From: Aedoeadaptatus urinae
GTDB lineage: Bacteria > Bacillota > Clostridia > Tissierellales > Peptoniphilaceae
Direction of reading: 5' to 3'
Length of the DNA: 64,000 bases
Assembly (NCBI RefSeq): GCF_900155585.1
Contig: NZ_LT707416.1
Span: 186,001 to 250,000, forward strand
The first letter of the stretch is position 1; every line of letters starts with the position of its first letter. Made by a program: the position numbers and the translations under genes. Below, piece by piece: positions 1-64,000 of this stretch. The notes below the pieces were generated by a model. It did not search any database. It was not told the origin of the DNA and was given only the letters and a program-made list of their open reading frames with translations.

Positions 1-3000
1 TCAATCGAGGTGAGACCAGTACAATGAAAGAACGCTTTCTCGCCTATGTTGCTGATTTTCGTCAAATCAATGTCTTTCAGGGCACTGCAATTCCAAAATG
101 CATTACCGCCGATTGATGTTACGGTGGCCGGTAAATTAACTCTTTCCAGTTTGGAGTCGCGAGCAAAGGTTCCTTCAGGTAATTTCGTCCATGAAGAACC
201 TTCTTCAAAATTTACTTCACGCAGGCTATAGTTAAAGAACATCGTGCATTCCCCGATATCATTCACTGTCTTTGGTAAAGCAATTGTTTCAAGCGCGAAA
301 TTATCACTTAAGGCACCATTTCCTAGTTTTTTCAAATGGCTGCCAGGTTTATAAGTGATCGCTTTTAGCTTATGGCAACCGGTAATCGCATTAACCCCTA
401 TAGTCTCCACGCCTGCAGGAATTTCAAACATTGTCAACTCCGAAGCATTGTAGAGTGCATAATCTGATATGGTTTTTACCGTATCTGGTAAATGAAATTC
501 CGTAACAAGGCTATTTTTCAAAGCATTTGATGCCACAGAGATAACATTATAGGATTTGTCTTCATTTTTTATAGTCGCAGGAATCGTAACAATACCTTTC
601 GCTTTAATTTCATTGGACCCATCACCGATTTGAACAGTGCCATTCTCTCCGGAAGCCGGTTCTGTAAGAACTTTATAAAAGACACCATTCACGGTGAAAG
701 AGCCGCCTGGTACAGGTGGGGCCGGTTCCTTTACCTTAACTTGCGCTTCATTAATGCCACTAGCCACAACCATATTTTTTATAGCATCGTTAGTAACAGT
801 CACAACCAAATCGGGTGATGTTACAGAGATTGCACCTTTTGCCATAGAATTCATTTGTGTTGCCAAAATCTCAATGGAAGAAAGGCCGGGGCATTTACCA
901 ACGGCGGAGTTTTCAATATTTTGTACAGATGCAGGGATTTGTAAAGTGCTTAAGCTTTCACAATCCCATATTAAATATGTGACCATTGTTTTTAAGCCGG
1001 AAGGAAGTTTCAATGTTTCCAGATAAGGGCATTTGTAAAAACTGAATCGTTCAATTGATGTTACAGAATCGGCAATTGTAATGCTTTCCACTTTCGATTG
1101 CTTGAATGCAAAAGATTCAATGTTTTCTACGCCTTTTCCAATAACAATTTCTTTCAATTTAGACGATGTCCCTAGAAACGCATAAACCGAAATTTTTTTC
1201 ACGCCCGCCGGTGTTGTGTAACTAGAGCCTTTTTTATTGGCCGGATATTGCAATAATGATGTCCCATCTTTATTAAATAAGACCCCATCCACAGACTTAA
1301 ACATGGGGTTATTGTTCGCAACAGTAATTTCTGTTAAACCATTACAACCTTCTAAAGGGCACCGGCCAACTTTATTTAGAGAAGCAGGATAATGAAAACT
1401 AGTGATCGCAGTAGAGTGGAAGGCATTCTCTCCCAAACTATTTAATTGATTGTTTTTTGTCAAGCCAATGCTTTTTAGTGCCGTGCAACTATCGAATGCT
1501 TTGTCTTCAATAATCTCCAAGGTGTCAGGCAGTTGAATGCTCTTTAAACTATTGCACCATTGAAATGCGATTCTACCAACTGTTTTTAGCCTACTCCCCA
1601 CGGGGATCACGACTTCTCGAAGTGCCTCATCACACCAAAAAGCCTGTTCTTTTATCGTTGTAAGGCTTGCAGGCAAACTCGCCTTTTGTAAATCGCTGCA
1701 ACTGTTAAAAGCCATTACGCCAATTTCTGTTATGCCATCCGGAAGATCAATCGTTCTTAGACCGCTATTGGAAAAAGCATCTTTTGGAATGACCTTTAAC
1801 TTAGGAGACAGGGTTAAGCCCATCAATTTGTCGGCCATGCAAAATGAGGCTTCACCTATTTGTTCTACGGTAGAAGGCATGGCAAAAGATGTTAATTGCG
1901 CTCCGCGGAATGCATTTTCCCCTATGGTTTTAATTCCTTCCGGTAAAGTCACCGAAGTAAGTTTGGAATTTCTAAATGCATTGGGAGCAACGGATACGAC
2001 AGTATAATTCTTTCCATCTCTGTCGACATTAGCCGGAATTGAAAGGCTTCCATTAGCATCGGTTGCTAATGTTTCTCCATTCCCAATTTGGACTGTTCCT
2101 TTTTGATCGTTATTCGGCTCAGATAACACCTTGTACATCACACCATTTACTATAAATGTTGGCTCGGTAGTTGGTGCTGATAGCGTAATGTTATCGTCAG
2201 CAATGCCAGAAGATTTCAACAGCGTTCTAGTTTTTTCAGAAGCAACCACAAACTTAAGATCACTACACCCATAAAAGGCATTCCTTCCAATGGAATGCAA
2301 CGAGGTTGGGATGGTCAATGTTTCAAGCCTAGAACAATTCCAAAAAGCCAAGTCTCCTATTGATTCCAAGCTATTACCCAGGTCCAGTGACGTCAAGCCC
2401 GTAGATTTGGAAAAGGCATAGTTTCCAAGGACTTTAACTCCTTCCGGTAATTTCACACTTTGAATACTGCTATTGTTCGCGAATGCATAATCCCCTATGT
2501 TTTTTACTGAAGCCGGGACAGTAAAGTCTGTGTCTTTTTTCCCTTCAGGATACTTTACAACTGTCGTTTTATCCGCTGAGTACACCACTCCATTTTCACT
2601 GGCATAGAGTGTATTCCCTTGAGTAACAGATATATTCTTTAAGCTAGGACAATTGTTGAATACATTCTTTCCCATTGCAGTTAAACTGGCCGGTAGAGTT
2701 ATAGATGGCAACTGCTTATTATATGAGAAAACTTCGTCTCCGAGGGAAGTGACCCCTTCAGGTATGACTACAGAAGTTAATTGACTACACTTCGTAAAAG
2801 CTGACGTACCAATCGTCTTTACTGAAGCAGGTATAATGATAGATTTAATAGATGTAGTGTCAAATGCCTTGTCTCCAATAGTTTGTAACTGACTATTTTC
2901 TGCAAATTTGACTTCGCTTAGTGATGTTAAATCTGAAAAAGCAGATTTGCCGATGGAAGTCACTGAAGCAGGAATTGTCACGCTACCTAAGCTATTTTCC

Positions 3001-3305
3001 TCTGTACTATTATCAAAGGCTTTGTCTCCAATAGCTACTACTTTAAAAGTTTCGTTTTTATCATTGGTAACAGTTTCTGGTATTTCAAGACTCTTTTTAT
3101 TAATAGTCATAGAAAATTTTCCATTACCAACTTGGACGGCCCCAGGAGTGTCCTCTGTTTTATCTTTTATGACTTTGTATGTTATTCCATCTTTTTCAAA
3201 TGTGTCTTTCTCCCCAACTGCAAAAGTTGCGGATCCCATAGATGTAAATATAAGTAACAAGGATATTATAAATGACGCTATGCGTTGAAATAGTCTGCCT
3301 CTCAT
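1..3305 (-). CDS. BspA-type leucine-rich-repeat surface protein (N-terminal part; runs off the window)
   Basis: The frame is open from an ATG at 3305 to the window edge, about 1,100 codons without a stop, and the C-terminus is missing. An AGGAGG at 3312-3317 sits 6 bases before the ATG. The N-terminus (MRGRLFQRIASFIISLLLIF) is a typical signal peptide. The mature part consists of short repeats of the form 'IP.SV..IG..AF..C..L..V', the LRR_5/BspA type found on surface proteins of host-associated bacteria. At least three header segments restart the pattern near 3215-3030, 2165-1980 and 695-515 ('NGVMYKVLSEP', 'NGVFYKVLTEP', then 'TVQIG'). The gene is visibly more A+T-rich than its neighbours, which hints at transfer. 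Attachment cannot be judged without the C-terminus. A role in adhesion or binding is inference from the family. Confidence 0.88.
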   Translation of the reverse strand, partial: MRGRLFQRIASFIISLLLIFTSMGSATFAVGEKDTFEKDGITYKVIKDKTEDTPGAVQVGNGKFSMTINKKSLEIPETVTNDKNETFKVVAIGDKAFDNSTEENSLGSVTIPASVTSIGKSAFSDLTSLSEVKFAENSQLQTIGDKAFDTTSIKSIIIPASVKTIGTSAFTKCSQLTSVVIPEGVTSLGDEVFSYNKQLPSITLPASLTAMGKNVFNNCPSLKNISVTQGNTLYASENGVVYSADKTTVVKYPEGKKDTDFTVPASVKNIGDYAFANNSSIQSVKLPEGVKVLGNYAFSKSTGLTSLDLGNSLESIGDLAFWNCSRLETLTIPTSLHSIGRNAFYGCSDLKFVVASEKTRTLLKSSGIADDNITLSAPTTEPTFIVNGVMYKVLSEPNNDQKGTVQIGNGETLATDANGSLSIPANVDRDGKNYTVVSVAPNAFRNSKLTSVTLPEGIKTIGENAFRGAQLTSFAMPSTVEQIGEASFCMADKLMGLTLSPKLKVIPKDAFSNSGLRTIDLPDGITEIGVMAFNSCSDLQKASLPASLTTIKEQAFWCDEALREVVIPVGSRLKTVGRIAFQWCNSLKSIQLPDTLEIIEDKAFDSCTALKSIGLTKNNQLNSLGENAFHSTAITSFHYPASLNKVGRCPLEGCNGLTEITVANNNPMFKSVDGVLFNKDGTSLLQYPANKKGSSYTTPAGVKKISVYAFLGTSSKLKEIVIGKGVENIESFAFKQSKVESITIADSVTSIERFSFYKCPYLETLKLPSGLKTMVTYLIWDCESLSTLQIPASVQNIENSAVGKCPGLSSIEILATQMNSMAKGAISVTSPDLVVTVTNDAIKNMVVASGINEAQVKVKEPAPPVPGGSFTVNGVFYKVLTEPASGENGTVQIGDGSNEIKAKGIVTIPATIKNEDKSYNVISVASNALKNSLVTEFHLPDTVKTISDYALYNASELTMFEIPAGVETIGVNAITGCHKLKAITYKPGSHLKKLGNGALSDNFALETIALPKTVNDIGECTMFFNYSLREVNFEEGSSWTKLPEGTFARDSKLERVNLPATVTSIGGNAFWNCSALKDIDLTKISNIGEKAFFHCTGLTSI

Positions 3306-3585
3306 GTCTGTCCTCCTTTTTATGAATAATCAGCCTTGGCGCTTATGCGAATTGCTGCCCATGAAACTAGCAAAATATAAGCTAAATTTCTAAGTGCCTT
3401 TCATGTCATTTCCTCCGATCTAATACCTGGTAAGTGACGCCAATAGTAGTGGCCTTAAATCAGACCCTTTTGCTACGATTAGCTTCTTGATAGATATTAT
3501 CATAAACGGTATTCTATGTAAACTTTTTCCCGAAGATTGCCTCATGCTAGATTTGCACTTGACTTGGCTTGACAATTCAAGCCAT
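3306..3585. other. Non-coding stretch between the LRR gene and the DUF3021 gene
   Basis: This A+T-rich stretch holds the LRR leader, its RBS and the proposed promoter, and ends at the terminator of the LytTR/DUF3021 operon. Short frames on both strands here lack an RBS or any recognisable motif, so I see no gene in it. Confidence 0.6.
3494..3522 (-). promoter_or_regulatory. Possible promoter of the LRR surface protein gene
   Basis: On the minus strand TTTACA (3522-3517) and TAATAT (3499-3494) are 17 bases apart. Transcription would begin near 3488 and leave a leader of about 180 bases. Inside that leader a GGAGGA (3416-3411) precedes a four-codon frame ATG AAA GGC ACT TAG (3404-3390), which may be a remnant or a tiny leader peptide. 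Confidence 0.4.
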
Positions 3586-3625
3586 AAAAAAGAGACAAAC
3601 CTCGAGTTTTTATCGAGGTTTGTCT
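3586..3625 (-). terminator. Rho-independent terminator of the LytTR-DUF3021 operon
   Basis: A perfect 13-base stem (AGACAAACCTCGA at 3593-3605 with its complement at 3613-3625) and a 7-base loop are followed on the minus strand by a T-rich run (3592-3586). It lies 30 bases beyond the DUF3021 stop. Confidence 0.9.
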
Positions 3626-3654
3626 GCAGTCTGACCGCCGTCATGGCGGCGGCT

Positions 3655-4083
3655 TTATTTCAGTTGTCGATTCATTTTTTCAACCATACGCTTTTCCTTA
3701 AAGTAGATAGCGATCCAAATGATGAAGTAGATTGCGGCAAAGGAAAGGACGGAATAAAGGACCGAGGTCGGGTCTGTGAACCACTTTAGGTAAAATCCCA
3801 CGAAGACAAAGTAGACGAGAAGGATGAAAAAGTGCAGGCCGTGCATGAGGTAGAATGCGCCTTTCTTGCTTTTACAAAATTCGCCGCACAGATAAGAGAC
3901 GAGGCCGAAGCCGCCGTAGCAGAGGCACTGAATAATTTTCGCATAACCGGGAGCCACGGAATCGACAAATTCCGACACGCCGACGATGTTCATGCCCAGT
4001 CTGATGGAGATAAAGGCTTCGATAAGGACGCCGATGCCCACGCCGAACAGAAAAGAGACGATTGCATTTCTTAAGGTTTTCAT
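3655..4083 (-). CDS. DUF3021 family membrane protein
   Basis: This 142-residue protein has four hydrophobic segments, roughly residues 7-28, 46-66, 80-100 and 108-127, and a basic C-terminal tail (FKEKRMVEKMNRQ). Length and layout match DUF3021 proteins. The LytTR regulator gene lies 10 bases upstream in the same operon. In streptococcal LytTR regulatory systems (HdrRM/BrsRM type) the membrane partner holds its LytTR regulator inactive, and by analogy this protein may restrain the regulator at 4094-4534. That role is inference. A strong terminator follows the gene, so the operon is just these two genes. Confidence 0.8.
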   Translation of the reverse strand: MKTLRNAIVSFLFGVGIGVLIEAFISIRLGMNIVGVSEFVDSVAPGYAKIIQCLCYGGFGLVSYLCGEFCKSKKGAFYLMHGLHFFILLVYFVFVGFYLKWFTDPTSVLYSVLSFAAIYFIIWIAIYFKEKRMVEKMNRQLK

Positions 4084-4093
4084 AAGACACCTC

Positions 4094-4534
4094 CTAAAGT
4101 CCCAGGGCTTCTTTAAAGGCCCGCAGGTTTCGCCGAGATACGTAGACCACGTCGCCGTTTTTCATTTCCACGGCAATGGTTCCCGTAAAGCTTAAATCCA
4201 GTTTCTTCACGTAATCTAAATTAATGATGTCGAAGCGGGATATGCGCAAAAAGCGATGGGCCCTGAGGCGCTCTTCGCAAGAGGCAAGGCTCAACCTCAG
4301 GCGATAATTTTCGCTCCCCGCCACGGCGTAAACCGATTTGTCTTGGGCATAGATTCTGACGATGGCGTCGTAGTCCAGGAGAAAGACCTCATCGTCCTTC
4401 AGCCCCACCAGCTTTTCGATGGCCGCCGTATTTAATGCTTCTCGTATTTTTTCCACTTCTTCCGTCATGGTACGGGTGTAAATTTTCACCGACGGCTGCT
4501 CGTAGGCGTCGTCCAAAATGATTTCGACCTTCAT
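4094..4534 (-). CDS. LytTR-domain transcriptional regulator
   Basis: This 146-residue protein has an N-terminal region of about 45 residues and a C-terminal LytTR DNA-binding domain from about residue 48. Diagnostic pieces are 'FLRISRFDIINLDYVKKLD' and 'VYVSRRNLRAFKEALG'. There is no receiver domain, so it is not a conventional response regulator. With the DUF3021 gene directly downstream it forms a stand-alone LytTR system. Such regulators often control their own operon and envelope or competence-type genes; the targets here are unknown. The start has an AGGAGG-type RBS just before 4534. Confidence 0.87.
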   Translation of the reverse strand: MKVEIILDDAYEQPSVKIYTRTMTEEVEKIREALNTAAIEKLVGLKDDEVFLLDYDAIVRIYAQDKSVYAVAGSENYRLRLSLASCEERLRAHRFLRISRFDIINLDYVKKLDLSFTGTIAVEMKNGDVVYVSRRNLRAFKEALGL

Positions 4535-4623
4535 ATCGCACCTCCTGAGTTTATAGTAATGGATGGGGCGGATTTTTTCCGCTGTTTTTCGACAAGCGGT
4601 TCTTTTTTCCTCCCCGGCGGTAC

Positions 4624-4646
4624 AAAAAAGGGCACCCGCAGGTGCC
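4624..4646 (-). terminator. Rho-independent terminator
   Basis: GGCACC (4631-4636) and GGTGCC (4641-4646) form a stem followed on the minus strand by a run of Ts (4629-4624). It lies directly after the small gene at 4652-4957. Confidence 0.8.
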
Positions 4647-4651
4647 GCAAT

Positions 4652-4957
4652 TTATATTTCCATTAAGCCGTTGGCCACGAAGAGCCGGGTAATGCCGAGA
4701 ACTTTTTCCGCATCGATGACGATGCACCCCCCATCCACCTCGGTGTAGTAGGGATAGTAGATGGCGACGCCCCGATCCTCGCATTTTTTGTAGACGATGG
4801 CATCCTTCTTCGGCAGGCCCTTTGACACGGTGGCGCTCATCACATCGGCGACACCGCAACAGGCCATGGTCGGCGGATCTACGGAGAGGGTCGTGAGATT
4901 TTTCTTTTTGACATACGCCATGGCGGCGTCGGTTAAGCGAGCACTGGTTGCTTTCAT
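4652..4957 (-). CDS. Small CC/Se-motif-like protein, function unknown
   Basis: This 101-residue soluble protein carries a conserved-looking 'TMACCGVADVMSATVSKG' segment near residues 30-47 and further cysteines at 'KKCEDRG' and 'GGCIVID'. Layout (a β-rich, HesB-like small domain with a Cys-Cys or Cys-Sec pair) resembles proteins annotated as CC/Se-motif (seleno)proteins in Clostridia. Here both positions are cysteine and no in-frame TGA was needed to read through. The paired cysteines suggest metal or thiol chemistry, but no function is established. It follows murJ by 15 bases on the same strand and may be cotranscribed with it. Confidence 0.6.
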   Translation of the reverse strand: MKATSARLTDAAMAYVKKKNLTTLSVDPPTMACCGVADVMSATVSKGLPKKDAIVYKKCEDRGVAIYYPYYTEVDGGCIVIDAEKVLGITRLFVANGLMEI

Positions 4958-4972
4958 TCCGTTCCTTTCTTT

Positions 4973-6535
4973 TTACGCAATTTTTTTCTTGAAAAATTTA
5001 ATGGCCACGATCTTTTTAATGTCCTTTACTTCCTTAAGGCCCAAGAGGTCCAAGATGAAGAAGTACAGGACGGAAGAAAGGGCGACGGTAATCGTAAAGT
5101 GGATCAGCTTCACGGCGTTGCCTACATTGCCCATAAGGCCGATGCCGCCGAAATAGAAGTAGTAGGCAAAGGCCCCCATGATCAGGGAGGCGATGACGGT
5201 TTTTACGGTGATCTTCACATAGCTCTTCATGCCGATGTGGCCGATTTTCTTTCTGAGCATGGTGAAGGAGAACCAGGTCACCACGGTTTGGGCGATGGAC
5301 ACGGAAAGGGCGAGGCCGTTGATGCCCATGGTCCGTACCAAAACCAAGTTGCAGCCCACGTTAAAGAGCACGTTCACCACGCCGAGATAGAAGGGCGTCT
5401 TCGTGTCTTCCAAACTATAGAAGACCCGGTTCTGCACATTGTTCACGGAAATGGACACGAGGGCCAGGGTATAGAAGCGGAGGCATATGGCCGTGGCGTC
5501 GGCGTCGGCTTGGGTAAAGACGCCACGCATAAAGGCGAGCTCCACAATGGGCTGAGCCAAAACGATGAGCCCGGCCATGGCGGGAATGGTGATGAGAAGG
5601 ACCGATCGCACGGAGCCGTTCATGATCCGCTTGCCCTTTTCCATTTCGCCCTCGTCGAAGGCCTTGCTCATGGCGGGATAGATAACCGATGTAATGGCGG
5701 TAATAAAGATTCCGATGACCAGGACATTGAGCTTGTTGGCATAGTCCAAACGGCTCATGGAGCCGGAGACCAGACCCGATGCCAATGCCCGGTTGACCAA
5801 GGTGTTAATATTGTTGACGCTGACCGTAATAATGGCGGGAATGGCCAAGAGCAGGGTCTGCCTCGTGTGCTCGTCCTTTAAATCCAGCACGGGCTGGAAG
5901 CGGTAGCCCACCCGATGGGAGCCGTACCACACGCAGAGGTATTCCGCTACCACGGCGAGCACGGAGACGATGGTGAGGCCGTAGATGCCGAATTTCGTGG
6001 AGAAAATCATGAGGTAAGCTAAGTAAACCAGATTCAACCAAATAGGCACCGACGCCGCTATGCCGAAGCGGTTGTGAAAATGCAAATAGCCGGTGAAAAT
6101 CCCCTCGTAGGCGGAAAAGACGATGACGGGCATGCCCAATTGAATGAGCTGAACCGTCAGGGCTTTCGTCCGCGGATCGAAACGCGGGCCCACGAGCATG
6201 GTCAACAATGGCGCTCCGACGATGCCCAAGACCATGATTAACAGAGTGAGCAGGCTTACGATGATAAATATATTGTTGGTAAATTTATGCTTGCCCTTTT
6301 CCCCGTATCTGGAATAGACCGACTGCAAGCTTGGGATAAATACGGTACTGATCCCCATGACGATGTACATACTCACCGTCGATGTAGCCGATTGGGCGGC
6401 GACGAATGCGTCTTTTTCAAAACCCGCCCCGAATATGGCGGCCACCATGGACTCACGGACGAAGCCCATCATTTTTCCGATAAGGGAAAATAAAATAATG
6501 AGCACCGTGGACTTGGCGATGGATGTCTTCTTCAT
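4973..6535 (-). CDS. murJ: Lipid II flippase MurJ
   Basis: This 520-residue polytopic membrane protein of the MviN/MurJ (MOP) family moves lipid II across the cytoplasmic membrane for peptidoglycan synthesis. The start 'SLIGKMMGFVRESMVAAIFG' is the family's signature first helix, including the conserved FxRE-type motif. Later segments ('NRVFYSLEDTKTPFYLGV', 'GLALSVSIAQTVV') also match. About 14 helices can be counted, the usual number. The ATG at 6535 has a strong RBS and an extended -10 promoter 22 bases upstream. The nearby amidase and NamZ genes make this a cell-wall neighbourhood. Confidence 0.93.
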   Translation of the reverse strand: MKKTSIAKSTVLIILFSLIGKMMGFVRESMVAAIFGAGFEKDAFVAAQSATSTVSMYIVMGISTVFIPSLQSVYSRYGEKGKHKFTNNIFIIVSLLTLLIMVLGIVGAPLLTMLVGPRFDPRTKALTVQLIQLGMPVIVFSAYEGIFTGYLHFHNRFGIAASVPIWLNLVYLAYLMIFSTKFGIYGLTIVSVLAVVAEYLCVWYGSHRVGYRFQPVLDLKDEHTRQTLLLAIPAIITVSVNNINTLVNRALASGLVSGSMSRLDYANKLNVLVIGIFITAITSVIYPAMSKAFDEGEMEKGKRIMNGSVRSVLLITIPAMAGLIVLAQPIVELAFMRGVFTQADADATAICLRFYTLALVSISVNNVQNRVFYSLEDTKTPFYLGVVNVLFNVGCNLVLVRTMGINGLALSVSIAQTVVTWFSFTMLRKKIGHIGMKSYVKITVKTVIASLIMGAFAYYFYFGGIGLMGNVGNAVKLIHFTITVALSSVLYFFILDLLGLKEVKDIKKIVAIKFFKKKIA

Positions 6536-6557
6536 ACTGCCTCCTTACTAAAGCTAC

Positions 6558-6563
6558 ATTATA
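6558..6563 (-). promoter_or_regulatory. Extended -10 promoter of murJ
   Basis: On the minus strand TGG-TATAAT is a perfect extended -10 element. A weak -35 (TTGAGT) lies 19 bases upstream. Transcription would start about 15 bases before the murJ ATG, leaving room for its RBS. Confidence 0.65.
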
Positions 6564-6635
6564 CCAAATGAACGGGCGAGGAACTCAAAATTTTGCCAAA
6601 GATCTGTGGTAAAATGGGACAAAAGGAGCGAAAAA

Positions 6636-7517
6636 ATGAAAAAATGGATCCTATGCGCCTTTCTTCTCTTGATTGTCACGGCAGCGGGACTGAAAATTTA
6701 CGCCGCGAAAACCGAGGCGGAGCTGACCCGCCAGGTCAAGCAGGAGGAAGCTCTGCGCGATAAAAAGCGGGAGGAACGACGCAAAAAAGAAGCGGCGAAG
6801 AAAAAAGCGCGCTCGGAAATAAAAAAAGAGGCCCCTGCCCCGGCAAAAGCACCCGCCGAGGAAACGCCAAAGGCCAATGTTCCCCCCGGCGACGGGCCCC
6901 TTATCGCCATCGACGCCGGCCACCAGGCACAGGGCAATTCGGAGCAGGAAACCATCGCCCCCTCCTCCGGAAAAACCAAGGCGAAGGTGGCGGACGGCAC
7001 CTGCGGCGTGGCCACGGGCATCCCCGAATACGAATTTACTCTGAATTTCAGCCAATGCTTAAAGAAAAAATTTGAATCGGCGGGCTACCGGGTATTTATG
7101 ATCAGGGAGAGCAACGACGTGAATATTTCCAACCAACAGCGGGCGGCCATGGCCAACGCCTCCGGCGCCCGAGTGTATTTGAGGATTCACGCCAACGGCG
7201 GCCCAGCCTCGGCAAAGGGCATCGAGACCTACTACCCGTCGAAAAATAATCCCGACGTGGGTCATCTGTCCGATCCCTCCCGTCAATTGTCTGAGCTCAT
7301 TTTAAGTGAAATGTGCGCCTCCACGGGTGCCAAGGGCCGAGGCGCCATGGCCCGCGACGACCTGACCGGTACCAACTTCGCCCAAATACCCACGAGCCTC
7401 ATCGAGTGCGGCTACATGTCCAACACGGAAGAGGACAAAAATCTGAACGACCCGAGCTACCAAGACGCCATGGCCCTGGGCATCCTCCGCGCCTTGGATC
7501 GCTATTTCCAACGATAA
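6636..7517 (+). CDS. N-acetylmuramoyl-L-alanine amidase (Amidase_3), membrane-anchored
   Basis: This 293-residue protein has an N-terminal membrane anchor or signal (residues 2-22). A charged Lys/Glu/Ala-rich linker of about 70 residues, probably helical, follows, then an Amidase_3 catalytic domain from about residue 89. The zinc-binding and catalytic pieces are 'IAIDAGHQ', a Glu in 'GIPEYEFTLNF', 'YLRIHANG' and 'SLIECGYMSN' (catalytic Glu). It would cleave the bond between MurNAc and L-Ala in peptidoglycan. I chose the ATG at 6636 because AGGAG lies at 6624-6628; a GTG at 6606 would lack an RBS and spoil the signal peptide. The gene is divergent from murJ. Confidence 0.9.
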   Translation: MKKWILCAFLLLIVTAAGLKIYAAKTEAELTRQVKQEEALRDKKREERRKKEAAKKKARSEIKKEAPAPAKAPAEETPKANVPPGDGPLIAIDAGHQAQGNSEQETIAPSSGKTKAKVADGTCGVATGIPEYEFTLNFSQCLKKKFESAGYRVFMIRESNDVNISNQQRAAMANASGARVYLRIHANGGPASAKGIETYYPSKNNPDVGHLSDPSRQLSELILSEMCASTGAKGRGAMARDDLTGTNFAQIPTSLIECGYMSNTEEDKNLNDPSYQDAMALGILRALDRYFQR

Positions 7518-7526
7518 GGAGCAGCT

Positions 7527-8321
7527 ATGTTTACCATTCACAATTTTACCGACAACGACGACATTCGCATCGTAGAAGAAAAGGGACCCTTCCAGGTATT
7601 GGAATACAAGCGGGACCTTTCCGTACGCAGGGAAGAGGCCATGGCGGCCTACTTCGCCTCTCAAATGAACGTAAGAAAGCGCCAGGTGTACTGCGACCTT
7701 TCCAAGGGCGATGTCACCGTTCAGCCCGGCGCCATGCAATGGACGGCAGGCGACGTTCGCGCCACCACGGGCATTAAGGGAGCCAAGGACTTTTTCGGAA
7801 AAGCCGTCAAGGGCAGCCTCTCCGGCGAAAGCACCATTAAGCCCGAATACACCGGCACGGGCAGACTGTGCCTCGAGCCCACGGACGTCTACATCCTTTT
7901 GGAAGACCTGGCCGATTGGAAGGGCGCCATTATTTTAAAGGACGGCCTCTTTATGGCCTGCGACGGAAGGCTCGAGCAAAAAATCGTCGCCCGCACCAAT
8001 GTCTCCTCCGCCTTCGGGGGCATGGGCCTCTTTAACCTAAGCTTAAAAGGCGACGGCGTCGTCTGCCTCGAATCTCCTGTGCCCCGGGAAGAGCTCATCG
8101 TCGTGGACCTCGTCGACGACGTGCTGAAAATCGACGGCAACCTGGCCCTGGCCTGGTCCAACAGCCTGGAATTTACCGTGGAGCGAAGCGGCAAAAGCTT
8201 AATCGGCTCCGCCGCCAGCGGCGAAGGCCTGGTCAACGCCTACCGCGGCACGGGCCGGGTGATTATGACTCCGGTCATCGATGTGCATCGGCAGCTGCAA
8301 AACGCCGTGAAGAATGATTAA
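7527..8321 (+). CDS. AIM24/TIGR00266 family protein
   Basis: This 264-residue protein is rich in β-strand and glycine patterns typical of the AIM24 (DUF124) β-prism fold. Recognisable elements are 'VQPGAMQWTAGDV', 'EYTGTGRLCLEPT', 'FGGMGLFNLSLKGDGVVCLES' at shorter scale, and 'AYRGTGRVIMTPV' at the end. The family is widespread but has no defined biochemical role in bacteria. The gene lies 9 bases after the amidase stop, so the two are probably cotranscribed, and a bidirectional terminator follows. A link to envelope function is only suggested by context. Confidence 0.82.
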   Translation: MFTIHNFTDNDDIRIVEEKGPFQVLEYKRDLSVRREEAMAAYFASQMNVRKRQVYCDLSKGDVTVQPGAMQWTAGDVRATTGIKGAKDFFGKAVKGSLSGESTIKPEYTGTGRLCLEPTDVYILLEDLADWKGAIILKDGLFMACDGRLEQKIVARTNVSSAFGGMGLFNLSLKGDGVVCLESPVPREELIVVDLVDDVLKIDGNLALAWSNSLEFTVERSGKSLIGSAASGEGLVNAYRGTGRVIMTPVIDVHRQLQNAVKND

Positions 8322-8345
8322 GTAGACGAGCGTGCTCGCCATTTA

Positions 8346-8377
8346 AAAAGCCTCCGAAGCAGATCGGAGGCTTCTTT
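8346..8377. terminator. Bidirectional terminator between the AIM24 and namZ genes
   Basis: AAGCCTCCGA (8348-8357) pairs with TCGGAGGCTT (8364-8373) around a 6-base loop. There is a T-run on the plus side and an A-run on the left, so it can serve both converging genes. Confidence 0.9.
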
Positions 8378-10012
8378 TTATTTGTAAATCAGATACTGCG
8401 TGCGCTGGGCCTTAAAGGCGTTCACATCATTTTCATAGGCCTTCACGATTCTTTCAGGGGATGCCCCTGCGCGGAAGAGGTTCGCCATTTGCTCCGAGCC
8501 CTGAACCAGATAGAACATGTGGTAGGGCCGTTTGCAGGCGGGAACGGTAATGGGCCGCATTTGATTGGCTACGGCCAGGGTGTAGACCCCGGTGCGTGCC
8601 GGATTAAAGCGGTGCCAGTCCGTGACCTTCAGGCGCACGCCGCCGCGGGAGCCCTTCGGCGCGGGGATGAAGGTGACGCCGGGGAGGTTCGCTGCGTTGA
8701 GCCGGCGGGCGTATTCGGCGGAATCTAAATTTTTGCCGCCGACCCAGCGGAAGTATTCGCTTTGGCCGATGCCGGTTCCTTCGCCGCTTCCCGTGGCCAT
8801 GTATAAAAAGGCGCTTTCCAGATTGGGAATATTGGGGCTTGTTTGAGCGAAGGGCAGGCCCGTGTCTTGCCAGACCATGCTCCGGGTCCAATTTTTCATG
8901 GGAACCACGGTGAGATCGGCGCCGATTTCTCGATTGAAGAATTGCCCCAGCTCCCCGGCGGTCATGCCGTGGGCCATGGGAATTTTGTCGATGCCCACAA
9001 AGGATTTAAAGCGGGTTTCACGCAAGAAGCCTTCCACGATTTCTCCGCCCAGGGGATTGGGCCGGTCCAGGACGACGATGGGAATATTGTTTTCCTTCGC
9101 CGCCAGCATGGCGTTTTGCAGGGTGGAGATGTAGGTGTAGGTTCTCGAGCCGATGTCCTGCATGTCGTAGACCAAGACGTCCACGCCCTTGAGCATATCG
9201 CGAGAGGGCTTTCTGGTCGGGCCGTAGAGGCTGTAGACGGGCAGGTTCATCTTCTTATCGAAGTAGCTGGCCACATAGGCGCCGGCGGTTTGCTTGCCGT
9301 CGAGGCCGTGTTCCGGGCTGTAGAGGGCCACCAGCTTTGCATTGGAATAGGCCTTGATTTTTTCCGCCACGGGCACGCCATTGGCGTCTACTCCCGTTTG
9401 ATTGGTAATGAGGCCCACCCGCTTGTTGTCGATTAGGCCCTTGTATTCCGTGAGGAGCCGCTCGTTTCCTAAAATCACGCGACCCGTGGGCGCTTGGGGA
9501 GCGGGCGCCGGTGCGTGTTTTCTGTCGGCGCTTGTGGTGATCACCGCCAGGTTTTTTCCCTCGTCGTAGCTCACGTCGAAGCCTAAAACGGCGCCGACGC
9601 TTCTGAGACGGAAGTAGTTGAAGCCCCGAATGTTGTAGGCATTTTCCACGACGTCCGCCGGGTTTTCTCCCAGGACCTTCAGTCGCATGGGCTGAAGGAC
9701 GGCGCGCTCCTTGGCGGCCCCCGATTGATCGCCGGGGAAGCTTTTATAGGTCTTGGTGCGGTCGACGACGATCTCTTTGTTGTCGCCCTTGAGATCGAAG
9801 TCCACCTTGCCTTTTAAAATCTGTGCCAGATCTCTGAGCCGGTAATAATTGTACCCGCCGATATTGTAGCCGCGCAGATCCGTCATTTGGCCGTCGACGA
9901 CGAGGGCCTGGGGACTCCTTACGGCGCGGACCCTTTGAGCATGAGCAGGGACCGGCGCAAGAAGGCCACACAGGATAAGTATAAAAACGCTGAGTTTAAA
10001 AAATTTCTTCAT
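8378..10012 (-). CDS. Exo-β-N-acetylmuramidase NamZ-like (DUF1343) with two stalk domains
   Basis: This 544-residue secreted protein has a signal peptide (residues 1-25, ending AHA). Two copies of a copper-amine-oxidase-N-like stalk domain follow, about residues 33-95 and 106-165, with the paired motifs 'GYNYYRLRDLAQIL' and 'GFNYFRLRSVGAVL'. A DUF1343 domain fills residues 180-540. Diagnostic DUF1343 pieces are 'VGLITNQTGVD', 'LYSPEHGLDGK', 'YDMQDIGSRTYTYISTL', 'VLDRPNPLGG' and 'TSPNIPNL'. DUF1343 proteins such as NamZ remove terminal MurNAc from peptidoglycan fragments, so wall-turnover salvage is the likely job. The gene has its own promoter and converges with the amidase/AIM24 pair. Confidence 0.9.
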   Translation of the reverse strand: MKKFFKLSVFILILCGLLAPVPAHAQRVRAVRSPQALVVDGQMTDLRGYNIGGYNYYRLRDLAQILKGKVDFDLKGDNKEIVVDRTKTYKSFPGDQSGAAKERAVLQPMRLKVLGENPADVVENAYNIRGFNYFRLRSVGAVLGFDVSYDEGKNLAVITTSADRKHAPAPAPQAPTGRVILGNERLLTEYKGLIDNKRVGLITNQTGVDANGVPVAEKIKAYSNAKLVALYSPEHGLDGKQTAGAYVASYFDKKMNLPVYSLYGPTRKPSRDMLKGVDVLVYDMQDIGSRTYTYISTLQNAMLAAKENNIPIVVLDRPNPLGGEIVEGFLRETRFKSFVGIDKIPMAHGMTAGELGQFFNREIGADLTVVPMKNWTRSMVWQDTGLPFAQTSPNIPNLESAFLYMATGSGEGTGIGQSEYFRWVGGKNLDSAEYARRLNAANLPGVTFIPAPKGSRGGVRLKVTDWHRFNPARTGVYTLAVANQMRPITVPACKRPYHMFYLVQGSEQMANLFRAGASPERIVKAYENDVNAFKAQRTQYLIYK

Positions 10013-10032
10013 GTCCTCTCCTTTCTCCCTCT

Positions 10033-10062
10033 ATTATAATTCATAGGCGAAAATTTTCCCAA
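10033..10062 (-). promoter_or_regulatory. Promoter of the namZ-like gene
   Basis: On the minus strand TTGGGA (10062-10057) and a perfect TATAAT (10038-10033) are 18 bases apart, ending about 20 bases before the start codon. A purine-rich RBS lies between. Confidence 0.6.
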
Positions 10063-10100
10063 GTCCCTTCGGAATGACTCGGATTTGACATATTCAGGCG

Positions 10101-10140
10101 CAAAAAAGCCTCCGCCTTTGGGGACAGATGCGGAGGCTTT
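10101..10140 (-). terminator. Terminator of the MarR gene
   Basis: AAAGCCTCCGC (10105-10115) pairs with GCGGAGGCTTT (10130-10140), followed on the minus strand by a T-run (10107-10102). The arm sequence closely resembles that of the terminator at 8346-8377. Confidence 0.85.
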
Positions 10141-10147
10141 GATTCGA

Positions 10148-10636
10148 TTATTCCTTCGGCGCAGTTTCGAGCTTTTTCTTGCCGCGAATTTCTTTCACAT
10201 CGTCGGATTCGTTGAGCAGTTTTTCCACATTGGCCATGGCCTTTAGGATAAAGCGCAGGTCGCCGTCGCTTAAGTACTCGCCCACTTTTTCAAAATAGGG
10301 CGCGACGACGACGCGAAATTCTTCCACATACTCCTTGCCCATTTCCGTCAGGTAAATATTCACGATGCGGCTGTCCGTTTCCGAGCGCTGTCGATAGACG
10401 AAGCCCTTTTCTTCCAGCAAGGTGCAGATCTTCGATATATTTCCGTGATCCCGATGAAGGGATCCGGCGATGGAGCGGATGGACGTGTCTTCCAGAGAAT
10501 CCACCTGTCCCATGACGAGGACCTGTAATTGGGTCAGCTTGTAGGTCTTTGAAAAATATTCCATTAAGGCATTTTTCGTCTCATTGGCTTCTTTCACTAA
10601 ACGCCAGTAGGCCCACATAAATTCTCTGGATTCCAT
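10148..10636 (-). CDS. MarR family transcriptional regulator
   Basis: This 162-residue winged-helix protein has the layout of MarR repressors: a dimerisation helix (residues 1-30), then a helix-turn-helix around 'TSIRSIAGSLHRDHGNISKI' and the wing 'LEEKGFVYRQRSETDSRIVNIYLTEMG' (conserved D-R). An AGGGGGG-type RBS precedes the ATG. It stands alone, bounded by the suf terminator and its own terminator, so its target cannot be inferred from an operon partner. Ligand unknown. Confidence 0.88.
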   Translation of the reverse strand: MESREFMWAYWRLVKEANETKNALMEYFSKTYKLTQLQVLVMGQVDSLEDTSIRSIAGSLHRDHGNISKICTLLEEKGFVYRQRSETDSRIVNIYLTEMGKEYVEEFRVVVAPYFEKVGEYLSDGDLRFILKAMANVEKLLNESDDVKEIRGKKKLETAPKE

Positions 10637-10783
10637 AACTTCCCCCCTTGCATCGAATATGTAAATTTACGGGATTCACCGTGATAAAAAATATTATTGA
10701 AATTATATCACAGAGAAGCCTCGCTTATTGCATATTTTATTTTTTATTTTACTTATATTTTTCCCCTTTTCACACCTTTTAAA

Positions 10784-10810
10784 CAAAAAAAGAGCCGCGA
10801 GGTGCGGCTC
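10784..10810 (-). terminator. Terminator of the suf operon
   Basis: GAGCCGC (10792-10798) pairs with GCGGCTC (10804-10810) around a 5-base loop, followed on the minus strand by a T-run. It ends the sufCBDSU transcript 10 bases beyond sufU. Confidence 0.88.
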
Positions 10811-10820
10811 GATTAAGCTC

Positions 10821-11246
10821 TTACTTTTCCAAAATATTTTTCAAGGTGTACCAGGGAAGCACGGCGCATTTCACCCGGGCGGGGAGTTTGGAAACGCCTT
10901 CGAATGCCATGGCATCTTCCAGTGCGTCTTCTTCCTCCTCGGTGAGGGAGACGCCTTTGATCATGCCGATAAAGGTGTCGGCCAGATGCACAGCTTCTTC
11001 CCGGCTCTTGCCCCGTACCGTGTCGATCATGATAGAGGTGGAGGCCTGTGAAATGGCGCAGCCTTCGCCGGTGTAGGACAGGTCCTTCAGCGTGTCGCCG
11101 TCCATTTTAATCTGCAGGGTGATTTCGTCGCCGCAGCTCGGATTGTGGCCCAGCTCTTTATAGTCCGGATTATCCAAATCCCCTTTGTTGTGTTCCGAGC
11201 GGGATTCTTCCATAATCAGCGTGGTGTAAATATCATCGAGTGCCAA
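10821..11246 (-). CDS. sufU: Iron-sulfur assembly sulfur-transfer protein SufU
   Basis: This 141-residue NifU_N/SufU protein has the three conserved cysteines in 'HNPSCGDEI', 'GEGCAIS' and 'VKCAVLPW', with the Asp after the first Cys. In Gram-positives SufU is a zinc protein that accepts persulfide from SufS and passes it to SufBCD. The start is a TTG at 11246 (MALDDIYTTLIME), preceded by AAGGAGG about 10 bases away. It overlaps the end of sufS by 14 bases, which suggests translational coupling. It is the last gene of sufCBDSU. Confidence 0.93.
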   Translation of the reverse strand: MALDDIYTTLIMEESRSEHNKGDLDNPDYKELGHNPSCGDEITLQIKMDGDTLKDLSYTGEGCAISQASTSIMIDTVRGKSREEAVHLADTFIGMIKGVSLTEEEEDALEDAMAFEGVSKLPARVKCAVLPWYTLKNILEK

Positions 11247-12480
11247 GGCCCATCAACCTCCTTACTTCGTTCAGGTTCTTTATAAAGTAGTCCACCTCTT
11301 CAATGGTGTTGTAGACGGCAAAGCTTGCCCGGCAGGAGAAGTGGATGCCGAAGCTTCTGTGCAGGGGTTGGGCGCAGTGGTGACCGCTGCGAATGGCGAT
11401 GCCCTTGGAATCCAGTATGGATGCCACGTCGTGGGGGTGGACGTCGTTGAAATTAAAGGTAATGAGTCCGCCTCTGGGATTGGTGGGGCGGGAGAGAATG
11501 GTAATGTCGTCCATTTGGCTCATGGCGTCGTAGGCGTAGTCCACGAGGTAGCTTTCGTATTCGTGGATCTTGTCCAGGCCGATGGCGTTTAAATAGTCGA
11601 TGGCCACGGGCAAACTGGATGCGGCGCCCACGTCTTGGGTGCCCGCTTCGAAGCGCCCGGGGGCGTCGAGGAAGGTGGAGCGGTCTTCGTAGACGTACTC
11701 GATCATGTCGCCGCCGTACATATAGGGCTTCATGGCGTTTAAATTGTCGAGCTTGCCGTAGAGGACGCCGGCCCCCATGGCGGCAAACATTTTGTGGCCG
11801 CTGAAGACGTAGAAGTCACAGTCCAGATCCTTTACATCCACGGGCATGTGGGGTGCGGCTTGGGCGCCGTCCACCACGGCCTTGGCCTCGGGACTGACCT
11901 TTCTCAAATAGGCGATCATGCTCTTCACATCGGGCATGGTTCCCAAAACATTGGAGGATTGGGTAATGGCCAAGAGCTTGGTCTTTGCCGTAATCTTTTC
12001 TTCGATTTCTTTTTTCGGAATCTCTTTGTTTTCGTCGATGTAGAGATAGACCAGCTTCGCGCCGGTTTTTTCCGCCACGTACTGCCAGGTCACTAAATTG
12101 GCGTGGTGCTCCATTATGGACAGGACGATTTCGTCCCCGGCCTTTAGGTTTTCAAGACCCCAACAGTAGGCGAGAAGGTTTAGGCCTTCCGTGGCGTTTC
12201 GCGTAAAGATGATTTCGTTCACGCTGCTTGCGCCGATAAAATCCTTCAACGCCGCACGGGCCCCTTCGTAGACCTCCGTGGCCGCCATGGACAGGCGGTG
12301 GGCGCCACGGTGGGGCCCGCCGTTTTCATAGCTGTAGTAGCGGTTCATGGCCTCGATCACTTGTCTCGGCTTTTGCGTCGTGGCCGCCGAGTCCAAATAA
12401 ACCAGGGGCTTGTCCTCGGTGGACAGTTCCAAATAGGGAAAGTCTTTTCGTATTTCTTTTATTTCGCTACCTTGTAACAT
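11233..12480 (-). CDS. sufS: Cysteine desulfurase SufS
   Basis: This 415-residue class-V aminotransferase fold PLP enzyme takes sulfur from L-cysteine for iron-sulfur clusters. The PLP lysine is in 'FSGHKMFAAMGAGVLYG', the PLP-ring His in 'IMEHHANLV', and the catalytic Cys in the group-II motif 'RSGHHCAQPLH'. I place the start at ATG 12480 (MLQGSEIKEIRKDFPYL), with GGGGAGG 7 bases upstream. A longer frame to 12576 would only read into sufD. It overlaps sufD and sufU by 14 bases each. Confidence 0.95.
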   Translation of the reverse strand: MLQGSEIKEIRKDFPYLELSTEDKPLVYLDSAATTQKPRQVIEAMNRYYSYENGGPHRGAHRLSMAATEVYEGARAALKDFIGASSVNEIIFTRNATEGLNLLAYCWGLENLKAGDEIVLSIMEHHANLVTWQYVAEKTGAKLVYLYIDENKEIPKKEIEEKITAKTKLLAITQSSNVLGTMPDVKSMIAYLRKVSPEAKAVVDGAQAAPHMPVDVKDLDCDFYVFSGHKMFAAMGAGVLYGKLDNLNAMKPYMYGGDMIEYVYEDRSTFLDAPGRFEAGTQDVGAASSLPVAIDYLNAIGLDKIHEYESYLVDYAYDAMSQMDDITILSRPTNPRGGLITFNFNDVHPHDVASILDSKGIAIRSGHHCAQPLHRSFGIHFSCRASFAVYNTIEEVDYFIKNLNEVRRLMGLGTR

Positions 12481-13486
12481 GATCTCGCCTCCCCATAATC
12501 CGTTCCAGTTCCTCGTAAATAGCCTTGCGTTCCTCTTCGTAAACGACCCCGTCGATGACCGGCGCAAATTTCGCATCGATAATCATGCGTTCCGCCGTTT
12601 GGGCGTCGAAACCCCGGGTGAGGAAGTAGTAGAGCATGTCCTGATCCAACCTGCCGGCACTGGCGGCGTGATTGCCTTCCACGTCGTCTTCGTGGCTCAA
12701 GAGAGCGGGTACGGAAATGCTCCGTGCCGTGGAGTCCAGTAGAATGGCAAATTCCTCTTCGTTGCCCCGGCTGTGCTTGGAGCCTTCCAAAAAGTCGATG
12801 CGGCTCTTAAAGACCTTGTAGCTGTCTTCCATTAAGGCGCCGTCGACGATTAAATTACTGGTGGTGTCTTTGCCTTCGTGGATCATGTCGTAGATGAAGT
12901 CGTAGGCCTGACCCTTTTTGCCGAGGTAAATAGACTGAATGTTTCCCAGAGCGCTTTCGCCCTTGAGGAAGCATTTTACATTGCTGGTTTCGTTGCCGTC
13001 GCCTAAGTGGAAGATATAGGCGTCGAGCTTGGCGCCTTCTTCCAAAATGGCGGCCACGGACAGGTAGTTGTCCACTTCCGCCTGATCCACATTGACGAAG
13101 TAGAGGCGGGCGACGCCGTTTTTCTTCACGTGGATGCGGCTCATAAAGGAGCGATAGCCGCCGGTCTTCTTGCTTCTGAAGCAGCCGGTCATGTGGCCCC
13201 CTTCTTCCACGGTAAGGTCTATGGTAATGACCTCATCCTCGTCGCCGACCACGCTTTCGATGCCCAAATCTACCTTGCCTTCGGCGGTAAGGTTGCGGTA
13301 AAGGGTGGCGTGGTTGTCGTGGAGCTGAATCATTTCCGGGCTGATGCCGTAAATGTAGCTGTCGAATACGGGATGGCCTTCGGCCTTTTCTTTCCCGGCG
13401 GATTCTCTCGCCGCCACGTCGGTTTCGTTGACTTTTAAATAGCCGTAAGTTTTATATTCTAAGGTGTTTCCCTTGTGTGCCTTCAT
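12467..13486 (-). CDS. sufD: Fe-S cluster scaffold subunit SufD
   Basis: This 339-residue member of the SufB/SufD family has a right-handed β-helix core. The C-terminal region 'HSRGNEEEFAILLDSTARSISVPALLSHEDDVEGNHAASAGRLDQ' (quoted in pieces) contains the conserved 'EDDVEGNHAASAGRLD' motif. The last ~20 residues carry 'FAPVIDGV'. It is shorter than SufD of enterics, as is usual in Firmicutes. It pairs with SufB in the SufBC2D scaffold. Its start overlaps the sufB stop by one base. Confidence 0.93.
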   Translation of the reverse strand: MKAHKGNTLEYKTYGYLKVNETDVAARESAGKEKAEGHPVFDSYIYGISPEMIQLHDNHATLYRNLTAEGKVDLGIESVVGDEDEVITIDLTVEEGGHMTGCFRSKKTGGYRSFMSRIHVKKNGVARLYFVNVDQAEVDNYLSVAAILEEGAKLDAYIFHLGDGNETSNVKCFLKGESALGNIQSIYLGKKGQAYDFIYDMIHEGKDTTSNLIVDGALMEDSYKVFKSRIDFLEGSKHSRGNEEEFAILLDSTARSISVPALLSHEDDVEGNHAASAGRLDQDMLYYFLTRGFDAQTAERMIIDAKFAPVIDGVVYEEERKAIYEELERIMGRRDHVTR

Positions 13487-14892
13487 TAGCCAATGCTCCC
13501 TTCTAATTCCAAGGAGATGAGATTGTTCATCTCGACGGCGTATTCCAGGGGCAGTTCCTTGGCAATGGGATCGGCAAAGCCCCGGACCACCGTGGCCCGC
13601 GCCTCTTCCTCGGGAATGCCTCGGGTCATGAGATAGAAGATGACCTCGTCGGAAATGCGGCCGATTTTTGCCTCGTGTCCGAAGTCCACGTCCCGGTTGT
13701 GAATGTCGATGGCGGGAATCGTGTCTTGACGACTCAAATCATCGAGCATAAGGGATTCGCAGGAGACGGTGGATTTCGTGTGCTTGGCATCGTCCGTGAC
13801 TTTCACCAGTCCGCGATAGACGCCGATGCCGCCGCCTTTTGAAATGGATTTCGATTGAATGGAGCTTTTGGTGTCGTTAGCGGCGTGAATGACCTGGGCG
13901 CCGGTGTCGATGTTTTGACCGGCCCCGGCAAAGCTGATGCCGGTGTATTCGTTTTGGGCGCCGTCGCCTGCTAAGACGCTCATGGGATAGAGCATGCTCA
14001 CCTTGGAGCCAAAGGAGCCGGAGACCCATTGGATCTTGCCGTTTTTGCCCACGATGGCCCGCTTGGTGTTTAGATTGTACATATTTCTCGACCAGTTTTC
14101 GATGGTGGAGTAGCGCAGGGTGGCGTCGTCTTTAATGAAAAGCTCCACCGCCCCGGCGTGCAGGTTGAGGGCGTTGTATTTCGGCGCGGAGCAGCCTTCG
14201 ATAAAGTGGCACTTGGCGCCTTTTTCGATAATGATCAAGGTGTGCTCGAATTGTCCGGCTCCCGGCGCATTTAGGCGGAAGTAGGACTGCAGGGGCACGT
14301 CCACGTCCACGCCTTCGGGCACGTAGACGAAGCTGCCGCCGCTCCATACGGCGTAGTGCAGGGCGGCGTATTTGTGCAAATTGGGATTGATGCACTTGCC
14401 GAAGTATTCCTTCACGATGTCTTCGTATTCGTGAAGGCCCGTTTCAAAGTCGGTATAGATAACCCCTTGATCCAAGAGGTGTTGTTGAATGCTGTGGTAG
14501 ACCACTTCCGAGTCGTATTGCGCGCCGACGCCTGAGAGCATGGCTTCTTTTTCCGCCTCGGGAATACCCAGCTTGTCGAAGGTGCTGCGGATCTCTTCGG
14601 GGACGTCGTCCCAGTCGGCGGCCAAATCCGCGTCGGGGCGAATATAGGTTATGACCTTGTCCATATCCACTTCCGACAGATCCGGTCCCCAAGAGGGGTT
14701 TTCTTTTTCGTTAAAAATCTTTAAGGCTTCCAGACGCTTTTCAAGCATCCATTCCGGTTCGTTCTTTTCGGCGGAAATTTGACGTACGATGGATTCGTTT
14801 AAGCCTTGTTCCGTCTTTCTTCGATAGGTGAAGGGATTTTTTTCGTCGTAAATCCCCCGGTCCATGTCTTGAATTTCTGTCTTCTTACGCAT
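13486..14892 (-). CDS. sufB: Fe-S cluster scaffold subunit SufB
   Basis: The SufB protein, about 468 residues, is the main cluster-assembly scaffold. Family pieces seen are 'YVPEGVDVDVPLQSYFR', 'FIEGCSAPKYNALNLHAGAVE' in part, 'ENWSRNMYNLNTKRA', 'DIHNRDVDFGHEAKIGR' and 'RGFADPIAKELPLEYAVE'. The start is uncertain by three codons: ATG 14901 lies immediately after AAAGG, whereas ATG 14892 has AGGA at a normal 8-base distance, so I prefer 14892. The gene overlaps sufC slightly and is coupled to sufD. Confidence 0.94.
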   Translation of the reverse strand: MRKKTEIQDMDRGIYDEKNPFTYRRKTEQGLNESIVRQISAEKNEPEWMLEKRLEALKIFNEKENPSWGPDLSEVDMDKVITYIRPDADLAADWDDVPEEIRSTFDKLGIPEAEKEAMLSGVGAQYDSEVVYHSIQQHLLDQGVIYTDFETGLHEYEDIVKEYFGKCINPNLHKYAALHYAVWSGGSFVYVPEGVDVDVPLQSYFRLNAPGAGQFEHTLIIIEKGAKCHFIEGCSAPKYNALNLHAGAVELFIKDDATLRYSTIENWSRNMYNLNTKRAIVGKNGKIQWVSGSFGSKVSMLYPMSVLAGDGAQNEYTGISFAGAGQNIDTGAQVIHAANDTKSSIQSKSISKGGGIGVYRGLVKVTDDAKHTKSTVSCESLMLDDLSRQDTIPAIDIHNRDVDFGHEAKIGRISDEVIFYLMTRGIPEEEARATVVRGFADPIAKELPLEYAVEMNNLISLELEGSIG

Positions 14893-15631
14893 CTTGCTCA
14901 TCCTTTATCCAGCCGAAGCCTTCGCCTTCGATGCGGTCGATCAGCTCGTCGCCGCCTTCGGTGACGATCTTGCCGTCGTGAATGACGTGAACGAAATCCG
15001 GGTGGATTTCCTTTAAAATTTCCCGGTGGTGCGTAATAATAATGGCGGATTTTTCGCCGTCCAAATATTCCTTCAAGCCGCGGCTCACGGTGGCGACGGC
15101 ATCCACGTCGAGACCGGAGTCCGTTTCGTCTAAAATGGCGAGCTTGGGATTCAGCATTAAGAGCTGCAGGATTTCCGTCTTTTTACGTTCCCCGCCGGAA
15201 AAGCCCACGTTTAAATAGCGGCCGGCGTATTCCTGTTTCATGTCCAGAAGATCCATTTCCTTTGCCAGGGCCTTTTTAAATTTCATAATGGAAGTCTTTT
15301 CGCCGCGAGCCAAAAGGGATTGGCGAATAAAGTTTTCCACGCTGATCCCCGGAATTTCGTAGGGGGTTTGGAAGCTTAAATACAGACCGCGACGGGCGCG
15401 CTTGTCCGTGGATTCGTCGGTGACGTCTTCCCCTTCAAAGAAAATCTTGCCCTCGGTCATGGTGTAGGCGGGATTCGCCATAATCACATTGGCCAAGGTG
15501 GACTTCCCGCTGCCGTTGGGGCCCATGATAACGTGGACTTCGCCCTTGTTGACCTCGAGGTTCATGCCCTTTAAAATTTCTTTTTCACCTGCGGAGGCGC
15601 GGACGCCTTCCACTTTCAATAATGCATTCAT
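14885..15631 (-). CDS. sufC: Fe-S assembly ATPase SufC
   Basis: This 248-residue ABC-type ATPase energises the SufBCD scaffold. Walker A is 'MGPNGSGKSTLANVI', the Q-loop 'LSFQTPYEIPG', the signature 'GFSGGERKKTEI', Walker B 'LAILDETDSGLDVDAV' and the H-loop 'IIITHHREIL'. It is the first gene of sufCBDSU, with GGAGG before the ATG at 15631 and a good promoter upstream. No regulator gene (IscR/SufR) is linked. Confidence 0.95.
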   Translation of the reverse strand: MNALLKVEGVRASAGEKEILKGMNLEVNKGEVHVIMGPNGSGKSTLANVIMANPAYTMTEGKIFFEGEDVTDESTDKRARRGLYLSFQTPYEIPGISVENFIRQSLLARGEKTSIMKFKKALAKEMDLLDMKQEYAGRYLNVGFSGGERKKTEILQLLMLNPKLAILDETDSGLDVDAVATVSRGLKEYLDGEKSAIIITHHREILKEIHPDFVHVIHDGKIVTEGGDELIDRIEGEGFGWIKDEQDA

Positions 15632-15682
15632 CTATTACAACATCCTCCTATATCCTATTGATTCTGTATGATATCCTTCCTA

Positions 15683-15711
15683 ACTATAACACGGTTAAGA
15701 AATCCCGTCAA
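15683..15711 (-). promoter_or_regulatory. Promoter of the suf operon
   Basis: On the minus strand TTGACG (15711-15706) and TATAGT (15688-15683) are exactly 17 bases apart, a near-consensus σA promoter. Transcription would begin near 15676, about 45 bases before the sufC ATG. It is back-to-back with the mutY promoter. Confidence 0.75.
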
Positions 15712-15732
15712 TATAGACCTTTTCAGCCTTTT

Positions 15733-15741
15733 TGTTATAAT
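15733..15741 (+). promoter_or_regulatory. Extended -10 of mutY (leaderless arrangement)
   Basis: TG-T-TATAAT occupies 15733-15741. Exactly six bases separate it from the mutY ATG at 15748, so the predicted +1 is the A of the start codon. A weak -35 (TAGACC, 15714-15719) is present. Confidence 0.6.
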
Positions 15742-15747
15742 AGGTTC

Positions 15748-16776
15748 ATGTGTATTTCGAAGAAAATTTTAAATTGGTACGCCCCCGAGGATCGGGGACT
15801 GCCTTGGCGAAAAACTGCGGACCCTTACGCCATTTGGGTGTCTGAAATGATGCTTCAGCAAACTCAGGCGGCGACGGTGATTCCATATTACGAGCGCTTT
15901 ATGGCGAGCTTTCCCACGGCGGAGGCCCTGGCGCAGGCATCGGAGGAGGCCCTTTTAAAGCATTGGCAAGGCCTGGACTATTATCGCCGGGCGAAGCATT
16001 TAAAGCAGGCGGCGGAAATCGTGGCCCGGGAAGGCATGCCCGGGGACTTCGAGGGCTTAAAGGCCCTTCCGGGCATCGGCGATTACACGGCGGCGGCCAT
16101 TGCATCCATCGCCTATAAGGAGCCGGTGGCGGCGGTGGACGGAAACCTGCTGCGCATTTACAGCCGCCTCTATAGGATCGACGAGAGCATCGACAAGGCG
16201 GCGGGGAAGCGGCGGATTTTCGAGCTGGCCAATAAGGATATTTCCGCGGAGCGGCCCGGAGATTTTAATCAGGCCATGATGGATCTGGGCAACAAAATCT
16301 GCACCCCCACATCCCCCGCCTGTGACCGCTGTCCGCTTCGGGGTGATTGCGCGGCCTATGAGGCAAATTGCGCCGAGGACTACCCGAAGCGCACGCCGAA
16401 GAAAAAACAGAGGGAAGAGGATCTGACTCTGCTTCTGGTGGATCTCGGCGGTCGCTATTTAATCGAGAAGCGGCCGAGGGGACTTTTGGCATCCATGTGG
16501 GGCTTTCCCATGGTGAAGGGCCATATAAAAGAGGAGGATGTGCTGAAGGTGCTGGCGGAGGAAAATTTCGCCGCCCCCTCCGCCGAGAGGGTGGCCGCCT
16601 ATCGCCACGTCTTCAGCCACAGAATTTGGAATGTGTGGGTTTATTACGCAAGGGTCGACGCCCTGTTTGCCGCGGAGGACGAACGCATTTGGGCTACGGC
16701 AGAGGAGCTGAAAGGCCTTTATGCCGTACCGTCGGCTTTTTCGCCGGCACTGGAGGTAATTTATGGAATGGATTGA
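15748..16776 (+). CDS. mutY: Adenine DNA glycosylase MutY
   Basis: This 342-residue enzyme removes adenine mispaired with 8-oxoguanine. The N-terminal HhH-GPD domain has 'LPWRKTADPYAIWVSEMML' and 'LPGIGDYTAAAIASIAY'. The catalytic Asp is in 'FNQAMMDLGNKIC', and the 4Fe-4S cysteines have the spacing C-x6-C-x2-C-x5-C (CTPTSPACDRCPLRGDC). A C-terminal Nudix-like 8-oxoG-recognition domain follows from about residue 225. The ATG at 15748 lacks a good RBS but sits at the predicted transcription start. It overlaps the Nudix gene by 14 bases. Confidence 0.93.
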   Translation: MCISKKILNWYAPEDRGLPWRKTADPYAIWVSEMMLQQTQAATVIPYYERFMASFPTAEALAQASEEALLKHWQGLDYYRRAKHLKQAAEIVAREGMPGDFEGLKALPGIGDYTAAAIASIAYKEPVAAVDGNLLRIYSRLYRIDESIDKAAGKRRIFELANKDISAERPGDFNQAMMDLGNKICTPTSPACDRCPLRGDCAAYEANCAEDYPKRTPKKKQREEDLTLLLVDLGGRYLIEKRPRGLLASMWGFPMVKGHIKEEDVLKVLAEENFAAPSAERVAAYRHVFSHRIWNVWVYYARVDALFAAEDERIWATAEELKGLYAVPSAFSPALEVIYGMD

Positions 16777-17305
16777 AGCCTACGAACCGAAAAATAAAGA
16801 GGAGGCCGAGGACAGGGAGCATTTGCTGCAGCTGAACCCCGCCCTTATCGCCGCGGACCGAGGCGCGCCCTACCACTACACCACCTCGTCCATGGTCATG
16901 GATTTCGACGCCGACAAGCTTTTAATGATCTACCATCCGATTTACAAATCCTTCTCCTGGCCCGGGGGCCACGTGGAGGACGGGGAGGCGCTCTTTTACT
17001 CCGCCCTGCGGGAGCTTTACGAGGAGACGAGCATACGCTATGTCAAGCCTTTAAGTGAGAAGCCCCTGGCCATGGAGCTTATGCCCGTTGCGGCCCACGA
17101 GCGCAAGGGAGAGGCCGTGGACAGCCACTTCCACATTAATTTCTGCTACGGCTTTTTGGGCCACGAGGACGACACGCTGTTTGAAGCTAATGAAAATCGC
17201 AAATGGGTGCCGATAAGTGAGCTGGACACCTTCGTCTCCGAGGCCCATATGCTGCCCATTTACGAAAATTTGATCGAACGAATGAGGGCGCTCTATGAAA
17301 AATAA
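16763..17305 (+). CDS. Nudix hydrolase
   Basis: This 180-residue protein has a Nudix box at about residues 72-94: 'GGHVEDGEALFYSALRELYEE' in pieces (G-x5-E-x7-REL-x-EE), with Ser instead of the last conserved Gly. It would hydrolyse a nucleoside diphosphate linked to another moiety, substrate unknown. The start lies inside the end of mutY (14-base overlap), so it is translationally coupled. Sanitising oxidised nucleotides alongside MutY is attractive but unproven. Confidence 0.86.
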   Translation: MEWIEAYEPKNKEEAEDREHLLQLNPALIAADRGAPYHYTTSSMVMDFDADKLLMIYHPIYKSFSWPGGHVEDGEALFYSALRELYEETSIRYVKPLSEKPLAMELMPVAAHERKGEAVDSHFHINFCYGFLGHEDDTLFEANENRKWVPISELDTFVSEAHMLPIYENLIERMRALYEK

Positions 17306-17960
17306 AGCTTGGTCCGAATCTCTGCTCTTCGCCACCTTTCTCACCTTGGCCGGGGGCCTGCAGGACGGCTATTCCTACGCCCTCAGGGGCAAGGTCTTCG
17401 TCAACGCCCTGACGGGGAACGTGGTGCTCATGGCCTTTAACTTGGCCGAGGGAAATTTCCCCGCCATGCTCCGCTACTTTATTCAAATCGCATCCTTTGC
17501 GCTTGGGGTCTATGTCTCGGGCCGGATAGCCTTTGCCGAAAAACGGCACATAGGCCTGCACTTTAAGCAGCGCATCCTGGCCGCGGAGATCATTATTCTC
17601 GTCATCGTGGGCTTTCTTTCGAAAGAGCTGGACAGCATCGCCAACAGTATGATGGCCTTCTCCTGCGGCATGCAGGTAAACACCTTCAGAAAATTCGCCG
17701 ACATTAACGCCGCCACCACCATGTGCGTGGGCAATGTGCGCACCATTATGCACAATCTGGCGGGCTACCACCACACGAAGGGCGCCGCCCACAAGGAAGC
17801 GAGCCGCACCGTCTTATTTATCGTGTGTGTCTTTTTTCTCGGCGCCTTTATCGGCGGAAGCTTCTTCCCTATTTTAGAGCTGAGAACCATTTGGCTTTCG
17901 GCAGCCTTTCTCGTCGTGTCTTTTCTTATCCTTCACATGGATCCCGCCATACGCACCTGA
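17295..17960 (+). CDS. YoaK family (DUF1275) membrane protein
   Basis: This 221-residue protein with about six membrane segments matches the YoaK/DUF1275 family. The N-terminal 'LAGGLQDGYSYALRGKVFVN' and 'ALTGNVVLMAFNLAEGN' contain the conserved D and TGN motifs, and 'SCGMQVNTFRK' and 'CVGNVRTIMHNLA' lie later. Function in bacteria is undefined; transport or sensing has been suggested for the family. It overlaps the Nudix gene by 11 bases and is the last gene of the mutY operon. Confidence 0.85.
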   Translation: MKNKAWSESLLFATFLTLAGGLQDGYSYALRGKVFVNALTGNVVLMAFNLAEGNFPAMLRYFIQIASFALGVYVSGRIAFAEKRHIGLHFKQRILAAEIIILVIVGFLSKELDSIANSMMAFSCGMQVNTFRKFADINAATTMCVGNVRTIMHNLAGYHHTKGAAHKEASRTVLFIVCVFFLGAFIGGSFFPILELRTIWLSAAFLVVSFLILHMDPAIRT

Positions 17961-17976
17961 TGCATTTTTCCGCAAC

Positions 17977-18000
17977 AAAAAAGATGCGCTCCTCGCGCAC
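17977..18000 (-). terminator. Terminator of the ArsC-like gene
   Basis: A short G+C-rich stem (TGCGC ... GCGCA with extra G·T pairs) is followed on the minus strand by a run of six Ts (17982-17977). It sits 6 bases past the stop codon of the gene at 18006-18359. Confidence 0.65.
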
Positions 18001-18005
18001 CTCAA

Positions 18006-18359
18006 TTACTTTTCTTCCTCCGCCCATTTCTTCCATACTTCCGGTGCATGGCCCAGCACCGCCCGCTTCTTGCTCCTGACGATGGGGAGCTTCATCACGC
18101 TGGGGTGGTCGATAATGTAGGCCTCCTTGCTATCTTCCGTGGCGTACTTCACATAGGCCAGACCGTCGGCGTCTTTGGAATTTTCGTCGATCCAGGCGTC
18201 CAATCCGCCGATGGAGGCGGTAATGGAATCGAATTCGCCCCACGACATTTCCACCTCATTTAAATCAATAAATTGAAATTTTATGCCCCGCTCTTTAAAA
18301 AAGCGCAGGGCTTTTTTTGTGTCATTGGATTTCTTCGTGCCGAAAATTTGAATGGCCAT
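18006..18359 (-). CDS. ArsC/Spx family protein lacking the catalytic cysteine
   Basis: This 117-residue thioredoxin-fold protein aligns with the ArsC/Spx/YffB family ('IQIFGTKKSNDTKKALRFF' then 'ERGIKFQFIDLNE', and 'LPIVRSKKRAVLG' near the end). Family members carry Cys at the position after 'GTKK' (GTKKC or GIKNC); here it is Ser and no second Cys replaces it. Arsenate reduction by the usual mechanism is therefore unlikely. I take the ATG at 18359, which has AAGGAGA upstream; a frame to 18398 has no RBS. Function unknown; an Spx-like regulatory role is possible. Confidence 0.82.
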   Translation of the reverse strand: MAIQIFGTKKSNDTKKALRFFKERGIKFQFIDLNEVEMSWGEFDSITASIGGLDAWIDENSKDADGLAYVKYATEDSKEAYIIDHPSVMKLPIVRSKKRAVLGHAPEVWKKWAEEEK

Positions 18360-18374
18360 GGCTCTCCTTCTTTC

Positions 18375-18383
18375 TGTTATACT
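18375..18383 (+). promoter_or_regulatory. Extended -10 of the thermonuclease gene (leaderless arrangement)
   Basis: TG-T-TATACT occupies 18375-18383 and is followed, after exactly six bases, by the ATG at 18390. The predicted +1 coincides with the start codon, as at mutY. Confidence 0.6.
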
Positions 18384-18389
18384 GAGGAT

Positions 18390-19067
18390 ATGAAACATTT
18401 AAACAAACATTTGCGAGCATTGATACTGATTGTGCTGGCCCTGGCGGCGACCTTTACCGCCAAAGAGGGCCTGGATTCGCCGAAAGACACCGCCGGCGTC
18501 ATAGTGAAGCGGGTGGTGGACGGCGACACCTTAATCATCGACGACGGCGCCGACACCCGAGTGCGCCTGATCGGCGTGGACACGCCGGAGACCGTGAAGC
18601 CCCGAGGCCGGGTGGAGCCTTGGGGCAAGGAGGCCTCGGATTTTTCGAAAAAGGCCCTGACGGGAAAGGCCGTCTTTTTAGAATACGACGAGGAAAAGGA
18701 GGACCGCTACGGCCGCACCCTAGCCTATATTTGGACGGAGGATCCCCGGGTCAGCGACAAGCCCAAGGAGGAAATCCTCTTTAACTACCGATTGGTGGCA
18801 TCGGGCTATGCCCGGGAGCGGGCCATCGAGCCCAATACCAGGTACCAATCCCTGCTCCATAAAGCGGAGCTCGTCGCCATGGATCACGTGCGAGGCATTT
18901 GGGCCGTGGAGGGAAGGGAAGGCCCGGCCAAGGGAAACAAAAGAAGCAAGGTCTACCACCTGCCTGCGGACGAGTCCTACGATAAGCTGTCGCCCAAAAA
19001 CACGATCTATTTCGAAAACGCCATGGAAGCGGAGCGCGCCGGCTATCGGCGCACCTTCGACCGTTAA
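18390..19067 (+). CDS. Thermonuclease family (SNase-like) protein
   Basis: This 225-residue protein has an N-terminal hydrophobic signal or anchor (residues 8-24) and an SNase domain. All staphylococcal-nuclease landmarks are visible: 'VVDGDTLII' (Asp21 equivalent), 'VRLIGVDTPE' (Arg35/Asp40), 'WGKEASDF' (Glu43) and 'EDRYGRTLAYIW' (Arg87). It would be a calcium-dependent extracellular nuclease. The start at 18390 fits the signal peptide; the longer frame from 18273 reads through the divergent promoter. A terminator follows. Confidence 0.9.
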   Translation: MKHLNKHLRALILIVLALAATFTAKEGLDSPKDTAGVIVKRVVDGDTLIIDDGADTRVRLIGVDTPETVKPRGRVEPWGKEASDFSKKALTGKAVFLEYDEEKEDRYGRTLAYIWTEDPRVSDKPKEEILFNYRLVASGYARERAIEPNTRYQSLLHKAELVAMDHVRGIWAVEGREGPAKGNKRSKVYHLPADESYDKLSPKNTIYFENAMEAERAGYRRTFDR

Positions 19068-19073
19068 ATGACA

Positions 19074-19107
19074 ACAGCCCTGTTCTCTTGAATAGGGATG
19101 TTTTTTA
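19074..19107 (+). terminator. Terminator of the thermonuclease gene
   Basis: A 12-base imperfect stem (ACAGCCCTGTTC with GAATAGGGATGT) and a 4-base loop are followed by six Ts. It starts 7 bases beyond the stop codon. Confidence 0.8.
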
Positions 19108-19161
19108 TTGTAATGCTCCACGGGCCGCGGCTTAAAATGAAATCCAACGGAGCCCGCGAAC

Positions 19162-20016
19162 TTACTTGTTCACCGGCCCTAAATAGAGGATCTCTCTCGG
19201 CAGGATCCGTACGTGAACGGGACCTTTTTCCCGAAAATTTTCCCCGTCCAGATTCACATTGACCTCGTCGATTAAATTAAAATCCATAAAGCGAAGGGAC
19301 GCCCGCACCATATCCTTCTTCCAAAGCTGGTCTTTTCCCATAAAGAGGCAGAGCAAGAAGGGTAAAATGTGCTTCAGCCGGCTCTTTCCCGCCCCCAAAA
19401 AGAGCAACTCCCCGGAAAAGGGGCTGGCATTGGGAAAAATAGGAAAGCCGCCGCCGTAATAGCCGCCGTTTCCGATGGTAAAGAGGGTCCATTCCCGAAG
19501 GGCGAGGCCTTCTTTTTTTATGATCCTGGGCTTATAGGTAAACAGGGTTTTAATGACGCTCAGGGTGTAGCTGAAGGGGCCGAAGCGCTTCAGCCCTTCG
19601 TTATTATTGGCGTTGACATCGGCATCGAAGCCCACGGAGGCGATGTTTATAAAGTAGTGCTCGTTCCACTTGCCCAGGTCCATGGGCCGAGGCTCGGTAG
19701 CTTGAGCTTCTTTCAATATATTGATGGAATCGCCCTTCAGACCCAGGCTTCGTGCAAAGTCGTTGCCGCTTCCCGCAGGCACGATGGTGAGCTTTCGCGC
19801 CCATGTCTTCATCATGGTGTTCACTGCGGCAAAGATCGTGCCGTCACCGCCGACGGCGACAAAGTGATCGTAGTCGGCCAAGGCATCGGCATCGTAGTCC
19901 CAAATATTTCCGCGGGCAAAGTCGTAATCACCCTTCCAGTAACGGGAGGCGGCCTCAGCGACTTCCCGCTTTTTCGCCTCCTTCAGGCGGGGATTCAAGA
20001 TAAACAGCGTCTTCAT
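19162..20016 (-). CDS. Diacylglycerol kinase-family lipid kinase
   Basis: This 284-residue YegS/DgkB-type protein has the catalytic-domain motifs 'FVAVGGDGTIFAAVN' and 'IVPAGSGNDFARSLGL' and a C-terminal β-domain ending 'VRILPREILYLGP'. It phosphorylates a lipid such as diacylglycerol at the membrane, recycling lipid from envelope polymer synthesis; the substrate is unconfirmed. Its start overlaps the cyclodeaminase stop by 4 bases, so the two are in one operon. Confidence 0.88.
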   Translation of the reverse strand: MKTLFILNPRLKEAKKREVAEAASRYWKGDYDFARGNIWDYDADALADYDHFVAVGGDGTIFAAVNTMMKTWARKLTIVPAGSGNDFARSLGLKGDSINILKEAQATEPRPMDLGKWNEHYFINIASVGFDADVNANNNEGLKRFGPFSYTLSVIKTLFTYKPRIIKKEGLALREWTLFTIGNGGYYGGGFPIFPNASPFSGELLFLGAGKSRLKHILPFLLCLFMGKDQLWKKDMVRASLRFMDFNLIDEVNVNLDGENFREKGPVHVRILPREILYLGPVNK

Positions 20017-20600
20017 GCCCGATAGGTTGCCTGCAGGCGGTCGTATTCATCCGCCATTCTTTCTATTATATCTTCAATTTTATCCTCGTAAACGGCGCGA
20101 GTGGCGTCGTCTTTTAAGGCCTCAATATTGAGCACGGCCGTGTCCTTGGCGCCGTTAAAGGCCGTGAGGGCCAAATCCGCCGCTAAATACAGATCACTCA
20201 GGGCCTCGTCGCCGATGTAGGCCTCGTGCTTTATCAGCGTGTGGATAATTAAATAGGAGCACTGCATGGTGAGTATGGGCACCTCGATGGCCTCTTTATA
20301 GCCTTCTTCGATGGCGAGGCGGCGGGCTTTTTTCTCTTCTTCCGTGGTCTTCGGCATGCGAAAGGCCTTCAACACGCCGTCGAAGGAGGTACTGTCGTCG
20401 TCGATATTTCCCCTCAGCTGCTTGGAAAAAATGTCGTATTCCTTCGCCTGTTCCTCGGCGCCGGAAAGGTTCAAGACCATGGCGGCGAGAGAGGCGGCGA
20501 GGGCGCCGCAAAGGGCTGCCACGGAGCCGCCTCCGGGAACGGAGCTCTTGTCCTGTGCTTTTATAATATAGTCGTTTAGACTCATGTCCACGAGTTTCAT
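20013..20600 (-). CDS. Cyclodeaminase/cyclohydrolase family protein (FTCD C-terminal type)
   Basis: This 195-residue all-helical protein matches formiminotetrahydrofolate cyclodeaminase. The N-terminal 'SSVPGGGSVAALCGALAASL' is the family hallmark, and the rest is a helix bundle of the usual length. It would convert 5-formimino-THF to 5,10-methenyl-THF, or act on a related folate. No histidine- or purine-degradation genes are nearby, so the pathway is not shown by context. It overlaps the PhzF and lipid-kinase genes by 4 bases each. Confidence 0.88.
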   Translation of the reverse strand: MKLVDMSLNDYIIKAQDKSSVPGGGSVAALCGALAASLAAMVLNLSGAEEQAKEYDIFSKQLRGNIDDDSTSFDGVLKAFRMPKTTEEEKKARRLAIEEGYKEAIEVPILTMQCSYLIIHTLIKHEAYIGDEALSDLYLAADLALTAFNGAKDTAVLNIEALKDDATRAVYEDKIEDIIERMADEYDRLQATYRA

Positions 20601-21475
20601 AGGCGCATAATCCCTTCCATAACGACGCAGGCCTTGCCGCCGGCGTAAATCGATCCATTCTTCTCCTTAAGAACGATCTCCGAGGGCCGTCCCACTTCAT
20701 CACCTTGATAGCAGGTGATTTTTTCGCCGTCAAGGAGACCTTTCTCCCTTAAATAAAAGTACATGGCGCCGCTCCCCGTGCCGGTGCCCGATTCTTCCCA
20801 AATGCCTACGGCCGGGGAAAAGTTACGCTGAACCACGGCGGAAGCCCCGTCGTAATAGAAGAGATGGAAGCTCTGGGCGCCGTATTTCTCCGTGAGCTCT
20901 TCCATGCGCCGGCGCTTGGGCACCATGGTGTGTAGGAGGTCGCGGCTATTCAGAGGAATAATCATGGTCTTAATACCCGCGTCGATCACCGCAGGCTTCA
21001 GGCCTTTCTCACAGCCGATACTCGCCTCTGTCAACTTAAAGGCTTCGGCGACGGAGGTCACGTCTTCCACTTCGGTGGCGATTTTCATTTTGGGCAGCTC
21101 GATATCCACGAAGCGTATCTCTCCGTTATTAAAATGAAAATCCACATGGAGGGCGCCGGCCTTGGTATATTGGCGAATTCGAAGATTATCCTCGCGGCCG
21201 TCGATATAGCCGAGCTCTGCCAAGGTCCAAAATGTGGCAAGGGCAGCGTGTCCGGAAAGAGATACCTCGCATACGGGAGAAAAATAGCGCACGTGATAAA
21301 TATCCTTGTCCAGGCGGCGAACACAGGTGGTCTCGGAGTGTTTTAATTCCCGCGCCGCCTTAAGCATTTCCTCATCGGTCATTTTCCCTTCGGTCAAAAC
21401 GATGCCCGAAGGATTTCCCACAAAGGAAAGATCGGTGTAGGCGTCGGTGACAAAGTATCTGTACTCTCTAACCAT
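20597..21475 (-). CDS. PhzF family epimerase/isomerase-like protein
   Basis: This 292-residue protein with the two-fold DAP-epimerase-like layout has the PhzF N-terminal 'FVGNPSGIVL', the catalytic Glu in 'LKHSETTCV', 'SLSGHAALATFW' and the C-terminal glycine turn 'SGTGTGSGAMYFYL'. Substrates of most family members are unknown. It overlaps parB by 8 bases and looks like a passenger of the parAB transcript together with the two genes downstream. Confidence 0.88.
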   Translation of the reverse strand: MVREYRYFVTDAYTDLSFVGNPSGIVLTEGKMTDEEMLKAARELKHSETTCVRRLDKDIYHVRYFSPVCEVSLSGHAALATFWTLAELGYIDGREDNLRIRQYTKAGALHVDFHFNNGEIRFVDIELPKMKIATEVEDVTSVAEAFKLTEASIGCEKGLKPAVIDAGIKTMIIPLNSRDLLHTMVPKRRRMEELTEKYGAQSFHLFYYDGASAVVQRNFSPAVGIWEESGTGTGSGAMYFYLREKGLLDGEKITCYQGDEVGRPSEIVLKEKNGSIYAGGKACVVMEGIMRL

Positions 21476-22304
21476 CGATGTCGTCCTCCAAAATTTGATC
21501 GCAAAGGCGCATTAAATCGTCTTCGGAATAATAGTCGATGACGATTTTTCCCTTTTCGTGATTGCCGACGATTTCCGTCTTCGTGCCCAAAACGTCCATT
21601 AGGGCATTTTCAAGATAGGAGTAATAGCCCTGGTGGTCGCGACGCTTTTTCGTCGACTTTTTCGTGTTTTGCGTGCTTTCGGCAATGGTTTGGCCTTCAT
21701 CCACCATGCGCTTCGCCTGTTTAATCTGCGCGTTGCCGTCCTTAACGGAAAGAAGGAGCTTGCCCTGACTGATGGACAGCTCTTCCCTGCGAAGCATTTC
21801 CTTAACCACGGGCTCCAGCTTTAAAAGGCGCAGGCTGTTGGCGATATAGGGGCGTGATTTCCCCACAAGGCCGGCGATCTTCTCCTGAGTGTACTTATAC
21901 TTCTTCCTTAAGGTCTCGTAGGCCTCGGCCTCTTCCATGGGATTTAAATCCTCCCGCTGAACGTTCTCGATAAGGGAGATCCTGTCGCCCTTTTCCTCAT
22001 CAACGTCGATAAATCGCACGGGCACCTCTTTCAGGCCCGCCCTTTTCGCCGCCCTCAGGCGCCGTTCCCCGGCGATTAAGAGATTCGTATCGCCGTCTTT
22101 TTTTATTAAGAGGGGCTGCAAAACGCCGACGGCCCGAATGCTCTCCGCCAACTCATCGATGCTCTCCTCGGAAAAATATTTCCGCGGCTGATGGGGATTG
22201 GTTTCAATAGCATCCACAGCCAGGGTCTCGGCTTCTTTATTTTCTTCCTGTTGCGCGCCGAAAAAATTATCCAGCCCGCGACCTAAACCGCGTTTCTTTT
22301 CCAT
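21468..22304 (-). CDS. parB: Chromosome-partitioning protein ParB (Spo0J)
   Basis: This 278-residue protein has the ParB N-terminal domain with the CTP-binding arginine patch 'LLIAGERRLRAAKRAGL' and 'SLIENVQREDLNPMEEA'. A helix-turn-helix 'YTQEKIAGLVGKSRPYIANS' and a C-terminal dimerisation region follow. It binds parS and loads SMC at the origin. Two parS sites lie 0.8 kb upstream. It starts at the last base of parA, so the pair is coupled. Confidence 0.95.
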   Translation of the reverse strand: MEKKRGLGRGLDNFFGAQQEENKEAETLAVDAIETNPHQPRKYFSEESIDELAESIRAVGVLQPLLIKKDGDTNLLIAGERRLRAAKRAGLKEVPVRFIDVDEEKGDRISLIENVQREDLNPMEEAEAYETLRKKYKYTQEKIAGLVGKSRPYIANSLRLLKLEPVVKEMLRREELSISQGKLLLSVKDGNAQIKQAKRMVDEGQTIAESTQNTKKSTKKRRDHQGYYSYLENALMDVLGTKTEIVGNHEKGKIVIDYYSEDDLMRLCDQILEDDIDG

Positions 22305-23053
22305 CAGGACCTCCTCTTTTCAACCTCGTCCGCCAGGGCGGCATAGGCCTTGGCGCCACGGCTGTTTTTATCGTAATCTATAATGCTCATGCCGTAGGAC
22401 GGGGCTTCCGCCAATCGTACATTCCTCGGAATCACCGTAGAGAACACCGCGTCCTTGAAATAATTTTTTACCTCTTCCACGACCTGCATACTTAAATTCG
22501 TGCGGCCGTCGTACATGGTGAGAAGGACACCTTCGATTTCCAAACCCGGATTAAAGCCTCCGCGCACCAGCTGAATGGATTCCATAAGCTGAGAGAGACC
22601 TTCCAATGCGTAGTATTCGCACTGCACGGGAATCAAAATGCCGTCCGCCGCCGTCAGAGCCAGGATGGATAGAATCCCCAAGGAGGGCGGGCAGTCCATC
22701 ACAATATAGTCATAGCCTTCCAATTGGGCCATGTCCTCCTTCAAAACCGTCTGCCATCCGTCTCGGCGGGCAAATTCGATTTCGATTCCCGCCAGCGTGG
22801 CAGCTGAGGGAATGATGTCCAGGCCTTCCTTGACCTGGACGATGAAATCACCCTCATCACCCAGCAAAAAATCGTAGATCATTTCGTCTCTGTCTTTATC
22901 GATGTTCAGTCCACTGGTGGCATTCCCCTGCGGATCCAAATCTAAAATTAAAACGCGATAGCCCTTGTTTGCCAAGGCATCGGCTAAATTAATTACTGTC
23001 GTCGTCTTGCCGACGCCGCCCTTTTGATTAAATACGGCAATTTTTCTCGTCAT
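22304..23053 (-). CDS. parA: Chromosome-partitioning ATPase ParA (Soj)
   Basis: This 249-residue deviant-Walker ATPase has 'FNQKGGVGKTTTVINLADAL' (Walker A with signature Lys), 'VLILDLDPQGNATSGL', 'VMDCPPSLGILSI' and 'LLTMYDGRTNLS'. It works with ParB in origin segregation and, as Soj, can regulate DnaA. The upstream gene is separated by a terminator that contains parS. Confidence 0.96.
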   Translation of the reverse strand: MTRKIAVFNQKGGVGKTTTVINLADALANKGYRVLILDLDPQGNATSGLNIDKDRDEMIYDFLLGDEGDFIVQVKEGLDIIPSAATLAGIEIEFARRDGWQTVLKEDMAQLEGYDYIVMDCPPSLGILSILALTAADGILIPVQCEYYALEGLSQLMESIQLVRGGFNPGLEIEGVLLTMYDGRTNLSMQVVEEVKNYFKDAVFSTVIPRNVRLAEAPSYGMSIIDYDKNSRGAKAYAALADEVEKRRS

Positions 23054-23098
23054 AGCGCCACTCCCTTCATAACTATAGTATCAAACCGGAAGGCAAAT

Positions 23099-23136
23099 AA
23101 AAAGAGCGGAGTGTTCCATGTGGAACATTTCCGCTC
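23099..23136 (-). terminator. Terminator with a parS site inside its stem
   Basis: GAGCGGA (23104-23110) pairs with TCCGCTC (23130-23136), and the parS palindrome between them extends the stem. A run of five Ts follows on the minus strand (23103-23099). It overlaps the stop codon of the upstream gene (23135). Confidence 0.75.
23112..23127. promoter_or_regulatory. parS: parS site 1
   Basis: TGTTCCATGTGGAACA differs from the palindromic parS TGTTCCACGTGGAACA by one base. It lies 59 bases upstream of parA, inside a terminator hairpin. ParB binding is expected from the family and the location. Confidence 0.88.
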
Positions 23137-23551
23137 AATTTTTATTTTCTGTTTCGCTTTCTGCATTTGTTCCACGTGGAACATTTTTTTCGTCTCGCTT
23201 CAGATAGATGATCTTTTCCTCCGACGTCTTTCGATCCTTAATCACGATGCGCTCGTGCTCGTCTTCGGCTTTTATTAAGGTCGCGGCATTTTCGCGGCGC
23301 ATGCGGCGCTCTTTTAGGTAATTGATCTTAGCCACCTTGTATTCCCGCCAAGACAAAAAGCTGAGGTAGAGCACACAGATCAAGGCGACGGTGGGAAAGA
23401 CGGCCGGGATCGGTTCTATAAACAGAGACGGGACGTCCATGTAGGCTACAGCGCTCAGTATACAGAGGACGATGAGCAGCAGGGTCGTTTTGCTCCGACG
23501 TTTATACAGATTGTAGAGAAGAAAAATAAATGCCGGGATGTAGAAAATCAT
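23135..23551 (-). CDS. Small membrane protein of unknown function
   Basis: This 138-residue protein has three hydrophobic segments, about residues 2-16, 23-40 and 51-68. A strongly charged cytoplasmic tail (KINYLKERRMRRENAATL, then Lys/Glu-rich) follows. I recognise no family. It sits between rsmG and parA, 2 bases after rsmG, so it is expressed with mnmE-mnmG-rsmG. The last ten codons carry a perfect parS site, so part of the tail may be fixed by DNA rather than protein constraints. Confidence 0.75.
   Translation of the reverse strand: MIFYIPAFIFLLYNLYKRRSKTTLLLIVLCILSAVAYMDVPSLFIEPIPAVFPTVALICVLYLSFLSWREYKVAKINYLKERRMRRENAATLIKAEDEHERIVIKDRKTSEEKIIYLKRDEKNVPRGTNAESETENKN
23168..23183. promoter_or_regulatory. 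parS: parS site 2
   Basis: A perfect 16-base palindrome TGTTCCACGTGGAACA lies within the coding sequence of the membrane protein gene at 23135-23551, where it encodes part of 'NVPRGTN'. Its centre is 56 bases from that of site 1. Confidence 0.93.
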
Positions 23552-23553
23552 GA

Positions 23554-24255
23554 TTACAGGGGATCCTTTCTCGGCTTACCGCCGCCGCGGGGGTATTTTG
23601 CCGGCGTAGTTTTCACTTTTTTTACGACCACAAGATGACGCTCGTCGCCGCCGGGAAGCTTGAGGTCCGCGACCTCTTCCAGCTTGCCGCCCAAAATATC
23701 GATGGCGTGCTTCGCTTCCTCTACTTCATCGACGCCCTCGGCGCCCTTCATGGCGACAAATTGGCCGCCCAGGTAGACGAAGGGCAGGCAATACTCCGCC
23801 AAAATAGGCAGGCGCGCCACGGCGCGGGAGATGACCAGCCCGTATTGCTCGCGGAATCTATTGCTCCGTCCCGCCTCTTCGGCACGGCCGTGGAAGGTCT
23901 TTACATTGGTAAGCCCCAGCTCGTCTACCACGTGATCCAAAAAGGTGATCCGCTTATTTAAACTGTCCATTAAGTGAACCTCCCGCTGAGGCGATACCAT
24001 GGCGAGGACCATGCCGGGAAAGCCCGCTCCGGTGCCCAGGTCCAAAATCTTTCCCGTGCCCTCGTAGGCGTCGAGAAGGGTGGGCGTCAGAGAGTCGATA
24101 AAGTGCTTGTCCATCATATCGTCTTCGTCGGTGATGCGGGTCAGGTTCATGCGCTCGTTCCAATCCAGGAGAATGTCCCCGTAGCGGTCGAATGCCTTAT
24201 AGGGAATCTCCACGGGGAATTGCTTTAAATAATCCTCACGCGTCTGCCAATTCAT
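23554..24255 (-). CDS. rsmG: 16S rRNA m7G527 methyltransferase RsmG (GidB)
   Basis: This 233-residue SAM-dependent methyltransferase has the RsmG pieces 'WNERMNLTRI', 'HFIDSLTPTL', 'KILDLGTGAGFPGMVLAM' (SAM loop), 'GRAEEAGR' and 'SRAVARLPILAEYCLP'. It methylates G527 of 16S rRNA. The start lies inside the end of mnmG (20-base overlap), indicating coupled translation. Loss of this enzyme gives low-level streptomycin resistance in other bacteria. Confidence 0.95.
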   Translation of the reverse strand: MNWQTREDYLKQFPVEIPYKAFDRYGDILLDWNERMNLTRITDEDDMMDKHFIDSLTPTLLDAYEGTGKILDLGTGAGFPGMVLAMVSPQREVHLMDSLNKRITFLDHVVDELGLTNVKTFHGRAEEAGRSNRFREQYGLVISRAVARLPILAEYCLPFVYLGGQFVAMKGAEGVDEVEEAKHAIDILGGKLEEVADLKLPGGDERHLVVVKKVKTTPAKYPRGGGKPRKDPL

Positions 24256-26143
24256 TTGATTCCTCCCTATGCTTTTGCTCTAAATAAATCAACAGGACAT
24301 TAATGTCCGCCGGACTCACGCCGCTGATGCGGCTCGCCTGTCCCACGGATTCCGGCTGAATTTTCGACAGCTTCTCCTTGGCTTCGTTTCTAAGGCCGCC
24401 GATTGCTTCGTAATCCAGCTCTTTGGAGAGAAGCTTATTTTCCATCTTTCGGAATTTCTGAATTTGCGCCGCCTGCTTTTCGATATAGCCCTTGTAGCGA
24501 ATGTCCGTCTCCACCTCGTCGATGACGTGGCGGGGAAGGGACGGCCTGTCGGGATCAAAGACGGCCAGTCGTTCGTAGGTGAGCTCCGGGCGCTGCATAA
24601 GATTTAAAAGGGACGTGGCGTTTTTAAGCACGGCCGAGCCCATGGCGTTTAATATGTCGGAATTTTCCTTCGTCGGATTGATTTGAATGGCTGCCAGGCG
24701 CGCCCTTTCCCTTTCGATGGCGTCCCTGCGCTCGACGAATTTTCCGTATTGCTCGTCTCCCACGAGGCCCACAGCCCGTCCGATTTCCGTCAGCCGCAGA
24801 TCCGCATTGTCCTGACGCAGGGTGAGTCGGTACTCGGCCCGCGCCGTCATCATGCGGTAGGGCTCCCTGGTGCCCTTGGTGACTAAATCGTCGATTAAGA
24901 CGCCGATATAGGCCTGATCTCTGCCCAAGATAAGGGGCTCCTTGCCTTCAACGGCGAGGGCCGCATTGATTCCCGCCATAAGCCCCTGAGCCGCCGCCTC
25001 CTCGTAGCCGCTGGAGCCGTTGATTTGCCCGGCCATGTAGAGATTCGGCGTCTCCGTGACCTGTAGACTCAGCCTTAGTTTCGTTGCGTCGATGGCGTCG
25101 TATTCGATGGCATAGGCGGGGCGCATGAATTCACAGGCCTCCAGCCCTTCGATTTTTTTGTAAAGGGCCATTTGCACCTCCACAGGCAGGGAGGAGGACA
25201 CACCCTGAACATAGATTTCCTTGGTGTGCAGTCCCTCCGGCTCGAGAAAGACCTGGTGCTTGTCCCGATCGGCAAAGCGGGTCACCTTGTCTTCGATGGA
25301 GGGGCAGTAGCGGGGCCCGACGCCCTCGATGTCCCCCATGGCCATGGCGGAGCGATGAATGTTTTCGCGAATAATCTCGTGACATTCCGGCGTCGTATAG
25401 GTTAAGTAGCAGTCGATTTGCTCCTTGTCAGAGTAATCCACGTCGAAATTCGAGAAGGAGAAGGGCACAATGACATCATCGCCCTTTTGCACGTCCATGC
25501 CCGTAAAATCGATGGAGTCCCGGTGCACTCGGGCCGGCGTTCCGGTCTTCATGCGCATGGTCTCAAGCCCCAGGCCTTCGATGGCGGAGGTGAGCTTGTT
25601 GGCGGGCTGCATGCCGTCGGGACCGGAGGCGTAATTGACCTCGCCCATGAAAACACGGCCTCGTAAATAAGTCCCCGTAGCCAGAATGGTCTTCTTCGCC
25701 CGGTAAATGGCGCCGCTCTTTCCGACGACGCCGCAAACGTCCCCGTCTTCCATATTGAAAGCCACGGCTTCCTCTTGAATTAGATAAAGATTTTTTGTGT
25801 TTTCTAAAGTCTCCTTCATGGCGGCGTGGTAGTCCCACTTATCCGCCTGAGCCCGCAGCGAATGGACCGCCGGCCCCTTGGAGCGATTCAGCATGCGGCA
25901 CTGAATAAAGGTCTTGTCGATATTACGGCCGATCTCGCCGCCCAAGGCGTCGATTTCCCGCACCAAGTGGCCCTTGCCCGTGCCGCCCACATTGGGATTG
26001 CAGTTCATAGCCGCCACGGCATTTAAATTAATGGTGAGAATCGCTACGGAATGGCCCATGCGCGCCGCCGCAAGCGCCGCTTCACATCCGGCATGACCGG
26101 CACCGACGACGACGATGTCGACGCTTTTCGCTAAAAAATTCAT
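24236..26143 (-). CDS. mnmG: tRNA U34 carboxymethylaminomethyl-modification protein MnmG (GidA)
   Basis: This 635-residue FAD protein has the dinucleotide fold 'IVVVGAGHAGCEAALAAARM', 'NPNVGGTGKGHLVREIDALG', 'GTYLRGRVFMGE' and 'YCPSIEDKVTRF'. The C-terminal region ends with the typical 'RISGVSPADINVLLIYLEQ'. With MnmE it builds the cmnm5 group on U34 of certain tRNAs. Length and order match the usual mnmE-mnmG-rsmG cluster. Confidence 0.97.
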   Translation of the reverse strand: MNFLAKSVDIVVVGAGHAGCEAALAAARMGHSVAILTINLNAVAAMNCNPNVGGTGKGHLVREIDALGGEIGRNIDKTFIQCRMLNRSKGPAVHSLRAQADKWDYHAAMKETLENTKNLYLIQEEAVAFNMEDGDVCGVVGKSGAIYRAKKTILATGTYLRGRVFMGEVNYASGPDGMQPANKLTSAIEGLGLETMRMKTGTPARVHRDSIDFTGMDVQKGDDVIVPFSFSNFDVDYSDKEQIDCYLTYTTPECHEIIRENIHRSAMAMGDIEGVGPRYCPSIEDKVTRFADRDKHQVFLEPEGLHTKEIYVQGVSSSLPVEVQMALYKKIEGLEACEFMRPAYAIEYDAIDATKLRLSLQVTETPNLYMAGQINGSSGYEEAAAQGLMAGINAALAVEGKEPLILGRDQAYIGVLIDDLVTKGTREPYRMMTARAEYRLTLRQDNADLRLTEIGRAVGLVGDEQYGKFVERRDAIERERARLAAIQINPTKENSDILNAMGSAVLKNATSLLNLMQRPELTYERLAVFDPDRPSLPRHVIDEVETDIRYKGYIEKQAAQIQKFRKMENKLLSKELDYEAIGGLRNEAKEKLSKIQPESVGQASRISGVSPADINVLLIYLEQKHREESNELADA

Positions 26144-26152
26144 CTTCGCTCC

Positions 26153-27511
26153 TTATTTTCCAATACAGAATTTAGAAAAGACGTGGTCCAAGACCTCTTC
26201 GCCGGCGGTTTGACCGGTAATCTCCCCTAATTTCAAAAAGGCATCTTCGATATACACCTCGGCGAGATCCAAGCCGATTCCGGCACGAATATCGTCCACC
26301 GCCTTGGCCAGGGATTCCACCGCCTCCGAAAGGAGAATCTTGTGCCGCAGGGAATAAATTTGAATCTCGTCTTCCTCGATGGTGCCGGACAAAAACCAGG
26401 ACTGAATCAAGTCCTCTACGGCAGCGAGGCCCTCGCCTTTAATAAAGCTGGTCTCGATGACGGCGCCGGGGAAGTGGGCTTCCATGGTCTTTTTATCCAA
26501 CACCGCGCCCAGATCCTGCTTGTTTAAGAGGCAGATCACCCGCTTGTCCTTGATCCGCTCCATGATTTCAAAATCCATATCCTCCAAGGGGCGGGAAGCG
26601 TCGAAGAGGGCGATGACCAGATCCGCTTCCCGGATGCTTGCCATGGCGCGCTCGATGCCGATTTGCTCGATGGTATCGTCGGTTTTTCGAATTCCCGCCG
26701 TATCCTGAATTCTAAGGTGAATGCCGTCGAGGGAGTAAGACGCCTCCAGCACGTCCCGAGTGGTGCCGGGAATATCCGTGACGATGGCCTTGTCTTCCCT
26801 GAGCATCTGATTTAAAAAGGAGCTCTTGCCCACATTGGGCTTGCCCACAATGGCCGTGGCAATGCCTTCTTGGACCATTTTCCCGCGGGAAAAAGTCCCT
26901 TCAAGCTCCTTCATCTCCATTAAAATGCCGTCACAGGTGGTAATCAGAGCGCTGATATCCACGGGCTCCACTTCCTCCGTGGAAAAGTCGATATCCGCCA
27001 CTAAATGGGCCAGGGTATCCTTGATTCGGCTGCGGAAGCCCTCGATTTTGCGGTACAAATGGCCGGTAAGCTGGCGGGCACTCTGCTTCTGGGCCGACAC
27101 GCTTTCCGCCTCGATCATATCGATAATGGCCTCGGCCTCCGTTAAATCCAGCTTGCCGTTTAAAAAGGCGATTTTCGTAAATTCTCCCCGCTTCGCCGGC
27201 TCCGCCCCGGCGGAAATAAAGCAGTTTAAAATCCGCTCCAGGCCGACGCGACTGCCATGGGCCTGAATCTCCACCATGTCCTCGCCGGTATAGCTGAAGG
27301 GGCCGCGAAAAGCCACGGCAAGAACCTCATCTACCACTTCCCCTTCGGAGATGATGTGACCGTAAAGAAGCTTGCGGTCATTGGCCGGATCCGTCAAAGC
27401 CTGTTTGCTCTTAAAAAAACCGTCGGCTAAAGAAATAGCGTCGTCGCCGCTTAAGCGCACGATGCCGATGCCCGCGGGAGACTTTGCCGTAGAGATAGCC
27501 GCAATAGTCAT
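26153..27511 (-). CDS. mnmE: tRNA modification GTPase MnmE (TrmE)
   Basis: This 452-residue protein has an N-terminal folate-binding domain ('ISTAKSPAGIGIVRLSG', 'PFSYTGEDMVEIQAHG') and a central helical domain. An inserted G domain follows with 'IVGKPNVGKSSFLNQML', 'DIPGTTRD', 'DTAG' and 'LLNKQD', and the protein ends with the catalytic 'CIGK'. It partners MnmG. It is separated from jag by a strong terminator, so it probably starts the mnmE-mnmG-rsmG transcript. Confidence 0.97.
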   Translation of the reverse strand: MTIAAISTAKSPAGIGIVRLSGDDAISLADGFFKSKQALTDPANDRKLLYGHIISEGEVVDEVLAVAFRGPFSYTGEDMVEIQAHGSRVGLERILNCFISAGAEPAKRGEFTKIAFLNGKLDLTEAEAIIDMIEAESVSAQKQSARQLTGHLYRKIEGFRSRIKDTLAHLVADIDFSTEEVEPVDISALITTCDGILMEMKELEGTFSRGKMVQEGIATAIVGKPNVGKSSFLNQMLREDKAIVTDIPGTTRDVLEASYSLDGIHLRIQDTAGIRKTDDTIEQIGIERAMASIREADLVIALFDASRPLEDMDFEIMERIKDKRVICLLNKQDLGAVLDKKTMEAHFPGAVIETSFIKGEGLAAVEDLIQSWFLSGTIEEDEIQIYSLRHKILLSEAVESLAKAVDDIRAGIGLDLAEVYIEDAFLKLGEITGQTAGEEVLDHVFSKFCIGK

Positions 27512-27525
27512 AGTGTCACCTTTCC

Positions 27526-27558
27526 TATAAAAAAGCCTTCATAGAGACTATGAAGGCT
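27526..27558 (-). terminator. Terminator overlapping the jag stop codon
   Basis: An 11-base perfect stem (27534-27544 with 27548-27558) and a 3-base loop AGA are followed on the minus strand by a T-run. The jag stop codon (27550-27548) is part of the stem. Confidence 0.88.
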
Positions 27559-28393
27559 GGGATGTATCCTTATGAATGACGACGCGCCTATGGGGCTCCT
27601 TGCCCTCGCTTCGCGTTCGAATGCCGTCGACATTGGCCAGGCAGGCGTGAATAATGCGCCTTTCCTGTGCATTCATCGGCTCCAATTTAATGGATTTATT
27701 TGTCTTTAAAACCTTGTTGGCCGTCTTGCCGGCGATGCGCTTCAATACCTGCTCGCGCCGCTTTCTGTAGCCGCTGCAATCGACGATCACGCGGCGGAAA
27801 TCGTCGCTTCGTTGATTGACCATGGCGGATAAGACGATTTGGATGCCGTTTAAGGTGGATCCGTGCTTGCCGATAATAATGCCCGTTTCCTCTCTCTTGC
27901 CGTCGATGGAAACGTCGATTTCATTTTCATTGAAATCCACGGACAAGGTATAGGCCAGCTCCATGGCACTCATAATGCGGTCGATGTAGTCGCGGATTAA
28001 ATCCTCCAGCTCCTCGTCGCTTAAATACTCGAAGGCCGGCTCTTCCGCCTCATCCGTTGTAGACTCGCTACCTTCCTCCGCGGCTTCGTCGGCATCCGGG
28101 ACCTCCGCCTCCGCACTCGATTCGAAGACAGCTTCTTCCTTCGCCTTTTCATCTAAGACCGTGCGCACGGATTCGATTTCTTCATCCTTTAAAATGGAAT
28201 CCACAATGTCCCTGTGGTCCATTTTTCTTCTCACTTTGACAATAGCATCCTTGCCTCCAATCAGCCCTAAAAAACCGCCGGAGGGCTCTTCAATAACTTC
28301 GATGTCGACCTCGTCCCGGGTCGCTTTTAACTCGAGAAGGGCCTTTTCTACGGCCTCGTCAACCGTTTTTGCCGATTGGATGGAGAAATTCAT
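27548..28393 (-). CDS. jag: RNA-binding protein Jag/KhpB
   Basis: This 281-residue protein has a Jag_N domain (residues 1-52, 'AKTVDEAVEKALLELKATRD') and an acidic linker (about 85-125). A KH domain ('TGIIIGKHGSTLNGIQIVLS') and a C-terminal R3H domain ('MNAQERRIIHACLANVDGI') follow. KhpB binds RNA with KhpA and affects cell division and elongation in other Firmicutes. It is the last gene of rpmH-rnpA-yidD-yidC-jag, and its stop codon lies inside the terminator. Confidence 0.95.
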   Translation of the reverse strand: MNFSIQSAKTVDEAVEKALLELKATRDEVDIEVIEEPSGGFLGLIGGKDAIVKVRRKMDHRDIVDSILKDEEIESVRTVLDEKAKEEAVFESSAEAEVPDADEAAEEGSESTTDEAEEPAFEYLSDEELEDLIRDYIDRIMSAMELAYTLSVDFNENEIDVSIDGKREETGIIIGKHGSTLNGIQIVLSAMVNQRSDDFRRVIVDCSGYRKRREQVLKRIAGKTANKVLKTNKSIKLEPMNAQERRIIHACLANVDGIRTRSEGKEPHRRVVIHKDTSQPS

Positions 28394-28394
28394 G

Positions 28395-29114
28395 CTAAGC
28401 CTCCGCTTCTTTTTCTTTTTCGATGATTTTGTTGCTCACAAATTGTTGGAAAACCGTGTAAATACTACCGACGATCCAATACAGGACCAAACCCGCCGCC
28501 ATTCGTCTCGCAAACATAAAAATCATAACCGGCATCATCATCGACATGGTACGCATCATTTGCTCAGACGACTCCGTCGACGGCGCCTTGTTGCTCTTTT
28601 GCACGATGTAAGTAGATAGCCAGGTAAAAAATGCTGCGATCACCGGCAAGGCTATTTTTGTCGGATCGGGATGATCCAGACTTTGGATAAAAAAGAAATT
28701 CTTTTGTATGGACGCGTAAAATTCCGGATTTGTAAAGGCAAATTTCGTCGGGAACATAAAGATCCGATAGAATGCCAAGAGAACGGGAAATTGAACGAGC
28801 ATGGGCAGACAGCCGCTTAAAGGATTAAATTTGGCTTCCTTATAGAGCTGAGACTGCTTTTGCGCCAAGAGCTGCGGGTCTTTTTCGTATTTCTTTTGGA
28901 TTTTTTTCATTTCCGGCTGCAATTTCGCCATCTTTAACTGGTTTTTCGTTTGGAATAAATTCAAAGGCAAGAGCGCCAAACGGAAAAGCAGAGTGGTAAT
29001 TATAATGGCAATCGCATAATAGGAAATGACCTTCGGCTCGGAACCGATGCTTGCGACGAAATTATAAATCGCGTGCAGGATCGTGCCGAAAAAACTCGCT
29101 AATGCGTTAATCAA
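28395..29114 (-). CDS. yidC: Membrane protein insertase YidC/Oxa1 family
   Basis: This 239-residue Oxa1-type insertase has the five-helix core. The conserved hydrophilic-groove Arg lies in 'ITTLLFRLALLPLNLF', the coiled region is 'LQPEMKKIQKKYEKDPQLLAQ', and 'NPLSGCLPMLVQFPVLLAFY' and the C-terminal 'GLVLYWIVGSIYTVFQQF' are family signatures. Unlike many Gram-positive YidC proteins it has no lipobox. It inserts membrane proteins with or without Sec. Confidence 0.95.
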   Translation of the reverse strand: MINALASFFGTILHAIYNFVASIGSEPKVISYYAIAIIITTLLFRLALLPLNLFQTKNQLKMAKLQPEMKKIQKKYEKDPQLLAQKQSQLYKEAKFNPLSGCLPMLVQFPVLLAFYRIFMFPTKFAFTNPEFYASIQKNFFFIQSLDHPDPTKIALPVIAAFFTWLSTYIVQKSNKAPSTESSEQMMRTMSMMMPVMIFMFARRMAAGLVLYWIVGSIYTVFQQFVSNKIIEKEKEAEA

Positions 29115-29131
29115 CTGAACTTCCTCCTAAT

Positions 29132-29347
29132 CTATGGAAGTGGATCATAGCCGCCCCTGTGAAAGGGGTGGCAGCGTAAAATACGCCTTACCGTTAAATA
29201 AAGCGCTTTGAAAAAAGGGTATTTTGAAAAAGCCTGGTAGCCGTATTCACTGCATGTAGGTGTAAACCGACAGTGGGCACCGGGTAAGAAATAAGGAGAA
29301 ATGATTTTTTGGTAAAATCGAATGAATCCCAAAGCGAAACTCTTCAT
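29132..29347 (-). CDS. yidD: Membrane protein insertion efficiency factor YidD
   Basis: This 71-residue protein carries the YidD hallmark '[30 protein letters not shown]' (in pieces) with three conserved Cys, and '[17 protein letters not shown]'. It lies between rnpA and yidC in the standard order and overlaps rnpA by 4 bases. It assists YidC-dependent insertion. Confidence 0.95.
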
Positions 29348-29694
29348 GACTTTTTTTCTCCTTTTAAAAACTTCGATACGCGGAACAGATGGTGAAAGGC
29401 CGATTTCATCGTTTTAAAATCTAAATCCGCCACATTATTTTTAACGACGATGACGTAATCGTATCCGGGCGTCAAGCGGGGGAAGACCTCCGTATAAAGC
29501 GCCTTTAATCGTCTTTTTATTTTATTACGAATAACGGCCTTTCCCACCTTCTTATTGATGGAAAAACCCATCCTGGAATGGGCCAGGCCGTTTTTTTTAA
29601 CGTAAAGAGTAAAATTTCTGTTCCCGAACGTTTTTCTCTTTCTATATACTTTTTTAAAATCGCCGTCTTTCGTAAGAAAGTACTTTTTTTCCAT
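29344..29694 (-). CDS. rnpA: Ribonuclease P protein component RnpA
   Basis: This 116-residue basic protein starts '[18 protein letters not shown]' and has the RNR motif in '[18 protein letters not shown]'. It is the protein cofactor of RNase P for tRNA 5' processing. It follows rpmH by 3 bases. Confidence 0.96.
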
Positions 29695-29697
29695 GGA

Positions 29698-29832
29698 TTA
29701 AGCGGAAAGTCTTTTTCTACCTTTGGCTCTGCGAGCGCGTAAAACCTTGCGACCGCCGCGAGTTCTCATGCGTGCACGAAAACCGTGTTCTCTTTTTCTT
29801 TGTTTGCGTTTCGGTTGGTACGTTCTTTTCAT
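29698..29832 (-). CDS. rpmH: Ribosomal protein L34
   Basis: A 44-residue very basic protein read from ATG 29832 to TAA 29698, beginning [20 protein letters not shown] and containing '[18 protein letters not shown]', matches L34 end to end. AGGAGGTG precedes the start. It is the first gene of the rpmH-rnpA-yidD-yidC-jag operon, with a consensus promoter upstream. Confidence 0.98.
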
Positions 29833-30304
29833 CGTTACACCTCCTCCATAGGGATAAAAAAATGCCCAAAGGACCTATTCTTTAAATACACTCTATATAT
29901 TATAGAGACTGCCGTGGTTTAAGTCAATTACTTTTGGTGAGAAAGTCCATAAAACAGACGAAATCCGCCGGTTAAACCCTCCGGAAAACGGTCCTGTAAC
30001 CCCTCCCGGATATGTTGATAACTTTTTTATCTTTGTGTATAATTGTGGCAAGTGTGTGAATAAAAATAAAGCCTGTGAACAGACTGTAGTTATACACAGT
30101 CTGTGTATAACTTGTTGATAAGTTTTATGCTTTTGGAAAGCTTCTCATAAAATACGAAAAAACACTACCCGTTTATAGACAGATGAGTAAATTATCATTG
30201 TTTATAAATTGTTTATCCCCACCATCCACAACACTGTGGATTTTTTCATCCATAGGAAATCTTTCCACATGTGTATATGTTAATACATAAATCAAGGAGC
30301 AAAT
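29833..30304. other. oriC: oriC, rpmH-dnaA segment
   Basis: This is 472 bases of A+T-rich non-coding DNA between the divergent rpmH and dnaA genes. DnaA-box-like 9-mers are TGTGTATAA (30034-30042), TTATACACA (30090-30098), TGTGTATAA (30102-30110) and TTATCCCCA (30213-30221). A further ATCCACA/TGTGGAT pair lies at 30224-30241. The 30088-30112 pair forms a palindrome with 12-base arms. A second set of boxes lies between dnaA and dnaN, as in bipartite Firmicutes origins. Confidence 0.88.
29899..29927 (-). promoter_or_regulatory. Consensus promoter of the rpmH operon
   Basis: On the minus strand TTGACT (29927-29922) and TATAAT (29904-29899) are 17 bases apart. Transcription starts about 60 bases upstream of rpmH, at the left edge of the origin region. 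Confidence 0.88.
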
Positions 30305-31639
30305 ATGTCAACCGATGTTAAAACGCTGTGGGACGACGCCTTTCAGCTGCTTCTCGAAGAAAATCTCTACGAGTCGCAAATCAATACCTGGTTTCGTCCG
30401 ATTCAACCCCTCGCCATCCAAGGCGACGCCCTTATTTTAGGCGTTTCAAGGGAATTCGTCCTGAATCACTTAAAAAGGAACAACAACAATTACAAAAGCC
30501 TGATTCGTCGCGTCGTAAAAGAAGCCGGTGGCCGTGATTTGGATATTCAATTCGTCCTCACATCCGACGGCGAGACCTCCTATAAGGCCTCTGAAAATAC
30601 GGCCGAAGCCCTGTACCATCTGAATCCGAAATATACCTTCGATTCCTTTGTGGTGGGCCAGTCCAATCAATTTGCCCACGCGGCGTCCTTGGCCGTGGCG
30701 GAAAATCCCAAGGAAGCCCACGCCAATCCGCTGTTTATTTACGGCGGCGTCGGTTTGGGAAAGACGCACTTAATGCATGCCATAGGCCATTTTATGCACC
30801 GGAGCGATCCCAATAAACGAATCCTGTACGTGACCAGCGAACAATTCACCAACGAATTTATCGCATCCATTCAAACCAATCGAAATGAAGAATTTCGTAG
30901 GAAGTATCGATCTCAGGATCTGCTTCTTATCGACGATATTCAATTTATCGCCGATAAGGAATCCACCATGGACGAATTTTTCCATACCTTTAACGAGCTT
31001 CACGCCCAGGATAAGCAAATCGTCTTGACCAGCGACAAGCCGCCGAAGGATATAAAAAAATTGGAACAGCGATTAATCTCCCGCTTCGCCTGGGGATTAG
31101 TCGTAGATATTCAGGCGCCGGATTTGGAAACCCGAATCGCTATTTTAAGAAACAAGGCGAAAAGCGACGGCTTCGTCGTGCCCGACGAAGTGATTAATTA
31201 CATCGCCACCCACGTGAAAAGCAATATCCGTGAATTGGAGGGTGCCCTGTCACGGGTGACGGCTTATTCCAAGCTGACCACCGGCATTATTACCGAAGAG
31301 ACGGCAGCAACGGTATTAAAGGATATTTACGAAAACAACAAGCCCGCACAAATTACCGTAGGCCATATTAAAAGCGTGGTCTGTGATAAATACCACATTA
31401 CCCTGGAGGAAATGGACAGCAAGAAGCGGTCCAGACCCTTGGCTTATCCCCGCCAGATCGCCATGTATCTGACCCGGGAGCTAACCGACATGTCCCTGCC
31501 GAAAATCGGCCAGGATTTCGGCGGACGCGATCACTCCACGGTCATTCACGCCTGCGATAAAATTAAAAGCGATATGGAAAATGACAACCAGCTCTTCGTC
31601 ACCATCGAATCCTTAAAGGAACAAATCAGAGGCAATTAG
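30305..31639 (+). CDS. dnaA: Chromosomal replication initiator DnaA
   Basis: This 444-residue protein has the full DnaA layout: an N-terminal domain I ('LWDDAFQLLLEENLYESQI') and an AAA+ domain with Walker A 'FIYGGVGLGKTHLMHAIG' and Walker B 'LLLIDDIQFI'. The C-terminal domain IV carries the box-binding signature 'GGRDHSTVIHACDKI'. AAGGAG precedes the ATG. It initiates replication at the flanking DnaA boxes and probably represses itself. Confidence 0.98.
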   Translation: MSTDVKTLWDDAFQLLLEENLYESQINTWFRPIQPLAIQGDALILGVSREFVLNHLKRNNNNYKSLIRRVVKEAGGRDLDIQFVLTSDGETSYKASENTAEALYHLNPKYTFDSFVVGQSNQFAHAASLAVAENPKEAHANPLFIYGGVGLGKTHLMHAIGHFMHRSDPNKRILYVTSEQFTNEFIASIQTNRNEEFRRKYRSQDLLLIDDIQFIADKESTMDEFFHTFNELHAQDKQIVLTSDKPPKDIKKLEQRLISRFAWGLVVDIQAPDLETRIAILRNKAKSDGFVVPDEVINYIATHVKSNIRELEGALSRVTAYSKLTTGIITEETAATVLKDIYENNKPAQITVGHIKSVVCDKYHITLEEMDSKKRSRPLAYPRQIAMYLTRELTDMSLPKIGQDFGGRDHSTVIHACDKIKSDMENDNQLFVTIESLKEQIRGN

Positions 31640-31793
31640 AAAATTGTGGACAAAAGGAGAACCATCCACGGAGATATCCATAGACTATCCACATGCTTCT
31701 TACCACGACCCTCCGTTAAACGAGGGCTATCCACATATTCACAAGCCCTACTACGAATACGAAGTACTAATCTTATATAGAGGAGGAGATAAG
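31640..31793. other. oriC, dnaA-dnaN segment
   Basis: This spacer holds three DnaA-box-like 9-mers: TGTGGACAA (31645-31653), CTATCCACA (31685-31693) and CTATCCACA (31727-31735). A run of TAC/GAA triplets (from 31750) and an A+T-rich stretch (about 31765-31780) follow, resembling the DnaA-trio/unwinding layout of Bacillus subtilis. The dnaN RBS ends it. Confidence 0.65.
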
Positions 31794-32891
31794 TTGAAAT
31801 TTCAAATCGAAAAATCCGTCCTGTCCACCATAGTATCTACGGTCTCCCGTGCCATTTCGTCAAAGACGAATATGCAAATATTGGAAGGCATTTACATGGA
31901 AGCGATGGAAGGCCAATTAATTCTTCGAGCTACGGACACGGAAATTTCCATGGAATCCCGTCACACCTGCTTTGTTCAGGAACCGGGAAGCATCGTATTA
32001 AATGCCTCTTTATTCGGAGACATCGTGCGCAAATTGCCCAATGCCATGGTCCATATGGAAAGCGAGGGACAAAAGCTGTCCTTAGTTTGCGAGCAATCGG
32101 AATTTGAAATCATGGGACAAAACCCGGAGGAGTATCCCCAGCTTCCTGAGCTGGGCGGCGCGGAACAAATCGTCGTCACCGGAGAATCTCTTTTAAAGGC
32201 ATTTAAGGAAACCCAGTTCGCCACGTCCAACGACGACATGCGCATGGTCCTTACCGGCGTCCTCTTGGATGTTAAAAAGGAAGACATTACCTTCGTCGCC
32301 TTAGACGGCTATCGTATGGCACTGAGCCGCATCGAAGGGGAACAAGCCCTGGAACGGGATTTAATCTTACCGGCGAGAAGCGTGTCGGAGATTTCAAAAT
32401 TAATCGACGAGACCAAGACCTTGACCTTGGAAATCGGAAATAACCACGTTTTAATTCAATTCGACGAAACGAAATTCTTTACGAAGCTTTTAAACGGCGA
32501 ATTTTTCCGCTACAACAGCTTGATTCGCAAGGAACACGACGTCACGGTGGTGGCCGACAGAAAGCAATTAATCGATTCCTTGGAGCGTGCCAGCTTAATG
32601 ACAGGCAAGGAACGCAACGGCTTGGTGCGCTTGGAAATTAAAGACGATCAAATCGAAATCCTCTCCAATTCCGAAGTGGGCAAGGTTCACGAAACCATTC
32701 GGGCGCAAAAGACGGGCGCCGATTTAACCATCGCCTTTAACGCCCGCTATTTGCTGGAAGGCATACGGGTCATGGATACGGAAGAAATCTCCATGGGCTT
32801 TACCGACGCGGTAAACCCCTGCATTATTACGCCTTTAAACGGCAACGACATGCTCTACTTAGTATTACCTGTACGGTTGGCCAATCTATGA
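31794..32891 (+). CDS. dnaN: DNA polymerase III β clamp DnaN
   Basis: This 365-residue sliding clamp has 'MKFQIEKSVLSTIVSTVSRAI' at the N-terminus (in pieces) and 'GVLLDVKKEDITFVALDGYR', and ends 'LYLVLPVRLANL'. The start is a TTG at 31794 with AGGAGG at 31781-31786. The frame is open back to 31644, but that part is non-coding origin DNA. It overlaps the S4-domain gene by 4 bases. Confidence 0.96.
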   Translation: MKFQIEKSVLSTIVSTVSRAISSKTNMQILEGIYMEAMEGQLILRATDTEISMESRHTCFVQEPGSIVLNASLFGDIVRKLPNAMVHMESEGQKLSLVCEQSEFEIMGQNPEEYPQLPELGGAEQIVVTGESLLKAFKETQFATSNDDMRMVLTGVLLDVKKEDITFVALDGYRMALSRIEGEQALERDLILPARSVSEISKLIDETKTLTLEIGNNHVLIQFDETKFFTKLLNGEFFRYNSLIRKEHDVTVVADRKQLIDSLERASLMTGKERNGLVRLEIKDDQIEILSNSEVGKVHETIRAQKTGADLTIAFNARYLLEGIRVMDTEEISMGFTDAVNPCIITPLNGNDMLYLVLPVRLANL

Positions 32892-33091
32892 AAATAAGTA
32901 CCGATTTTATTAAACTGGACAGCTTTTTAAAATACGTGCAGTGGGTGGATTCCGGCGGCATGGCCAAGGCCGTGGTTTCGGACGGCTTGGTCTATGTTAA
33001 CGGCGAAATGGAGCTGCGAAGGGGAAGAAAGCTTTACCCCGGCGACGTCGTCGAATTTATGGGCGAAAAAGACAGTATCGAAAGGGAATAA
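32888..33091 (+). CDS. yaaA: S4-domain protein YaaA
   Basis: This 67-residue RNA-binding S4 domain ('LDSFLKYVQWVDSGGMAK', 'VYVNGEMELRRGRKLYPGD') sits in the conserved dnaN-yaaA-recF position. It is thought to act in ribosome assembly. It is coupled to dnaN by a 4-base overlap. Confidence 0.93.
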   Translation: MKISTDFIKLDSFLKYVQWVDSGGMAKAVVSDGLVYVNGEMELRRGRKLYPGDVVEFMGEKDSIERE

Positions 33092-33156
33092 TTCACCCTT
33101 TGTATGAATAGAACATTTGTACTATACTAAAGGTGGTTAAATGGCGGGAGGGCGAC

Positions 33157-34257
33157 GTGTTTGTCAAACAATTGAACATAGTCTCTTTTCGCAATCACGA
33201 GCGCCTGTCTATGGATCTGGAGCCGAAAATGTACAATATCGTCGGTCCCAACGGCACGGGAAAGACGAATTTTTTAGAGGCGATCTACCTGTCCTTGACG
33301 GGAAGAAGCTTTAAGACCGCTTCCTTAAAGGAAGTGATCACCTTCGGCGAAGAGAGCGCTTTTGTTTCGGCCACCGCCGTGTTGGATGATTTTTCCCACG
33401 ATATGGAAATCACCGTAAAAAAAGACAAGCGGCGCTTTATGCGGGATCACAATCCGGTGAAAAACACCTCGGCCTACGGTCGTGGCATGGGCGTGGTGCT
33501 TTTTGAGCCCAAGCATTTACAAATGGTTCAGGGCTCGCCTTCTCAGCGACGCGGATTTATCGACGACATGCTCCGCATGATCAATCCTCTCTATGAGGAG
33601 GCCTACAGCGGCTATTACCACATACTCTATCAGCGGAATGTGACCCTGAGAAAATTCAGGGACACGAATTTATTGGATGTTTACGACCGAAGCCTAGCCA
33701 CCTATGCGGCGGTTCTGTTAAAAGAGCGATTAAAATTTTTAAAGCGCATGACCGCCTCCGTCGCCGACTATTACGAAGCCATCGCCGGGGAAAAGGAGCG
33801 ATTGGAAATTCGCTATAAGGCCTCTTTTCCCGTGGCATTGGACGAAAATTTGGACCGGGCCTTTTACGAAAGCTTAAGGCACCGAAGGCGGGAAGACAAA
33901 GAGCGGGGACGCACGGGCATCGGCCCTCATTTAGACGATTTGTCCTTTTTACTAAATGGTGAGGAAGCGAAAAAATTCGCCTCCACCGGACAAATACGAA
34001 GCATCGTCCTGGCCATGAAATGTATGGAAATCGATCGGGTGGCGGAGCATATCGGCTCCTCTCCCGTGGTTTTGTTGGACGATGTCTTGTCGGAGCTTGA
34101 CGATAAACGGCGGCGCATGCTGCTGGATATAATTCACGGCCAGTGCTTTATTACGGCGGCGGAGCCTATCGGCGCATTGGAAGGCGTTTCGGAGGCCATT
34201 GATTTCATGGATATAAAAAGAAGTGCAGAAGCCCTGCGCAAGGAGGATTTATGGTAA
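33157..34257 (+). CDS. recF: Recombination and replication-repair protein RecF
   Basis: This 366-residue SMC-like ATPase has Walker A 'IVGPNGTGKTNFLEAIYL', 'LFEPKHLQMVQGSPSQRRGF', signature 'STGQIRSIVLAMK' and Walker B 'VVLLDDVLSELDDKRR'. The GTG at 33157 has GGAGGG 5 bases upstream, so I prefer it to the GTG at 33133. A TATACT at 33124-33129 may give a local promoter. It loads RecA at gaps with RecO and RecR. Confidence 0.94.
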   Translation: MFVKQLNIVSFRNHERLSMDLEPKMYNIVGPNGTGKTNFLEAIYLSLTGRSFKTASLKEVITFGEESAFVSATAVLDDFSHDMEITVKKDKRRFMRDHNPVKNTSAYGRGMGVVLFEPKHLQMVQGSPSQRRGFIDDMLRMINPLYEEAYSGYYHILYQRNVTLRKFRDTNLLDVYDRSLATYAAVLLKERLKFLKRMTASVADYYEAIAGEKERLEIRYKASFPVALDENLDRAFYESLRHRRREDKERGRTGIGPHLDDLSFLLNGEEAKKFASTGQIRSIVLAMKCMEIDRVAEHIGSSPVVLLDDVLSELDDKRRRMLLDIIHGQCFITAAEPIGALEGVSEAIDFMDIKRSAEALRKEDLW

Positions 34258-36170
34258 AGGAAAATGAATACAATGCCGGCAATATACAGGTCTTAACGGG
34301 GCTTGAGCCGGTAAGAAAACGGCCGGGGATGTATATCGGCTCTACGGGTCCCAAGGGCCTGCACCACTTGGTATACGAGGTGGTAGACAATTCCATCGAC
34401 GAAATTTTAGCCGGCCGTTGCGATCAGGTCCTTGTGGAGTTGAACGAAGACGGCTCCGTTTCCGTGCGCGACAACGGCAGCGGCATTCCCGTGGACATTC
34501 ATCCCCAAACGAAAAAATCCACGGTGGAAACCGTCCTTACCATTCTCCACGCCGGAGGTAAATTCGACAGCAACGCCTACAAGGTTTCCGGCGGCCTTCA
34601 CGGCGTCGGCGTATCCGTGGTCAACGCCCTGTCTAAAAAACTCATCGCCAATGTGCGCCGAGGGGGCAAAGAATACGAACAGATTTTTTCCAGAGGCAAA
34701 GCCCAAACGGAGCTGACCGTCGTCGGCGAAGGGATAAAGGAAACGGGAACCACCATTACTTTTTGGCCCGACGAAGAAATTTTCAAGGAAACCGTGGAAT
34801 TCAGCCGCGAGGTTCTGGCCCGTCGCTTCCGTGAAATGGCCTTTTTAAACAAGGGCGCCTATATCGAATTTGTGGACCATCGAGACGGCGACAAATTTAA
34901 GGAAATTTACCACTACGTCGGCGGCATTCAAAGCTATGTGGAATACATTAACCGAAACAAAAAACCCATTCACGATAAAATTCTCTACTTGGACGAAACG
35001 GATTCAGACACCAATGTGGAAATTTCGATTCAGTACACGGACAGCTATCGGGAGACGGTTTTGTCCTTCGCCAACAATATCAATACGGAGGAAGGGGGCA
35101 GCCACCTTTCCGGCTTCAGAAGCGCCCTGACGAAAAGCATTAACGAATACGGCAGAAAGTACAATTACATTAAGGAAAAGGAAGAAAATCTTTCCGGCGA
35201 CGACGTGCGTGAAGGCATCAGCGCCGTCATCAGCGTCAAAATTCCCGATCCTCAGTTCGAAGGCCAAACCAAGGCCAAGCTGGGCAATTCCGAAACGAAG
35301 ACCATTGTGGAAAGGGTGTTGAACAACTACTTAACCGCCTTTTTGGAAGAGAATCCCAAGATCGGAAAGATCATTTTAACCAAAGCCCTATCCGCCCGCC
35401 GCGCCAGAGAGGCGGCGAGAAAAGCGCGGGATTTAACGCGGAAGCGCTCCATTTTAGATAATACGCCCCTCCCCGGCAAGCTGGTGGACTGCCAGTTAAA
35501 CGACAACGAAAAGACCGAGATCTTCCTGGTGGAAGGGGACTCCGCCGGCGGCAGCGCCAAGGGCGGACGGGACAGCAGCTATCAAGCGATTTTGCCCCTT
35601 CGCGGCAAGATCATGAATGTGGAAAAAGCGCGGATGGACAAGATTTTAAATTCCAACGAAATTCGCGCCATGATCACCGCCTTCGGCACGGGGATCGACA
35701 AGGAATTCGACATCGAAAAGCTGCGCTACGGAAAAATTATTATCATGACCGATGCGGACGTAGACGGCGCCCACATTCAAACCCTGCTTTTAACCTTCCT
35801 TTTCCGTCATTTGTCGGAGCTTATCGAAGCGGGGCGGGTCTTTGTGGCGAAACCGCCCCTCTACGGCATTAAGCGGGGCACGAAGGTGCTGGAATATTGC
35901 TACAGCGACGAGGAGCTTCAAGGTTCCTTGAACCGACTGGGTCGGGACAAAAATTTAAAGGTCAGCCGCTACAAAGGTCTCGGTGAAATGAATGCCGAAG
36001 AATTGTGGGAAACCACCATGAATCCCGAGCACCGGGTGCTTCTCCGCGTGGAAGTGGACGACGCGCAAATGGCCGATGAAGTCTTTTCCATGCTCATGGG
36101 CCAGGAAGTGGGACCGAGACGGGAATTTATCGAAGAAAACGCAATTTACGTCGAAAACATAGACGCTTAG
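34251..36170 (+). CDS. gyrB: DNA gyrase subunit B
   Basis: This 639-residue type-II topoisomerase ATPase subunit has 'RKRPGMYIGSTGPKGLHHLV', 'VRDNGSGIPVDIHP', 'GGLHGVGVSVVNALS', the TOPRIM 'LVEGDSAGGSAKGGRD' and 'MTDADVDGAHIQTLLLTF'. The end 'GPRREFIEENA' is typical. AGGAGG precedes the ATG, which overlaps recF by 7 bases. It works with GyrA encoded 9 bases downstream. Confidence 0.98.
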   Translation: MVKENEYNAGNIQVLTGLEPVRKRPGMYIGSTGPKGLHHLVYEVVDNSIDEILAGRCDQVLVELNEDGSVSVRDNGSGIPVDIHPQTKKSTVETVLTILHAGGKFDSNAYKVSGGLHGVGVSVVNALSKKLIANVRRGGKEYEQIFSRGKAQTELTVVGEGIKETGTTITFWPDEEIFKETVEFSREVLARRFREMAFLNKGAYIEFVDHRDGDKFKEIYHYVGGIQSYVEYINRNKKPIHDKILYLDETDSDTNVEISIQYTDSYRETVLSFANNINTEEGGSHLSGFRSALTKSINEYGRKYNYIKEKEENLSGDDVREGISAVISVKIPDPQFEGQTKAKLGNSETKTIVERVLNNYLTAFLEENPKIGKIILTKALSARRAREAARKARDLTRKRSILDNTPLPGKLVDCQLNDNEKTEIFLVEGDSAGGSAKGGRDSSYQAILPLRGKIMNVEKARMDKILNSNEIRAMITAFGTGIDKEFDIEKLRYGKIIIMTDADVDGAHIQTLLLTFLFRHLSELIEAGRVFVAKPPLYGIKRGTKVLEYCYSDEELQGSLNRLGRDKNLKVSRYKGLGEMNAEELWETTMNPEHRVLLRVEVDDAQMADEVFSMLMGQEVGPRREFIEENAIYVENIDA

Positions 36171-36179
36171 GAGGATACA

Positions 36180-38606
36180 GTGGCAAAATTTGCAAACGAA
36201 AGCGGCATTCAAGACGTCGTCTTAGAAAAAGCCATGAAAAAGGCTTATTTGGAATATTCCATGAGCGTCATCGTCGCCCGGGCCCTGCCCGACGTGCGCG
36301 ACGGCTTAAAACCCGTGCATCGCCGTATTCTCTACGGCATGCAACAGCAGGGTCTGACGCCGGATAAGCCTCACAGAAAAAGCGCCCGCCTCGTCGGGGA
36401 TGTCATGGGTAAGTATCACCCCCACGGCGACTCGTCAATTTACGACGCCGTGGTGCGCCTGGCACAGGACTTTAACATTCGCTACCCCTTAGCCGACGGT
36501 CAGGGGAATTTCGGTTCCATGGACGGGGACAGCCCGGCGGCCATGCGTTATACGGAAGTGCGCATGTCGAAGCTCGCCATGGAAATGCTGAGAGACATTA
36601 ACAAGGAAACCGTGGACTTCGTTCCCAATTTCGACGAGGAATTACTTGAGCCTTCCGTGCTTCCCTCTCGCTTCCCCAATCTCCTGGTTAACGGCTCCGC
36701 CGGTATCGCCGTCGGGATGGCCACCAATATGGCCCCTCACAATATGAACGAGGTCATCGACGGGGTCATCGCCTATATGGACGACGAAAGCATTTCACTG
36801 GAAGAGATGATGACCCACATCAAAGGCCCGGATTTTCCCACCGGCGCCTTTATTATGGGAAGAGACGGCATCAAGGAAGCCTATAAAACCGGCCGCGGCA
36901 AGGTGCGTGTACGGGCGCGGGCGGAAATCGAGCCCTTAAAGAGCAAGCACCAAATCGTGATCACGGAATTTCCCTATCAGGTCAACAAGGCGAGAGTCAT
37001 CGAAAAAATCGCGGAGCTGGTTAAGGACAAAAAGCTCGACGGCATTTCCGACATTCGCGACGAATCCAATCGCCGCGGCGTGCGCATGGTGGTGGAGCTG
37101 AAGCGGGATGCCAATCCCAACGTGGTTTTAAACCGCCTGTATAAGGAAACGCAGCTGCAGATCACCTTCGGCATCATCAACCTCGCCCTGGTGGACGGCG
37201 TGCCCAGAGAATTAAATCTTCTCGAGCTTATTCACTACTACGTCAAGCATCAGCGCGATGTGGTCACCCGCCGCACCACCTTCGACTTAAATAAAGCCAA
37301 GGCGCGGGTTCACATTATCGAAGGCCTGAGGCTTGCCATCGACAATATCGACGAAATCATTGAAATCGTCAAAAGCTACCGCACCGACGAAGAGATCAAG
37401 GCTAAATTTACCGAGCGCTTCGGTCTCACCGACGTACAGGGCCAGGCTATTTTAGATATGCGCATCAAGCGCTTAAGCGGTCTGCAGGTGGAAAAGCTGG
37501 AAGAAGAGTATCGTGAGCTTTTGGCATTGATCGTGCAATTGGAGCTGATTCTTTCCGATCCCAAGGTCTTAGATAAAACCATTCAAGGCGAGCTTTTGGA
37601 AATCAAGGAAAAATACGGCGACCTGCGCCGTACGGTGATTACGAAATCCGACGGCGATATGGAAGACGAAGATTTAATCGACGAGGAGGAAGTGGTCGTG
37701 ACCCTGACCAATTCCGGCTACATTAAGCGCATGCCTGAAGGCACCTACAAGCCGCAAAACCGCGGCGGCCAGGGCATCAGCGCCTTAAATAAAAAAGCCG
37801 ACGACTTCGTCACCAGCTTATTTATTACATCCACCCTGGACACGATTTTATTTTTCACCGATTGCGGCCAGGTCTATAAGAAACAGGCCTACGAAATTCC
37901 CGCCGCCGGCAGAAACGCCAAGGGCACGGCCATCGTGAATCTCCTTCAATTAGAAGAAGGGGAGCGGATTCAAACCATTATTCCCATTGCCGATGTGGCA
38001 GACGACGATAATTTATTCCTCGTCACCCGTCGAGGCTATATTAAAAAGACGAAAATGGGCGAATACAAAAATATTCGTAAAAACGGCTTAATCGCCATGG
38101 GCTTGAGAGACGGCGACACGGTGATCGGCGGCATTCAATGCGGCGACGACGAAGATTTAATTTTCGTCACGAAAAAAGGCATGTCCCTGCGCTTAAAAGG
38201 CAAGGACTTGCGGGAACAAGGCCGCACCGCCATGGGTGTCATCGGCATTCGTCTGGATGAAGACGACGAAGTGGTCAGCTTTGTCAAGGCCGAAGAGGGC
38301 AAGACCCTGGCCGTCATCAGTGAATACGGCTACGGCAAGCGCACGGCACTGGACGAATACAACGTGCAAAACCGCGGCGGCAAGGGCCTGATCACCTATC
38401 GAATCAAGGAAAAGACCGGTCAATTGGTCTCCGCCAAGGTATTGGACGATTCGGATCAGCTCATGATGATCTCGGAGGACGGCGTCATCATCCGCCTGAA
38501 GGCGGAATCCATTTCCCTGTTGGGACGGGCTACATCCGGCGTGAAACTGATGAATATTAAGGACAGCCACATCGTCGCCGTGGCCGAATACGTGGGAGAA
38601 GAATAA
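36180..38606 (+). CDS. gyrA: DNA gyrase subunit A
   Basis: This 808-residue DNA cleavage and wrapping subunit has a GTG start with TTAGGAGG upstream. The quinolone-resistance region '[18 protein letters not shown]' has Ser at the position of E. coli Ser83, and the catalytic Tyr is in '[16 protein letters not shown]'. The C-terminal wrapping domain has the GyrA box 'QNRGGQGI' and a second 'QNRGGKGL'. No resistance substitution is evident at the Ser. Confidence 0.98.
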
Positions 38607-38660
38607 TCGGTTGCTCTCCCTCGGGGGAGCATATATACTGAAAGGACAAAGGAGGGCGGA

Positions 38661-38975
38661 ATGTTTACACTGAATATTAAAGATGAAGGCGATCAACTGC
38701 GTCTCAGTCCCTGCGGCGAAATGGACATGTACTATACGGCGCAGTTTAAAGAAGAAGCCATTAGCGCCTACGACGCCCATAAAAAAGATATACTCATCGA
38801 CTGCAAGGATTTAAATTACGTGGATTCCACGGGACTCGGCGGCTTTATTTTCCTGCTCAACCACATGAAGGAAGAGGGACATAAGGTGCGCATGGAGCAT
38901 TTGGATCCCAATGTAAAAAAGCTCTTTACCATTACGAAGCTGGACCAGCTTTTTCAAATTGAAGGAGACGCCTAA
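38661..38975 (+). CDS. STAS-domain anti-anti-sigma factor (RsbV/SpoIIAA-like)
   Basis: This 104-residue STAS protein has 'DCKDLNYVDSTGLGGFIFLL', where the Ser in DSTGLG is the usual phosphorylation site. GGAGGG precedes the ATG. It is followed by an RsbW-like gene overlapping by one base and a sigma-factor gene, the order of sigB/sigF operons. It would bind the anti-sigma factor and free the sigma factor when unphosphorylated. Confidence 0.88.
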   Translation: MFTLNIKDEGDQLRLSPCGEMDMYYTAQFKEEAISAYDAHKKDILIDCKDLNYVDSTGLGGFIFLLNHMKEEGHKVRMEHLDPNVKKLFTITKLDQLFQIEGDA

Positions 38976-39331
38976 TGGGTGAGAGAGTTTATTTGACCAT
39001 ACCGGCCAAGCCCCGCTACCTTTCCCTGGCCCGCTTAAATGTTTCGGGCATTTGCATGGAAGAGGACGTGGACCTGGACACCTTGGGCGATCTTCGCCTG
39101 CTTCTGACGGAAAGCTGCAATCTTTCCTTTGCCATCGGCATGAGTGACACTATCGACATCGTCATGGAGCCGGAGGAAGGGGCCATTCGCTTTAAGGTTT
39201 CCGGCATTACCGAGGAAAAGGTCGCAGCCGACGAGCACCTGGCCATTACCGCCATGATTATCGAATCCCTGGCCGATGAATTTTCCTATGACGACGGGCA
39301 ACTGGTCGTCTATAAAACCTTCGGAGCATAG
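38975..39331 (+). CDS. Degenerate RsbW-like anti-sigma factor
   Basis: This 118-residue protein's position and 'DTLGDLRLLLTESCNLSFAI' match the N-box helix of RsbW/SpoIIAB anti-sigma kinases. The N-box is changed (E-S-C-N where the family has E-x3-N), and I cannot find the DxGxG or later glycine-rich ATP-lid motifs. It is also shorter than the usual 140-160 residues. It may still bind the sigma factor but probably cannot phosphorylate the STAS partner. This assignment rests mainly on context. Confidence 0.7.
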   Translation: MGERVYLTIPAKPRYLSLARLNVSGICMEEDVDLDTLGDLRLLLTESCNLSFAIGMSDTIDIVMEPEEGAIRFKVSGITEEKVAADEHLAITAMIIESLADEFSYDDGQLVVYKTFGA

Positions 39332-39332
39332 T

Positions 39333-40124
39333 ATGGACAAAGAAGCCTATTACAGCATGGACCGGCCCCTATCGAAAGCAAAGCGCAAAGAATTATTTGC
39401 CAAATATGCGGAAACCGGCGACAAGATGCTTCGGGATATTTTAATCGAGGAGCATCTTTACATCGCGGAGATTTTAGCGAAAAAATATACGGGCAAGGGC
39501 ATCGACTACGACGATATTTTTCAGGTCGCATCCATGGGCCTGATTTTTGCCGTGGAGCGCTACGATCCGTCTAAGGGCTTTGAATTTTCTTCCTTTGCCA
39601 CGCCCACCATTATCGGGGAAATAAAAAAGTATTTCCGAGACAAGGGCTGGACCATTCGCGTGCCCCGCAGGGTGCAGGAGCTGTCGAAAAAAATCAACGA
39701 TGCCAAGCTGACCCTGGCGCAGAAAAATCAAAAGACCCCCACCATTACCGACATCGCCGAATACCTGGACATTACCACGGCGGAGGTGTTGGAAGTGATG
39801 GAAGCCTCGAAGGTCTATTCGCCGGAAAGTTTGGACATGAACTTCGACACGGGCAGCGAGGATCGCGATCTGTCCCGAGGCGATAAAATCGGCGTGGAAG
39901 AGGAATACTTCCAAAAGGTCGAAATGAACGATTTTATTCAGCGAGCCATGGAAAAGTTTAACGATGTGGAAAAAACCATTTTAATCGATCGGTACCAATA
40001 TCGAAAAACGCAGGTTTCCATCGCCGAAAAGCTGGGCATTTCACAAATGACCGTGAGTCGAATCGAAAAAAAGCTCTTGGAAAAAATGCGTAAGGAAATA
40101 GAAAGGTCAGGCGAGTTAGGATGA
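39333..40124 (+). CDS. SigB/SigF-type RNA polymerase sigma factor
   Basis: This 263-residue σ70-family group-3 sigma factor has region 2 ('GIDYDDIFQVASMGLIFAV', 'FEFSSFATPTIIGEIKKYFR'), 'IRVPRRVQELSKKI', region 3 ('TITDIAEYLDITTAEVLEVM') and region 4 ('SIAEKLGISQMTVSRIEKKL'). The 'FATPTIIGEIKR'-type stretch marks the SigB/F/G group. I take ATG 39333 with CGGAGC upstream. It is probably controlled by the two preceding proteins. Its regulon is unknown; no sporulation genes are visible here. Confidence 0.92.
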   Translation: MDKEAYYSMDRPLSKAKRKELFAKYAETGDKMLRDILIEEHLYIAEILAKKYTGKGIDYDDIFQVASMGLIFAVERYDPSKGFEFSSFATPTIIGEIKKYFRDKGWTIRVPRRVQELSKKINDAKLTLAQKNQKTPTITDIAEYLDITTAEVLEVMEASKVYSPESLDMNFDTGSEDRDLSRGDKIGVEEEYFQKVEMNDFIQRAMEKFNDVEKTILIDRYQYRKTQVSIAEKLGISQMTVSRIEKKLLEKMRKEIERSGELG

Positions 40125-40753
40125 ACCGGAAAAGAAACATTCAAATGCTTCAGCGGCTGCTTTATGCCTTCGAATTTGCCATGGCCGTCATTATTTTTGT
40201 CGGGATCATCGTTTCCCTTCCCGATCTGTTTAAGTACATGTTTGAGATTGTCAACAGCGCCCAAGCTCACAGCTACAAACTCTTCCAATCCTTTTTGGCT
40301 CACGTGCTCCTAATGGTCATCGGCTTGGAGTTTGTTGCCATGCTAATCAATCACGAAGAATATCAGGTCATCTACATTATGATCATGGTGGTGGCCAGAA
40401 AGATGCTGATTTACGGCGACAATACCCGGGATTTATTTATCGGCGTCCTGGCCATTGCCGTATTATTTGTCGTGCGCAAATACTTTACCATTCATAAAAT
40501 CCTCGCCAATGCCGGCGTCGCCATTTTCGATGCGAACACGAGAATGGAAAGCGTGAACGAGCACCTGGTCCGGGACATTGAAAGTCGGGAGGATATTCTG
40601 GGCGTCTACGTTCAAAAAATGTTCGACGAACAGAATAAAATCATCGAAGCCGGCGCCGTGGTAGAGGACGAACGCTACATTTACCAGGTGGAAGAAATGG
40701 ACGGCGAGGAAATCGCGTTAATCGCCTTGGAAGATAAATTCAAAGGAATGTAA
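40121..40753 (+). CDS. PsiE-like membrane protein
   Basis: This 210-residue protein has four membrane segments (about residues 14-33, 55-76, 84-100 and 105-122). 'LIYGDNTRDLFIGVLAIAV' and 'INHEEYQVIYIMIMVVARK' match the PsiE family. The C-terminal ~80 residues are a soluble acidic domain ('VQKMFDEQNKIIEAGAVV') not seen in short PsiE proteins. It overlaps the sigma-factor gene by 4 bases, so it may belong to the same stress regulon. Function unknown. Confidence 0.75.
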   Translation: MNRKRNIQMLQRLLYAFEFAMAVIIFVGIIVSLPDLFKYMFEIVNSAQAHSYKLFQSFLAHVLLMVIGLEFVAMLINHEEYQVIYIMIMVVARKMLIYGDNTRDLFIGVLAIAVLFVVRKYFTIHKILANAGVAIFDANTRMESVNEHLVRDIESREDILGVYVQKMFDEQNKIIEAGAVVEDERYIYQVEEMDGEEIALIALEDKFKGM

Positions 40754-40782
40754 AAAATTTTCCTCTTCAAAACAATAAAGAA

Positions 40783-40811
40783 TTGCAATTAAATTTTCAG
40801 ATGAGTATACT
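40783..40811 (+). promoter_or_regulatory. Promoter of tRNA-Arg
   Basis: TTGCAA (40783-40788) and TATACT (40806-40811) are 17 bases apart, ending 9 bases before the tRNA. Confidence 0.8.
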
Positions 40812-40820
40812 ATTTTTTAT

Positions 40821-40897
40821 GGAGCTGTAGCTCAGTTGGATAGAGCAGTGCCCTCCTAAGGCACGTGCCGGGGGTTCGATTCCTCTCAGCTCCGCCA
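40821..40897 (+). tRNA. tRNA-Arg (anticodon CCT)
   Basis: The cloverleaf folds fully. Acceptor GGAGCTG pairs with CAGCTCC (40887-40893), the D-arm is 'AGCTCAGTTGGATAGAGC', and the anticodon stem GTGCC/GGCAC has loop CTCCTAA. The T-arm holds 'GGTTCGATTCC', and the discriminator G is followed by an encoded CCA. It reads AGG. Confidence 0.97.
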
Positions 40898-41049
40898 TAA
40901 TTTTATGTGGCAAATTTGTCTTCAGTTGAGAACAATACCGAAGAGGCATTGTTCATTTAAGTTAAATGGGATTTGACGGGATGCGACGAATCGTGAAAAA
41001 TTTCGACGGTACGAATCCTTTTGAATCATAAAAGAAGTGAGGTATCCAG
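40898..41049 (+). promoter_or_regulatory. Leader of the second MarR gene with an inverted repeat
   Basis: These 152 bases hold GAACAAT (40930-40936) and its complement ATTGTTC (40948-40954), 11 bases apart, a possible operator for the MarR protein. A TTGACG at 40973 could be a -35. No gene seen. Confidence 0.4.
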
Positions 41050-41541
41050 ATGGACAACAAGGAACGTTCAATGCAAGATGTGATGAATTCGATTTATTTG
41101 AAATACAAATTAAATTTCTACAAGAACCTTTATCGGAACAATCGTCAGCCCGATTCTTTAACGGTTATGGAAAAATTTTGTGCCGAAGCCATTTACGCCT
41201 TGCAAGGTCCCACCATTAACGAGCTGGCCAATTTTATTCGCGTAAGCCAACCCAATGCCGCCTACAAGGTGAATAATCTGGTGGAAAAGGGCCACGTGGA
41301 AAAAGTCCGCAGTCAAAAAGACCGCCGCCAGGTCCATCTGTTTGTTACGGATAAATTTAAAAAATACTACCAAGTCAATTACGATTTCGTCGAAGACGTT
41401 CAAAAATGCTTGGAAGACAAGGTGCCCGAAGAAAAAATGCAGGTCTTTAAGGAAGTGCTGGAGGTATTGGACGACGGCATTGTGGAAGCGGTGACGGAAG
41501 AAATAGACGAAGCCTACAGCAGTGACCACACCAAGCTTTAG
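41050..41541 (+). CDS. MarR family transcriptional regulator
   Basis: This 163-residue winged-helix regulator has the helix-turn-helix 'PTINELANFIRVSQPNAAYK' and the wing 'LVEKGHVEKVRSQKDRRQVHLFVTDK' (in pieces; D-R-R conserved). The long C-terminal helices are for dimerisation. GAGGT precedes the ATG. It is followed after 2 bases by a small helical protein gene. Target and ligand unknown. Confidence 0.88.
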   Translation: MDNKERSMQDVMNSIYLKYKLNFYKNLYRNNRQPDSLTVMEKFCAEAIYALQGPTINELANFIRVSQPNAAYKVNNLVEKGHVEKVRSQKDRRQVHLFVTDKFKKYYQVNYDFVEDVQKCLEDKVPEEKMQVFKEVLEVLDDGIVEAVTEEIDEAYSSDHTKL

Positions 41542-41543
41542 TC

Positions 41544-41747
41544 ATGGACTTAAAATCGTTGCGCCGATTTCGGCGATTGGAAAAGGATATGCTCCGCACC
41601 GAAAAGGCCTATGTCCACGATCTGATGGAGGTTATGGATTTTAAAGGTGAAGCCGATATGGCCGCCATGGAAGAAAAGCAAAAGGGCTTTGAAGATGCCA
41701 TTAAAGAGTTTAAAGTCGCTCTGTACGGCGATGAAAACAAGGGATGA
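41544..41747 (+). CDS. Small helical protein of unknown function
   Basis: This 67-residue, charged, probably all-helical protein ('LRRFRRLEKDMLRTEKAYVH', 'EEKQKGFEDAIKEFKVALYG') has no recognised family. It starts 2 bases after the MarR stop and is followed by a terminator, so it is cotranscribed with the regulator. A partner or modulator role is possible but not shown. Confidence 0.6.
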   Translation: MDLKSLRRFRRLEKDMLRTEKAYVHDLMEVMDFKGEADMAAMEEKQKGFEDAIKEFKVALYGDENKG

Positions 41748-41749
41748 AA

Positions 41750-41780
41750 GGCTCCGGGGGATAGCCCTCGGAGCTTTTTT
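41750..41780 (+). terminator. Terminator of the MarR operon
   Basis: An AGCTCCG/CGGAGCT stem extended by GGG/CCC around a short loop (41750-41775) is followed by a T-run. Confidence 0.88.
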
Positions 41781-41783
41781 AAT

Positions 41784-41819
41784 GTCTTAACGCCGTCTTA
41801 ACGGTCTCTCCGTTACAAT
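41784..41819 (+). promoter_or_regulatory. tlpA-like promoter with an 11-bp-spaced direct repeat
   Basis: GTCTTAACG occurs at 41784-41792 and again at 41795-41803, one helical turn apart, over the -35 region of a promoter whose -10 is TACAAT (41814-41819). This is the layout of OmpR/PhoB-type activator sites. The response regulator encoded at 44081 is the obvious candidate. Confidence 0.55.
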
Positions 41820-41849
41820 AGCCTTAACATAAAAAAAAGGAGTGTTGAC

Positions 41850-42974
41850 ATGAACAAGAAGATGAAAAAGATATTAGCCGCCGGTCTAATTGCAAGTCTG
41901 AGTATCGGACTCATGGCCTGCGAGAAGAAAGACAACCGCCGGGAGGACCATCCGGAGGAAGTGGAAAGCGTGGAAGCTTCCAAAGCCGGCATGAGCAACG
42001 AAATGATCAAGCCCGCCGACTACGCCTGGCAGGTAAAGGATACTTACGAATTCCCCTACATGGGTGCAAAAATCACCTTGCCCAAAACCCTGCAGGACAT
42101 GATGACGAAAAAAGACGTGATCATGCTGGACGATCAGTCCTTAGGCGACAAAAACGAAATCAAGTACGCCATGCTCACCTTCTCCGCCTTAACGGAAGAG
42201 GATAAGAACAAGGAAATTCCCAAAATGGGCGACGAATACCCGAAGTGGCTGGAAGCCATTAAGCGGGCGGGCACCCTGGGTATCTACGAAAAATCCATGG
42301 ACGAAGCCGCCATTAGCAAGGTAACGAAATGCGACACCCACACCAAGCTCGGCGAAAGCCAAGACGGCAAGTATAATTACTACCTGTCTACGGCTGGCGA
42401 TGTGGATGCGTCTATTTTGGAAGCATTAAAGGGCGTAAAGCTTGAAACCATGGAACGCGCGCCTATGGCTGAAAACGGCTACGTCTTCCAAGAAAAGGAA
42501 ATGGAGCAGACCTCCGATGCAAAAACCGTCGCCCCCTTGAAGACCCAAGACATCGACGGCAAGGCCTTTACCGATGCGGATTTCGCGAAAAACAAATTGA
42601 CCATGGTCAATGTCTTCGCCACCTGGTGTACGGCTTGTATTCAGGAAATTCCCGATCTGGAAAAGTTAAATAAAGAAATGAAAGACAAAGGCGTCGGCGT
42701 CGTCGGCGTGGTCATGGACACCCACGAGGACGGAAAAGACATTCCCGATGCTCTGGACAAGGCCAAGGCCATTCAAAGCAAGTTAAAGACCACCTACCCC
42801 TTCTTAAAACCCGACGACAAATTAATGAACGGCCGCCTTGGGGGCATTCAAGCCCTGCCGGAAACCTTCTTCGTCGACAGCAAGGGCAATATCGTCGGCG
42901 AAACCTACTCCGGCGCCAAGAGCCTGGAGGAATGGAAGGCCGTGGTGGAAAAAGAACTGAAGAACGTGAAGTAA
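41850..42974 (+). CDS. TlpA/ResA-like thioredoxin-fold lipoprotein
   Basis: This 374-residue protein has a lipoprotein signal ending in lipobox 'IGLMAC' (Cys about residue 24). A novel region of about 200 residues follows, then a C-terminal TlpA-like domain from about residue 225 with 'MVNVFATWCTACIQEIPDLE' (redox motif CTAC), 'VGVVMDTHEDG' and 'LPETFFVDSKGNIVGE'. It would be an extracytoplasmic thiol-disulfide protein. The CXXC peptide and ferredoxin membrane protein downstream suggest it is kept reduced by them. AAGGAG precedes the ATG. Confidence 0.88.
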   Translation: MNKKMKKILAAGLIASLSIGLMACEKKDNRREDHPEEVESVEASKAGMSNEMIKPADYAWQVKDTYEFPYMGAKITLPKTLQDMMTKKDVIMLDDQSLGDKNEIKYAMLTFSALTEEDKNKEIPKMGDEYPKWLEAIKRAGTLGIYEKSMDEAAISKVTKCDTHTKLGESQDGKYNYYLSTAGDVDASILEALKGVKLETMERAPMAENGYVFQEKEMEQTSDAKTVAPLKTQDIDGKAFTDADFAKNKLTMVNVFATWCTACIQEIPDLEKLNKEMKDKGVGVVGVVMDTHEDGKDIPDALDKAKAIQSKLKTTYPFLKPDDKLMNGRLGGIQALPETFFVDSKGNIVGETYSGAKSLEEWKAVVEKELKNVK

Positions 42975-42975
42975 G

Positions 42976-43125
42976 ATGACGAAAGAAAAATGTCGCGCCT
43001 ATTTAGGTCCCGCCATCCTCCTCGCCTCCGTGGCCATGATGGCCTTCGGCATTCACCGGGGAGAGATGCAAGTAGTCCTTGAGAAGGCCGTAAGAATTTG
43101 CATGGAGTGTATCGGCATTGGCTAG
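42976..43125 (+). CDS. CD1871A family CXXC-containing membrane peptide
   Basis: A 49-residue peptide reads from ATG 42976 to TAG 43125. One membrane helix (about residues 11-26) is followed by the C-terminal 'RICMECIGIG' with a CxxC, the layout of CD1871A-type proteins. It begins 1 base after the TlpA-like gene and overlaps the ferredoxin-type gene by 8 bases. The CXXC would sit close to the membrane surface, suited to pass thiol electrons. Role is inference from context. Confidence 0.8.
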   Translation: MTKEKCRAYLGPAILLASVAMMAFGIHRGEMQVVLEKAVRICMECIGIG

Positions 43126-44011
43126 TAAAAAGAAGTCTATGAAAGAAACGAAGCGCCACCTGTTTCAAAGCCTGTGGTTTCTCGCCACCAATTCCTATTT
43201 TGAAGGCTTTAAAACGGGAAAAATCTATGAAGGCAAGATGAAAAACCTCTGCGTGCCGGGAATGAATTGCTACTCCTGTCCCGGCGCCAAGGGGGCCTGC
43301 CCCATCGGGGCCTTGCAGGCCGTTATGGGAAATATGAATTACAAATTCGCCTTTTACGTGGTGGGTTTTCTCTTCTTCATCGGCGCCCTTATGGGCCGCT
43401 TCGTCTGCGGATGGCTCTGCCCCTTCGGTTTGGTGCAGGACCTTCTTCATAAAATCCCCTTTCCGAAAAAAATCAAAACCTTTAAAGCCGACAAGTATTT
43501 GAGAAAAGCAAAATACGCTATCCTGCTGATCTTCGTCCTGATCCTTCCCCTTTTTCTCGTGGACGTCTTAGGTCAGGGCTCCCCCTATTTCTGCAAACTC
43601 ATCTGTCCCGTGGGCATGCTGGAAGGCGGCCTGCCCCTGGTTTGGAAAAACGAAAGCATGAGAGGCGCCGTGGGCTTTTTGTACGCGTGGAAAGGATCTA
43701 TCCTCGCCGTGACGATTATCCTGAGCCTGATGATCTATCGCCCCTTCTGCAAATACATTTGTCCCCTGGGGGCGGTGTACTCCCTCTTCAATCCCATTTC
43801 CGTTTTTAAATACCGACTGGATAAAGAAGCCTGCGTTCACTGCGGCGCCTGTGCGAGGGCCTGCAAGATGAATGTGGATCCCGTGGAAAACGAAAACGCC
43901 GCCGAGTGCATTCGCTGCGGTCAATGCGAAAAGGCCTGCCCCACCGGCGCCATTTCGAAAGGCATCTGTGCCATGGAAAAAAAAGATATGAAAGAACTAC
44001 CTGAAAACTAA
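43118..44011 (+). CDS. NapH/YccM-like 4Fe-4S membrane protein
   Basis: This protein of about 297 residues has four to five membrane helices. Cys-rich turns are 'MNCYSCPGAKGACPIG', 'FVCGWLCPFGLVQDLL', 'YFCKLICPVGML' and 'FCKYICPLGAVYSLF'. Two C-terminal ferredoxin clusters follow ('CVHCGACARACKMNV', 'CIRCGQCEKACPTGA'). The family moves electrons across or into the membrane. A TTG at 43118 with GGAG 10 bases upstream is the likely start; ATG 43139 is the alternative. Together with the TlpA-like lipoprotein and the CXXC peptide it looks like an electron path to extracytoplasmic thiols. Confidence 0.87.
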   Translation: MASKKKSMKETKRHLFQSLWFLATNSYFEGFKTGKIYEGKMKNLCVPGMNCYSCPGAKGACPIGALQAVMGNMNYKFAFYVVGFLFFIGALMGRFVCGWLCPFGLVQDLLHKIPFPKKIKTFKADKYLRKAKYAILLIFVLILPLFLVDVLGQGSPYFCKLICPVGMLEGGLPLVWKNESMRGAVGFLYAWKGSILAVTIILSLMIYRPFCKYICPLGAVYSLFNPISVFKYRLDKEACVHCGACARACKMNVDPVENENAAECIRCGQCEKACPTGAISKGICAMEKKDMKELPEN

Positions 44012-44020
44012 AAGATTCGA

Positions 44021-44055
44021 AAACGCAAGGAGGCCCGGCCTGTTTGCGTTTTTGC
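44021..44055 (+). terminator. Terminator between the redox genes and the two-component system
   Basis: AAACGCAA pairs with TTGCGTTT, with an inner AGGC/GCCT stem, followed by a T-run. The next promoter begins directly at its end. Confidence 0.75.
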
Positions 44056-44061
44056 TATAAT
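44053..44061 (+). promoter_or_regulatory. Extended -10 of the two-component system
   Basis: TG-C-TATAAT at 44053-44061 would start transcription near 44068, just ahead of the GGAGGG RBS at 44071. Confidence 0.65.
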
Positions 44062-44080
44062 GAGAAAAAAGGAGGGAAGT

Positions 44081-44752
44081 ATGCGACTTTTAATCGTGGA
44101 AGACGAAAAGGATTTGTTGGAGAGCATCGCCGAAGGGCTGCGCCTCTCGGGCTACGCCGTGGATACGGCAGCGGACGGGGCGGAGGCGGAGGATCTCTTT
44201 TGGAGCGAAACCTACGACCTCATCGTTTTGGATATCAATCTTCCGAAAATCGACGGCTTCACCCTGCTGGAGGAAATTCGCGAGGAAGACAAGCAGGTCA
44301 ATGTCATTATGCTGACCGCTCGCACCCAAGTGGCGGATCGGGTCAAGGGGCTGGATCTCGGCGCCAACGACTACTTAATCAAGCCCTTCCACTTCGACGA
44401 GCTGGAAGCGCGGATCCGCTCCCTGCTCCGCAGAAAGCAGGTAGTGGAAGACAAGATCATTCACTACAAAAGTCTGTCCTTCGACACGGCAACGAAGAGC
44501 CTCACCGCCGGCGGCGAGGTCATTAAGCTCACGGCGAAGGAGCGGGGCATTTTCGAATACCTGATCTTAAATCAGGGCCGCTACGTTTCCGCCGAGGAGC
44601 TCATGGAACATGTGTGGGACATGAACGTCAGCGACGTGTCCAATGCCGTGCGGGTGCACATGTCCGCCCTTCGGCGAAAGATTAAAGAAGCCACCGGAGA
44701 AAACATCATTCGAAACGAAATCGGAAGGGGTTATATGATTGACAGGGAATAA
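44081..44752 (+). CDS. OmpR/PhoB family response regulator
   Basis: This 223-residue response regulator has a receiver domain (acidic pair 'VEDEKD', phospho-Asp in 'LIVLDINLPKIDG', 'MLTART', Lys in 'YLIKPF'). A winged-helix output domain follows ('LTAKERGIFEYLILNQGRYV', 'VHMSALRRKIKEATGENII'). GGAGGG at 44071-44076 supports the ATG at 44081 rather than 44060. It overlaps the kinase gene by 14 bases. The direct repeat upstream of the TlpA-like gene suits a regulator of this class. Confidence 0.94.
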   Translation: MRLLIVEDEKDLLESIAEGLRLSGYAVDTAADGAEAEDLFWSETYDLIVLDINLPKIDGFTLLEEIREEDKQVNVIMLTARTQVADRVKGLDLGANDYLIKPFHFDELEARIRSLLRRKQVVEDKIIHYKSLSFDTATKSLTAGGEVIKLTAKERGIFEYLILNQGRYVSAEELMEHVWDMNVSDVSNAVRVHMSALRRKIKEATGENIIRNEIGRGYMIDRE

Positions 44753-45875
44753 AAGAACGGATCGCTCCATTATTTTTAAACTGACGGCGGCGAGCCTCGC
44801 CGTCTTTATGATCATGCTGATCCTCTCCAATTTTCTCATTACCCGGCGGCAGGCGGACATCGCCTCAAACCTCACGGCTCAAGTGGAAAGTCGCATGAAG
44901 GGAAAATCCGCTGCCGACGAATCGGTTATGGTATTTATCGACGAGGACGAGATTCGCCATTTGGCGGATTTCAAGCTCTACGCCCTGGGGGTCTTTCTCG
45001 CCACCGGGCTCTTAGGCGGCGGAATCTTTATCCTGCTCATTCGCCGCACCCTCAGCCCCTTGGAGGCCCTTACGAAAAAAGTGGCGGCCACGGACATGGA
45101 CGCCATGGCGCAAAAAGACAGCCTGGTTTTAGAAAAGGGCGCCTACGAAATCGTCGCCCTGTCCGAAGCCTTTCAAAAGACCCTGGATAAAATTTACGAC
45201 AATTACGAAAAAGAGCGGCTCTTTTCCGTGAACGTAGCCCACGAGCTGCGCACGCCATTGGCGGTGCTCAGGACCAAGGTGGACGTGTTCAAGAAGAAGA
45301 GAGAGACCATGGATCCGGAGCTCGCCGCCTTTGTTCAGAGCATGGAAAAAAATATCCGCCGCCTCTCCGATTTAGTGGAAGAGATTTTGTTCTTAGGTCG
45401 CGACGCCGCTCCCGTCCTTCGTCCCGTAAACGTGAAGGAATTGGCCCGGGAGCTGGTGCTGGATCTGGAAGAAAAGGCCGCGGGAAAAAACGTGGCCCTC
45501 GCCGTGGAAGGGGAGGATGTGATCCTTCAAACCGACGACGCCCTTTTGGAGCGGGCCTTGTATAATCTCTTGGACAACGCCGTGAAATACAATAAGCCCG
45601 GTGGAAAGGTGGTCATTTCTTTCGCAGAAGACAAAGAGAAGGCCATCGTCTCCGTCGCCGACACGGGCATGGGCATGAATGAGGAAGACAAGGCCAAGGC
45701 CTTCGACCTCTTTTACCGCGCCGATCCGTCGAGAAATCACGACGGCTACGGCGTGGGCCTCGCTTTGGTAAAGGAAATCGCCCGCCGCCTGGAGGGAAGA
45801 ATCGACATTCGAGACAACGAGCCTACGGGGACGATTTTCGACTTCACCCTTCCGAAAAAAGAGGAACGGCCATAG
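44739..45875 (+). CDS. Sensor histidine kinase
   Basis: This 378-residue kinase has two membrane helices (about residues 10-33 and 76-100) enclosing an extracytoplasmic loop of about 40 residues. A linker, HisKA ('FSVNVAHELRTPLAVLRTK') and HATPase_c follow, with N-box 'LLDNAVKYNKPGG', G1 'VADTGMGMNEED' and G2 'DGYGVGLALVKEIA'. The start is a TTG at 44739, overlapping the regulator gene by 14 bases. The small loop suggests sensing at the membrane; redox genes upstream hint at thiol or electron-transport status. Confidence 0.92.
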   Translation: MTGNKRTDRSIIFKLTAASLAVFMIMLILSNFLITRRQADIASNLTAQVESRMKGKSAADESVMVFIDEDEIRHLADFKLYALGVFLATGLLGGGIFILLIRRTLSPLEALTKKVAATDMDAMAQKDSLVLEKGAYEIVALSEAFQKTLDKIYDNYEKERLFSVNVAHELRTPLAVLRTKVDVFKKKRETMDPELAAFVQSMEKNIRRLSDLVEEILFLGRDAAPVLRPVNVKELARELVLDLEEKAAGKNVALAVEGEDVILQTDDALLERALYNLLDNAVKYNKPGGKVVISFAEDKEKAIVSVADTGMGMNEEDKAKAFDLFYRADPSRNHDGYGVGLALVKEIARRLEGRIDIRDNEPTGTIFDFTLPKKEERP

Positions 45876-45963
45876 AAAAACAAAATACTGGATTTTTCAC
45901 ATAGATTCGATCCTATGCTATGATAGTTAGGAGAATATAGAAAAATCAGAAAGGAAGATCATT

Positions 45964-46884
45964 ATGGCATTTATCGACCGCGTACCGGAAGAATTTCGCA
46001 CCACCGGTCCCGTCGGCGTCCTGCAATTAAATATTACGGGCAAATGCAATTTGCGATGCGCTCACTGCCACGTCATGAAAAATTCCGAATTCGACGAAAT
46101 GTCGAAGGAAACCATGGACAAATGCATGGAGGCATTGAAGAAGCACCGCTTCCATACGGTGGACATTACCGGCGGCGAGCCGACGACCCATCCCCTCCTC
46201 ATTCCTTTTATCCGCGAGGTGAGCGAGTATACCGACGACATTATCCTTCGGACCAATGCCGTGGCCATCGACAAAAATCCCGAGCTTATGGAGCTCTTGG
46301 ATGAAAAGAATATCCACGTCGTCGTGTCCCTGCCCTGTTACACGGAAGAAAACGTGGACTCCCAACGAGGCGAAGGCACCTTTAAGCACGTGATCCCCAA
46401 TTTGCGGAAGCTCAACGCCATGGGCTACGGCAGCAAGAAGGACCTGTCCCTGGTGAACAATCCCCTGGGCGCCTATTTGCCCGGCCCTCAAGAGGGCTTA
46501 GAGGCCGATTACCGCAAGTATTTGGAAGAAGAGGGCGTGGAATTTTCCGAGCTCTTCACCATTACCAATATGCCCATGGGCTATTTCGGCGACAAGCTGC
46601 GGGAGGAAGGCATTGAAGAGGAGTACATGAAGCTCTTGGAGGACAATTTCAATCCCGACACCGTGGAAAACCTCATGTGCCGCTTCCAAATTTCCGTGGA
46701 CCCCAAGGGCCGCATCTACGACTGCGATTTCCATCAAGCGGAAAGAATCCCCGCCGCCACCTATAAGACCATCGACGAGGTGATCGAAGCCGACGAGCTG
46801 TCCCGCCCCATCGTGTGGAAGGAATACTGCTACGGCTGCACGGCCGGAGCCGGAAGCAGCTGCGGCGGCGCATTGGCGGAATAA
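45964..46884 (+). CDS. ArsS-like radical SAM protein
   Basis: This 306-residue radical SAM enzyme has the cluster motif C-x3-C-x2-C in 'ITGKCNLRCAHCHV' and 'DITGGEPTTHPLLIPF'. The C-terminal half matches the ArsS/DUF3641 pattern: 'DLSLVNNPLGAYLPGPQ', 'ITNMPMGYFGDKLR', 'NLMCRFQISVDPKGRIYDCD' in part, and 'CYGCTAGAGSSCGGAL'. ArsS acts in arsenosugar synthesis in some bacteria, but no arsM or ars gene is adjacent. The true substrate is open. It has its own extended -10 promoter (TGC-TATGAT, 45916-45924) and a terminator. Confidence 0.85.
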   Translation: MAFIDRVPEEFRTTGPVGVLQLNITGKCNLRCAHCHVMKNSEFDEMSKETMDKCMEALKKHRFHTVDITGGEPTTHPLLIPFIREVSEYTDDIILRTNAVAIDKNPELMELLDEKNIHVVVSLPCYTEENVDSQRGEGTFKHVIPNLRKLNAMGYGSKKDLSLVNNPLGAYLPGPQEGLEADYRKYLEEEGVEFSELFTITNMPMGYFGDKLREEGIEEEYMKLLEDNFNPDTVENLMCRFQISVDPKGRIYDCDFHQAERIPAATYKTIDEVIEADELSRPIVWKEYCYGCTAGAGSSCGGALAE

Positions 46885-46919
46885 GAAAGTGACGAGAGCG
46901 ACCCCATAAAATCGGATTT

Positions 46920-46954
46920 AATCGAGTGAGCATTTCGCTTGCTCGATTTTTTTT
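46920..46954 (+). terminator. Terminator of the ArsS-like gene
   Basis: AATCGAG pairs with CTCGATT, extended by G·T and A+G/C+T pairs around ATTTC, and is followed by eight Ts. Confidence 0.9.
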
Positions 46955-47020
46955 ACATACTATTCCTTCGCGGCATTGCCTCGGGAGCAGGCCGATAATT
47001 CCGTTGTTGCGAGAAATCTA

Positions 47021-47029
47021 TGCTATAAT
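47021..47029 (+). promoter_or_regulatory. Extended -10 of the Dlt-like operon
   Basis: TG-C-TATAAT at 47021-47029 places the start of transcription near 47036. The A-domain gene's AAGGGGG RBS and TTG start follow. Confidence 0.65.
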
Positions 47030-47063
47030 AAATCCGTAAAAAGTATGAAAAGGGGGAAGACTT

Positions 47064-48572
47064 TTGCTTAACAGCTTAGCGAACTATCTGGAAGAGAGTG
47101 CCCGTCGCTTTCCGGACAAATTGGCTTTGTCCGACGAAAAACTGGAACTGACCTTTCGACAAATGCGAGAAGCCGCTCAAAAAGTCGCCTCGTATATATG
47201 CAGGGAATATGGCGCAAAAAATCGCCCCGTGGCCGTGGAGGTGGATCGGGCGAGCCAATCCGTCGTCCTTTTTCTGGGCGTCCTCTACAGCGGAAATTTC
47301 TATGTACCCATGGACAAGCGCATGCCGAAGGAGCGCATGGCGCAAATTTTAGACGACGTGGATCCCCTTCTCTGTCTGGGCATCAAAGAAAAAAATATCT
47401 TCAACGACTTTGCTTATCCGGCGAAGAGCTACGACGCCCTTATGGAAGAAGAAATCGACGAGAGCGGGGTTGAAAGGGCCGTAAAGGGAACCATCGACAT
47501 GGATCCCGCCTACATGATCTACACCTCCGGCTCCACCGGCCGCCCGAAAGGCGTCGTCATCAGCCATCGCATGGTCATGGATTTTGCGGATTTTCTTTCC
47601 TGCACCTTCTCCATTACCGGGGAAGACATTATCGCCAATCAGGCGCCCTTCTACTTCGATTGCTCGGTAAAGGGGATTTACCAAATGCTCAGAAACGGCG
47701 CTACTTTATATATTTTGCGGCCGTCTTATTTTATGTTCCCTATTAAGGCCGTGGAATTTTTTAACGAAAAAAAAGTCACCACCCTTCTTTGGGCCACATC
47801 GGGGCTCAATATTATTTCCGGCTCCGGGGCATTGAGCAAGATCAAGCCGACGACTTTAAAGCGGGTCTTCTTTTCCGGCGAAACCCTTTACGGAAAAAAT
47901 TACCTGCCCTGGAAAGAAGCCTGCGCACCGGATGCCCGCTTCATCAATCTTTACGGCCCCACGGAAGTGACGGTGGACTGCTGCTACTACGAAATCCATC
48001 GCGAATTCAGCGCCGAAGAGGTGATTCCCATCGGCGGTGCCTGCCCGAATATGGAGGTTTTTCTCCTGGACGAGAAAGACGAGCCCGTCGCCGGGGAGGG
48101 ACTCGGGGAAATTTGCGCCCGAGGAACGGGAATTGCCTACGGCTATTACAAGGATCCCGAGAAGACGGAAGCCGTCTTCGTTCAAAATCCCCGCCACGGA
48201 AATTACCGGGACATTATCTACCGAACCGGTGACCTGGCTCGCACCAACGAGCACGGGGAATTGATCTTCGTCTCCAGAAAGGATCAACAGATCAAGCATC
48301 AGGGCAATCGCATCGAGCTGGGAGAGTTGGAAGCGGCGGCCAATAAAATCGAGAGCGTGAGAGAATCCGTGGCCTTTTACGATTACGAGGCCAGGAGCAT
48401 TATTCTCGCCTACAGCGGCGAGGAAGATGGCGCCCTTTCCCATAAGCTGAAGGAGCAAGTGCCGAAATACATGTTGCCGGCCGAGATTTTATTTTATGAG
48501 AAATTCCCTTATAATAGAAACGGTAAAATCGACCGCACGAGGATAAAGGCGGATTACGATGAAAAAAATTGA
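47064..48572 (+). CDS. DltA-like amino acid adenylation enzyme
   Basis: This 502-residue stand-alone adenylation enzyme has the A-domain core motifs 'MIYTSGSTGRPKGVVISHR', 'NQAPFYFDCSVKGIY', 'INLYGPTEVTVDCC', 'IIYRTGDLAR', 'QIKHQGNRIELGELE' and 'YNRNGKIDRT'. Layout and length match DltA, which loads D-alanine on a carrier. At the position of the DltA 'FCGE' cysteine it has Ser271 (FFSGE), so the amino acid may differ. The start is TTG with AAGGGGG upstream. It is the first gene of a five-gene operon and overlaps the GNAT gene by 14 bases. Confidence 0.9.
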   Translation: MLNSLANYLEESARRFPDKLALSDEKLELTFRQMREAAQKVASYICREYGAKNRPVAVEVDRASQSVVLFLGVLYSGNFYVPMDKRMPKERMAQILDDVDPLLCLGIKEKNIFNDFAYPAKSYDALMEEEIDESGVERAVKGTIDMDPAYMIYTSGSTGRPKGVVISHRMVMDFADFLSCTFSITGEDIIANQAPFYFDCSVKGIYQMLRNGATLYILRPSYFMFPIKAVEFFNEKKVTTLLWATSGLNIISGSGALSKIKPTTLKRVFFSGETLYGKNYLPWKEACAPDARFINLYGPTEVTVDCCYYEIHREFSAEEVIPIGGACPNMEVFLLDEKDEPVAGEGLGEICARGTGIAYGYYKDPEKTEAVFVQNPRHGNYRDIIYRTGDLARTNEHGELIFVSRKDQQIKHQGNRIELGELEAAANKIESVRESVAFYDYEARSIILAYSGEEDGALSHKLKEQVPKYMLPAEILFYEKFPYNRNGKIDRTRIKADYDEKN

Positions 48573-49344
48573 AACGATCGCGGAATTTAACGAGATCTTC
48601 AGGGCCAATTTGTCGAAAAAGGGCTTTTCCAATCTGGAGGGCCTGCTTTTCGATGCCGAAGGGCTGATCCGTCAGGGGACGCTTTTCTACGAGCCCGTGG
48701 ACGGAGGCGTCTTCTTTTTTCAAGACGAGGGGGCTTATTTTCAAACCTACCACGCCTTGAAGGGCGACGTGACTTCCGCCATCTGCCCCCGTCGGGAGAA
48801 GCCCTGTATCTTGGATTTTATTTTTAAACCGGGGAAGGAAGGGGCCTTTCCCGCCCTTTTGGAAGAGGGCGGCTGGCGCCCCTATATGAAGAGGCGCTCC
48901 GCTACCATGGACGTGGGCGAGGCGGCGAGGGCCGGGGTCCTCGCCCGGGAAGAGGATGCGGAGAAAATTACGGAGCTTCAGTGGAACCACATCGACCCCT
49001 ACACCGGCCACTGTCTGCCCGTAGATGAGATGGCGGAGGAAATAAAAAACGAACGCGTCTTTGCATCTTATGACGGCGCACGGCTCCGCGGCTATCTCAG
49101 GTATTCGAGCCGCTCTCGCCACTTGATTTTGGAAAACATCGTCGTCTCCCCGGGCGCCAGAGGCGAGGGCGTGGGAAGAGAATTGGTCGAGATGCTTATG
49201 GCTGTGGCGAAAGAGAAGGGTTTTTCCGCCATACGCCTGTGGGTTCGGGAAGACAACGAGGCGGCCATTCGCCTCTACGGCGGCTTTCCCTTCCGCTTCG
49301 GCGACTATGAATGTGTGAATTATATTTTAGAGGAAATGAGGTAA
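48559..49344 (+). CDS. Two-domain GNAT acyltransferase
   Basis: This 261-residue protein has a C-terminal GNAT domain (about residues 125-255) with β4-motif A 'HLILENIVVSPGARGEGVGR', where 'RGEGVGR' is the acyl-CoA loop, and 'VREDNEAAIRLYGGFPFRFG'. The first ~120 residues form a second, degenerate-looking domain ('YEPVDGGVFFFQDEGAYFQ'). It lies between the adenylation and carrier genes. It could N-acylate the amino acid handled by this operon; that is inference. Confidence 0.82.
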   Translation: MKKIETIAEFNEIFRANLSKKGFSNLEGLLFDAEGLIRQGTLFYEPVDGGVFFFQDEGAYFQTYHALKGDVTSAICPRREKPCILDFIFKPGKEGAFPALLEEGGWRPYMKRRSATMDVGEAARAGVLAREEDAEKITELQWNHIDPYTGHCLPVDEMAEEIKNERVFASYDGARLRGYLRYSSRSRHLILENIVVSPGARGEGVGRELVEMLMAVAKEKGFSAIRLWVREDNEAAIRLYGGFPFRFGDYECVNYILEEMR

Positions 49345-49346
49345 GG

Positions 49347-49580
49347 ATGGATACGAGAGAAAGGGTCATTGCCCTGATTCGTGAGATCAACGAGGACTTT
49401 GATCCGGAAGAAAATGTGGATTTAATCGAAGAGGAAATTTTAGATTCCTTCGACATGATTTCGTTTATTATCGAAGTGAAAGAGGAATTCGGCGTGACGA
49501 TCGGAGTCGATGACATTGTTCCCGAAAACTTTGCCACCGTCGATCAAATCGCGGATCTTATCGAGCAACTGGACGAATGA
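49347..49580 (+). CDS. Acyl/peptidyl carrier protein (DltC-like)
   Basis: This 77-residue acidic helical carrier has the phosphopantetheine Ser in 'EEEILDSFDMISFIIEVKEE' and 'TVDQIADLIEQL' at the end. GAGG precedes the ATG at 49347. Its place between an adenylation enzyme and an MBOAT protein is that of dltC. It overlaps the MBOAT gene by 4 bases. Confidence 0.9.
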   Translation: MDTRERVIALIREINEDFDPEENVDLIEEEILDSFDMISFIIEVKEEFGVTIGVDDIVPENFATVDQIADLIEQLDE

Positions 49581-51046
49581 TTTTATTTAAAGGCACATAC
49601 ATCGCCTTCGTAATTTGTGTAATACTTGCCTATTACACAATTTTTCGGCGTGCTCAATGGACGCTTCTTCTGGCGGCGTCCCTTTTCTTTTACGTCTATT
49701 TTACGAAATCCTATTTTATTTTCTTCTCCATCATCAATATCTACCTGTTCTCCCTCCTGGTCCATAGAATCGAGAACAAGGGCTTGAAAAAGGCGGCGGT
49801 AACGGCCTGCCTCCTCTTTAACTTTTCCTTTTTATTTCTCATCAAGTACACGCCCCTTCTTTCCAATCGCTTTAATCTTTTGATTCCCCTGGGCATTTCC
49901 TTTTACATGTTCCAGTCCATATCCTACATTATGGACCTCTATTGGGGCAGGGTGGAAATCGAAAGGAACCCCTTTAAGCTGGCTCTGTTTATTTCCTACT
50001 TTCCCCAAGTCATTCAAGGGCCCATCGGCCGCTTCGACGCACTTATGCCTCAGCTCTTGGAAAACAAGGCCTATGATTCGGACAATCTGCGCTACGGCTT
50101 CGAAACCATTTGTTGGGGCGCCTTTAAAAAGATTTTTATCGCCGACCACCTGGGCCTTCTGGTCAATACGGTCTTCGACTCCTACGGCTCCTATCCCGGC
50201 CTCTTTGTATTTCTGACGGTCTTTGCCTACAGCATACAGATCTACGCGGACTTTTCCGGCGGCATCGACATTATTCGAGGGATTTCCCAAATCCTGGGCA
50301 TCGACATGGCCGTGAACTTTCGCCGCCCCTTCTTTTCCCGCTCCCTGGCCGACTTTTGGCGTCGCTGGCATATTTCCCTGGGTACGTGGATGAAAGATTA
50401 CGTCTTTTATCCCCTGAACCTGTCACGGCCCCTGGTCTTCGTCAACAAGAAGGCGAAGAAACACTTCGGACGGAAGCGGGGCAAATTAATTTCCATTTGC
50501 CTCTCCACCTATATCCTCTATTTCATCGTGGGGATATGGCACGGCGCCGGCACGAATTACGTCCTTTACGGCCTGTGGAACGGCACGATTATTTCCTTCA
50601 GCCTGTATTTGGAAGGGACCTACAAGAAAACCCTGGCGAAGCTGGGCATCGACCCCAAGGCCCGGGTCTACACCCTCTTTCAAATTATTCGCACCAATCT
50701 TCTCGTGACCTTGGGCAGATACTTTTCCAGAGCATCGGGGGCTCTCGTGGCCCTGAAGATGTGGGCCCACACCTTTAAAAATTTCCATTTGGGCTCCGCG
50801 CCCCTGTATTTGCTCCACGAAATGGGCTACACGAATAACGAGCTGATCGTGCTTTTTATCAGCATCTTCTTGGTCTTTCTCGTGGACCTGGCCTTCGAGG
50901 GGGGCGTCAATCTATACAAGAGCTTCGACGAAGCGTCCACGCCGGTGCAACTCGGCGTCATCGGCGCCTTTGCCCTCGCCTTCGTCGTCTTCGTCGTCTA
51001 TGCCGGGGGCTATGTGCCCACGGAATTTATCTATCGCCAGTACTAG
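49577..51046 (+). CDS. MBOAT family acyltransferase (DltB-like)
   Basis: This 489-residue membrane protein of about 11 helices has 'SLADFWRRWHISLGTWMKDY' and the catalytic-His segment 'FIVGIWHGAGTNYVLYGLWN', both signatures of DltB/AlgI-type O-acyltransferases. It would take the acyl group from the carrier protein and move it to an acceptor at the outer face. Unlike B. subtilis dltABCD, the order here is A-GNAT-C-B-hydrolase. Confidence 0.93.
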   Translation: MILFKGTYIAFVICVILAYYTIFRRAQWTLLLAASLFFYVYFTKSYFIFFSIINIYLFSLLVHRIENKGLKKAAVTACLLFNFSFLFLIKYTPLLSNRFNLLIPLGISFYMFQSISYIMDLYWGRVEIERNPFKLALFISYFPQVIQGPIGRFDALMPQLLENKAYDSDNLRYGFETICWGAFKKIFIADHLGLLVNTVFDSYGSYPGLFVFLTVFAYSIQIYADFSGGIDIIRGISQILGIDMAVNFRRPFFSRSLADFWRRWHISLGTWMKDYVFYPLNLSRPLVFVNKKAKKHFGRKRGKLISICLSTYILYFIVGIWHGAGTNYVLYGLWNGTIISFSLYLEGTYKKTLAKLGIDPKARVYTLFQIIRTNLLVTLGRYFSRASGALVALKMWAHTFKNFHLGSAPLYLLHEMGYTNNELIVLFISIFLVFLVDLAFEGGVNLYKSFDEASTPVQLGVIGAFALAFVVFVVYAGGYVPTEFIYRQY

Positions 51047-51058
51047 AAAGGAACGGAT

Positions 51059-52891
51059 ATGACCACGAAAAAATTTTTTATAATGATCGTCTCCGTCCTC
51101 GTCCTCATCTTTGCCGCCATCGGCGCGGGCAATTACTTTATCAATCCCTTCGGCCTGTTTAACGAGTCTCTCATGGATTGGGATTCCTATAATTTCACGC
51201 AAAATCCCCGGACGGCGAAAATTCATTACATCGACAAGAATCACGATAAGTACAATGCCTACATCGTCGGCTCCTCCGGCTGCGGCAGCCTCGATCCCAA
51301 ACAGCTGAGCAGCTACACGGGAAAGAGCTACTACAACAGCTTTTATTACGGCTCCGACCTTTTGGACTCCTATGAAACCGTGGATTACCTGATTCGAAAT
51401 TACACCGTGGACGAAATTATGCTGGGCATTAATTACAACACGGCGATCAATTTCGACATCGGGGAAGACCAGCTGAATCTGCGCATGCCGGCCAAGCTTT
51501 CCGGGAAAAGTCTCTTGGCCTTTTACAAAGACTATCTTTTCGCCGATCCGCGGTATTTCGTAAACAAGCTGAGGGACAAGAGGAAAGACACCTTCTTCAC
51601 TCAAGACTTCGACGTCTTTCTCCCCGAAACCGGCAGCTACGACAAGCGGCTCAGGGACACGGAAGGCATCGGCGATTTAAACGCCTATGTGGAGAAAGAG
51701 GACTATCGGGTTTTTCAGGACTACCCTCGGGAAGTGAAGCCCTTTGCAAAAATGAAGGAATTTAAAGAGACCATGGCGGCCATTAAAAAGCTTTGCGACG
51801 AGAACCATGTGAAGCTCACCGTGGTGGTGATCCCCATTTACAAGGACGACTTCCCCAACTATCCCGCGAAGGATTTGGATCTTTTCTACAGAAGTTTGGC
51901 CGAGATCACGCCCTTCTGGGATTTTTCCAAATCGTCGATTTCCGCCGATCCCCGCTATTTTTACGACGCCACCCACTTCAGAAACAGCGTGGGCCGCATG
52001 ATTCTGGATCGAATCTACGACAAGGGCGACGACTATATTCCGGAGGATTTCGGTCACTACGTGGATCGCAAGGGCGTCGAGGATTTTTTAGCCTCCTTCC
52101 GGCAATACGAGGTGGTTCGCAATGAAGCGAACTATACTAAAAAGCTTCCCGTCCTCATGCTCCACCACATCGGCGAAGGTGATTATGCCATTTCCGAGGA
52201 CAAGCTGAAGGCCTATCTGACGGCGATTCGTGGGGCGGGCTACCATACGGTGGGCTTGCAGGACCTGTATAACTACGTCTACAAGGGCGTGGATTTAGGG
52301 GACAATCCCATTCTCATCACCTTCGACGACGGCTATTTAAGCAATTACGACAAGGCCTTTCCCCTTTTGAAGGAAATGAATATGAAGGCGGTCATATACT
52401 GCGTCGGCTCTACCTTCGGATCCTCCACCTATAAGGACACGGGCGAGCCGATTATTCCCCATTTCGGCGAAAAAGAAGCGCGGGAGATGCAGGATTCCGG
52501 CCTCATCGACATACAAAGCCACAGCTTTGATATGCATCAATCGGAAGAATTGGAAACAAAGAAGCCGGTGCGCATAGACATGGGGCAATTTCCCCACGAA
52601 ACGGAAGAGGAGTATATGAAGGCCTTCGGCGACGATTTCAAGAAAGAGGATTTGCTGATCCGCGCAGTGACGGGGCAGCCCATCCGCGCCGTCGCCTATC
52701 CCCGCGGCACCTATTCCGATATGACTCAGGGCCTGTTGGGCCTATACGGCGTCTGCGCCACCTTTACCTCGGATACCGGGGTCAACACCCTGATCAAAGG
52801 GCTGCCCCAATCCCTTTACGGGCTGAAGCGCATCGAGGTGGAGGCCAATTTGACGCCGGAGGAACTTTTGCAAAAGATTCGCGGCGAATAA
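51059..52891 (+). CDS. SGNH/DltD-like domain fused to a NodB polysaccharide deacetylase
   Basis: This 610-residue protein has an N-terminal signal anchor (residues 6-26). A domain of about 330 residues follows with 'AYIVGSSGCGSLDPKQL' (GSS nucleophile block) and 'YFYDATHFRNSVGRMIL' (D-x2-H block), as in DltD/AlgX-like SGNH proteins. From about residue 360 is a NodB domain with 'ILITFDDGYLSNY' (catalytic Asp pair), 'IQSHSFDMH' (metal His) and 'AVAYPRGTYSDM'. It may finish acyl transfer and deacetylate or remodel the same polymer. The fusion is unusual to me. Confidence 0.85.
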   Translation: MTTKKFFIMIVSVLVLIFAAIGAGNYFINPFGLFNESLMDWDSYNFTQNPRTAKIHYIDKNHDKYNAYIVGSSGCGSLDPKQLSSYTGKSYYNSFYYGSDLLDSYETVDYLIRNYTVDEIMLGINYNTAINFDIGEDQLNLRMPAKLSGKSLLAFYKDYLFADPRYFVNKLRDKRKDTFFTQDFDVFLPETGSYDKRLRDTEGIGDLNAYVEKEDYRVFQDYPREVKPFAKMKEFKETMAAIKKLCDENHVKLTVVVIPIYKDDFPNYPAKDLDLFYRSLAEITPFWDFSKSSISADPRYFYDATHFRNSVGRMILDRIYDKGDDYIPEDFGHYVDRKGVEDFLASFRQYEVVRNEANYTKKLPVLMLHHIGEGDYAISEDKLKAYLTAIRGAGYHTVGLQDLYNYVYKGVDLGDNPILITFDDGYLSNYDKAFPLLKEMNMKAVIYCVGSTFGSSTYKDTGEPIIPHFGEKEAREMQDSGLIDIQSHSFDMHQSEELETKKPVRIDMGQFPHETEEEYMKAFGDDFKKEDLLIRAVTGQPIRAVAYPRGTYSDMTQGLLGLYGVCATFTSDTGVNTLIKGLPQSLYGLKRIEVEANLTPEELLQKIRGE

Positions 52892-52906
52892 GCTGAAGAA
52901 GAGCAT

Positions 52907-52939
52907 AAAAAGACGAGCCCCGATTCGGGACTCGTTTTT
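52907..52939. terminator. Bidirectional terminator
   Basis: ACGAG-CCCG pairs with CGGG-CTCGT around a short loop, with As on the left and Ts on the right. It ends the Dlt-like operon and the converging DUF3783 gene. Confidence 0.88.
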
Positions 52940-52942
52940 GTT

Positions 52943-53473
52943 TTATAAGCTTTCCTCCAGGCGACGTATGGCTTCCTTCACATCGGCCTCTTCCATGGCC
53001 TCGCCCTTCAGGCGAAGGTCCTTCGCAAAAGCCAATGCCTCGGCGCGGGCGTCGGTGGGATCGGTCTTTTGCTTTTCCATGGATTCCTTGGCCACGGCGA
53101 GCATTTTCGACCAGGCCTGCACGATGGCATTTTCCCGGCGAATGTGCTTAATAAGCCGGGCAAAGGTCCAGTCTTTGTTGGTGTCCGTCAGGGCCGCCTT
53201 GTGAGGGAACACTTCCCCCATGTCCCGAAGGGCCATAAGAATCTTTTGCAGCTCGTGGGAGTGCAGATCCACAAAGACCAACAGCTCTTCATCAGGCGCA
53301 TCCTCCGCGCCGCCGAGCTTTTCGTAGCCTTCCAGGCCCGCAAAATAGCCCACGTATTCGCCGACCTCATCCCGTGCCACTTCCCGCAAGGCGATGTCCT
53401 GTGCCCTTGCCGCTTCAATCAAACGAGCTTTTCGCTCCTCGCCCTTAATGCCGTAGTATATAATCAGACTCAT
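52943..53473 (-). CDS. DUF3783 domain protein
   Basis: This protein of about 176 residues has 'IIYYGIKGEERKARLIEAA' at the start, a central 'LLVFVDLHSHELQKILMALR' and 'KAALTDTNKDWTFARLIKHI', the DUF3783 signature, with an acidic-basic helical tail. I take ATG 53473, which has AAAGGA at normal distance; an upstream ATG at 53506 is possible. Function unknown. It converges with the Dlt-like operon. Confidence 0.78.
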   Translation of the reverse strand: MSLIIYYGIKGEERKARLIEAARAQDIALREVARDEVGEYVGYFAGLEGYEKLGGAEDAPDEELLVFVDLHSHELQKILMALRDMGEVFPHKAALTDTNKDWTFARLIKHIRRENAIVQAWSKMLAVAKESMEKQKTDPTDARAEALAFAKDLRLKGEAMEEADVKEAIRRLEESL

Positions 53474-53570
53474 GCCCTCATCCTTTCCGAATTTACCATC
53501 GCGCAATCGATGGTGCCCGTCCTATCGCGCGCTGCGATGTTCGGATGATAGATACCCGGGGAAAAAGTAT

Positions 53571-54218
53571 TTAATCGTTTAAGGAAGCGTGTGTGATTTC
53601 GTGCCAGTCGAGATGCAAATAGCCCTCGGCATCGGTCTTGCTGTTGATCAAATAGCGGGTCTTGACCAGCTCCATCATGGGGCGGTCGGCGGAAAGGGAA
53701 TCGCTGTAGGCGACGCTGTTTTCGTAGTCGATCTCCATGCCCTTTTCCGTCAGGTGTCCGAGAATGTTGTCCACCTTTTTTCCGCGCTTGTTGTTGTCCC
53801 CCGTCATGCGGTACTCGTCGTCGGTCTTCGTGCCGATAATGTGATCGAAGGGGAGCACGTCCCCCACGTACTTCAGGTAATCCTCCACGGAGGCGGAGAC
53901 CAAAAGCAGGTAGTAGCCCGCGGCCTTCAGGGCGTAAATTTCATCCACCGCCTCTTTAAAGGTGCGTGCCATGACATCCTCGTAGACGAAGGCCTTGATT
54001 TCGTCCTCCGTATAGTAGCGGAGCATGGAGAGAAAGCTGTCCTTGACGTTTTTCTTCACGCCCTTCGGCGATTTAAACAGACTGCCGAGAAGCAGGGTTC
54101 GGTAAAGTTTCGAGCGAAAGCCCGGGATTTTTCTCGCCGTTACGTCGTATAATATAAGGATGGAGTCCGTGGATATGACGGTGCGGTCGAAATCGAAGAG
54201 GGCGATTTTTTGTTTCAT
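53571..54218 (-). CDS. HAD-IB family phosphatase
   Basis: This 215-residue HAD hydrolase has motif I 'IALFDFDRTVISTD' (DxDxT), motif II 'LLLVSASVEDYLKYVG' (S), the Lys in 'NNKRGKKVDNI' and motif III 'SVAYSDSLSADRPMM' (D). The helical cap after motif I and the 'SAS' type motif II place it with HAD-IB/SerB-like enzymes. Substrate unknown. It is divergent from dinB, with its own RBS. Confidence 0.88.
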   Translation of the reverse strand: MKQKIALFDFDRTVISTDSILILYDVTARKIPGFRSKLYRTLLLGSLFKSPKGVKKNVKDSFLSMLRYYTEDEIKAFVYEDVMARTFKEAVDEIYALKAAGYYLLLVSASVEDYLKYVGDVLPFDHIIGTKTDDEYRMTGDNNKRGKKVDNILGHLTEKGMEIDYENSVAYSDSLSADRPMMELVKTRYLINSKTDAEGYLHLDWHEITHASLND

Positions 54219-54261
54219 ATTGTCTCCTTTTCATAGGCGATTTACGCCGACGGTGGTTTTT

Positions 54262-54270
54262 TGATATATT
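54262..54270 (+). promoter_or_regulatory. Extended -10 of dinB (leaderless arrangement)
   Basis: TG-A-TATATT at 54262-54270 lies exactly six bases before a GTG at 54277, the same geometry as at mutY and the thermonuclease gene. Confidence 0.5.
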
Positions 54271-54276
54271 AGGGTG

Positions 54277-55317
54277 GTGATTCATTTGGACATTTTACAT
54301 GTGGATATGGACGCGTTTTTTGCCTCTGTTGAGATTCTATTGAATCCCGCTCTGAAAAACAAGCCCCTTGCCGTAGGCGGAAAGAATCCTTCGGGGATCG
54401 TCACCACGGCGAGCTACGAGGCACGTAAGTACGGGGTGCATTCCGCCATGCCCATGTTTATGGCGAGGAGTCTTTGCCCGAATCTCATCGTGGTGCCTAC
54501 GAGAAAGGGCGTTTACGGCCGGGCGAGCCGAAAGGTCTTCGGCTATTTACACGACTACGGCTTTCCCATGGAGCAGGTGTCCATCGACGAGGCCTATTTG
54601 GATTTAACGGGGGCGGACAATCCCGAGGCCCTTGCGAAAACCATGCAGAGGGAAGTGAAGCGCCGCTTCGGCCTTTCCATGAGCTGCGGTTTGAGCTACA
54701 ATAAATTTCTCGCAAAAATCGCCTCGGACATGGACAAGCCCGCGGGCTTTACCGTCATCGACCGGAAATGGGCGGCGCAGGTTATCGACGGCCTTCCCCT
54801 TTCAAGGATTCACGGTATCGGCGAGAAGACGGAAAGGCGCTTGAAGGAGCTGGGGATTCACAACGGGGCGGATCTGAAGGCCCTGGATCGGGATTTTCTG
54901 GAGGAGGCCTTCGGGAAACCGGGCCTGGAGCTTTACGACCGGGTGCGGGGCGAGGACCTGCGGCCCGTGGAGCCCGGCAGGAAGCGAAAATCCATCGGCA
55001 CCGAGGAGACCTTCATCGAGACGCGGGACAGAAATTTTTTTAAAGAGCGGCTAAAGCGCTTCGCCGAGGAGACGGCCTTTCTCATGGAGAAAAAAGGCAT
55101 CGTGGGCTACACCCTGACGGTGAAGCTCAAGACGTCGGATTTTCACACGCACACGAAATCTAAGACCTTCGGCCTGCCCCTGGAGGGGGAGGCGCTGCTG
55201 TTTCGAGAGGCGTGGGCCCTGTTTTGCGCCCTCTACGGCGGCGAAAAGCTGCGGCTTTTGGGTCTGAGTGTGTCGTCTTTAGAGGAGAATTACAGCAGGC
55301 AGCTGCGTTTTTTATAG
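54277..55317 (+). CDS. dinB: DNA polymerase IV (Y family)
   Basis: This protein of about 346 residues has the Y-family catalytic motifs 'LHVDMDAFFASVE' and 'QVSIDEAYLDLTGA', the HhH region 'LSRIHGIGEKTERRLKELG' and a C-terminal little-finger domain. It carries out error-prone lesion bypass. Three starts compete: GTG 54274, GTG 54277 and TTG 54286. I choose 54277 from the -10 position; TTG 54286 would use AGGGTGG as an RBS. It is first in a run of plus-strand genes. Confidence 0.93.
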   Translation: MIHLDILHVDMDAFFASVEILLNPALKNKPLAVGGKNPSGIVTTASYEARKYGVHSAMPMFMARSLCPNLIVVPTRKGVYGRASRKVFGYLHDYGFPMEQVSIDEAYLDLTGADNPEALAKTMQREVKRRFGLSMSCGLSYNKFLAKIASDMDKPAGFTVIDRKWAAQVIDGLPLSRIHGIGEKTERRLKELGIHNGADLKALDRDFLEEAFGKPGLELYDRVRGEDLRPVEPGRKRKSIGTEETFIETRDRNFFKERLKRFAEETAFLMEKKGIVGYTLTVKLKTSDFHTHTKSKTFGLPLEGEALLFREAWALFCALYGGEKLRLLGLSVSSLEENYSRQLRFL

Positions 55318-55325
55318 GAGGAAGC

Positions 55326-55709
55326 ATGGAAGAGTGGAGACAAAAAAGAGTGCGTGAAATTTTTCAGCGCTTTACGAGTCAGTTCGATCTGACGATTTTA
55401 GAGCACACGGACGAGCGTATTTATGCCCGCTGGCATGTAGACGAAAATTCGCTGAATCCGGAGGACATCGCCCACGGCGGGGCGGTTTATTCCGTGGCTG
55501 ACGTGGTTTGCGCGGCTCTGGGCCTTAGGAACAATCACCTGCTCACCAAGAGCGTGAACTTTTATTACTTCCACTCCGTGCGCCTGGGAGATGCTTATAT
55601 TCGCGGGAGCTTTCAAAAGGTCGGCAGCTACACCTCGGTGATGGAGATCGAAGTATGGCAGGAGGAGACGCTCTGCGCCAAGGGTCTATTTGACATGGCG
55701 AAGCTGTAG
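55326..55709 (+). CDS. Hot-dog fold thioesterase (PaaI-like), first of a pair
   Basis: This 127-residue protein has the hot-dog motif 'NPEDIAHGGAVYSVADVVCA' (conserved HGG with Asp downstream) and 'FYYFHSVRLGDAYIRGSF'. It likely hydrolyses an acyl- or aryl-CoA thioester. RBS AGGAGG ends 3-8 bases before the ATG. A second hot-dog gene starts 9 bases after its stop. Confidence 0.85.
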   Translation: MEEWRQKRVREIFQRFTSQFDLTILEHTDERIYARWHVDENSLNPEDIAHGGAVYSVADVVCAALGLRNNHLLTKSVNFYYFHSVRLGDAYIRGSFQKVGSYTSVMEIEVWQEETLCAKGLFDMAKL

Positions 55710-55718
55710 GGAGGAATC

Positions 55719-56135
55719 ATGGCAGTATTTCATTATTTAGAAGAGGGCTTGGATCACCGCCTGATGGCGGATTCCGAGCTGAGTATAAAGGAGCAGGAGG
55801 GCGAGACGCTCACCGCCACCTGGAAGGTATGGCCCGGCGCCATTAATTCCGCCGGCACCTGCCAGGGCATGATCCACTTCGGCATGGCCGATGTGATCAG
55901 CGCCATTTTGTGTGACCGCAAAGGAGTGGTGGTGACCAAGGCCGCTTCCTGCTTCTACCACGCGCCCCTTTACGAGGGCGAGGTCACGGCCGAAGCCGCC
56001 TTCAACAAGCGGGGCAAGGTCAACGACAATGTGGAGGTGCGCTTTTTTCAAAGGGGCATCCTCTGCTATCAGGCAATTTTCAGTATGCACGCCACCGGCG
56101 TCACCTTAGACAAGGGAGGGGAAAATGAAGCGTAG
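55719..56135 (+). CDS. Hot-dog fold thioesterase-like protein, second of a pair
   Basis: This 138-residue protein has 'SAGTCQGMIHFGMADVISAI' in place of the HGG helix: the usual HGG is replaced by Q-G-M-I-H. It also has 'CFYHAPLYEGEVTAEAAF'. With the preceding gene it may form a heteromer in which one subunit is catalytic. GGAGG precedes the ATG, and it overlaps the EamA gene by 11 bases. Confidence 0.78.
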   Translation: MAVFHYLEEGLDHRLMADSELSIKEQEGETLTATWKVWPGAINSAGTCQGMIHFGMADVISAILCDRKGVVVTKAASCFYHAPLYEGEVTAEAAFNKRGKVNDNVEVRFFQRGILCYQAIFSMHATGVTLDKGGENEA

Positions 56136-57018
56136 TCAGGCCATTATGCTTTTGCTCTTAACGACGATTATCTGGGGCATGGGCGTGGTGGCACAGATCG
56201 CCGGCATGGACTACATTCATCCCTTCGCCTTAAATGTGCATCGCTCCTTGGCGGCGGCGCTGTTTCTTTTGATCGTGCTCCTCTTTATTCCGAAGCTGAG
56301 GGACGTGGGCACGGATCTTGAGGCAACCATCAAGGGCGGCATTTTATGCGGCATCTGTTTAAGCGTGGCCATGGCCCTTCAGCAATACGGCCTTCAATAC
56401 ACCACCGCCGGCAAGGGCGGTTTTATTACGGCCCTTTACATCGTCCTCGTGCCCATCGGCGGCATACTTTTACACCATCCCATTTCGAAAAAAACCTGGT
56501 TCGCCGTCCTCGTCGCCGCCGTGGGGCTGTACTTTATCAGCATGAAAAAAGGCGCGGGCTTTTCCATGGGCCGTGGAGATTTTCTGGTCCTTCTCTCCGC
56601 CGTGGCCTTCAGCGTCCATATTCTCGTCATCGACCGCTTCGCGCCCTATGTGGACGGCGTGGCCATGAGCTGCATTCAATTTTTTACGGCGGCGATACTG
56701 TCGCTGATTCTCGTTGTGTCTACCGGGGCCTCCCTCTTCGGCGAGTACACCAAGGCCCTGCCCGCCATATTATATTTGGGGATTTTATCGAGCGGCGTGG
56801 GCTTTACCCTGCAGATCATGGGCCAGCGCTACACGGAGCCCACCACGGCGAGTTTGATCCTGAGCCTGGAGGCGGTCTTTTCCCTCTTAGGGGGCATCAT
56901 CCTCTTAAGCGAAGCCCTGACTGCCCGCGAGGCCTTCGGCTGCGTCCTTCTCTTCGTCGCCATACTTATCGCCCAGCTTCCCATGCCCAAGCTTCGAAAA
57001 TCCTCGGAGAATAATTAA
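56125..57018 (+). CDS. EamA family (DMT) transporter
   Basis: This 297-residue protein has ten membrane helices in two EamA repeats. The first begins 'AIMLLLLTTIIWGMGVVAQI'; the second includes 'TEPTTASLILSLEAVFSLLGG' in part, and ends 'CVLLFVAILIAQLPMPK'. It exports or imports a small metabolite of unknown identity. It overlaps the hot-dog gene by 11 bases. Confidence 0.9.
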   Translation: MKRSQAIMLLLLTTIIWGMGVVAQIAGMDYIHPFALNVHRSLAAALFLLIVLLFIPKLRDVGTDLEATIKGGILCGICLSVAMALQQYGLQYTTAGKGGFITALYIVLVPIGGILLHHPISKKTWFAVLVAAVGLYFISMKKGAGFSMGRGDFLVLLSAVAFSVHILVIDRFAPYVDGVAMSCIQFFTAAILSLILVVSTGASLFGEYTKALPAILYLGILSSGVGFTLQIMGQRYTEPTTASLILSLEAVFSLLGGIILLSEALTAREAFGCVLLFVAILIAQLPMPKLRKSSENN

Positions 57019-57110
57019 AAGAAAATTTTTAAAAGCCCCTTATCCGTGAAATAAAAAATCATCCTTCGGGTATAGATAAACCTAAAGGATCAGGTTAAGG
57101 AGGGAATGAA

Positions 57111-58013
57111 ATGAAATGTCGTTATTGCGGTTATGAAAATGAGCCCGGTGTAAAATTTTGTGCGTCCTGCTCAACGCCCATGGTCTATCCCCTGGGCTAC
57201 AAGCCCGAGGACGAGGCAACCGTTGAAAAGGCGGAGCCCGTGAAGGAAGCGCCGAAGGCCGAAGAAAAACCCGTGAAGGAAGTCGCTGAGGAAAAATCGG
57301 AAGCGAAGCCTGTAGAGAAAGTTGCCGAAGAAAAGCCGGCAGCACCGGAAGAAAAGGCGCCGGCTCGCGGGGAAGCGCCGAAAGAAAAAGAAGCGCCGGC
57401 TGAAAAACCGATCGAGGTCCCGGAAAAGGTCGAGGCCGCAGATGCCTATAAGGAATCGAAGCCTGTAGAGAAAGTTGCCGAAGAAAAGCCGGCAGCACCG
57501 GAAGAAAAGGCGCCGGCTCGCGGGGAAGCGCCGAAAGAAAAAGAAGCGCCGGCTGAAAAACCGATCGAGGTCCCGGAAAAGGTCGAGGCCGCAGATGCTT
57601 ATAAGGAATCGAAGCCCGTGGACAAGCGCAAGAAACAGGCGCAAAAGCGGAAGAAAAAGGCGGAAAAGAAACCGGAAAAGGACGCAAGGGTTAGCGCCGA
57701 GGAAAAACGCCTGGAGCATCAAAGCCACAGCGCTAAGCCGGCGCCGAAAAAGGAAGCCCCGGAAAAGAAAAAACCGGAAGAAAAACCGGCTCCCGTAAAA
57801 GAAGCGCCGAAAAAAGAAGCCGCACCGGAAAAGAAAGCACCGGAAGGGTTGAAGGAAAAAGCAGTCGCTCCCGATAAAAAGGAAGCACCGGCCAAGGCAC
57901 CGGAAAAGAAACCGGAAAGAAAGCCCGAGCCCAAGAAAGGCCGCATCAGCCCGGTCCTCGTGGCCATCGTCCTTTTGATTCTGCTCTTTATCATCTATAA
58001 AGCCGTGAAATGA
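57111..58013 (+). CDS. Zinc-ribbon protein with Lys/Glu/Pro/Ala repeats and a C-terminal membrane anchor
   Basis: This 300-residue protein has an N-terminal zinc ribbon (C-x2-C ... C-x2-C: 'CRYCGYENEPGVKFCASC'). A low-complexity charged region of about 240 residues follows, then a C-terminal membrane helix ('ISPVLVAIVLLILLFIIYKA') four residues from the end, as in tail-anchored proteins. The charged region contains two 51-residue units encoded by 153-bp repeats at 57304-57609. Zinc-ribbon/tail-anchor proteins occur widely in Firmicutes without defined roles. AAGGAGG precedes the ATG. It overlaps the AlkD-like gene by 4 bases. Confidence 0.85.
   Translation: MKCRYCGYENEPGVKFCASCSTPMVYPLGYKPEDEATVEKAEPVKEAPKAEEKPVKEVAEEKSEAKPVEKVAEEKPAAPEEKAPARGEAPKEKEAPAEKPIEVPEKVEAADAYKESKPVEKVAEEKPAAPEEKAPARGEAPKEKEAPAEKPIEVPEKVEAADAYKESKPVDKRKKQAQKRKKKAEKKPEKDARVSAEEKRLEHQSHSAKPAPKKEAPEKKKPEEKPAPVKEAPKKEAAPEKKAPEGLKEKAVAPDKKEAPAKAPEKKPERKPEPKKGRISPVLVAIVLLILLFIIYKAVK
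57304..57609 (+). repeat. Two tandem 153-bp in-frame repeats
   Basis: Unit 1 is 57304-57456 and unit 2 is 57457-57609. By eye they differ at one base (GATGCCTAT against GATGCTTAT), a silent change. Each encodes 51 residues beginning KPVEKVAEEK (unit boundary arbitrary). The near-identity indicates a recent duplication or ongoing homogenisation. Confidence 0.93.
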
Positions 58014-58660
58014 CGGCCTTGGAGGAAGCCCTGCGCGAGGCGGCCACAGAGCGGCACAAGGCATTTTTAGAGCGATTGATTCCCACGGTGTCCTCGGATA
58101 CAATCATAGGCGTACCCATGCCCGCCTTGAGAAAGCTCGCCAAGAGCCTGGACGGGTCTTTTCTCGACGCCCTGCCCCATAAGAGCTACGAGGAGAATAT
58201 CCTTCACGGCCTCTTGATCAATGGCGGGGCCTGCGAGGATGTCGCCCGTGCCCTGGACGATTTTTTGCCCTATTTGGATAATTGGGCCGTGGTGGATACC
58301 ATGGACCCGCAGGAATTTTATCGGGGTGACTACAGGGATTATTATAAGACGCTAATGAAAGATTCCCGCCCCTTCGTATCCCGGCTGGGGATCGTCCTCG
58401 CCCTTCGCCACCTGGCGGAGGATCCTCGGGGGCTCATTCCCGCCGTAGCTGCCGTTAAGAGCGGCCCCTACTACGTGGACATGGCTATGGCATGGTTTTT
58501 TGCCGAAGCGCTCCTGCACGATGCAGAGGCCGTATTTACCCTGTTGGAATCCGAAGCACTGACGCCGTCGGTGCGTCGTAAAACCGTGAGGAAAATAAAA
58601 GAATCCTTCCGCGTTCCCGATGAACTGAAAATTCGGGCGGCGGCAGTAGGAAAAAAATAG
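58010..58660 (+). CDS. DNA alkylation repair protein (AlkD-like)
   Basis: This 216-residue HEAT-repeat protein has 'TIIGVPMPALRKLAKSL', 'YEENILHGLLI', 'YLDNWAVVDTMDP' (the W-x3-D of AlkD-type glycosylases), 'LALRHLAEDP' and 'YYVDMAMAWFFAEAL'. It would excise alkylated bases without base flipping. It is coupled to the zinc-ribbon gene by a 4-base overlap, and a terminator follows. Confidence 0.88.
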   Translation: MTALEEALREAATERHKAFLERLIPTVSSDTIIGVPMPALRKLAKSLDGSFLDALPHKSYEENILHGLLINGGACEDVARALDDFLPYLDNWAVVDTMDPQEFYRGDYRDYYKTLMKDSRPFVSRLGIVLALRHLAEDPRGLIPAVAAVKSGPYYVDMAMAWFFAEALLHDAEAVFTLLESEALTPSVRRKTVRKIKESFRVPDELKIRAAAVGKK

Positions 58661-58687
58661 ACGGCTCCTTTCGGGGAGCTGTTTTTG
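58661..58687 (+). terminator. Terminator after the AlkD-like gene
   Basis: GGCTCC pairs with GGGAGC-T with flanking C/G pairs around a short loop, followed by five Ts. Confidence 0.75.
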
Positions 58688-58700
58688 TGAAAGGAGATCC

Positions 58701-59810
58701 ATGATTTACTTCGACCACGCGGCCACCTGCCCCATGAGCGAAAGAGCCCTTGAGACCATGACCGCCCTCTTAAGAGAGGGCTACGGCAATCCCTCCAGCC
58801 CCCACCGCTTGGGGCGGGAGGCGAAAAACGCCTTGGAAGGCGCCCGATTGGACGTGGCGCAGCTCTTCGACCTGTCCATGAAAAACGTGATTTTTACGGG
58901 ATCGGGAACGGAAGCCGACAACATCGCCATCATGAGCGCCTACAAAAACCGAAAAAAGAGTCCGGGCCACATGGTCACCACGGCCATGGAACACGAGGCC
59001 GTGCTGAAATGCGCCGAAGCCTTGGAAGAAAAGGGTGTAGAAGTGACTTACATCGCCCCGAATAAAAACGGCGTGGTCAGTGCCGAGGATGTCCTTGCCG
59101 CCGTGAGAGAGGACACTTTTTTGGTCAGCGTCATGGCGGTGAACAACGAAGTAGGCACCGTTCAGCCCCTGAAAGAGATCTCGGCGGGCCTCGACGGGGG
59201 CGTGCACCTTCACGTGGACGCCGTGCAGGCGGCGGGCCACCGACCGATGGACACCTACGCCTTTGCTCACACCGTGGCCATGAGCGGCCACAAATTTTAC
59301 GGGCCCAAGGGCGTGGGGATTCTGCTTACGCGTAAGGAGCTCGAGCCCGTCATCTACGGCGGGGGACAGGAGCGGGGCATACGCAGCGGCACGGAAAATG
59401 TCCCCGCCATCTGCGCCATGGCAGAGGCACTAAAAGAGGCGGAGGCCCACAGGGAAGAGGACGCCGCCCACATGGACGAGCTGTCCCGCCGCTTGAGGGG
59501 AGGCCTGGAAGAAATTCAAGGCGTGGCGCTTACCGTCCCCGCCGCCGACGGACGCATCGTCCACGCCATGGTGGAGGGCATGGAACGGGACGTCCTCCTG
59601 TATCAGCTGGACCGCAGGGGCTTCGCCCTATCCGGAGGCAGCGCCTGTCAGGCCGGCGCCGCCACGGAAAGCCACGTCCTTCGCGCCATGGGCGTGGATC
59701 AGAAAAATCGGGCGCCTATGCGCCTGTCCCTGGGCAGGGAAAACACCATGGACGAAGTGGAAGCCTTTTTAAAGGCATTGAGAGAAATATTAGAAGGGAA
59801 GAGATCGTGA
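58701..59810 (+). CDS. Cysteine desulfurase (NifS/IscS-like) for tRNA thiolation
   Basis: This 369-residue PLP enzyme has 'YFDHAATCPMSERALETM', 'GNPSSPHRLGREAK', 'MEHEAVLKCAEAL', the PLP Lys in 'MSGHKFYGPKGVGILL' and the catalytic Cys in 'LSGGSACQAGAATES' (group I-type loop). It overlaps mnmA by 4 bases. In Firmicutes a desulfurase next to mnmA commonly feeds it sulfur directly, which fits a SUF-only organism. AAAGGAG precedes the ATG. Confidence 0.92.
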   Translation: MIYFDHAATCPMSERALETMTALLREGYGNPSSPHRLGREAKNALEGARLDVAQLFDLSMKNVIFTGSGTEADNIAIMSAYKNRKKSPGHMVTTAMEHEAVLKCAEALEEKGVEVTYIAPNKNGVVSAEDVLAAVREDTFLVSVMAVNNEVGTVQPLKEISAGLDGGVHLHVDAVQAAGHRPMDTYAFAHTVAMSGHKFYGPKGVGILLTRKELEPVIYGGGQERGIRSGTENVPAICAMAEALKEAEAHREEDAAHMDELSRRLRGGLEEIQGVALTVPAADGRIVHAMVEGMERDVLLYQLDRRGFALSGGSACQAGAATESHVLRAMGVDQKNRAPMRLSLGRENTMDEVEAFLKALREILEGKRS

Positions 59811-60880
59811 GTCGCATACTTGTCGCCATGTCCGGCGGCGTGGATTCCTCCGTCGCCGCCTACTTATTAAAAAAAGCCGGGCACGAATGCATCGGCGTCA
59901 CCATGAAATTGTACGAAAATGACACCGTGGCCCATACCGGGCACACCTGCTGCTCCCTAGACGACATCGACGATGCCCGCATGGTTTCGGCGAAGCTGGG
60001 CATGGATTACTTCGTCTACGATTTTTCCGCCCGCTTCGAGGAAGAGGTCATCGACAAATTCGTCGCCTATTACGAAAAGGGCTGGACGCCCAATCCCTGC
60101 ATCGACTGTAATCGCTACTTAAAATTCGAAGACCTATACAAGCGGGCGCGGGAGCTGGATTGCGACTACATCGCCACGGGCCACTACGCTCGCATTGAAT
60201 ACGACGAAAAATTAAAGCGCTACGCCCTTTTAAAGGGGCCCGACGAAAAGAAGGATCAATCCTACGTCCTCTATAGCCTGAGTCAGGAGCAGCTGGCCCA
60301 CACCCTCTTTCCCTTGGGAAATTTGGAAAAGAGCGAGGTGCGAAAAATCGCCGAGGAGGCGGGCCTGGTCAATGCGAAGAAGCACGATTCCCAGGACATT
60401 TGCTTCGTCCCCGACGGCGACTACAAGGCCTTTTTGGAGCGCCGGGAAGATAAGACCTATGAAAAAGGCGACATCGTGGACGAGGAAGGCCGCGTCCTCG
60501 GCCGTCACGACGGCGCCGTGGGCTATACCATCGGCCAGCGCAAGGGCCTGGGCGTGGCCGCGGGCCACCCGGTCTACGTCCTGGATAAGGACATGGCGGA
60601 AAACCGCGTCGTCGTGGGAAATAAGGAAAGCCTGAAGAAGAAGGAGCTGGATGCCGTGGACTTCCACTGGCTCAGCGTCCCCGAAACCGACGAAATGAAA
60701 GTTACTGCCCGCACCCGCTACCACGGCAAGGAGACGGCGGCCACACTAATCGACAAAAAAGACGGGAAGATCACCTTGATCTTCGACGAGCCCCACGGTG
60801 CCATCGCCAAGGGCCAAGCTGTGGTCTGCTACGACGGAGAGAAAGTCGTGGGCGGCGGCACCATCGTCGATGCTCGCTGA
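59807..60880 (+). CDS. mnmA: tRNA-specific 2-thiouridylase MnmA
   Basis: This 357-residue enzyme makes the 2-thio group of U34 in tRNA Lys, Glu and Gln. The PP-loop is 'VAMSGGVDSSVAAYLL', the catalytic cysteines are in 'TPNPCIDCNRYLKF' and 'DSQDICFVPDGDY', and the C-terminal part includes 'GYTIGQRKGLGVA'. The start is GTG, coupled to the desulfurase gene. With mnmE and mnmG in this window the main U34 pathway is present. Confidence 0.95.
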   Translation: MSRILVAMSGGVDSSVAAYLLKKAGHECIGVTMKLYENDTVAHTGHTCCSLDDIDDARMVSAKLGMDYFVYDFSARFEEEVIDKFVAYYEKGWTPNPCIDCNRYLKFEDLYKRARELDCDYIATGHYARIEYDEKLKRYALLKGPDEKKDQSYVLYSLSQEQLAHTLFPLGNLEKSEVRKIAEEAGLVNAKKHDSQDICFVPDGDYKAFLERREDKTYEKGDIVDEEGRVLGRHDGAVGYTIGQRKGLGVAAGHPVYVLDKDMAENRVVVGNKESLKKKELDAVDFHWLSVPETDEMKVTARTRYHGKETAATLIDKKDGKITLIFDEPHGAIAKGQAVVCYDGEKVVGGGTIVDAR

Positions 60881-60894
60881 GAAAGAGAGGCAAG

Positions 60895-61350
60895 ATGTAT
60901 TTAGAGGATTATTTAGAGGGCGTCACCTTTCAAATGCCTCCCGTTTCCTTAAGGTCAGAGGAAATCATAGACTACGCCCGCATCTACGATCCCAGACCCA
61001 TTCACGTGGACCGGAGGGCGGCGGAGGCCGGTCGCTTCGGCGCCCTTATCGCCTCGGGCTTTCACACCTTAAACGCCTGTTGGGGCAAGTGGGTGCATAC
61101 GAAATTAGATGAAGGCGGCCTCGTCGCCGGCATGGGCATGGATAATTTGCGCTGGTTAAAGCCCGTCTATGCTCATATGCCCCTTTACACCACCATCGTC
61201 GTGGATCACGTGGATGTCAGAAAGGGAGGTAAACACGGCGTCGTCCACATGCACGTGACGGTGCGGGACGAAAAGGGCGAAGCCGTTATGGAAATGGACA
61301 TGTCCTTCCTCGCCGCGTACCGCGACGTAAAAAATAATCGGTACGAATAG
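60895..61350 (+). CDS. MaoC family dehydratase
   Basis: This 151-residue hot-dog (hydratase) protein has 'ITDYARIYDPRPIHVDRRAA'-type sequence (here 'IIDYARIYDPRPIHVD') with the catalytic D-x4-H pair, and 'FGALIASGFHTLNACW'. It probably hydrates an enoyl-CoA or acts on a related substrate. It starts 14 bases after mnmA. No β-oxidation genes are adjacent. Confidence 0.88.
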   Translation: MYLEDYLEGVTFQMPPVSLRSEEIIDYARIYDPRPIHVDRRAAEAGRFGALIASGFHTLNACWGKWVHTKLDEGGLVAGMGMDNLRWLKPVYAHMPLYTTIVVDHVDVRKGGKHGVVHMHVTVRDEKGEAVMEMDMSFLAAYRDVKNNRYE

Positions 61351-61425
61351 GGGCGAAGCGATGATATACAATATATTGATCGTTTAATGTAAAATTAGGT
61401 CCTAAAAATTTTCAAATTTTGTGTT

Positions 61426-61452
61426 GATTTTCCAAAATCATTTTGGGAAATC
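61426..61452. promoter_or_regulatory. 27-bp near-perfect palindrome upstream of brnQ
   Basis: GATTTTCCAAAAT (61426-61438), one central base and ATTTTGGGAAATC (61440-61452) are complementary except at one position. There is no T-run after it, so an operator is more likely than a terminator. It lies about 65 bases upstream of the brnQ -10 (TATAAT, 61516-61521). Confidence 0.5.
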
Positions 61453-61553
61453 AAGGCATTTTCCGATAAAACAATCAAAATGACTGCTTTCGTAGAGATT
61501 GCCTTCAATATTCTGTATAATGAATCTCGTATTGAATTTTGAGGAGTGTATAT

Positions 61554-62882
61554 ATGAAAAGCAGTAAATCAAAAGACGTCATTGTCATCGGCTTCGCGCT
61601 GTTCGCTATCTTTTTCGGCGCGGGCAATCTAATCTTCCCTCCCTTTTTGGGCTTCCAAGCCGGGGATTCGTGGACATCGGTTATGGCAGGCTTTCTCCTT
61701 GCCGACCCGGTCATTCCCATCATCACCCTGGTAGTCACTATTTTTGCCGGCGGCAAGGCCGTGGACCTGGGACGGCGGGTCAATCATCCCTTCGCCGTGA
61801 TCCTGGCTACCGCAGGCATGGTCAGCGTCGGCCCGGTCTTCGCCATTCCCCGTACGGCGGCGACGACCCACGAGGTCGGGATCCTTCCCTTCTTTCCCGG
61901 CGCGCCGATTTGGTTGACCTCGGGTATATTTTTCGCCATTACCTTTGCCCTGTCCATTCGGGAAACCGGGGTTATCGACATTATCGGCCAATACATTACG
62001 CCGGTGCTGCTCGTCTTCTTAGGTTTGATTATCGCAAAGGCCGTGATCCATCCCATCGGCCCCGTTGTTCCCGTAGAAGGCACGGGCTTCTTTACCGAAG
62101 GGATTAAGGAAGGCTATCAAACCATGGACGCCATGGTCGCTCTTTTGTGTACCTCCATCGTTACCGGCGACTTGATTCGAAAGGGCTACGGCGGCGCAAC
62201 GAAGAAGGAAAAGCAAATGATGATCATCAATGTCTGCGTCCTGGCCATGGTTCTGCTGTTCGTCATCTACGGCGGTCTGACCTACGTCGGCGCACAAGGA
62301 GGTACCCACTTCCCCAAAGATGCCACCCGCGTTGAAATACTCGTGGGATGTGTCGGCATGCTTTTAGGTAGATGGGGCCAAGTCGCCCTTGCCGTGGCCG
62401 TGAGCCTGGCCTGCTTAACGACGGCAGTCGGCTTAACCTCCGCTGCCGGAAACTTCTTTAACTCCGTCTCCGGAGACAAGTGGCGGTACGAATACGTCGT
62501 CCTCGCTTCCGTCCTCGTCAGCTTCGTCTTGTCCTTGGTGGGCGTCGAAGGCATTATCGGCCTGGCAGGCCCGGTCCTCGACATCGTCTATCCCGCCATT
62601 ATCGCCATGTCCTTCATTATGATCTTCGATCGTAAAATCAAGTACGACGGCACCATTATCGGCATGGCTGTCGGCACCATTATCGCTGCGTCATTCACGA
62701 CGATTTACAATGCCACCGGATCCTTCGAAGGGGCTGCGAAAATTGTCGAAAGCATGCCCTTGGCTGAATTCGGATTCAGCTGGCTCCTCCCCGGCATCGT
62801 CGGCGCCTTTGTGGGCACCATTTGCGGCGTCATGGGTATGGGCAAAACCCGGGACGATCACGACATCAAGCCTGCTTTCTAA
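61554..62882 (+). CDS. brnQ: Branched-chain amino acid transport carrier BrnQ
   Basis: This 442-residue membrane carrier has about 12 helices. The N-terminal 'IGFALFAIFFGAGNLIFPPF' is the BrnQ hallmark, followed by 'VGPVFAIPRTAATTHEVG' and 'ALAVAVSLACLTTAVGLTSA'. It takes up Leu, Ile and Val with sodium or protons. GAGGAG at 61541-61546 supports the ATG at 61554 over an upstream TTG at 61539. The 200-base leader holds a palindrome that may be an operator, and a terminator follows the gene. Confidence 0.95.
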   Translation: MKSSKSKDVIVIGFALFAIFFGAGNLIFPPFLGFQAGDSWTSVMAGFLLADPVIPIITLVVTIFAGGKAVDLGRRVNHPFAVILATAGMVSVGPVFAIPRTAATTHEVGILPFFPGAPIWLTSGIFFAITFALSIRETGVIDIIGQYITPVLLVFLGLIIAKAVIHPIGPVVPVEGTGFFTEGIKEGYQTMDAMVALLCTSIVTGDLIRKGYGGATKKEKQMMIINVCVLAMVLLFVIYGGLTYVGAQGGTHFPKDATRVEILVGCVGMLLGRWGQVALAVAVSLACLTTAVGLTSAAGNFFNSVSGDKWRYEYVVLASVLVSFVLSLVGVEGIIGLAGPVLDIVYPAIIAMSFIMIFDRKIKYDGTIIGMAVGTIIAASFTTIYNATGSFEGAAKIVESMPLAEFGFSWLLPGIVGAFVGTICGVMGMGKTRDDHDIKPAF

Positions 62883-62902
62883 AATTAATTTTAAGATAGC
62901 AT

Positions 62903-62929
62903 AATGCGCACTTCGGTGCGCATTTTTTG
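62903..62929 (+). terminator. Terminator of brnQ
   Basis: AATGCGCAC and GTGCGCATT form a 9-base stem with a TTCG tetraloop, followed by a T-run. Confidence 0.95.
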
Positions 62930-63198
62930 TTGCCTAAAAAAATTTCCGGTGTGGTTCGGAAAACGTTCGACAAGTGATTTTCCCCCTTTTCGGCTATTTC
63001 ATCTCATTCCGCTTAATAAATTTCGGCGACGGGGAAAACAGATGACATCTTTTTGCAAATATTATCACCCAAATAATAAATTTTCTTTAAAAATGCATTG
63101 ATTTTAAGAAAATCTACTGATAGAATAAGAATACAATATAACGTTTATGGAGCACGCTCCACAGATGTTGTTGCAATTTGTTGTGAAAGGATGATTTT
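62930..63198 (+). promoter_or_regulatory. Intergenic region with the promoter of the sodium-symporter gene
   Basis: TTGATT (63098-63103) and TAGAAT (63121-63126) are 17 bases apart. Transcription would start near 63133, leaving a leader of about 65 bases that contains GGAGC-AC-GCTCC (63149-63160), a small hairpin. The rest of the stretch (62930-63090) is A+T-rich with no gene I can support. Confidence 0.7.
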
Positions 63199-64000
63199 AT
63201 GGAAAATCAAAAAGATCGTGGCTCTTTCAGTAAGATTGGTTTTATCCTCGCTGCTGCAGGCTCATCCATTGGTTTAGGGAATTTATGGAAGTTCCCCTAC
63301 TTGACGGGTCAAAACGGTGGGGGCGTGTTCGTCGTCATCTACTTGATTATCATTGCAACAATCGGCTTTACTTGCATGTTGGGCGAAATGGCCATCGGCA
63401 AGTACACGAAACTCAATCCTATCGGCGCATATAAGAAAATCGCGTCGAAATGGAAATTTGTAGGCGTCTTGGGAATTTTGGTTCCCTTTATGATCGTTAC
63501 TTATTACAATATCATCGGCGGATGGGTTCTGAAGTATATCGTGGAATCCGTTATGGGTCATCTTCCCGGAATCGCCGGCGATTCTGAAAACTTTTTCACC
63601 TCTTACGTTTCCAGCGGTGGAGCTCCTATTTTCTTCACCCTGCTCTTTGTTATCATCAATGCCATCATTATTCAAGCAGGCGTCTCCTCCGGGATTGAAC
63701 GGGCATCGAAGGTTCTTATGCCTACCCTGTTCGCTTTGTTAATCGTCATCGCCATTCGTTCGGTCACCCTTCCCGGAGCCGGAGCAGGCTTGGAATTCTA
63801 CTTAAAACCCGACTTCTCTAAATTGACACTCGGTACGGTAACGGCTGCACTGGGGCAATGTTTCTTCTCCTTGAGTCTTGGGATGGGTGCTATGATTACC
63901 TACGGCTCGTATTTACCGGATTCCAGTAACATCGAAAAAGACTCCATTGTCGTTCCTCTATTAGACACCTGCGCAGCACTGCTCGCCGGCTTTGCCATTC
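63199..64000 (+). CDS. Sodium-dependent transporter of the NSS/SNF family (N-terminal part; runs off the window)
   Basis: The frame is open from ATG 63199 (AAAGG 8 bases upstream) to the window edge, 267 codons. 'FILAAAGSSIGLGNLWKFPY' is the sodium-binding first helix of NSS transporters and 'TGQNGGGVFVVIYL' follows. 'CFFSLSLGMGAMITYGSYL' is helix 6 with its unwound part. It imports an amino acid or similar solute with sodium. The substrate cannot be read from this part. BrnQ just upstream suggests an amino-acid uptake neighbourhood. Confidence 0.93.
   Translation, partial: MENQKDRGSFSKIGFILAAAGSSIGLGNLWKFPYLTGQNGGGVFVVIYLIIIATIGFTCMLGEMAIGKYTKLNPIGAYKKIASKWKFVGVLGILVPFMIVTYYNIIGGWVLKYIVESVMGHLPGIAGDSENFFTSYVSSGGAPIFFTLLFVIINAIIIQAGVSSGIERASKVLMPTLFALLIVIAIRSVTLPGAGAGLEFYLKPDFSKLTLGTVTAALGQCFFSLSLGMGAMITYGSYLPDSSNIEKDSIVVPLLDTCAALLAGFAI

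Follow-up and report, generated by a model that had tools for sequence, protein, structure and literature searches.

A candidate carrier-dependent MBOAT-SGNH acylation operon with a fused NodB deacetylase in Aedoeadaptatus urinae

Results

Layout of the operon

The 64,000-nucleotide stretch of A. urinae contig NZ_LT707416.1 analysed here (positions 186,001 to 250,000; the window) contains an operon of five genes encoding an adenylation enzyme (A), a GNAT acetyltransferase, a carrier protein, an MBOAT acyltransferase, and an SGNH/NodB fusion protein (Table 1). An earlier reading made without database searches (the sequence-only reading) had described overlaps of 14 and 4 bases and gaps of 2 and 12 bases between these genes, and this description was exact. 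Base composition gave no signal of horizontal transfer (GC 0.513 in the operon and 0.514 in the window).

Table 1 Features of the operon and its flanks (positions in the window).
Feature	Position	Strand	Remarks
Terminator-like hairpin, 3′ of upstream radical-SAM-like gene	46920..46948	+	
Putative operon promoter, extended −10-like TGCTATAAT	47021..47029	+	By eye; promoter scan found no full sigma-70 match here
Operon of five genes (A, GNAT, carrier, MBOAT, SGNH/NodB fusion)	47064..52891	+	
Stand-alone amino-acid adenylation enzyme A	47064..48572	+	Pocket code DCKLFSLVD
Tandem-fold GNAT acetyltransferase	48559..49344	+	RGEGVG loop in C-terminal half
Stand-alone carrier protein	49347..49580	+	Phosphopantetheine Ser in LDSFDM, by eye
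MBOAT acyltransferase, PatA-like	49577..51046	+	His322 invariant, 18/18 aligned rows
FIYRQY, acyl-shuttle motif at MBOAT C-terminus	51026..51043	+	Tyr486 invariant, 18/18 aligned rows
Membrane-anchored SGNH acyltransferase half	51059..52093	+	Ser73, Asp303, His306
NodB de-N-acetylase domain (CE4, NodB2-type motif order)	52124..52888	+	Asp423, Asp424, His488, His493
Terminator-like hairpin, 3′ of operon	52913..52935	. (− in listing)	T-run on + strand too, by eye

Adenylation enzyme and carrier protein

A passed the amino-acid adenylation model TIGR01733 (323.7 bits; cut-off 317.4) and failed the DltA models TIGR01734 (273 bits vs 560) and NF003417 (274 vs 476). The MBOAT likewise failed the DltB model (160 bits vs 375) and the carrier protein the DltC models (40.4 bits vs 68 and 27.1 vs 52.35), and no DltD model matched. 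Since these scores were below the cut-offs, DltD gave no match, and the A pocket is unlike that of DltA-like proteins, the operon is probably not a D-alanylation system. The sequence-only reading had called it Dlt-like and not canonical, which the scores bear out.

Pocket residue 301 of A is Ser. Cys at this position, which we take to be a D-Ala pocket feature of DltA, was found in three of four DltA-like proteins of relatives, all four of which themselves score below the DltA cut-off. The pocket code agrees with that of EntF (Ser) at 6 of 9 positions, and K239 and D331 presumably resemble a Glu code; K239 is also common in the A pockets of other operon types, so the code is ambiguous. Asp235, the residue that binds the α-amine, was retained in all 20 A domains of loci having both GNAT and NodB. 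Judging by the pocket, the substrate of A is most likely a polar L-amino acid, Glu or Ser, and not D-Ala. Both A and the carrier protein resemble parts of nonribosomal peptide synthetases (NRPSs).

Gene order and co-occurrence in relatives

We examined 140 loci and left out 42 without an A gene of more than 330 aa, one of which (L008) has GNAT and NodB and a cut A gene; counts refer to the other 98, whose A proteins include no pair at least 98% identical. One search contributed the best 80 of 206 relatives by MBOAT similarity; in another, 240 of 391 genomes had a match, and 58 regions were taken from the upper part of its list, with two more from a separate search. Because this sample is biased to the best matches, the counts of operon types are not prevalences. 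GNATs were labelled at E up to 0.01, and pocket codes not starting with D (e.g. SMLYLALDI), which appear to be misaligned or to come from other A enzymes, were left uninterpreted.

The gene order of the window was repeated in 20 of the 21 counted loci having A and the NodB fusion, all in one clade, and the GNAT gene lay between those of A and the carrier protein in each of the 20 loci with GNAT and NodB. In locus L210, which has A and the fusion, no gene lies between A and the carrier gene, and the NodB residues are intact, without decay, despite the absence of the GNAT; the best GNAT match elsewhere in its genome (G025) was an unconvincing 58-bit stretch containing a stop. Three NodB fusions adjoin an FkbH loader, with neither A nor GNAT within the stretch examined. 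Five GNAT-labelled loci lacked NodB, one of which (L035) was labelled by eye, its short slot protein having no family match. The association of GNAT with NodB that the sequence-only reading had raised is supported by the 20 of 21 loci above, but the two are not strictly linked, as the FkbH operons, L210, and these five loci show. In an independent-pairs test, three pairs pointed the same way, none the opposite way, and one showed no difference (p 0.25, too few pairs). Since the operons with GNAT and NodB form one clade, their co-occurrence amounts to about one evolutionary event.

In the wider family, a BtrK-like decarboxylase replaces the GNAT in the same slot in 37 of the 98 loci, none of which has NodB, and an Asp/Glu racemase adjoins A in 17; the decarboxylase and racemase operon types each have their own pocket code. 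The sequence-only reading had described an ordinary dlt locus as one with a D-Ala-specific A, no other dlt operon in the genome, and a GNAT missing from most homologous operons. The lack of another dlt operon applies here, since searching the genome turned up neither a further AMP-binding enzyme nor a second MBOAT, and the GNAT was absent from 73 of the 98 loci. However, A does not have a DltA-like pocket, and in operons of the type found in the window a GNAT is the norm.

GNAT

Against a firm substrate assignment, the top Foldseek match of the GNAT was the effector VipF and not MshD, and GNAT folds resemble each other. We infer from operon position and fold that the GNAT acts on the carrier-bound aminoacyl group. 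The sequence-only reading had an amino acid activated, perhaps N-acylated, and then loaded. With Asp235 retained in 20/20 A domains, acetylation more likely follows loading. A single-sequence GNAT search (E 1e-15) was positive in 4 of the 391 genomes of the class, the window counted; it was not used for counts because it missed divergent members such as G021.

MBOAT and SGNH/NodB fusion protein

The conserved MBOAT His and a fused C-terminal F-x-Y-x-x-F/Y motif are both present, as in MBOAT-SGNH polymer acyltransferases. The motif is fused to the MBOAT and is not on a separate DltX microprotein (the list of open reading frames covered those of at least 70 aa). An MBOAT had been recognised in the sequence-only reading; its PatA type and fused motif are additions of this study. 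According to PMC12148441 (2025), motifs of the FIYRQY type are acyl-shuttle motifs of PatA-type MBOATs, and fused-motif MBOAT-SGNH pathways use an acyl-CoA donor and have no carrier protein. The operon breaks this rule, with A and a carrier protein that are retained in relatives. Having FIYRQY on the MBOAT and a carrier gene together, it is therefore a hybrid.

The SGNH residues in Table 1, corresponding to the SGNH Ser and Asp-x-x-His, were conserved in 23/23 rows including the window, and this half matched PatB and DltD in fold. The NodB residues in Table 1, together with Pro548 and Gly550 (NodB catalytic and YPxG motifs), were likewise present in 23/23 rows, and the N-terminal His369 of the domain was invariant (12/12). 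In fold, the NodB domain resembles PgaB and PplD (E about 1e-14), with the deformylase ArnD ranking far lower (E 1.9e-3). FkbH supplies a group without an amine. Since three NodB fusions adjoin an FkbH loader without A or GNAT in the stretch examined, the probable target of NodB is the acceptor glycan rather than the acyl group. As to the acceptor polymer, the genome yielded one weak LtaS-like protein (31 bits vs a cut-off of 970) and no TagF-like match.

Discussion

From the gene content and order, clade, catalytic residues, and predicted folds, we infer a pathway of the MBOAT-SGNH kind, to which we give about an even chance, that would combine carrier-borne N-acetyl-aminoacyl transfer to an envelope polymer with glycan de-N-acetylation. 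A would activate a polar L-amino acid (Glu or Ser likeliest) and load it on the carrier protein, and the tandem GNAT would N-acetylate the bound aminoacyl group. The MBOAT would then pass the N-acetyl-aminoacyl group across the membrane to its own Tyr486 in FIYRQY, from which the SGNH half would collect it and esterify an outer glycopolymer. Finally, the fused NodB domain would strip N-acetyl groups from amino sugars of that polymer, so that a single protein would both add the acyl group and expose the amine. The interpretation in the sequence-only reading is, overall, partly supported.

The substrate of the GNAT might instead be some other metabolite or an amino sugar from which the acceptor polymer is made, and a plain aminoacyl group would then be exported. 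The place of the GNAT gene between those of A and the carrier protein in 20/20 loci, in the slot held by a decarboxylase in sister operons, speaks against this, and we consider it unlikely. Another reading, which we favoured at first, is that the GNAT caps the amine of the carrier-bound amino acid, that the capped group is exported and attached by the MBOAT and the SGNH half, and that NodB then takes the cap off on the outer side, so that the ester would carry a free amine like the one made by D-alanylation. It would explain the pairing of GNAT with NodB in 20 of the 21 loci that have A and the fusion, and the lack of NodB from all 37 decarboxylase loci; protecting-group logic on carrier-bound amino acids has a precedent in vicenistatin (PMC11284099). 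Because of the FkbH operons, whose group has no amine to uncap, and L210, whose NodB residues are intact without a GNAT, it became a rival, and the PgaB/PplD-like rather than ArnD-like fold also speaks against it; we now regard it as similarly unlikely. Instead of a wall polymer, the acceptor may be a lipid or a small molecule that the cell secretes. Polymer genes adjoining the operon are not evident by eye and A and the carrier protein are NRPS-like, but a motif-bearing MBOAT with an SGNH protein is a known arrangement for envelope-polymer acylation (PMC12148441) and the deacetylase fused to SGNH is of the PgaB/PplD type, and this is quite improbable. That the locus is an ordinary D-alanylation system with a passenger GNAT is very improbable: its A, carrier, MBOAT, and SGNH functions parallel DltA, C, B, and D and the genome has no other MBOAT or AMP-binding gene that was found, but against it stand the model scores, Ser at 301, the joint conservation of NodB and GNAT, and the motif fused to the MBOAT.

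The preferred pathway of N-acetyl-aminoacyl transfer with glycan deacetylation shares with teichoic-acid D-alanylation (DltA, DltB, DltC, DltD, DltX) an adenylation enzyme, a stand-alone carrier, an MBOAT, and an SGNH protein, presumably in one chain; it differs in the model scores, the pocket, the added GNAT, the SGNH half fused to NodB, and the acyl-shuttle motif, which Dlt has on DltX. Unlike PatA/PatB of peptidoglycan O-acetylation and other MBOAT-SGNH pairs, it has A and a carrier protein in place of an acetyl-CoA donor, and a fused NodB; unlike the NodB2-type de-N-acetylases PgaB, IcaB, and PplD, its NodB lies behind an SGNH acyltransferase. Carrier-bound amino acids are also tailored in butirosin (BtrI/J/K); sister operons hold a BtrK-like decarboxylase where the window has the GNAT. 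Loading of an amino acid on a stand-alone carrier and its alteration there recall vicenistatin VinN/L/O/M (PMC11284099), whereas the product here would presumably go to an MBOAT-SGNH pair and not into an antibiotic. A and the PLP decarboxylase of sister operons matched the exosortase A-associated models TIGR03098 and TIGR03099, respectively, both below the curated cut-offs. The qim operon of S. pyogenes was rejected as a parallel; the passages on it concern ribitol and GlcNAc, and neither "acyltransferase" nor "carrier protein" appears anywhere in the paper. No paper on this operon was found in the open-licence PMC literature, a scope that leaves out subscription papers.

Among amino acids that decorate Gram-positive polymers, D-alanine is the textbook case. 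We tentatively suggest that Clostridia and their kin possess a fixed export unit (carrier protein, motif-bearing PatA-type MBOAT, and SGNH protein) fed by interchangeable acyl-supply cassettes, of which the window would hold one. If so, A with a GNAT would supply an N-acetyl-aminoacyl group, A with a BtrK-like decarboxylase a decarboxylated acidic amino acid such as GABA or a β-alanyl group, and A with an Asp/Glu racemase D-Asp or D-Glu; A with a formyltransferase would be a further cassette, and FkbH would supply glyceryl. In the clade of the window, where a transferase and a glycan deacetylase are joined, one protein would acylate the polymer and expose its amines. Such operons would cross the divide between carrier-dependent and acyl-CoA-dependent, fused-motif systems drawn in PMC12148441. 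Several new ester decorations would then be predicted in clostridia, many of whose genomes here are recorded as coming from gut samples. Each cassette would predict one acyl group, and because the pocket codes go with the cassettes, they might serve to predict substrates.

Operon layout and comparison with Dlt

The five genes of the operon were found at 47064..52891 on the forward strand as the sequence-only reading had placed them, with spacings of -14, +2, -4, and +12 bases. The stand-alone adenylation enzyme (A) matched the AMP-binding family and TIGR01733 (amino-acid adenylation; 323.7 against a cut-off of 317.4), and the other proteins matched GNAT, PP-binding, MBOAT, and polysaccharide deacetylase models of Pfam and NCBIfam. 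No family model matched the N-terminal half of the SGNH/NodB protein at E 0.001, and its putative SGNH identity rests on alignment and predicted fold.

As that reading had proposed, the operon is probably not a canonical Dlt system; D-alanylation is unlikely to be its function. A, the carrier, and MBOAT scored far below the curated cut-offs of the DltA (273 vs 560 bits), DltC (40 vs 68 bits), and DltB (160 vs 375 bits) models, respectively, and no DltD model matched among the operon proteins. A second dlt operon was also sought. The window's genome, 99% complete at 1.82 Mb in 4 contigs, yielded a single MBOAT match and a single AMP-binding match, both inside the operon. None of 61 genomes of relatives, the window's included, exceeded the DltA cut-off; judging from the near-cut-off scores (best, 558.6 vs 559.85; three more at 484 to 553), a few relatives seem to have a true DltA.

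At the nine pocket positions (235, 236, 239, 278, 299, 301, 322, 330, and 331; GrsA numbering), operon A reads DCKLFSLVD; the codes of four DltA-like proteins from relatives are DLMVLCTVA, DLMVLCTVC, DLMVICTVC, and DLIIIIGCG. Operon A agrees at six of nine positions with the serine enzyme EntF (DVWHFSLVD), and its K239 and D331 presumably resemble the Glu code of surfactin synthetase. With low certainty, we predict a polar L-amino acid as substrate, Glu or Ser first.

Operon types and distribution

We examined 140 loci (the 80 with the most similar MBOATs out of 206, and 60 further genome regions) and counted the 98 with an A gene longer than 330 aa, all different. They comprised GNAT with NodB fusion (20), PLP decarboxylase (37), GNAT without NodB (five, one of which, L035, was assigned by eye only), A and carrier without an intervening gene (29), the same with NodB (one, L210), and other types (six). 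The five-gene order thus recurs in 20 counted loci, and two congeners outside this set (L235 and L236) also have it in full. GNAT and NodB did not always occur together: GNAT was present in 20 of 21 fusion loci, and the fusion was absent from 5 of 25 GNAT loci. In an MBOAT tree of 99 rows (the counted loci and the window), the window sits in a 22-row set (SH-aLRT 99) of 21 GNAT + NodB rows and L210; because these rows lie in one set, their co-occurrence is close to a single evolutionary event.

Within the genus, three of eight genomes (the window's own, G002, and G004) have the GNAT/NodB operon, three have a different MBOAT adjoining an SGNH protein without NodB, and in two MBOAT was not matched at threshold. 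The window MBOAT is 63% identical to that of Anaerosphaera and 42-43% to those of its two congeners, so the operon lineages have undergone exchange or differential loss.

Pocket codes and the gene between A and carrier

Pocket codes track the gene between A and carrier. Position 331 was Asp in all 20 GNAT + NodB loci and Asn in all 37 decarboxylase loci; among the five loci with GNAT but no NodB, four had this Asn code and one had Asp. The decarboxylase loci (L005, L012, L021, L077, and 33 more; many labelled Lachnospiraceae) have the code DVKxxSxCN. The best solved relatives of the L005 decarboxylase, the only one searched, were BtrK entries, one being L-glutamyl-[BtrI acyl-carrier protein] decarboxylase, and these Dlt-like operons likely export a decarboxylated acidic amino acid. 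Explaining the decarboxylase label on the MBOAT tree takes at least three changes at starred branches (possibly one gain and two losses), yet the A code keeps K239, S301, and N331 throughout, which suggests cassette-like movement of A with its tailoring enzyme and carrier between MBOAT lineages.

Of 23 loci with the code DAKCAGLGM, 17 have an Asp/Glu racemase (query protein PF01177, 132 bits) no more than 3.5 kb away, vs none of 75 other loci; these racemase loci are confined to one MBOAT clade and are not independent. They are candidates for D-Asp or D-Glu decoration.

Features at compared loci and in the window
Feature	Location	Remark
FkbH loader	L229:2606-3658; L230:4248-5273; L233:1-1086	Beside carrier, MBOAT, and SGNH/NodB fusion
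Asp/Glu racemase	L159:9409-10149	And 16 more loci, near A-carrier-MBOAT-SGNH operon, code DAKCAGLGM; in L159 a transglutaminase-like protein adjoins it
Formyltransferase-like gene between A and carrier	L036:6878-7762	Otherwise similar operon
Hexapeptide acyltransferase gene between A and carrier	L075:5921-6724	Otherwise similar operon
SGNH/NodB protein, 849 aa	L008:2850-5399	Extra C-terminal stretch, resembling a metallo-beta-lactamase fold domain by eye
SGNH/NodB fusion	L231:6865 onward	No MBOAT or carrier in stretch examined; divergent from gene resembling LytR-CpsA-Psr protein by eye
Weakly LtaS-like protein, 615 aa	L150:754-2601	Window's genome, G000:C2 about 148,700
Radical SAM protein by eye	Window, 45964-46884	Upstream of operon; Cys-rich C-terminal tail (CYGCTAGAGSSCGG); presumably resembles ArsS-type enzymes
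Protein described by eye	Window, 57111-58013	Cys-rich zinc-ribbon-like start; Lys/Glu/Pro-rich middle with long internal repeat ending ADAYKESKPV; hydrophobic C-terminus

SGNH/NodB fusion and FkbH operons

When the SGNH/NodB alignment was searched against 391 genomes of the class, 13 contained the full fusion, and G215 was a 14th with two adjoining same-frame matches. Nine of the 14 were GNAT operons already found, the window included, and five were newly fetched. Three of the latter (L229, L230, and L233) combine MBOAT, SGNH/NodB, carrier, and FkbH (257, 272, and 276 bits, respectively; cut-off 147), L229 with one extra gene before the carrier; L231 has the fusion alone, and L232 is cut by a contig end. 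Neither A nor GNAT was present in the stretches examined of the three FkbH loci, where a distant A is possible: for L229 and L233 the stretch is an entire short contig, and L230 stops near MBOAT at a contig end.

FkbH converts 1,3-bisphosphoglycerate to glyceryl-carrier, the glyceryl group being without an amine, and its C-terminal part is GNAT-like. The FkbH operons, whose MBOATs end in FLYFQF, are candidates for glyceryl decoration of an envelope polymer. In a midpoint-rooted tree of 30 fusions, FkbH rows were placed between GNAT rows (placing forks SH-aLRT 92 and 83). A related transferase-deacetylase would thus handle two different acyl groups, an argument for NodB acting on the acceptor.

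Acceptor polymer and proposed mechanism

No TagF-like match was found in the window's genome. Its only sulfatase-family match, the LtaS-like protein (31 bits vs a cut-off of 970), may synthesize the acceptor polymer. The analysis establishes the gene content and its conserved order, the catalytic residues, the predicted folds, and the association of pocket code with cassette; the amino-acid substrate, acetylation on the carrier, the acyl-Tyr shuttle, and the acceptor are inferred. In the proposed mechanism, the carrier-borne N-acetyl-aminoacyl group would be transferred to an outer glycopolymer, and the fused NodB domain would de-N-acetylate the same polymer.
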